From IMG/VR virus record IMGVR_UViG_3300048447_000542, positions 1-20,787 of that record: a stretch of 20,787 nt of DNA, one strand, 5' to 3'. The translations under genes and the position numbers were made by a program. Positions 1 through 20,787 of this stretch are shown piece after piece. Under the pieces are notes generated by a model. It did not search any database. It was not told the origin of the DNA and saw only the letters and a program-made list of their open reading frames with translations. The first letter of the stretch is position 1. Each line of letters starts with the position of its first letter. The stretch is from a virus.

Positions 1-117
1 TTCGACAGAGTTCTTCAGAACTGTATTGCCTTGGAATGGGTTATCGATAGTATCGACGGCCCCATTGGATGACACTGCAAAGATAGAGAGCGCTGCAGCT
101 AGTAATAATTTTTTCAT
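1..117 (-). CDS. Excalibur-domain secreted protein, second copy, 5' end only (runs off window)
   Basis: The minus strand from 117 to 1 encodes 39 residues beginning MKKLLLAAALSIFAVSSNGA, a signal peptide, and matches the first 39 residues of the complete excalibur protein at 19557-19850 except for K2 versus R2. The window ends inside this gene, so I cannot tell whether the rest is intact. Upstream of its start codon the sequence differs completely from the right copy: the strong AAGGAGG ribosome site of the right copy is missing and only a weak AGG is present. It may be the host-side or older copy left by integration or by duplication. The coding identity is seen directly; the origin of the duplication is inference. 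Confidence 0.7.
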   Translation of the reverse strand, partial: MKKLLLAAALSIFAVSSNGAVDTIDNPFQGNTVLKNSVE

Positions 118-118
118 G
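1..118. repeat. Left 118-bp direct repeat (partner at 19734-19851)
   Basis: Positions 1-118 match 19734-19851 with only two mismatches (108 A/G and 113 T/C). Similarity stops right after the CATG that contains the start codon. The left limit is set by the window edge, so the true repeat may be longer. It bounds a block of about 19.7 kb with an integrase at its left end, which is what an attL/attR pair or a gene duplication would give. Confidence 0.85.
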
Positions 119-287
119 AAAGTAGGCCTGATATAGAAATAATAATTTATGAACTTTAAACGATAAACAATAATTGGGCAAATATTTATGCTTATTAGAT
201 AATGCTAGATAATACTCGTTATTGATAACAAGAAATAAGACTGAGTAGTTTTTTAGTTAGAACTTTCTATATAGGGGAGGGGGTGAA

Positions 288-350
288 ATGAATGGTGGTC
301 ATATGATTAAAATTTTAATCGAATGGTGGTCAAATTGGTGGTCAATTTAA
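288..350 (+). CDS. Possible Trp-rich mini-peptide (20 aa)
   Basis: A purine-rich Shine-Dalgarno-like tract (GGGGAGGGGGTGAA) at about 274-287 lies directly before ATG 288. The frame encodes 20 residues ending IEWWSNWWSI, with a second ATG at 303. The two WWS triplets are encoded by two of the TGGTGGTCA sites, so the tryptophans may be a by-product of DNA binding sites. The peptide could be a leader peptide, a tiny membrane-active peptide or chance. I lean only weakly to real translation, on the strength of the ribosome site. Confidence 0.25.
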   Translation: MNGGHMIKILIEWWSNWWSI

Positions 351-555
351 TATTTAAAAATAATAACTCTATATAAATCAGTATTTTAGTATCTAAAAAA
401 AAGCCCACAGAGGGGGAATTTGCCGCATTATCTTATGTTATCCTTTGTTAGTCCTATCCCTTTATTTACATGACTCTAATGCTAACGTGTGTTATCCTTT
501 ATTATCATTGATGACCACCAATTAGCAACATTAATGGTGGTCAATTTGGTGGTCA
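293..555. promoter_or_regulatory. Six TGGTGGTCA arm-type sites (putative integrase binding)
   Basis: Exact copies of TGGTGGTCA lie at 293-301, 324-332, 336-344, 535-543 and 547-555, and the reverse complement at 512-520. In each cluster two copies are spaced exactly 12 bp start to start (324/336 and 535/547), each pair separated by an AAATT/ATT tract. Repeated 9-bp sites next to an integrase gene are typical of the arm-binding sites of tyrosine integrases with an N-terminal arm-binding domain, which this integrase has. The assignment to the integrase is inference; the repeats are seen directly. Confidence 0.6.
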
Positions 556-594
556 GCTTCCTAGTAGGCTGAGTTGATAATAAGGTGCATAGTC

Positions 595-1929
595 ATGGCG
601 GCATTAACAACCGACACTCAAATCAAAAGAGCCATTAAAGAGGTCCAAGGCCAAAAGCGCGTCTATCACACTATTGGTGGTTACCAAGGACTTAGATTGC
701 GTATTCGTGGTGGCTGTGTTGAGTTTCAGCACCGCTACACCCACCCTATCACCGGTAAGCGTAAAGAAATGACGCTAGGGCAATATCCTGCATTGACACT
801 TGAGCAGGCAAGACGAGCACACAATGACAATATGAGCATGCTGGCTCAGATGATCGACCCTATCACACAACGCGATAACGAACGGACTAGACAAGCCACT
901 GCTATCACTAATACCTTTAAAGCTGTAGCTAATGATTGGCTCAACGAGCAAATTAGTAACCCTGATCACAAGCCAGCATCTAGCACGTTATCTAATTTTA
1001 AGAATTATCTTTCGCCACTGATGACCACCTTTGGTCATTTACCTGTTGGTGAAATCACTACTCAGCAAGTTCTAGCTTTATGCCGCGAAATTCAAAAGAC
1101 ACACGTTCATAAAGGCAATCGTGTTAAGCATATGGCGCAACGTATCTTTGCTCATGCTGTACTTAAAGGTCTTATCGAATATAACCCAGTCATGCAGCTA
1201 TCAGGTGCCAAAGCATTGAAAGCAACAAGAACTAAGCACTATGCATCGCTGACAGACCCGCAAGACTTCTCAGTATTATTAAGAGATATTGATCAGTTAA
1301 GTAGTAGTCAAATCTACAATAAGCCAATATTACAGCTATTAGCTCTCACGTTTGCGCGTGTAGGTGATGTATGTGCAATGAAATGGGCAGACATTGACCT
1401 GAACGCTAAACAATGGGTGTTTACTCCTCAAAAAGGGCAGAGACGCGAGGACATGGTAGAAAGCCTAGTAGTGCCATTAGCTCCTCAAACCATTGCAATA
1501 ATAAAGAAGTTGCAGCCCCTAACTGGTGGTCATGTTCATGTATTTCATAATTCCTACCGTAAAAAAGCCTCGCATCATGATCCGCAGTCAATTAATAAAA
1601 TATTAAATGACCCATCAATGAACAGCGCCGGCATTGGTATTAACTACGAGGGTAGAGGTTATAAAGATGTACATACACCTCATGGCTTCCGTGCCAGCGC
1701 AAAAACTATGCTGATGGAGCGGCTTGGCTATGATGAACTTATAACCGAAATACAGCTAGGTCACCAAATGCTGAACAAGTACGGCAAAGCATACAACCGC
1801 ATGCAAGCGGTACCGGAACGAACGCGAATGATGACGGACTGGGCCAACTACCTAGACGATATTAAGGCCGGCAAGTTTGATAACGTCATTCATGCCAGCT
1901 TCAAACAACAGACACAGAAGCATGGTTAA
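595..1929 (+). CDS. int: Tyrosine-type phage integrase with N-terminal arm-binding domain
   Basis: The protein (444 aa) is a site-specific tyrosine recombinase that would integrate and excise the element. The N-terminal ~90 residues look like the DUF4102 arm-DNA-binding domain (YQGLRLRIRGG, then KRKEMTLGQYPALTLEQAR), followed by a SAM-like core-binding domain (~105-200) and the catalytic domain. The catalytic set is visible: R255 (ARVGD), K280 (in TPQKGQ), H363 and R366 (HGFR), H390 (LGHQ) and nucleophile Y400 (KAYNR), so it should be active. I chose ATG 595 because AAGG sits 9 nt upstream; a TTG at 574 is in frame but has no ribosome site. It lies beside the TGGTGGTCA cluster and the left direct repeat, as expected for int next to an att site. 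The stop codon lies inside a small hairpin. Confidence 0.93.
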   Translation: MAALTTDTQIKRAIKEVQGQKRVYHTIGGYQGLRLRIRGGCVEFQHRYTHPITGKRKEMTLGQYPALTLEQARRAHNDNMSMLAQMIDPITQRDNERTRQATAITNTFKAVANDWLNEQISNPDHKPASSTLSNFKNYLSPLMTTFGHLPVGEITTQQVLALCREIQKTHVHKGNRVKHMAQRIFAHAVLKGLIEYNPVMQLSGAKALKATRTKHYASLTDPQDFSVLLRDIDQLSSSQIYNKPILQLLALTFARVGDVCAMKWADIDLNAKQWVFTPQKGQRREDMVESLVVPLAPQTIAIIKKLQPLTGGHVHVFHNSYRKKASHHDPQSINKILNDPSMNSAGIGINYEGRGYKDVHTPHGFRASAKTMLMERLGYDELITEIQLGHQMLNKYGKAYNRMQAVPERTRMMTDWANYLDDIKAGKFDNVIHASFKQQTQKHG

Positions 1930-1940
1930 TATCATGCTTT
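1918..1940 (+). terminator. Weak hairpin overlapping the integrase stop codon
   Basis: AAGCATG (1918-1924) pairs with CATGCTT (1933-1939) across an 8-nt loop, followed by only a short T run. It spans the int stop codon and could end or stabilise the int transcript. The short T run makes termination uncertain. Confidence 0.3.
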
Positions 1941-1986
1941 AACCACTTTGCAAGGCTAGGACTAATTACCCGAACGACAGCTATTC

Positions 1987-2034
1987 ACACCCTTATGCTG
2001 TCACTGCCTTGCTCCTATTTTGATTTAAGGGTGT
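1987..2034. promoter_or_regulatory. Inverted repeat upstream of gene at 2048
   Basis: ACACCCTTA (1987-1995) and TAAGGGTGT (2026-2034) form a perfect 9-bp inverted repeat with a 30-nt spacer, ending 13 nt before the GTG start of the next gene. It could be an operator or a leader hairpin that controls access to the ribosome site GGGGTGTGAG. No clear -10/-35 pair was found around it. Confidence 0.35.
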
Positions 2035-2047
2035 AGGGGTGTGAGTT

Positions 2048-3298
2048 GTGAGCTTCCAAATATATGTAAACAAAGAGCAAGAGAAGTATGTTTCAGTTTT
2101 AGAGTTTGTTAATAATCTATATAAGCATGCTAGTCCACAAGCGGCTCTAAAAGTAATATTAAATTATTTGTTTGAGCGTTACCAAAAGCCAATTAATGAT
2201 TTAGAACTCTACAAAAAAGAAGAATCTAGCGGTCAATTAACTTTCCATTTAATTGACGTGCCTAGTTCTGAAACCTCTCGATCTATACTTCAACGCATTA
2301 ATAAATGTTTAGATGGCACACAAATTGGACTAAATTTTTCAGATGAATGTCTGAGGCCTTATAAGGAATACTATTTCAAGTTTACAGATGCTTCAGAGTT
2401 CTATAGTTACTTAAGAGCTAACGACTCTGAATCAGAGCTAACTGAAGACAGAGCGAGAGAGCTTTTTAAAGAAGGTGCGATAAAAAAACTAGCTGTCAAT
2501 GATAAGAGGAACACTGCTTTTATGAATAACAGCCTAGCTAGCTATGTTTCTGAGTACACCTTGCCGCAAGTAGTCGCACTAATATTGAATATTGACTTAG
2601 CTGACATAACCACCAATCCAAGCAATAGCTACATTAACGATCTAAACAAGTACGGTGAGGGTGTTTACCAAAAGTTTGAAAACTTACTGCAGTCATACTC
2701 AGTAGCGGCGCTCAATAATAAGCTTGATGGAGTGGACCTGATTACCCGTACAGTAAAAACATATGGTGGCGATACTGAAACTCACATCGACCTTGAAAAG
2801 ACCACTATCGGCAAAAGTAACCTTGCAAGCTACCTATCTAGTATAGGTTGTAACTTAGACGATCTTATAGCCAAACAAGAGCCCATTCATAACCAGAATA
2901 ACAATTATCAGCAAAACGATCCCGAGCTAGTTTCAAGCCTTCAACAACAAGTTGTAGATCTTCAGACTTGTATTGATGAAAAAGACAAAGATCTTAAAGC
3001 TAAGAGTGAAGAGCTAGATGCAGCATTGAAGAAAGTTAAGCAGGCAGGCGCTACTGGCAGTGACAACGAACCACTTAACGAGCGAAGTGAAAGGAGTTAC
3101 CTGAACACTATAGGGTTGTTAATAGAGGTCATGACGGAGCCTAGGACTGAGGGCGGTACCGCGCCATTTGCTAGTGAGGCAATGGTGATTGCCAAGATTG
3201 CCGAAAAGGATATTTATGGACAGAAAAAAACTAAGTTAGGCGAACGATTCAAAGAAGCTAAAGACGCGCTTGCCGACGAGAAGAAGAAGAAACGTTAA
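2048..3298 (+). CDS. Accessory protein of unknown function with coiled coil (416 aa)
   Basis: I do not recognise a characterised family for the whole protein. The soluble N-terminal ~280 residues have no motif I can name. Residues ~292-333 are a highly charged coiled coil, and the C-terminal ~70 residues (from RSYLNTIGLLIEVM) resemble small C-terminal domains seen on accessory proteins of Moraxellaceae and pseudomonad islands, possibly DNA-binding. The tail is very basic (ADEKKKKR). The start is GTG 2048, with GGGGTGTGAG just upstream; no nearer in-frame ATG fits. The gene stands alone between int and the Q remnant, the usual place for cargo genes such as anti-phage or regulatory functions. 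The C-terminal resemblance is from memory and uncertain. Confidence 0.75.
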   Translation: MSFQIYVNKEQEKYVSVLEFVNNLYKHASPQAALKVILNYLFERYQKPINDLELYKKEESSGQLTFHLIDVPSSETSRSILQRINKCLDGTQIGLNFSDECLRPYKEYYFKFTDASEFYSYLRANDSESELTEDRARELFKEGAIKKLAVNDKRNTAFMNNSLASYVSEYTLPQVVALILNIDLADITTNPSNSYINDLNKYGEGVYQKFENLLQSYSVAALNNKLDGVDLITRTVKTYGGDTETHIDLEKTTIGKSNLASYLSSIGCNLDDLIAKQEPIHNQNNNYQQNDPELVSSLQQQVVDLQTCIDEKDKDLKAKSEELDAALKKVKQAGATGSDNEPLNERSERSYLNTIGLLIEVMTEPRTEGGTAPFASEAMVIAKIAEKDIYGQKKTKLGERFKEAKDALADEKKKKR

Positions 3299-3319
3299 AG
3301 CTAATGTCACCAATGTAAT

Positions 3320-3363
3320 CAGCACCCCAACTGGGGTGTATTCCTACCCCAACTGGGGTGCTG
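3320..3363 (+). repeat. 44-bp double-hairpin element E1 (before antiterminator Q)
   Basis: The element starts CAGCACCCCAACTGGGGTG and ends ACTGGGGTGCTG. Two tandem CCCCAACTGGGGTG units each can form a hairpin with an AACT loop, and the outer CAGCACCCC/GGGGTGCTG arms can pair instead. Elements of the same length and layout occur at 3946-3989 and 9591-9634, where the arms read CATCCC/GGGATG instead of CACCCC/GGGGTG. The change is compensated in all arms, which argues that pairing or symmetry is kept. Confidence 0.8.
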
Positions 3364-3419
3364 ACAGTCTTGCTATTGCGAATAATGCCCTTGAAGTTAT
3401 CACTACAGGGCATTGGCGC

Positions 3420-3830
3420 ATGATTGACACTAGGAACTTGCAAGATCAGTTAGCCGCATGGGGGGAATGGGTATTAGCTGACGGTTTAGGCTTAGGGTAT
3501 TCAAGCCCAATGGCGGCTATTATGCGCGGTTATGTTGTAGAGCCTTGCAGCCGCAAATAACGCTTTGCCCGTTATATCACTGATGATGATGCTTTAATAA
3601 TTGAAAAGTACGTAACCAAGCTTTGCCAATGCCGTCCATTAGAGGGCAAGATTATAAGATTAAAATACATTGAGCACATGAGCGACCGCGCCATAGCCCG
3701 CGAATACTTAACGCCGCTTAAGTACGGCAAGGATAGCGAAAAGAAAGTAAGCTCAAGCCGAGCTGCCAACCTTATCGCCTATGCAGAGGGCTTTATTATT
3801 GGAGCAATGATTAATGACGGCTACCAATAA
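3420..3830 (+). pseudogene. Phage late antiterminator Q, interrupted by an in-frame TAA
   Basis: From ATG 3420 the frame gives 46 residues (AAWGEWVLADGLGLGYSS is the typical N-terminal part of phage antitermination protein Q), then TAA at 3558-3560, then 89 more residues in the same frame up to TAA 3828-3830. The second part has the Q-family C-terminal pattern: ITDDDALIIEKYV, a helix-turn-helix-like stretch SDRAIAREYL, and RAANLIAYAEGFIIGA. Together they make a ~136-residue protein, a normal Q length. Q lets RNA polymerase read through terminators into late genes. Here it is probably inactive unless the stop is suppressed. A good terminator lies 32 bp downstream and the tape measure gene follows, the expected place for Q control of late genes. 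A sequencing error (for example CAA read as TAA) is possible. Confidence 0.75.
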
Positions 3831-3862
3831 CAACGGTCCTATCACGGTCCGAGAGCCAATTA

Positions 3863-3891
3863 AAGCCTTGCAGTAATGCAGGGCTTTTTTT
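3863..3891 (+). terminator. Rho-independent terminator after Q
   Basis: AAGCCTTGCA (3863-3872), loop GTAA and TGCAGGGCTT (3877-3886) form a 10-bp stem with one G-U pair, followed by a run of seven T (3885-3891). This would block transcription into the tail module unless antiterminated, the classical target situation for a Q protein. Confidence 0.85.
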
Positions 3892-3945
3892 GTGGGCGGT
3901 TGCTGGCAAGAGTGTGGCTAATGCCTATAGCAGAGTTAAGGAAAA

Positions 3946-3989
3946 CAGCATCCCAAATGGGATGGATTGGTGTACCAGTTGGGATGCTG
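3946..3989 (+). repeat. 44-bp double-hairpin element E2 (before tape measure gene)
   Basis: It begins CAGCATCCCAAATGGGATG and ends TACCAGTTGGGATGCTG. The left CATCCC can pair either with the near GGGATG (AAAT loop) or, extended to CAGCATCCC, with the far GGGATGCTG, so two mutually exclusive folds are possible. It lies 59 bp before the tape measure start codon and just after the Q terminator, in the same orientation as E1 and E3. Confidence 0.8.
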
Positions 3990-4014
3990 ATTACTAGCGC
4001 TTTCAACATACTGG

Positions 4015-4045
4015 TAACTCCAACCACGGCATAGCCTAGGAGTTA
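4015..4045 (+). promoter_or_regulatory. Hairpin sequestering the tape measure ribosome site
   Basis: TAACTCC (4015-4021) is the exact reverse complement of GGAGTTA (4039-4045), which contains the Shine-Dalgarno sequence for ATG 4049. Pairing across a 17-nt loop would hide the ribosome site. The complementarity is seen; a regulatory effect is inference. Confidence 0.45.
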
Positions 4046-4048
4046 AGT

Positions 4049-7000
4049 ATGGCAGGAGATTTAGATTTTAGCGTACAGCTACGCGTGCTCAATGAGCAAT
4101 TTAATAACGGCATCAACCAAGCGCGTGACAGATTTACGCAATACGCGCAGTCAGTGCAGCGCAATGTAGCGCAAATGAATACTGATACTGAGCGAGCGAC
4201 TACGCTGCTAGCTGGGCTTGGTAATGCCGCTCCGGATAGACTGACGGCTGAGATTAAAGCTGCCGCTGACCAGCTTAGACAAATGGGCGCAGGTGCCAAC
4301 ATATCAGGCGCACAGATTGAATCGGCCATGCAAACATCGGCGCTACAGGTTACGCGCTTAGGCCGTCAATTAGAAGTTGCCAAGCAAGAGGCAACAAGAT
4401 TAAGTCAGACCAACGCTAGTCCGCAAGATATTGAACGCGCAGCGGCTAACGTAAACCGCTTGGAGCAAGAACTAGGACAAGCCCGCAGCGCTAGTGTCAG
4501 CTTAGCGAATGAGCTATCAGGTGCTATGAACCGCGCAAGCAATACCACAGACGGCGCACGCAATGCCCTTTACCGAATGGCTAACATTCGAGTACCTGAA
4601 ACAATACGCGGTGAGATTGACCAAATAAACCGCGCCTTAATCGATTTCACCAACAACAGCGGAAGACCGGCGGCAGAGATTGAAAGGGCAACACGGGCAG
4701 CACAAGAAGAAATAAGACGGCTTGAACGTGAACTTAATGGCGTTGACGACACAATAAGACGCACGGATGTTAGTACCAATAACTTTAGCAGTAACGTGGG
4801 TAAACTACGCGGTGCGTTTGGCAGCTTGCAAGGGCTATTAGCCGCAGCGGGTTTAGGTATCGGAATATCAGAGATCATACAAACGGCGGATGCGTTTGTA
4901 CTACTAGAAGCCAAAATCAAACTGGCAACAGGTGAAGGCGCGGCGTTCGTTAACGGCTTTAATGGTGTGAAGCAAATTGCCGCCGAGACGTTTAGTAGTG
5001 TAGAAAATACAGGCGAGTTGTTCGCGCGTATCACTCAAGCGTCCGAAGCATTAGGACTCGCACAAAAAGACGTATTAGGCATTACGCAAACGATTAACCA
5101 AGCTATTAAATTATCAGGGGGCAGTGCGGCCAGTGCGGATGCCGCTATTACGCAGTTAATCCAAGGCTTGCAAAGTGGTGTGGTACGCGGGGACGAGTTT
5201 AACTCTATCATGGAGCAAGCGCCAAGACTTGCTCAAGCAATGGCTGACGGTTTAGGCGTAACACGTGGTGAACTACGCGCAATGGCTCAAGACGGCAAGC
5301 TAACGTCAGAGACGGTTATTAATGCGGTACGCTCGCAAGGCGAAGCTATTAGTAAAGAGTTTGAAACGCTACCACAGACCGTTGGCAATGCCGTACAGAC
5401 AATGAAAAACACCTTATTCTTATTCATTGGTGATATTAACGAGGTAGTTAACCAATCCGGCAAAATGGCGGAAGGCATAGACGGCATAAGCGCGGCTATC
5501 AAGAACATTGACCCCGCAACAATGGCAACCCTTAACCTTAAATTTGAGCTAGTCCTCGAAACGGTAGGCGTACTGTTCACCACCATAAAAGACCTTTACA
5601 CAGGCTTTAGCGACCTAATTAGCATCATGGACACCACAGCCCAATCCGGTGAGAAAGTGGGGCTTATAACCAAGACGCTGCAACAAGCTAATATTGCAAT
5701 GGGCGTGCTGATTGATGGCGTAAAAGGCTTTTCAATTATTGCTGATAGTGTGTTTGGAACGATTAGCGGAATTATTGGTAGTGTCTTAATCGGCATCGCT
5801 AAGATAAACGGTGAAACGTCCACTATGGGCGAAGAGCTTATGCGTAAGCAAGAGGAGTTGCACGCCCGCTCAGAGAAAAAGATGATGGAGTTTCAATCAT
5901 CGGCCGGTAAAGCCTGGTCGGAGATGAATAAGACCGCGCAAGACAGGCTTAACGATACCCTTAAGGTGGCAACCGATAATTATGATGAGATGGTCGCAAA
6001 GGGTGGTTATTCAGCCGAAGCGATGGAAGAGCAGTACATCAAAGTAGCAATGGCCAAGATTGCTGCTAACAATATGATTATTAGTGATGATGAGCGCCTG
6101 GCATTAGCCGCTAAAGACTTGCAAGCCACGATCAGTGAAACAGGCGAAGTTACCATTGAGTCATCCAAAGGTGTGCAAGCGGCATACCTTGGCGTTGGTC
6201 AGAGCTTTGCTGAGGTGGCGCTTAAGGCGCAAGTTTCTGGCACATCAATGCGTGAATCGTTGACAGATGCCGTACCGAAGGCACAGACCATTGGCGCGGT
6301 TGACGACATCATATCTTCCCTTAGCGCACTTGGCAGCCAGGGTAAAATATCAGGCGAAGATATGGCGTTTGGTATCAACCTTGCCAATGAACGCTACAAA
6401 GAGATTGAAAGCAACTTTGCAAGATATGCCGCTAAAAGCATTGCAGATAACGGCGGCATTGTAACGTCTGAGCTTGAGAAGGCAGCAGCGTTGCAAGGCT
6501 TGGCGGTACAAGCCACCGAAACTGGCAACGTGCTAGTAACGCAGCTTGATAGATCAACAGTCGCTAGTGGCCGTTCTAAGGATGAAATTGACGCATTAGC
6601 TGGTGCGGTGGGTATTGGTCTATCTAAGGAGTTTATAAAATCCAGTGCTGGACTTGACGAGCTTGTCAGTGGCTTTGATGACTTAGAAAAAGCAGGTTAT
6701 GACGCGAAAGGCGCTTTGGTCGGTGCGCTTAATGAAATGTCCGACAAGGCTAGAAACGAAGTTGAGATTGAAGCATTAACTGCAAGATGGCATGAGCTCT
6801 ACAAAGAAGGGAAGATAACCGGTCAAGAGCTTGCCGAAGGCTTGGAGAGTATAAAAAACCGAGCAGACATACTAAAAAACGGCATTAACGGAGTAACTGA
6901 GGCTTACGGACTCTTAGGACTTAAGACCCGAGAAGAATTGGCCAAAGACGCCAAAGCATACACCGAGTCTTACAAATTGGTCATGGCTGAGGGTAGGCTG

Positions 7001-8119
7001 ACTGCCCAGCAGCAAGAAGAAGTCTTTACAAAGATGGCAAAGGCTAATACCGCTGCTAATGGTGGTGTTATTGATAGCTTTACTAGAGCGCAAGCAGCCG
7101 CTAAAGGTTTTACAGTTGAGGTTGACGAGAACGGGCGCGTAGTTGTTAGCAGAATGGGCGAAGCCAAAGAAGCCAATGACCGTGTGACACGTTCAGTCGG
7201 TAATATTCGCACGGCATACGATGGTATTGCTAGCAGCGCAGGCAGTGCCGGTAACGTCATGGTTAAAGCAGCTAACAATGCTGCATCAGCTTACGACAAG
7301 CTGCAATCTAAGATTGAGGCGGTTAAAAAAGCGCAGGCGGTCGCTAATGAGCGCACGACGATGCAAAACTTGCGGATTTATGGCAAAGAGGAAGCGCCTA
7401 CATTGGGTAATCAATTTGGCTCTAAACTCGCTGTCGAGAACTTCTTAAAATCACAAGGCTTGTCAGAGGCGGCAGCGATTGAAGAAGCGCGTAAACTCTA
7501 TGCGCGGTCAGGCCAGCGTAACGGTTCACTGAATTTTGGTAGCTTACAAGGCTTTCAAGATGGCCAAAACATGACCGCCGCCGATCTCAATCGCTTTAAA
7601 TCAGCATCGGTCTATCTAGCTGAAATTGCAGAAAAGGCGCGTCGGAATGAGCGGCAAGCTGATAGGAACTCAAGGAAAAGCAGTAATAGCAGATCAGTCG
7701 ATAGTAACCCAGTCGAGAATACTACTATCACTAAAGCAAATGCCGAGCAGTACGGCTATGTTTGGGATGATAGAAACAATACAGTAAAATTCGGAGAGGA
7801 GTTCGACAAGCTAAGAGATGCATTTAAGCGTGACCAGGGTAGGCGCGAGCAAGGCTTACCGGAGAGCGCAATAACATCGTACCAAAAGGAGCTGGAGAAG
7901 GTGGCAAAGGTGCCACAGTCGGCGCTTGATGCTATCGGCAGCCTCAGCAAGCAGCCAGGTTACAGCAATAGGTCTAGTAGCGGCCCTATTAAGACTATTC
8001 AGCTTGATCTTACATACAATGGAAACAGAGTCTCAACAGAGATGGGCGCCGACCAAGAAGGCCTACTCATGGCATTGGTAAAAGCACTGCAAGACAGCAA
8101 GGCGATATCAGGTAGTTAG
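4049..8119 (+). CDS. Phage tail tape measure protein (1356 aa)
   Basis: The tape measure protein sets siphophage tail length and takes part in DNA ejection through the cell envelope. The N-terminal ~250 residues are long charged helices. Residues ~260-430 carry the characteristic tape measure N-terminal domain (TIGR02675 type): ALGLAQKDVLGITQTI, SGGSAASADAAITQL, SGVVRGDEFNSIMEQAPRLA and GVTRGELRAM. A hydrophobic stretch follows at ~565-588 (IIGSVLIGIAKI region), and the rest is helical with repeat-like segments. Length is normal for a siphophage. The start ATG 4049 has TAGGAGTTA upstream. No tube, portal, capsid or tail tip gene is next to it, and the chaperone genes lie downstream rather than in their usual upstream place. 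Identification is firm; whether it serves this element's own particle is unknown. Confidence 0.93.
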   Translation: MAGDLDFSVQLRVLNEQFNNGINQARDRFTQYAQSVQRNVAQMNTDTERATTLLAGLGNAAPDRLTAEIKAAADQLRQMGAGANISGAQIESAMQTSALQVTRLGRQLEVAKQEATRLSQTNASPQDIERAAANVNRLEQELGQARSASVSLANELSGAMNRASNTTDGARNALYRMANIRVPETIRGEIDQINRALIDFTNNSGRPAAEIERATRAAQEEIRRLERELNGVDDTIRRTDVSTNNFSSNVGKLRGAFGSLQGLLAAAGLGIGISEIIQTADAFVLLEAKIKLATGEGAAFVNGFNGVKQIAAETFSSVENTGELFARITQASEALGLAQKDVLGITQTINQAIKLSGGSAASADAAITQLIQGLQSGVVRGDEFNSIMEQAPRLAQAMADGLGVTRGELRAMAQDGKLTSETVINAVRSQGEAISKEFETLPQTVGNAVQTMKNTLFLFIGDINEVVNQSGKMAEGIDGISAAIKNIDPATMATLNLKFELVLETVGVLFTTIKDLYTGFSDLISIMDTTAQSGEKVGLITKTLQQANIAMGVLIDGVKGFSIIADSVFGTISGIIGSVLIGIAKINGETSTMGEELMRKQEELHARSEKKMMEFQSSAGKAWSEMNKTAQDRLNDTLKVATDNYDEMVAKGGYSAEAMEEQYIKVAMAKIAANNMIISDDERLALAAKDLQATISETGEVTIESSKGVQAAYLGVGQSFAEVALKAQVSGTSMRESLTDAVPKAQTIGAVDDIISSLSALGSQGKISGEDMAFGINLANERYKEIESNFARYAAKSIADNGGIVTSELEKAAALQGLAVQATETGNVLVTQLDRSTVASGRSKDEIDALAGAVGIGLSKEFIKSSAGLDELVSGFDDLEKAGYDAKGALVGALNEMSDKARNEVEIEALTARWHELYKEGKITGQELAEGLESIKNRADILKNGINGVTEAYGLLGLKTREELAKDAKAYTESYKLVMAEGRLTAQQQEEVFTKMAKANTAANGGVIDSFTRAQAAAKGFTVEVDENGRVVVSRMGEAKEANDRVTRSVGNIRTAYDGIASSAGSAGNVMVKAANNAASAYDKLQSKIEAVKKAQAVANERTTMQNLRIYGKEEAPTLGNQFGSKLAVENFLKSQGLSEAAAIEEARKLYARSGQRNGSLNFGSLQGFQDGQNMTAADLNRFKSASVYLAEIAEKARRNERQADRNSRKSSNSRSVDSNPVENTTITKANAEQYGYVWDDRNNTVKFGEEFDKLRDAFKRDQGRREQGLPESAITSYQKELEKVAKVPQSALDAIGSLSKQPGYSNRSSSGPIKTIQLDLTYNGNRVSTEMGADQEGLLMALVKALQDSKAISGS

Positions 8120-8217
8120 CGTAAATGAGGTGGGCTTAGGTCTCACTTCAGCAATATATTTATCAAGATAAAAACAACGGACAAAACCTTAATTCAAACT
8201 ATATAGAGACTATGCAC

Positions 8218-8652
8218 ATGACAGACATTAAAAAAGACGATAGCAGCAAGGTTATCGAAGTAGTTGGGCAAGAGATCACAATCAATCGCGTCAAAGTTAA
8301 AAACTTGACCGAGGTTACGCGCGCCTTTCAACCGTTCGTTAAAGAGTTTGAACGCATTGTCAAAGCCAAGAAAAGCATGCCACAAGATGAGCTGATGAAT
8401 TTAATCGGTACATTTGCTGATGAGGCGGTATTGCTTGCAACGGTATTGACCGACCAAAGCAGTGAGTTTTACCGTGAGCTTGAGCCGTTAGACTTCTTTA
8501 CGGTCATGCAGGAGGTGGTAGCGCATAGCGGTGATTTTTTTTTGAGACAGGTTTTCACACCCCTAAAACAATTGGGAGCGCAACTGGCGTTACTTGGTAC
8601 GACAGCTTATTACCATTCTACCGCCTCGGACTCCGAGAGCACGATGTCTTAG
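8218..8652 (+). CDS. Phage tail assembly chaperone (short, unshifted product, 144 aa)
   Basis: This small acidic protein begins MTDIKKDDSSKVIEVVGQEI and runs to a C-terminus containing AHSGDFFLRQVF. The layout (β-rich start, helical middle, VVAHSGDFF near the end, then a second overlapping frame) is that of tail assembly chaperones of siphophages, which coat the tape measure protein before tail tube polymerisation (lambda gpG type). ATG 8218 is preferred to ATG 8212 because the conserved-looking sequence starts there; the ribosome site AGAGAC is weak. The T9 run at 8535-8543 gives a -1 frameshift into the next frame. Such genes normally lie just upstream of the tape measure gene; here the order is reversed. 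Family assignment is by architecture and from memory. Confidence 0.65.
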   Translation: MTDIKKDDSSKVIEVVGQEITINRVKVKNLTEVTRAFQPFVKEFERIVKAKKSMPQDELMNLIGTFADEAVLLATVLTDQSSEFYRELEPLDFFTVMQEVVAHSGDFFLRQVFTPLKQLGAQLALLGTTAYYHSTASDSESTMS

Positions 8653-8789
8653 ATATGGCGTTTGGCGAGTGGTGGGGCTTGTCTAAGGCGCTGGCAAAAG
8701 ACAAGCGGCAGCAACTCAAAGATATGGCGATCGCTATGCGAGTATCACAGGCTGATGCGAAAGATTGGAAGGAGTTTATGAAAGACTAG
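8535..8789 (+). CDS. Frameshift extension of tail chaperone (gpGT-like part)
   Basis: A second frame, -1 to the chaperone, is open from the T9 run to TAG 8787-8789. Its last upstream stop (TGA 8532-8534) touches the T run, so the open frame begins exactly at the slippery site T TTT TTT (8535-8541). The product after the shift contains LLPFYRLGLREHDVLDMAFGEWWGLSKAL, typical of the second chaperone open frame in siphophages, and ends KDWKEFMKD. There is no ATG before 8655 and that ATG would drop the YRLGLREHD part, which favours a programmed -1 shift producing a ~190-residue fusion. Independent initiation at 8655 (44 aa) is the alternative. Confidence 0.6.
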   Translation, partial: FFFETGFHTPKTIGSATGVTWYDSLLPFYRLGLREHDVLDMAFGEWWGLSKALAKDKRQQLKDMAIAMRVSQADAKDWKEFMKD

Positions 8790-8799
8790 CGTAACACTG

Positions 8800-8834
8800 T
8801 TCAACCGACTAAAATTGAGTAAATATAATTTACT
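8800..8834 (+). promoter_or_regulatory. Promoter with palindromic operator before lipoprotein gene
   Basis: A consensus -10 TATAAT lies at 8824-8829 with a weak -35 (TTCAAC, 8800-8805) 18 bp upstream. The -10 is embedded in the inverted repeat AGTAAATATAATTTACT (8818-8834), arms of 7 bp, so a repressor could act here. The 11-mer TATAATTTACT is also found at the -10 region of the repressor gene on the minus strand (20763-20753). Confidence 0.5.
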
Positions 8835-8845
8835 GAGTGTTTACT

Positions 8846-9442
8846 ATGAAGTCTTTGTTGGTTGTGGGATTGGTCGTAGCTCTAAGCGGTTGCGGAGAGT
8901 TTAAAGAATTGCCGCCACAGGTCAGTAATGGCAATGGTGGAACGGTTGGCGCCGGTAGCACTTACCCTCAAGGCGATAAAGAGGATGGTAACTGGCGTTA
9001 TTCATCTGTTAAGAATAGCGGCGGAGAGGTGTTTAATGCGAAAGCAGAGAACAGTGCGATAAATACCTATCCCGATCCTGAGGTGAGTGGATTAAATGCA
9101 AGACCGTTTGTTATTGCTGAAAGACAACGATTATTGCCTAGCACTGCGTCGGAATCGATAAAGATATTTACAGGATCAGCGGTAGCTTGTGTTCCAACGT
9201 GCCAGATACCTATAAAGTTTAATAGCAATAGGCAAAGTTATTTGATGCAGTACAGCACACTTGATGAGGTTTTGGTGCCCGTTAGCGCAGAAGTAGGTAA
9301 AGATTTATTTGATAAATTTACAAGATCCAATTCAGCAGTAATAACCCTGCCTATCATTGGTCTTAGCGATAAAGTTGATTCTGAGTTTAATCTTAGAGGT
9401 TACGAGGCAGATAGAATGAAACTCAGCATAGATAGCTTATAA
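8846..9442 (+). CDS. Predicted phage-encoded lipoprotein (moron-like, 198 aa)
   Basis: The protein starts MKSLLVVGLVVALSGCGEF, a lipoprotein signal with lipobox LSGC and lipid-anchored Cys16, so it should sit in the outer or inner membrane. A Gly/Asn-rich linker follows and then a domain I do not recognise, with two further cysteines in CVPTCQ. I prefer ATG 8846 to GTG 8837 because it begins the signal peptide. With its own promoter, operator-like palindrome and terminator it has the layout of a moron, a gene expressed from a prophage independently of the lytic programme. Phage lipoproteins next to tail genes often block superinfection (such as Cor), but that role here is only a guess. Confidence 0.75.
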   Translation: MKSLLVVGLVVALSGCGEFKELPPQVSNGNGGTVGAGSTYPQGDKEDGNWRYSSVKNSGGEVFNAKAENSAINTYPDPEVSGLNARPFVIAERQRLLPSTASESIKIFTGSAVACVPTCQIPIKFNSNRQSYLMQYSTLDEVLVPVSAEVGKDLFDKFTRSNSAVITLPIIGLSDKVDSEFNLRGYEADRMKLSIDSL

Positions 9443-9454
9443 TTTTTGGTTAAA

Positions 9455-9520
9455 AAACCGTTGAGCAGATAGCGGTTTCTCTTCTCAAGCACAGCTCCCC
9501 TTGTCCGGGGGGCTTTTTTT
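9455..9520 (+). terminator. Tandem terminator hairpins after the lipoprotein gene
   Basis: A first hairpin pairs AAACCG (9455-9460) with CGGTTT (9473-9478). A second and stronger one pairs AGCTCCCC (9493-9500) with GGGGGGCT (9507-9514; one G-T pair) and is followed by a T run to 9520. The second is a standard rho-independent terminator separating the lipoprotein unit from the early operon. Confidence 0.85.
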
Positions 9521-9590
9521 ATGTCCAAAATTTGAGATGAGTGCAAATGCTAGCCTTTTTTAATGCCAGAAATTTACCCAAAGTAATAAA

Positions 9591-9634
9591 CAGCATCCCA
9601 TTTGGGATGTTTCTACGTACCAGTTGGGATGCTG
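9591..9634 (+). repeat. 44-bp double-hairpin element E3 (before early operon)
   Basis: It begins CAGCATCCCATTTGGGATG and ends TACCAGTTGGGATGCTG, with the same spacing as E2 and the central TAC-CCAGTTGGGATGCTG part nearly identical to E2. It lies 74 bp before the AlpA-like gene. As in E2, the left CATCCC has two possible partners. Confidence 0.8.
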
Positions 9635-9708
9635 GGGAACATTTGAATAGCTAAGCTGATAACAGTTAATCACATTAATCCATACCATTACATAGGAGTT
9701 AGCAAATC

Positions 9709-9972
9709 ATGCTGCAAGTCTCAGACAATCCCCAAACCGCAAAAGAATTACACCCCCAGGGTCAAACCCGTATTAAAGCAGCGGCCAAACTGGTAGGAGT
9801 GCATCATCAGACACTTCGTCGTTGGTGGAAAAAAGATAAATTCCCTAAACCGATAGATATTAATGGAATTCTACTATTTAAAAATTCTGATTTACTTGAC
9901 TGGTTGGCTAGCCACAAGCCGTGCGCTGATAACAACCAAGTCATAAGCGCTACGCAGACTACGGGAGCATAA
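9709..9972 (+). CDS. AlpA/excisionase-type helix-turn-helix protein (87 aa)
   Basis: Residues ~20-80 read TRIKAAAKLVGVHHQTLRRWWKKDKFP...LLFKNSDLLDWLASHK, the winged helix-turn-helix pattern of the AlpA/MerR-like excisionase family, which binds DNA to control integrase expression or excision. It is the first gene of the + strand early operon and follows element E3. Ribosome site TAGGAGTTAG is 10 nt before ATG; the same TAGGAGTTA precedes the tape measure gene. The next gene starts two bases after its stop. It could be an excisionase for the integrase or an early-gene activator; the sequence does not decide. Confidence 0.8.
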   Translation: MLQVSDNPQTAKELHPQGQTRIKAAAKLVGVHHQTLRRWWKKDKFPKPIDINGILLFKNSDLLDWLASHKPCADNNQVISATQTTGA

Positions 9973-9974
9973 CG

Positions 9975-10523
9975 ATGACTACTCCACGGCAAACACCAGT
10001 TAAGACTCAAAATGACACCGTTAAGGCGCATATGCTGGCCGGCCACACTATTGATACATGGCAAGCATATAAGCTCTACAACATGACAAGCTTAGCACAG
10101 CGTATTTATGACCTAAAAGCAGCAGGAGTGGTAATTCAAAGCAAGATGGTGACTAGAAACGGTAAAACGTACAGTCTCTATTGGATTGATATTAAAGATC
10201 GTCCTACGCCCACGTTTGGCCATAACAGCGGTATTGAGAAAGCTAACTACGCTGATAACAGTAGCACTGACATTGTGGCACCAACAAGCAGAGTATCGAT
10301 ACCTAAAGAGGAAGATAAAAAAGCGACTGATGGAGTATGGCTTTCAGGAGATTATATTGAGCAAATAATTACTACGCTCATGATCAATGTCAAGGCTCTA
10401 AATGCACTTGCAGAGCTTGCCGATATAAAAGGCGATACTGTTGCTGATGAGATTAATGATGCATCCATGAGGGTGTTAGACATTGCTATGTTCTTGACGG
10501 AGGCAACTACTAATGACCAATGA
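9975..10523 (+). CDS. Helix-turn-helix domain protein of the early operon (182 aa)
   Basis: The N-terminal ~60 residues (HMLAGHTIDTWQAYKLYNM, then SLAQRIYDLKAAG and the wing MVTRNGKTYSLYWI) fit the HTH_55 phage domain, which has a winged helix predicted to bind DNA. The C-terminal part (~120-180) is a helical domain of unknown role. It follows the AlpA-like gene by two bases and overlaps the next gene by 11 bp, so translation is coupled. It may regulate early transcription or assist replication. Function beyond DNA binding is not visible. Confidence 0.75.
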   Translation: MTTPRQTPVKTQNDTVKAHMLAGHTIDTWQAYKLYNMTSLAQRIYDLKAAGVVIQSKMVTRNGKTYSLYWIDIKDRPTPTFGHNSGIEKANYADNSSTDIVAPTSRVSIPKEEDKKATDGVWLSGDYIEQIITTLMINVKALNALAELADIKGDTVADEINDASMRVLDIAMFLTEATTNDQ

Positions 10524-11112
10524 TACCAAAACCAACCTAAAACCTCACTATGGCTCAAATTTGAGCCAAAATGATAGGAATTTGAGCGTAAATGTGCAGA
10601 ATTCGAGCCTAAATGATGAGAATTTGAGCCTTATTCGACAATCTACGCAAATAATCACTAGATCAAAGAAAATCAATAAATATCTACCGAATAACAGGTA
10701 TATAAAAAGGGATGTAACAGGGGCGTTTACCCATTTTTTTATAAAACAAGTCTTTACAACAGACGATAACAAGCGTTACTATAGAGTCCTCTCAAAAAAC
10801 GTTAGCGGACAAGCCAGCCGTTATTTATTGGCTTTTTTTGTGCCTGATAATAGCTCAGCCTCTCAAGCTGTCACTATACAATCAAGCACTACCCTAAGAG
10901 CGCAATTAAGCGTCTCAAGGGAGCACTCCCTCATATCTATAGCAAGTCACTTGCTAACTGACTATGACGGGTTGACGCTGCAAAATAAAAGAGCCGAAAG
11001 GCGAATATGCAGGGCGGTTACTAACGTTACCGAGAGTAAGACCCGTCACCCTATACTTCTATCGTATAGCGTGGCATTAACTCAAAAAACGTTAGGAGGC
11101 TATCATGCCTAA
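10513..11112 (+). CDS. Hypothetical protein of the early operon (199 aa)
   Basis: I recognise no family. The N-terminal part contains four heptapeptide repeats of NLSxNDx type (residues ~16-43) produced by a 21-bp DNA repeat, then a basic stretch (KKINKYLPNNRYIKRD). The gene overlaps both neighbours (11 bp with the previous, 8 bp with the next), which supports translation. In its middle is a terminator-like structure, AAGCCA (10811-10816) pairing with TGGCTT (10829-10834) and a T7 run, coding for LLAFFVP. Such a structure within a coding frame is unusual, and part of this stretch may act mainly as RNA or DNA (attenuator, origin) rather than protein. The long uninterrupted frame favours a gene. 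Confidence 0.5.
   Translation: MTNDTKTNLKPHYGSNLSQNDRNLSVNVQNSSLNDENLSLIRQSTQIITRSKKINKYLPNNRYIKRDVTGAFTHFFIKQVFTTDDNKRYYRVLSKNVSGQASRYLLAFFVPDNSSASQAVTIQSSTTLRAQLSVSREHSLISIASHLLTDYDGLTLQNKRAERRICRAVTNVTESKTRHPILLSYSVALTQKTLGGYHA
10553..10630. repeat. Four 21-bp iteron-like tandem repeats with palindrome
   Basis: AATTTGAGCC-type sequences start at 10558, 10579, 10600 and 10621, a strict 21-bp period (two helix turns), with AAATG following at a fixed distance in the first three. The first copy belongs to the perfect 16-bp palindrome GGCTCAAATTTGAGCC (10552-10567). The arrangement resembles initiator or partition protein binding iterons; because the period is a multiple of three it also reads as a protein heptad repeat. 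Confidence 0.75.
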
Positions 11113-11689
11113 TCCAATTCGCACGTCTTCAAAAACCAAAGCCGCTGATAACAGTACACCAGCCCCATTTAAGGCAGGTGATGCCGTTCTGTGCCCGTTT
11201 GTTGGCAATGATAGCTATCAGCTATTCGTTGACGATGAACATGGCATCCTAAGCTTTATTGCAGGTGTTAATAAATACCATACTCGAGCTGACGGCAAGC
11301 AAAGTCCCAACGATAAAAGCCCGTCAATATTCCACGATACCTCTTCTAACCGCCAAATCATTGACGCACTATATAGTCAAAACACTCCTAAACCTAGCCA
11401 GCGTACAGTGATCGATACTACCAGTGCCGATGATAAAGAGGCTGTACTGATCAACTCGTTTGTGGTGTCTAACAACGCTTGTGAAGCTTACGGTGCAGCC
11501 GAGACAATGGATGATATATCTTCATTACTTGGGCTTATCTATACCGGCAAAGTGTGCGAAGAGGATGCTAAGTCACTTGCCCGCCTAACACAGACTACGG
11601 TTGATACGTGGGCGGAGATACTACATTCGCAAGTAGAGAGAGTGAACGAGATATTAGCTCTTACTAAGTTTAGCAAGGTAGGAGAATAA
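11105..11689 (+). CDS. Hypothetical protein of the early operon (194 aa)
   Basis: No family is recognised. The N-terminal half (DAVLCPFVGNDSYQLFVDD...GILSFIAG) looks like a small β-rich domain, joined by a polar linker to a helical C-terminal half (AAETMDDISSLLGLIYTGK, then LTQTTVDTWAEILHSQVERV). It has one of the best ribosome sites in the window, TTAGGAGG, 4-5 nt before ATG, which argues for strong expression. It overlaps the previous frame by 8 bp and is followed after one base by the next gene. It probably supports replication or early regulation. Confidence 0.7.
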   Translation: MPNPIRTSSKTKAADNSTPAPFKAGDAVLCPFVGNDSYQLFVDDEHGILSFIAGVNKYHTRADGKQSPNDKSPSIFHDTSSNRQIIDALYSQNTPKPSQRTVIDTTSADDKEAVLINSFVVSNNACEAYGAAETMDDISSLLGLIYTGKVCEEDAKSLARLTQTTVDTWAEILHSQVERVNEILALTKFSKVGE

Positions 11690-11690
11690 T

Positions 11691-11951
11691 ATGACAACTA
11701 CAAACACCTCCAACCAAGCTATTACAGTCGAACAAGTTGCTAGCGATGCAGCATTCGTGAAAGAAGTCGAGATACAGCGCCTTTCATGGTTTGACGCCCT
11801 ATTTACTACCATCAAAACCGACCTTAAAAACGGCGATAAGCTTAAGGCGCAAAAGCTTGCCGACCTTGGCCAATACTTAGCCCAAGACTTTCAGCATGCT
11901 TCAGAAGACGAGCTGGATAGCTTGAAGAAAGAGCAGGAGGCCAAGCAATGA
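11691..11951 (+). CDS. Small helical hypothetical protein (86 aa)
   Basis: The protein is mostly helical and acidic (WFDALFTTIKTDLKNGDKLKAQKLADLGQYLAQD in its centre and a C-terminal ELDSLKKEQEAKQ). No family is recognised. It lies one base after the preceding stop and overlaps the next start by ATGA, so it belongs to the operon. Small proteins of this type are common in phage early regions; no function is claimed. Confidence 0.65.
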   Translation: MTTTNTSNQAITVEQVASDAAFVKEVEIQRLSWFDALFTTIKTDLKNGDKLKAQKLADLGQYLAQDFQHASEDELDSLKKEQEAKQ

Positions 11952-12094
11952 AAAGTTATTCATCTAAGCAAAGCCGCCGCCATGCGAAGCGTAAAAACCA
12001 TTATCAAAAATACCGGTCCACGCGCCAGCCATCCAATCAAGGCCGCAAGCAAATAAGCAAGCAGGGAGGGCGGAATGACCACCACACCGCGTAA
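11948..12094 (+). CDS. Small, very basic hypothetical protein (48 aa)
   Basis: The frame from ATG 11948 to TAA 12092-12094 encodes a strongly basic peptide (SKQSRRHAKRKNHYQKYRS, then NQGRKQISKQGGR), a possible nucleic-acid binder. It shares ATGA with the stop of the previous gene and runs 20 bp into the next gene. The coupling supports translation; the composition alone could arise by chance. No family is recognised. Confidence 0.45.
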   Translation: MKSYSSKQSRRHAKRKNHYQKYRSTRQPSNQGRKQISKQGGRNDHHTA

Positions 12095-12311
12095 GACGAG
12101 CGCCCACAAAAAAGCCCGAGCGATAAGCTCAGGCTTCTTGGGACTGATAAATACTTTCGTGCTAACTCCACGGCAAGGACTAGCAGACAAGCGAACATCA
12201 TTCAGAACAGTGGCTAAACGCGCCACAAGAACGATCATAGCACACCTGTCTGCGACAAATCAAAAAGCTTATGGCCCGCTAATTGATGGAGGGCTGAAAG
12301 ATGAGAGATGA
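12075..12311 (+). CDS. Small basic hypothetical protein (78 aa)
   Basis: ATG 12075 has an excellent ribosome site (GGGAGGGCGGA). The peptide is rich in Lys, Arg, Thr and Ala (PRKTSAHKKARAISS; RTVAKRATRTIIAHL) and no family is recognised. A terminator-like hairpin lies inside the frame: AAGCCCGAGC (12112-12121) with GCTCAGGCTT (12127-12136), one mismatch. It overlaps the initiator gene start by 11 bp. Its value may be to couple translation into the initiator gene. Confidence 0.5.
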   Translation: MTTTPRKTSAHKKARAISSGFLGLINTFVLTPRQGLADKRTSFRTVAKRATRTIIAHLSATNQKAYGPLIDGGLKDER

Positions 12312-13206
12312 CAAACAGAAAAACGAGGGCGAAGGCTTATACCAATCTCAGTGGCATAGAAGCCCTAACGCAATCATTGACCGAATAGCAGGACTTACTC
12401 TTAGCCCTAGTGCGGTATTGGTACTTATGACAGTTGTTAGGTACACAGCAGGCATGGGCGGTAAACAATCAGCTGCAATTCCTACCGAGGTATTCAAACG
12501 TGTATTAGGTACCAATAGAGAGAAAACAGCCTATGCATACGTCAAGGAAGCTGTGGACTCAGGGTTGGTGCAGGCAATAAAAAAACAGGGTTGTGTTAGC
12601 GTCTATTCGATTAATCAAGAGTCTGACCTATGGCGGAAAGCGCCAGTAGTGGCGGAAAGCGCCAGTAGTGGCGAAAAGTGCCACATAGGTAGTGGCGGAA
12701 AGCGCCATAGGGTAGTGGCGGAAAGCGCCACAGGAGTAGTGGCGGAAAGCGCCACCCTTATAAAGACAACTAAAGAAACCTTTAAAGATAATATAAAAGA
12801 TAGTGATAGTAAGAGTAATAAGTTAACTAAAAATACTGTTAAGAAAGCGCCAACTACTTCGACGGTTGTTAAACCCAGTGATTTAACGCAACAGATTTGG
12901 GATGACTTACTTATTCTCAGGAAAGCAAAGAAAGCACCATTGACAGCAACCTCTTGGAAGATGGCCAAAAACGCTATAGATGCTATTCAGCAAAAAACAA
13001 GTCACAGCGCAGAGCAGATAGTTTCAGTTTGGTTGGAACGTGGTTGGACTACGATAAAAGAAGAATGGTACCTCAAGCATATTGCAGCTGACAAGCAATT
13101 AACCAGTTATAAAAATATGAACGTAAATGCGAAGTATGAAGATCCAAACTATGACCCTTTGGACGGACTAGCTAGCGGAACAGGAGCACCTCATGGGAAT
13201 TATTAA
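12301..13206 (+). CDS. Phage replication initiator, O-type (301 aa)
   Basis: The N-terminal ~110 residues form a winged-helix initiator domain (SPNAIIDRIAGLTLSPSAVLV, IPTEVFKRVLG, YAYVKEAVDSGLV), as in lambda O-type replication proteins. The middle (~110-150) is encoded by six DNA iterons and reads as repeated VVAESA units. A low-complexity linker (DSDSKSNKLTKNTVKK) comes from the AT-rich stretch, and residues ~195-260 make a helical C-terminal domain (IWDDLLILRKAKKAPLTATSWKMA) that likely recruits the helicase loader. GGAGG lies at about 12287, 10 nt before ATG 12301. It overlaps the loader gene by 14 bp. As in lambda, the initiator would bind iterons within its own gene. Confidence 0.85.
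   Translation: MRDDKQKNEGEGLYQSQWHRSPNAIIDRIAGLTLSPSAVLVLMTVVRYTAGMGGKQSAAIPTEVFKRVLGTNREKTAYAYVKEAVDSGLVQAIKKQGCVSVYSINQESDLWRKAPVVAESASSGEKCHIGSGGKRHRVVAESATGVVAESATLIKTTKETFKDNIKDSDSKSNKLTKNTVKKAPTTSTVVKPSDLTQQIWDDLLILRKAKKAPLTATSWKMAKNAIDAIQQKTSHSAEQIVSVWLERGWTTIKEEWYLKHIAADKQLTSYKNMNVNAKYEDPNYDPLDGLASGTGAPHGNY
12631..12754. other. Putative replication origin: six iterons inside the initiator gene
   Basis: TGGCGGAAAGCGCCA occurs at 12631-12645, 12650-12664, 12693-12707, 12716-12730 and 12740-12754, with a variant TGGCGAAAAGTGCCA at 12669-12683. Each is a small inverted repeat (TGGCG/CGCCA around GAAAG). Spacing is 19, 19, 24, 23 and 24 bp. An AT-rich, A-rich top-strand stretch follows directly (12755-12842). 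Position in the initiator gene, iterons and adjacent AT-rich unwinding region match the plan of lambdoid ori. Confidence 0.85.
12755..12842. other. AT-rich stretch, putative DNA unwinding element of the origin
   Basis: About 88 bp directly after the sixth iteron is very AT-rich with mostly purines on the + strand (for example AAAGATAATATAAAAGATAG), unlike the flanking coding sequence. It encodes a Lys/Asp/Ser-rich linker. The role as unwinding element is inferred from its position. Confidence 0.6.
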
Positions 13207-14041
13207 AGAATTATCGCGGATTGAATTAGGAACGACGGTTATCCGTGAGGTATTGGCTGATTGCGCTATCCATGGTCAGACAGACCACAGGGAAATAGCC
13301 GGTAAGATGAATTGCTGTCAGTGCAATGAAGAAAAACGCATACGTGACAACGAAGAGCGCTTAAAGACTGACCGAAGCATCATGAGAGCGTTAATGCTTG
13401 CCAAAATGAAAGCTAAGGGCGTGAGCGCGAATATGGGGCGTTTTAGCGAATGGCAGTACGACTCAGTGAAGGGTGATGATCAGCGCGCCAAAATCGCACA
13501 GCTGCAGCAGTACAGTAAAACCATCGATGGCCGGTCACGCAATATCGTTATTCTTGGCCCTACTGGTACAGGCAAGACGATGTTGGCCAATGCAATCGCG
13601 GTCAATCATTACTTGATCAAAGAGCGGTCGCTGCCAAGCGAGTTTAAGAGCTACAACCAACAAGACTTTTACGACCACACTTGCGAGCTGATAACGTCTT
13701 TTGACATTGGTGCGCAGGCAAGGGGGCATTGGGGTAATTATCAGGTTAGTGAATATGATTACCTTCAGGAGCTTGTATCGAACGAGCTTTTGATTATTGA
13801 CGACTTGGGCGCCGGTGACGGTCACGACAAAGACCGGGCTCGCATTGCTCAGATAATCGCCTTACGTTACAACCGAGCGCCGACCATCATAACAACCAAT
13901 ATGGACATTAAGAGTTTGCGTGAATACCTAGGCGATAGAGCATGGGACCGCTTACAGCAAAACCTATTGGTGACGCATTGCGATTGGGGTAGCTACAGAG
14001 CTAAAGTCTCAGACATTCAGATTGCAGGAGCTACCCAATGA
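13193..14041 (+). CDS. dnaC: DnaC-type helicase loader ATPase (282 aa)
   Basis: This AAA+ ATPase would load the phage DnaB at the origin. A Cys/His cluster at the N-terminus (C24-x2-H27 and C41-x2-C44) suggests a zinc-binding DnaB-interaction domain. The ATPase part has Walker A GPTGTGKT (122-129), Walker B LLIIDDLG (~198-205), sensor-1 TIITTN, and an arginine-finger region DRAWDRL. The start ATG 13193 has AGGAGC upstream and overlaps the initiator gene by 14 bp; the stop overlaps the helicase start as ATGA. The gene order initiator-loader-helicase is standard for temperate phages. Assignment to the DnaC/IstB group is firm. Confidence 0.9.
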   Translation: MGIIKELSRIELGTTVIREVLADCAIHGQTDHREIAGKMNCCQCNEEKRIRDNEERLKTDRSIMRALMLAKMKAKGVSANMGRFSEWQYDSVKGDDQRAKIAQLQQYSKTIDGRSRNIVILGPTGTGKTMLANAIAVNHYLIKERSLPSEFKSYNQQDFYDHTCELITSFDIGAQARGHWGNYQVSEYDYLQELVSNELLIIDDLGAGDGHDKDRARIAQIIALRYNRAPTIITTNMDIKSLREYLGDRAWDRLQQNLLVTHCDWGSYRAKVSDIQIAGATQ

Positions 14042-15414
14042 TTGATGACCAAGGAAGATTTATTCAGGTTGAGCAATGTGTGCTCAATCAGTTGCTTGGC
14101 AGAGATGGCGCCTTTGATATGGTCAGCGACGTTATTATTGCTGAGGACTTCGAGGCTGAAAGGCATCGCGTTATCTATCAAGCAGTCAGTGATTTAGCGA
14201 TAAATAGCAAGCCTTACGATCAAGTTATGGTGATGGACTTGCTTGAAGAGCGTAATCAGCTCAACGAAGAATGCTGCCCAGCTAACTACTTCGCGGTAAT
14301 GAGTTTAGTTCCGAGTATTGCACTCAGTAGCTTACGCAATCATGCACAGCTGGTCAAAAGCCGCTCAATTCGTAGGCAGTCTATCGCTCAGATGATGTAC
14401 GGCATACAAAAGCTTGAGGAGGGCGACAATCAGACCATTGAAGTCAATAACGAAGTTATGAGCGCCATTGCCAACCTTGAGGTAGGCGATACTGACAACA
14501 GTTGTTCTCGTGTAGGTGACTTGATGGGTGGAATGATTGAGCGTATAGCGGCTGCAAGAGATGGCGTTAACAACTTCATTTCTACCGGCTTCCCAGAGCT
14601 TGATAACCTAATGATGATCGATGCTGGCAACTTGGTCGTAGTTGCTGCTCGCCCTTCAATGGGTAAGACTGCACTGGTTATGAATTGGCTTGCCCATATC
14701 GCTAAGTACCGAGAAGGAGAAGCGGTATTCTTCAGCGTAGAAATGCCACAAGAGCAGGTCATGGACAGACTGGCAAGCGCCGAGGCTAAGGTTGAGCTTA
14801 CCTCTATCAGAAAGGGTCAGTTAAACACCGATGAATGGGCCCGAATGCAGCGCTTTATCTCAGACCAAGAGAGCATGCCGCTGACCATCGTAGATGAAAA
14901 GGATATCAGTATTGCGAAGATACGCACCCACTTGAATCGCATCAAGCGTGAAGCTGGCGGGAAGCTATCGGCTATTGGCGTCGACTATCTGCAGATAATG
15001 GGCGGTCTTGATGGGCAGTATAAGATTGATAATATCGGTAGAGTTACTCGCACGCTAAAAGCGTTGGGTCATGAGTTTGGTTGCCCAGTGTTTTTGCTAT
15101 CACAGTTAAGCCGGGACGTTGAGAAACGACCCAACAAGCGCCCTATGATGTCTGATTTACGCGATTCAGGCACGATTGAACAAGACGCTGACCTTATCAC
15201 TTTTATTTACCGTAACGACTACTACGAGCAAAAAGACAAAGGCGGTAGCGCTAAGCTTGATGGTTCAGCAGAAGTTATTTTGGCCAAGAGTAGAAACGGA
15301 CCAACTGGAACCGTAAGGTTGGGCTTTGAGGGGCAGTTTTCACGATTTACTAACTGCGTACCAATGATGCACGATTTAAATGACGTACCAACTTATGAGA
15401 GCAATCAACCATGA
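14038..15414 (+). CDS. dnaB: Replicative DNA helicase DnaB (458 aa)
   Basis: This is a DnaB-family 5'-3' hexameric helicase. The N-terminal domain (~1-110; EQCVLNQLLGRDGAFDMVSD) is followed by the linker and RecA-like motor. Motifs visible: STGFPELDNLM (H1 upstream pattern), Walker A RPSMGKT (205-211), FFSVEMPQEQ, Walker B GVDYLQIM (D316), LLSQLSR and LRDSGTIEQDAD. Length is normal. Translation is coupled to the loader (ATGA overlap) and to the next gene (overlap 4 bp). Carriage of its own helicase means the element needs only host polymerase and primase for replication. The copy appears intact. Confidence 0.95.
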   Translation: MIDDQGRFIQVEQCVLNQLLGRDGAFDMVSDVIIAEDFEAERHRVIYQAVSDLAINSKPYDQVMVMDLLEERNQLNEECCPANYFAVMSLVPSIALSSLRNHAQLVKSRSIRRQSIAQMMYGIQKLEEGDNQTIEVNNEVMSAIANLEVGDTDNSCSRVGDLMGGMIERIAAARDGVNNFISTGFPELDNLMMIDAGNLVVVAARPSMGKTALVMNWLAHIAKYREGEAVFFSVEMPQEQVMDRLASAEAKVELTSIRKGQLNTDEWARMQRFISDQESMPLTIVDEKDISIAKIRTHLNRIKREAGGKLSAIGVDYLQIMGGLDGQYKIDNIGRVTRTLKALGHEFGCPVFLLSQLSRDVEKRPNKRPMMSDLRDSGTIEQDADLITFIYRNDYYEQKDKGGSAKLDGSAEVILAKSRNGPTGTVRLGFEGQFSRFTNCVPMMHDLNDVPTYESNQP

Positions 15415-15995
15415 TGATCAGTCAAGAAGCTGTTAGCGATATATTAGCTAGAAGGTTTGGCACTAGTGAGCGTTTAATGCTGAGTAACAGAGAATGGCTG
15501 AGACATAGAATGGGTGCTAAGACGGTTAATCTTAACGCCAGTTGTGGCGGGCTAGCTCCATCGGTTAATTGGGAAGATAGATCGGCGGCAATCGCTCTTA
15601 TCAAGAATCGCCGAGTTAAAGCGTTGGCTAGCCTGCTATGTTGGGGTGGGGACTTATCTTGGGACTGGTCAGAGTGCTTTAACCATGTTTGTGAGTACTT
15701 AGCACTACAAATGATTGAGCGCTGCACAGAGGACAAGAGAGCATCACCAAAGGGCATTTACTCACTTGATGAGTTGGCAAGGCTTATCGCTCGAATGGCG
15801 CTGCATTTTGAGCTATATAATTTATGGCCATTATATTCAGTTGAGGGGCGGTTACTGTTTAGCGGTATCGATATATCATCGAGCACTTACTCGCAGAAAT
15901 GGCGCAAGTATGAGAAGGCTATGCTTGATGACCTGCAGGACTTAACTGCATTGGTAGATATTGAGATATCAAAGTATCGATTCAATTTAAAATAA
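15411..15995 (+). CDS. Hypothetical protein at the end of the replication operon (194 aa)
   Basis: No family is recognised. The protein is soluble and largely helical, with notable segments SNREWLRHRMGAKTVN near the start, a Trp-rich middle (LCWGGDLSWDWSECFNHV) and IYSLDELARLIARMALHFEL. It overlaps the dnaB stop (ATGATG), so it is translated as part of the operon. Position after DnaB resembles that of nin-region or late-regulator genes in lambdoid phages, and it might replace the broken Q, but no Q-family signature is visible. Confidence 0.7.
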   Translation: MMISQEAVSDILARRFGTSERLMLSNREWLRHRMGAKTVNLNASCGGLAPSVNWEDRSAAIALIKNRRVKALASLLCWGGDLSWDWSECFNHVCEYLALQMIERCTEDKRASPKGIYSLDELARLIARMALHFELYNLWPLYSVEGRLLFSGIDISSSTYSQKWRKYEKAMLDDLQDLTALVDIEISKYRFNLK

Positions 15996-16008
15996 ATGGA
16001 GTGAAACA

Positions 16009-16080
16009 ATGAAGGTATGGCGTTTTATATCGATATTAATAACCATTGTTATATGTATCTATATTTGGAAGGCGTTATAA
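16009..16080 (+). CDS. Single-membrane-span mini-peptide (23 aa)
   Basis: ATG 16009 to TAA 16078-16080 encodes MKVWRFISILITIVICIYIW plus KAL: a basic start and one hydrophobic span. TGGAGTG lies 6 nt before the start, and the gene follows the preceding stop by 13 bp. Peptides of this kind serve as small toxins, membrane regulators or Rz-like accessory factors; which one is not visible. The good ribosome site and position in the operon support translation. Confidence 0.5.
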   Translation: MKVWRFISILITIVICIYIWKAL

Positions 16081-16115
16081 CGAGGTTTACCCTGTAGCCC
16101 TGCCTGATGGTGTTC

Positions 16116-16142
16116 GGGGTATCGTAGAATTTACGACACCCC
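16116..16142 (+). terminator. Hairpin after the replication operon (no T run)
   Basis: GGGGT-A-TCGTA (16116-16126) pairs with TACGA-C-ACCCC (16132-16142), 10 bp with one internal mismatch and a GAATT loop. No T run follows, so it is more likely a transcript-stabilising or pausing hairpin placed before the true terminator. Confidence 0.4.
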
Positions 16143-16194
16143 AAAAGTAGCAACCAAGGCAAGCGACATAGTAGCACTCGCGATGATTCAAACT

Positions 16195-16227
16195 AGCCCG
16201 ATATGCGATTTATATATCGGGCTTTTT
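16195..16227 (+). terminator. Rho-independent terminator of the early/replication operon
   Basis: AGCCCGATAT (16195-16204) pairs with ATATCGGGCT (16214-16223) over a 9-nt loop and is followed by five T. This closes the + strand operon that starts at 9709. Confidence 0.85.
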
Positions 16228-17625
16228 ATTGGCCATAATTATAGATAGGACATAGACGGGTTAATAAAGCGCAATAGCGTGCAGGCAGGTGCAAGCCTTT
16301 ATGGTTAATGATTGCAGCCACTTGCGACCAGTTGCAGCTACTCGATGCCGTCAATAATGATTGATGTTGAAAAACGTTGAGGTTTAAAATAAAAAGCTTT
16401 AGATTTCTTTAGATCAGTTTACGTTTTCACTTGCCCGCATTTCAAATGACAGCAAGTTACCTGTTATCAAATGTTATGGTTCAAACGCTTTCTGCATCAA
16501 GCAAAAAGAGTATATAAAAGTATAGAATGATGTTTATAAATGTTTATTGAGAAATGGTTTTTACGCATGGCAGCATGTTGTGGAATGTTGTTATTGGCAG
16601 ACAGTACCGACTTGTCAAAACTTGACATCAAAGCAGGCCAGCACAGCCATCGACTTAATGAAACTTAAGGTTAGGACGGTCCAATTACGGCCCGTATAGA
16701 TGACATTCAAACGCTTTATGCTTGCCAGCATGTTGACCAATGTTGACATGAACACTCACAACCTTAGGTTTCCCTTAGGTTTTTGGACTCCATAAAAAAG
16801 GGCTAGTTTGTTATACCACATAATACGAGACAACCATTTTACAACACTAGATAATCGACCTAATGCCGTGCCATGCAAGGCTTATAGCTGATATGTGTCG
16901 TAATAGCCGTATTAAATAAATATCACAATGAATTATGGCCAATATTAGCGGTCGTTAACTTAGTCCTGGTACTTGTCACTCCCCGATTTTGGGGAGTCAA
17001 TCTTTCTTGGATTTCAAATCTGACCAAGATGCAATTACTTGCCAGCAGCCGCAATCTGATGCAACTGGATGCAACGAGATACGCTCAAATCTGAGCCTAC
17101 CTATTTCCATTTTGGAAACAACTCACTTCACGAGCATTCCTCGGCAACTGAGTTATCCGGTAATCCCGGACAACTGAACTGTTTGAATTTTTCTAATGGT
17201 TGCGCCAATATCAATTATGGCCAATAAATAATTAGTACCAGAGTCTCCCCAAAAAGTTGCACACCTAATGCCAATGTCACTCTCCAAAGTTGGAGGGTCA
17301 ACCAAAAAGTTGTGCGCCCAATAGCAAGTATTGCAGATCACAACAGTGGAGCGTACCGTTTGGTACACCCTCTTGATAGGGCGTGAAAAAGTTAACGCCC
17401 TATCTGATAACAACAAAGGATTGCTCGCCAGCAATTCCGCACCTCAAATGCGGAGTCCGATATTAAAAAGTTTACATAGAAGACATTCACCAGTGGTGGA
17501 GGTTGAGGGGGCGTGCTACGGAGTTTGCGACATCATGGCGAATAGCCTAGTCAAACTGATTTTAATAAAAAGATGAGTCATAGGGGGCACGTTTCAAATG
17601 ACACCCTACTCTTAGAGATATCCTG
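16228..17625. other. 1.4-kb region without convincing genes, rich in repeats and hairpins
   Basis: Short open frames exist on both strands but none has a ribosome site, family signature or coherent composition. The region contains three copies of the 14-mer AATTATGGCCAATA (reverse at 16227-16240; forward at 16931-16944 and 17213-17226), an imperfect duplicated block (TTCAAACGCTTT at 16480 and 16707; CAGCATGTTG...AATGTTG at 16571 and 16727), tandem CCTTAGGTTT at about 16762-16782, and, from 16977 onward, a dense hairpin cluster. It may hold a packaging site, a second origin or regulatory RNA; none can be chosen from the sequence. Confidence 0.6.
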
Positions 17626-17652
17626 TAGGGCTCATCATGATGATGAGCCCTA
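16977..17652. repeat. Cluster of about a dozen short hairpins with different stems
   Basis: Examples (stem, loop): ACTCCCC-GATTTT at 16978-16997; GCTCA-AATC at 17083-17096; TTTCC-ATTTT at 17104-17118; CGAG-CATTC at 17131-17143; TCCGG-TAATC at 17156-17170; CTCC-AAAGTT at 17282-17295; GTACC-GTTT at 17353-17366; GATAGGGCGT-GAAAAAGTTA at 17375-17404; ATTGCT-CGCC at 17420-17435; TCCGCA-CCTCAAA at 17436-17454; TAGGGCTCATCA-TGA at 17626-17652. Stem sequences differ while loops are mostly A/T-rich. AAAAAGTT recurs at 17251, 17304, 17386 and 17465. Confidence 0.7.
17626..17652. terminator. 12-bp hairpin downstream of the HTH gene (17679)
   Basis: TAGGGCTCATCA, loop TGA, TGATGAGCCCTA is a perfect 12-bp stem. 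It lies 26 bp after the stop of the minus strand HTH gene. There is no proper T run on the minus strand, and TTTATAAT follows on the + strand, so it could serve as a weak bidirectional terminator. A similar hairpin with the same TCA-TGA-TGA tip lies upstream of the gene at 18061-18085. Confidence 0.5.
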
Positions 17653-17678
17653 TTTATAATCAGACGTATTATTGATTA

Positions 17679-17978
17679 TTAGATTTCAAGTAGTTTACGA
17701 ATGTCACTCATGCGCCAATATGGTTTGCCATTGATGTATCTAGGCGCTAACGGCCCCGTGCTTTGACTGCACCAGTTGCGAATGGTTGAAGCGCTATAAC
17801 CAAGCATACTGGCAGCATAGATATGATTGACATGTGGTGTGCCAGCATAGAGGGCTGTATGCACCAACTTCTCACCGTCATAGCGTAAGTGATCATACGC
17901 CCACTTAACGAGCTCATGACCACGCTTACCTGATTCATTAAGAGCGTTAATATCAATATCAGTTTCAATTGTTGCCAT
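17679..17978 (-). CDS. MerR/AlpA-like helix-turn-helix protein (99 aa)
   Basis: The C-terminal half (~50-99) reads NHIYAASMLGYSASTIRNWCSQSTGP...YINGKPYWRMSDIRKLL, the winged helix-turn-helix fold of excisionase/MerR-like proteins: HTH helix pair, then the GKPYWR wing and a C-terminal helix. The N-terminal half is a helical extension with no known motif. AGAGG is placed 7-8 nt before ATG. It is a second candidate recombination directionality factor or regulator besides the AlpA-like protein at 9709, and lies beside the hairpin cluster, which could be its target. That link is speculative. Confidence 0.75.
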   Translation of the reverse strand: MATIETDIDINALNESGKRGHELVKWAYDHLRYDGEKLVHTALYAGTPHVNHIYAASMLGYSASTIRNWCSQSTGPLAPRYINGKPYWRMSDIRKLLEI

Positions 17979-18043
17979 AGTTAAGCCTCTATTAGTTCAA
18001 GATTAGCTTGCCAGCACTCAATTCGAAATTTGAAATGCGACTC

Positions 18044-18085
18044 ACCCCCACAATTGGGGTAGGGTTCGTCATGATGATGAACCTT
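18044..18085. repeat. Two adjacent hairpins upstream of the HTH gene
   Basis: ACCCC-CACAATT-GGGGT (18044-18060) is directly followed by AGGGTTCGTCA-TGA-TGATGAACCTT (18061-18085; stem with G-T pairs). The second shares its tip with the hairpin at 17626-17652, so the HTH gene is bracketed by related structures about 410 bp apart. Confidence 0.55.
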
Positions 18086-18114
18086 AATGTGATTATAGGC
18101 ATTGATTGGCCAAT

Positions 18115-18137
18115 AAAAAACCCGCTCAATGGCGGGT
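18115..18137 (-). terminator. Rho-independent terminator (minus strand), distal of a tandem pair
   Basis: Read on the minus strand, ACCCGC, loop CATTGA, GCGGGT is followed by TTTTTT (18120-18115). It is a textbook terminator for the gene at 18203-19093. Confidence 0.85.
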
Positions 18138-18157
18138 GGGGTGATCGGGTAGGCGAT

Positions 18158-18182
18158 AAAAAACCCACTATGTGAAAGGGTT
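18158..18182 (-). terminator. Rho-independent terminator (minus strand), proximal of a tandem pair
   Basis: On the minus strand AACCC pairs with GGGTT over an 11-nt loop and is followed by a run of T (18163-18158). Together with the next terminator it isolates the gene at 18203-19093 from the downstream HTH gene. Confidence 0.7.
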
Positions 18183-18202
18183 CTGAGCTATAAGATCAGT
18201 GC

Positions 18203-19093
18203 TTAGCTATCAAAGTCGAAAGGCTGCTGTTGTGCTGCTTTTTCGTGATTAAGAACTTTAAGAATGCTGTAGTTTGTTTTCAGTTTACCCTTCTCTTGAT
18301 ACTGCTCCTTTTGCAGTATCACATGCAAAATATCGCCATCATAAAAAGAAGCTTCTCGATTTTGTACTTTTTTTATAAAATCCTTATCGACAATATTTGC
18401 ATTAATTGTCTCATCACCTTTTGTGAACTGCCATTTATTGTTCATATTGAAGCTAATTTTCACAATTTGTAAGAAGCTTTCTTCTTCATTTGTTAACATG
18501 AGCTCTGTGGCGTTTGGTGGAACAAACCTACTGGCGTATTCCTTATCGACCTCAAATACTGGTTTAGAGTCTTTGTAAATACCAAAGCTATTGATGCCCT
18601 CTTCTTCTAGCGGCTTAACAGCTTTATAGGCAGCGTCTCTTATCTCAAAGTTGTTATAAATTTGATATATATGGTTATTAACAATAGTAACCTCATCCCC
18701 AAAGTGAAGTTTTACATTCCCATCACTCATAGGTTCCACTTTGCTAGGTTTTTTTCTTCCAAACCTCTTTATAAGTGCGAAATACCCTTGAACCAAAGTG
18801 ACTATTACAGCGCTAGCGTTGGCTTCAGGGCTTGTAAAGAAATCTACAACTAAGTCTTTAATTATTTGTGGATTAGAAATTGCTTGTGTAACAAGTTCGA
18901 TTTCAATCGATCCAGCTTTTGCATTACCTTTAACTTTTAGAGAGGCTCTGTACTCGCCTGCAGTATTTGCAGTCACCAAAGCGTTTACTATTTTTTGCAT
19001 CCCCATCAAAGCAGGGGCAAGCAAAGCAACATCCATCTCATGACTTGCTAACGACTCTCCATCATACTTGACTGTAAAATTAGTTTTAGGCAT
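18203..19093 (-). CDS. Accessory protein of unknown function, AT-rich gene (296 aa)
   Basis: The protein starts MPKTNFTVKYDGESLASHEM with DVALLAPALMGMQKIVN following. I know this as a recurrent pattern of uncharacterised proteins on mobile elements (FxVxYDG...HEMDVxxLAPAL), but no function is known to me. A hydrophobic helix (~105-125; AVIVTLVQGYFALI) is followed by a basic patch (KRFGRKKPSK), then a β-rich C-terminal half (KLHFGDEVTIVNN; FYDGDILHVILQ). I chose ATG 19093 because homologue-like sequence begins there; GTG at 19108 or 19114 is possible. It has its own likely promoter and tandem terminators and is more AT-rich than neighbours, so it looks like separately acquired cargo, possibly a defence or immunity gene. 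That is inference. Confidence 0.75.
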   Translation of the reverse strand: MPKTNFTVKYDGESLASHEMDVALLAPALMGMQKIVNALVTANTAGEYRASLKVKGNAKAGSIEIELVTQAISNPQIIKDLVVDFFTSPEANASAVIVTLVQGYFALIKRFGRKKPSKVEPMSDGNVKLHFGDEVTIVNNHIYQIYNNFEIRDAAYKAVKPLEEEGINSFGIYKDSKPVFEVDKEYASRFVPPNATELMLTNEEESFLQIVKISFNMNNKWQFTKGDETINANIVDKDFIKKVQNREASFYDGDILHVILQKEQYQEKGKLKTNYSILKVLNHEKAAQQQPFDFDS

Positions 19094-19132
19094 TTCATAC
19101 TCGCTCACAAGCACCTTCCAATAAGTTGTATT

Positions 19133-19164
19133 ATTATATAATATTCGGCGAAATTACACTGTAA
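19133..19164 (-). promoter_or_regulatory. Possible promoter of the accessory gene at 18203
   Basis: On the minus strand TTACAG (19164-19159) is followed after 18 bp by TATATA/TATAAT-like sequence (19140-19133), about 40 bp before the start codon. The -10 is good and the -35 is moderate. Confidence 0.35.
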
Positions 19165-19197
19165 TAACTTTAAACTACAATGACTTAGCTGCAGCTG

Positions 19198-19584
19198 TTA
19201 AACCTCATCACACAACCTCAACCCAATCTCTATAGCCTCACTCAAATCAGCACCTTCCTTAATGCTATAAGGCACATTCGGTTTCATGCCATCGCGTTTC
19301 AGAGCGTCGGCAGCGGCTTTATTAAGCGGTGTACCAATAGAAGAGTCTTCGATATAGCCGAAAGGCTCAAAATACACTTCAATACCAAAATCCGGATAAT
19401 AGACGCATGATATCTCACCATCTGTAGTGAATGGGTAGGGCGTATCATGATCAGCACCCCAGAAAACCTCGTGCACCACAGTATGACCCGAGACAAACTT
19501 GTCACTATCTTCTTGGGCGGGAGTGCAAGCGACTATAAATACTGCAGCGGCACCAATTAACCACCTGGGCATATTGATTCGCAT
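19198..19584 (-). CDS. DUF2511 (YebY)-like lipoprotein (128 aa)
   Basis: A lipoprotein signal peptide ends at VAC (Cys20). The rest fits the DUF2511/YebY pattern: TPYPFTTDGEISCVYYP, then a hydrophobic strand and PLNKAAADALKRDG, ending IEIGLRLCDEV with a conserved-type cysteine that may pair with the one in ISC. It would be exported and anchored to a membrane. AAGGA sits about 9 nt before ATG 19584, inside the end of the excalibur gene (28-bp overlap), so the two are co-translated. Expression from the repressor operon in the lysogen suggests a lysogenic conversion role. The family call is from pattern memory. Confidence 0.65.
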   Translation of the reverse strand: MRINMPRWLIGAAAVFIVACTPAQEDSDKFVSGHTVVHEVFWGADHDTPYPFTTDGEISCVYYPDFGIEVYFEPFGYIEDSSIGTPLNKAAADALKRDGMKPNVPYSIKEGADLSEAIEIGLRLCDEV

Positions 19585-19850
19585 GGTACGCCATCCTTGT
19601 CTCTATCCAGTCGTTTATTGCCACACTTCAATGCTAACTTAGCCTGCTCACAACTAGCCATCTGCCCACAGGTGCGCGGTAGGCCCTTGCACTGCGAACC
19701 ACCAGAGCCTTTAGCAAATAAAGGGTGGTCAACTTCGACAGAGTTCTTCAGAACTGTATTGCCTTGGAATGGGTTATCGATAGTATCGACGGCCCCATTG
19801 GATGACACTGCAAAGATAGAGAGCGCTGCAGCTAGTAATAGTTTTCTCAT
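19557..19850 (-). CDS. Secreted excalibur calcium-binding domain protein (97 aa)
   Basis: A signal peptide (residues 1-20) is followed by a short spacer and an excalibur domain at 54-94: cysteines C54, C61, C67, C76, C90 and C94 with CEQAKLALKCGNKRLDRDKDGVPCESIC, whose DxDxDG loop (82-87) is the calcium-binding site. The protein would act in the periplasm or outside the cell. The strong AAGGAGG ribosome site is 7 nt before ATG. It is downstream of the 36-residue peptide gene and overlaps the DUF2511-like gene. Its first 39 codons are repeated at the left window edge, where the copy has K2 instead of R2. Confidence 0.88.
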   Translation of the reverse strand: MRKLLLAAALSIFAVSSNGAVDTIDNPFQGNTVLKNSVEVDHPLFAKGSGGSQCKGLPRTCGQMASCEQAKLALKCGNKRLDRDKDGVPCESICPGG

Positions 19851-19851
19851 G
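19734..19851. repeat. Right 118-bp direct repeat (partner at 1-118)
   Basis: It matches 1-118 at 116 of 118 positions and covers the signal-peptide part of the excalibur gene. A GGTGGTCA sequence, one base short of the TGGTGGTCA sites near the integrase, lies immediately left of it (19724-19731), although here it is coding sequence. Similarity to the left copy beyond 19734 cannot be tested because the left copy is cut by the window edge. Confidence 0.85.
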
Positions 19852-19865
19852 GTTAACCTCCTTGT

Positions 19866-19976
19866 TTAGTCCCAATCTAAAGCTTCACGATACACGCACC
19901 AGCCTAATGGCAATTTATCCATTGGTTTAGCATGTTTCAAAAAGTGCTCGATCCAGTAGTATCCGTATGCTTTCAT
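19866..19976 (-). CDS. Small hypothetical protein of the repressor operon (36 aa)
   Basis: ATG 19976 to TAA 19868-19866 encodes a 36-residue peptide rich in aromatic residues (AYGYYWIEHFLKHAKP; LGWCVYREALDWD). It starts three bases after the repressor stop, with the repressor's own end (AGGTATAGGT) serving as ribosome site, so translation is coupled. It stops 15 bases before the excalibur start. The composition looks like a genuine small protein, perhaps modulating the repressor, but no family is recognised. Confidence 0.6.
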   Translation of the reverse strand: MKAYGYYWIEHFLKHAKPMDKLPLGWCVYREALDWD

Positions 19977-19979
19977 AAT

Positions 19980-20735
19980 TTACCTATACCTAGTTAACTT
20001 ACTGTCTACGATGCCAACAAGCATACATTCGCCCATAGGTATGATTTTCTGATCAGGCCAGTCTTTATTTAAAGGCTTTAAGTACATATCGTCAGGACTA
20101 TCACCAATGATGAGCTGCTTAAACGTGGCTTGCTTGTCATCGTTACAGTGTATGACAATAAGCGCGCCATCCTTCAGCTCTAGCGGTGATATCTCAGGCT
20201 CAACATAGATGATCTCACCAGGCTTAAAGTCAGGCCACATACTACGGCCCTCAATAACTAAGCCAAAAGCTCTAGATGATAAATTGCTAGGTCTATCAAT
20301 CCATTCGATAGCGTCATCTATAGTAACTGGCATCACATCAGAAAAACTACCGGCGGCTACCCAACTAATTACTGGCATTTGGCCTGTCATACCGTGATCG
20401 ACTGGGACCTTCTTAGTGCCTGCGGGAGTGTCTATCGAATCGTTAGATAAATCACTACTTTGCATTGCGTCTATCTTTGCACGTAACTCATTCACTGTGG
20501 GCTTACTTTTAACTACTTCGCCATACTCAAGGTAAGCGGCCGACACGCCAAGCGTATTACTAAGTTTTTGCATACCCTTGCTTCTTGGTTTAGCAAAGCC
20601 TTCGCAATAGCGCCTTATCATCTCGTAGCTAATATCAGTCCTGGAGCTTAGGTCCATACGATCTAAACCTTTTGCATCCATAGACAGCTTAAGCCTTTTC
20701 GCAAATTCTTGATGTTTTATCTCTAGTTCGCTCAT
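19980..20735 (-). CDS. CI/LexA-type phage repressor with HTH and S24 peptidase domain (251 aa)
   Basis: The N-terminal XRE-type helix-turn-helix (~10-70; LDRMDLSSRTDISYEMIRRY...LSNTLGVSAAYLEYG) binds operators. The C-terminal domain (~118-250) is a LexA/CI S24 self-cleaving peptidase: cleavage site Ala128-Gly129 (WVAAGS), catalytic Ser165 (GRSMWP) and Lys206 (ATFKQL) are present, so RecA-stimulated self-cleavage and SOS induction are expected. GAGGTAGGAT lies 5 nt before ATG 20735. The downstream small protein, excalibur and lipoprotein genes would be expressed in the lysogen with it. The usual divergent cro-like gene would lie to the right, beyond the window, while the early operon present here is far away. 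Confidence 0.92.
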   Translation of the reverse strand: MSELEIKHQEFAKRLKLSMDAKGLDRMDLSSRTDISYEMIRRYCEGFAKPRSKGMQKLSNTLGVSAAYLEYGEVVKSKPTVNELRAKIDAMQSSDLSNDSIDTPAGTKKVPVDHGMTGQMPVISWVAAGSFSDVMPVTIDDAIEWIDRPSNLSSRAFGLVIEGRSMWPDFKPGEIIYVEPEISPLELKDGALIVIHCNDDKQATFKQLIIGDSPDDMYLKPLNKDWPDQKIIPMGECMLVGIVDSKLTRYR

Positions 20736-20752
20736 TTAATCCTACCTCTAGT

Positions 20753-20763
20753 AGTAAATTATA
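20753..20763 (-). promoter_or_regulatory. Probable -10 region of the repressor promoter
   Basis: On the minus strand TATAATTTACT (20763-20753) carries a consensus -10 (TATAAT) about 23 bp before the repressor ATG. The 11-mer is identical to that at 8824-8834 in the lipoprotein promoter. The -35 would fall at the window edge and no good match is seen. Confidence 0.4.
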
Positions 20764-20787
20764 GTTTAAGTCATATAAGAACTTGCG

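Follow-up and report, generated by a model that had tools for sequence, protein, structure and literature searches.

Gene content of the element

The window, that is, the whole 20,787-bp stretch of virus DNA that was analysed (positions 1-20,787 of IMG/VR record IMGVR_UViG_3300048447_000542), looks like a phage-satellite-like element in Psychrobacter. On the plus strand, a tyrosine integrase gene (574..1929; PF00589, PF13356, PF22022) is followed by an ORF for an orphan protein of 416 amino acids (2048..3298, plus strand), which precedes alpA. Three proposed target operons lie downstream, all on the plus strand. The first is the Q antiterminator gene (3420..3830; PF06530, E 3e-15), which has an in-frame TAA at 3558-3560. 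The second comprises genes for a tape measure protein (4049..8119; PF20155, E 5e-60; phrog_12706), a tail assembly chaperone (8212..8652; phrog_1442, E 6e-16) and a putative lipoprotein (8837..9442), the last named from its sequence and having no PHROG match. The third is the replication operon, the first gene of which encodes an AlpA-like HTH protein (9709..9972; PF12728; phrog_66, excisionase and transcriptional regulator). Integrase, AlpA-like, O-like, DnaC-like and DnaB-like genes are all present in the record, and a CI-like repressor is encoded at 19980-20735. A search of the ten larger ORFs turned up no gene for a terminase, portal or capsid protein; the record does contain tail genes, and it may be a fragment.

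Three double palindromes ahead of the operons

Three candidate double-palindrome operators, E1 (3320..3363), E2 (3946..3989) and E3 (9591..9634), all on the plus strand, match the pattern CAGCAYCCCA...TGGGRTGCTG exactly. A pattern scan of the 20,787-bp record bore out the first-pass annotation: each element is exactly 44 bp long, all three share one orientation, they lie 56, 59 and 74 bp before the start codons of the Q, tape measure and AlpA-like genes, respectively, and the C/T change between E1 and E2/E3 that was described as compensated in every arm is real. The description of a double hairpin needs one refinement. Each element consists of two palindromes of about 14 bp (consensus AYCCCANNTGGGAT) with centres 22 bp apart, and because the right palindrome is imperfect in E2 and E3 (TACCAGTTGGGAT), the unit is a pair of palindromic half-sites and not a hairpin with three arms. 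Any repeated palindrome automatically allows two exclusive folds of the kind that had been proposed.

Within the record, paired CAGCAYCCCA...TGGGRTGCTG arms were found only at E1-E3, and a reversed-pattern control gave no matches. With up to one mismatch, CAGCAYCCCA was matched seven times, compared to 1.85 expected, and none of 100 shuffles reached seven. Six of these matches were arms of E1-E3; the seventh, at 19452, was a lone half-arm within an ORF. Ten IMG/VR stretches with the exact pattern were set aside as chance matches, since their flanks were unrelated and their spacings differed.

An orphan protein between the integrase and alpA

The product of ORF 2048..3298, a gene that the first-pass annotation did not mention, is the proposed regulator and belongs to no family in Pfam, PHROG, NCBIfam or PADLOC. 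It has a variable N-terminus, a coiled coil and a C-terminal three-helix domain, here of class A and encoded by 3056..3298 on the plus strand, which is the candidate determinant of DNA binding. An AlphaFold model contained helices at residues 292-335, 345-363, 377-386 and 394-415, at modest confidence (pLDDT about 70-83 in the C-terminal helices and 51 for the whole model), and a Foldseek search with this model gave no significant match, so an HTH fold could not be assigned. A second model, of the regulator from a related locus (L027), had a mean pLDDT of 38 and was too poor for use. No operator was found upstream of the regulator gene itself.

In related loci, different palindromes were found at the equivalent positions, and the class of the operator varied with the C-terminal domain of the orphan protein; it followed neither the N-terminus of that protein nor AlpA or Q. 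The C-terminal classes A, B and C/D had no mutual homology detectable by profile comparison. A scoring matrix trained solely on E1-E3 gave best scores of 25.8-52.4 in all nine other loci with a class-A C-terminus and of -18 to -2.6 in all 18 loci with other C-termini. Seeds from single loci likewise ranked the loci with the same C-terminus on top for class B (4/4), class C (2/2), class D (1/1) and class F (2/2), while the class E seed failed to recover L066. L025, L036 and L065 showed no clear element; before Q, there was none in L019 and a weak one in L016. Similarity of the promoter regions was correlated with that of the C-termini (Mantel r 0.75), with a partial correlation of 0.71 for the C-terminus given the N-terminus and 0.26 the other way; the related loci have common ancestry, so p-values do not come from independent samples.

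Natural domain swaps separated the two ends of the protein. In L026, the N-terminus resembled those of L014 and L027 (59-60% over 178 amino acids), and the C-terminus (74%) and operators were those of L028. In L034, the N-terminus resembled that of L015 (45%), and the C-terminus (60%) and operators were those of L014. AlpA had been suspected as the reader of the elements from a difference in the recognition helix in L014, and was ruled out by L027 and L028, in which AlpA is 100% identical over 72 amino acids and the C-termini and operators are of different classes. Q was rejected as the reader on the evidence of five loci (L020, L032, L060, L061 and L064) in which class-A sites are present but no Q was matched. 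Each of the 12 loci with multiple operons kept to a single operator class, even at sites as much as 6.3 kb away from the regulator gene, so that simple linkage is no explanation. Class-A C-termini identified solely from a protein search correctly predicted class-A sites in L060-L064, among them L060, in which the downstream genes are unrelated.

Promoter layout and proposed mechanism

A -10-like hexamer begins exactly 17 bp past the element in all 20 of the class-A elements found. In the window these hexamers, all on the plus strand, are AATAAT for Q (3381..3386), CATACT for the tape measure gene (4007..4012) and TAAGCT for the AlpA operon (9652..9657). A hexamer with A2 and T6 occurred at offset 17 in 20/20, against a shuffled maximum of 9. 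The class-A element thus covers -73 to -30, in place of a -35 box, with the right palindrome centred at -40.5 (20/20) and the left at -62.5. In class B the distance to the -10 is likewise fixed but different, at an offset of 23-24 in 8/8, and the right palindrome is again centred near -41 to -42. A TTGACA-like -35 box was absent, the hexamer 17 bp upstream of the -10 matching at 2-4 of 6 positions, and sigma-70 promoter prediction called none at E1-E3. With the sites upstream of the -10 rather than over it and no TTGACA-like -35, these promoters look activator-dependent. Class II activator-dependent promoters, such as those of CRP, FNR and lambda CI at PRM, have a dyad near -41, no -35 and sometimes a second upstream site; going by its placement, the right palindrome is at the class II activator position. 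The likeness includes the fixed distance to the -10, whereas here the presumed reader is unclassified, the half-sites are 22 bp apart, and reader and operators switch class together between relatives.

We consider it probable (roughly 0.7) that E1-E3 are operators to which the orphan protein binds, activating all three operons. A regulator binding site was one of three functions offered by the first-pass annotation, and it is the one that the sequence comparisons support. Exact copies, their position before operons, the spacing to the -10, the missing -35, the covariation of class and C-terminus in the swaps and the restriction seen genome-wide are its basis; physical binding, and activation over repression, are what we infer from these. 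The half-sites, two helical turns apart, could accommodate two protein dimers on one face of the DNA and would be read by the C-terminal helical domain. The coiled coil ahead of that domain probably serves dimerisation, and the element-specific N-terminus probably senses or binds something. Bound at -40.5 and -62.5, where it would substitute for a -35 box, the regulator would recruit RNA polymerase and so turn on all three operons at once, namely Q, the tape measure module and the replication operon headed by the AlpA-like gene.

With the same sites, the protein might instead be a master repressor that silences the operons and is removed by a helper phage or signal, as Stl does in Gram-positive phage-inducible islands. 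A single regulator whose sites precede each operon and whose N-terminus is highly variable would fit titration by differing helper proteins, but a repressor accords poorly with sites that are not over the -10 region and with promoters so lacking in a -35, and the record also encodes the CI-like repressor; we regard repression as unlikely. It is improbable that an antiterminator, either the orphan protein or Q, is loaded at the elements in the way known from the Q binding element and from the AlpA binding element of Pseudomonas aeruginosa. Q is among the regulated genes, terminators are present between the modules, and certain AlpA proteins are antiterminators (PMC7969949). However, the known Q and AlpA binding elements lie between -35 and -10 (PMC7969949), not at -73 to -30 of a promoter with no -35, and Q and AlpA are the very proteins ruled out as readers by the Q-less loci and by L027/L028. 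An RNA leader switch, in which the transcript would form one of two exclusive hairpins, is permitted by the inverted repeats and agrees with the compensated change in E1; yet in 20/20 cases the elements precede the -10 hexamer at a fixed distance, and hence the inferred start of transcription, so they would be outside the transcript of the promoter served. Their class follows a protein domain, no Rfam match was found in the window at the gathering threshold, and this option from the first-pass annotation is now very doubtful.

Modules and genome-wide distribution

The elements, which delimit two blocks, had been likened to cassette borders and named as possible recombination sites. The modules do vary among relatives (Q, tape measure, a gene of 726-741 amino acids, or none), but each brings its own operator and promoter. 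A role in shuffling modules is hardly credible when related loci have non-homologous classes of element at equivalent positions, when the spacing to the -10 is preserved in every class-A copy, and when L027 and L028, with near-identical flanks, differ in the element-promoter stretch alone.

A survey of 17 whole Psychrobacter genomes, with a pattern allowing for class-A variation, found class-A sites in all seven genomes with a class-A regulator, and no class-A site in nine of the ten genomes without one; a control pattern gave no matches in the 17 genomes. The sites were confined to these operons with one exception across the survey (G012, locus L067), a class-A site before an HTH gene where the regulator C-terminus is of another class; the site may be the remnant of a module since lost. 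The first-pass annotation had named scattered REP- or terminator-like copies as the finding that would count against a link to phage modules, and the genome-wide search showed no such scatter. Although the elements are short, palindromic and multi-copy, there is next to no chance that they are a REP-like repeat or miniature mobile element, which would have many scattered intergenic copies where these have one or two per genome, before these operons.

Comparison with known systems and the int-alpA RNA

At the late promoters of P2 Ogr and P4 Delta, a phage or satellite activator acts at dyad sites before several operons, as proposed here; the position and sequence of the sites differ. The AlpA-controlled phage-inducible chromosomal islands of Gram-negative bacteria (PMC6092414, PMC11773190) are alike in having an integrase near an AlpA-type regulator. 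In contrast, the element studied here has a variable proposed regulator between the two, with putative operators ahead of alpA as well as of other operons, and it includes genes for a tape measure protein and a tail chaperone. The order of integrase, ORF (318 amino acids) and alpA is shared by satellite AH14b of Pseudomonas sp. ANT_H14, the ORF being annotated as HflK/C-family and no operator being described in the excerpted account of it (PMC4936722).

The regulator gene is preceded by a structured leader (1949..2031, plus strand), conserved upstream of this gene in related loci, which resembles the int-alpA RNA of Rfam (RF02996) and, like it, lies between the integrase and alpA. It aligned with the full length of the model at 18.5 bits (E 0.076), below the gathering threshold of 35.8, and none of 11 further Psychrobacter-group loci reached that threshold. 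A conserved inverted repeat at 1987-2035, considered as attP, is instead part of this leader.

A protein of no known family, encoded just before alpA and matched to an operator before alpA and every other module, would mean that a single protein and a single 44-bp site suffice for a direct test of how alpA is switched on. The same pairing recurs in relatives and would likewise give a testable answer to how phage-satellite-like elements are activated, and the natural domain swaps provide regulator-operator pairs that are orthogonal and ready for use. More tentatively, such proteins may be a widespread, undescribed group of modular master regulators, the missing alpA switch of phages, satellites and integrative plasmids. 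Their C-terminal reader would be swapped together with all operators, giving exclusive specificity groups like lambdoid immunity; their N-terminus would sense signals of helper phage or host, and an int-alpA-type RNA, in which two pseudoknots compete, would gate their translation.

Support for generality outside Psychrobacter is suggestive only. Enrichment of palindromes just 3' of the regulator gene (p ≤ 0.05) was weak, being seen in 5 of the 17 loci from outside Psychrobacter and in 9 of the 28 loci of the Psychrobacter set, and searches with the C-termini of L092 and L089 for replicates outside the genus returned almost no close relatives. Comparable layouts of integrase, int-alpA RNA, variable ORF and alpA, often with palindromes, were found across Pseudomonadales. 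In 19 of the 20 Pseudomonadales loci that were fetched, the int-alpA RNA was followed directly by an ORF, and a probable function can be assigned to the ORFs adjoining these RNAs in this sample.

Position and structure of the elements

The 44-bp double palindromes E1 (3320-3363), E2 (3946-3989) and E3 (9591-9634) lie in a single orientation, 56, 59 and 74 bp ahead of the start codons of the antiterminator gene Q (3420-3830), the tape measure gene and the AlpA-like HTH gene (9709-9972), and a check of the sequence bore out the first-pass annotation on their places, length, orientation and distances. A pattern scan found them to be the only such pairs in the 20,787-bp IMG/VR virus record, in which the reversed pattern, scanned as a control, had no matches. 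Each element consists of two palindromic half-sites spaced 22 bp centre to centre. The 20 copies of this class of element (class A) gave the half-site consensus A-Y-C/A-CCA-NN-TGGGAT; A6, T9, G11, G12 and T14 of the right half-site were invariant in 20/20 copies, and the left half-site was less strict. From sequence comparisons, E1-E3 are predicted to be operators of a regulator encoded by the same element.

The closest named DNA to the window was from Psychrobacter throughout (phage vB_PmaS_Y8A and three plasmids). The gene order integrase, orphan ORF, Q and, further on, HTH gene was common to the plasmids pA37P2, pA17P3 and pA52P5, in which double palindromes precede Q, a large gene and the HTH gene; they were of class A in two and GGTCACATGACCGTCATGTGACC in one. 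A search with the AlpA-like protein as the query yielded 12 loci in Psychrobacter genomes as well as 6 viral contigs, and several classes of mutually unrelated palindromic or repeated elements occupied the same position upstream of the HTH gene. Twelve loci had more than one element (two or three), and within each of them all elements were of one class, at distances from the regulator gene that reached 6.3 kb. Three of the compared loci (L014, L015 and L016) are RepM plasmids of Antarctic Psychrobacter with the integrase-regulator-Q-HTH module, and the element family covers both integrated and plasmid forms.

Promoter geometry

In all 20 class-A copies, a hexamer whose second base is A and whose sixth is T lies at an offset of 17 downstream of the element (AATAAT, CATACT, TAAGCT, CATAAT and TAATAT among them); any other offset had it in at most 8 copies, and 5,000 shuffles gave no more than 9 at any offset. 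If this hexamer is taken as the -10 box, the element extends from -73 to -30, with its half-sites centred on -62.5 and -40.5. At the -35 location the class-A hexamer agreed with TTGACA at only 2-4 of 6 positions, and a sigma-70 scan did not call a promoter at E1-E3. The class-A element and its -10 hexamer have the arrangement of a class II activator site, as known from CRP-type promoters. In class B, a -10-like hexamer was found at offset 23 or 24 in 8/8 elements, so that here too the middle of the right palindrome falls at about -41 to -42. Unrelated operators at one fixed activator position argue for a common mechanism. A regulator bound at E1-E3 might repress, but the -40.5 position and the missing -35 box make this less likely than activation, and the regulator is more probably an activator.

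A candidate reader of the elements

AlpA was excluded as the reader by loci L027 and L028. Their AlpA proteins do not differ over 72 residues and the DNA on both flanks is near-identical, yet one locus has a class B and the other a class D stretch of element and promoter. Q was excluded because the class-A loci L020, L032, L060, L061 and L064 had no Q match. With both excluded, this leaves as a candidate the orphan ORF (2048-3298, 416 aa) that follows the integrase gene.

The orphan proteins have variable N-termini and a C-terminal domain of one of several types, and the operator class follows the C-terminus. A position matrix built from E1-E3 alone scored 25.8-52.4 in the 9 other loci that have the class-A C-terminus and ≤ -2.6 in 18 loci that lack it (Mann-Whitney p 1.7e-5, with shared ancestry ignored). 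Single-locus seeds for classes B, C, D and F gave the top ranks to precisely those loci that share the seed's C-terminus, clearly set apart from the rest; for class E the seed did not recover its sole partner. The Mantel correlation for promoter-region against C-terminal similarity was 0.75, or 0.71 given the N-terminus; the partial value for the N-terminus given the C-terminus was 0.26. Natural swaps separate the N- and C-terminal parts of the protein. In L026 an N-terminus shared with L014 and L027 is joined to the C-terminus of L028, and the operators match those of L028. In L034 the N-terminus is that of L015, but both C-terminus and operators are those of L014.

With the class-A C-terminus as the only query, a search of 349 Moraxellaceae genomes identified five further genomes, and class-A sites were found downstream of the orphan gene in 5/5, including L060, whose downstream genes are not relatives of AlpA or Q. 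When 17 whole genomes were scanned with a degenerate class-A pattern, sites were found in 7/7 genomes with a class-A regulator, confined to these operons, and in 1/10 without one; reversed-pattern controls gave 0. The exception is L067, in which a class-A site precedes an HTH gene and the regulator C-terminus is of another type. There (5950-6440), two copies of the GGTGGCACCTTAAGCYGCCACC repeat follow the regulator gene, and then comes the class-A site, which may be a remnant; L067 is a mixed locus, possibly caught between classes.

The proposed regulator and its leader

Comparison of 22 orphan proteins with Pfam, PHROGs, NCBIfam and PADLOC yielded no credible match for any of them. For the window regulator the AlphaFold model was poor overall (mean pLDDT 51), and a structure search with it gave no match. 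It contained a long helix (292-335) and three C-terminal helices (345-363, 377-386 and 394-415) with pLDDT of about 70-83, which is compatible with a coiled-coil dimer bearing small helical DNA-binding domains.

In the window (1949-2047), and at the corresponding place in 27 further loci, the regulator gene is preceded by a structured leader. It has a GCAAGGC/GCCTTGC helix and a second, variable helix in which changes are compensatory. It also has a loop with complementarity to two repeats that follow one another downstream, the latter located at the ribosome binding site. In alignment it spans the whole Rfam int-alpA RNA model (RF02996), with a score below threshold, and it resembles an RNA of the int-alpA type in which two pseudoknots compete.

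Loci outside Psychrobacter

The int-alpA RNA was detected at threshold in 29 of 391 Pseudomonadales genomes. Directly downstream of it in 19 of 20 fetched loci was a variable ORF, usually followed by an AlpA-like gene. In the loci from other Pseudomonadales (L088-L107, L110 and L111), palindromes were frequent between these two genes. Strong palindromes immediately followed the ORF in L090, L092, L096 and L105: CTAATTAG occurs twice in L090, and TTGCANNTGCAA twice before alpA in L092, where the C-terminus encoded by the ORF resembles class A. L110 and L111 gave the same picture. Extension of the regulator-operator scheme outside Psychrobacter is suggestive at most, because a generic palindrome test was significant in only 5/17.

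Gene content and setting

The window encodes an integrase, the orphan regulator, Q, tape measure, tail chaperone and AlpA-like proteins, O-like, DnaC-like and DnaB-like replication proteins and a CI-like repressor. No terminase, portal or capsid gene was seen among the window ORFs scanned, and the window looks like a satellite or a fragment. Its Q gene has an in-frame TAA (3558-3560); Q is intact in L014, L015 and L016. The regulator module was also found in RepM plasmids and beside full phage genes, as in L035 (8792-12668) and L036 (8507-12147), phage genomes that carry the integrase-regulator-HTH module and in which terminase genes follow Q.

A tape measure gene of their own is present in elements in which no head genes were detected (window 4049-8652, L020, L032 and L064), and the window element has the tail chaperone as well. 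Window positions 8197-8782 are 76.5% identical to phage vB_PmaS_Y8A. The tape-measure slot is filled by a 726-741 aa protein in L015 (6070-8295), L016 (4979-7174) and L019 (6919-9099); those of L015 and L016 had no PHROG match. The minus-strand gene at 18203-19114 of the window matched candidate defence family PDC-S42 (E 6e-70) and phrog_3243. In L031, sRNA-Xcc1 (RF02221) was found at the gathering threshold downstream of the HTH genes (5546-5633).
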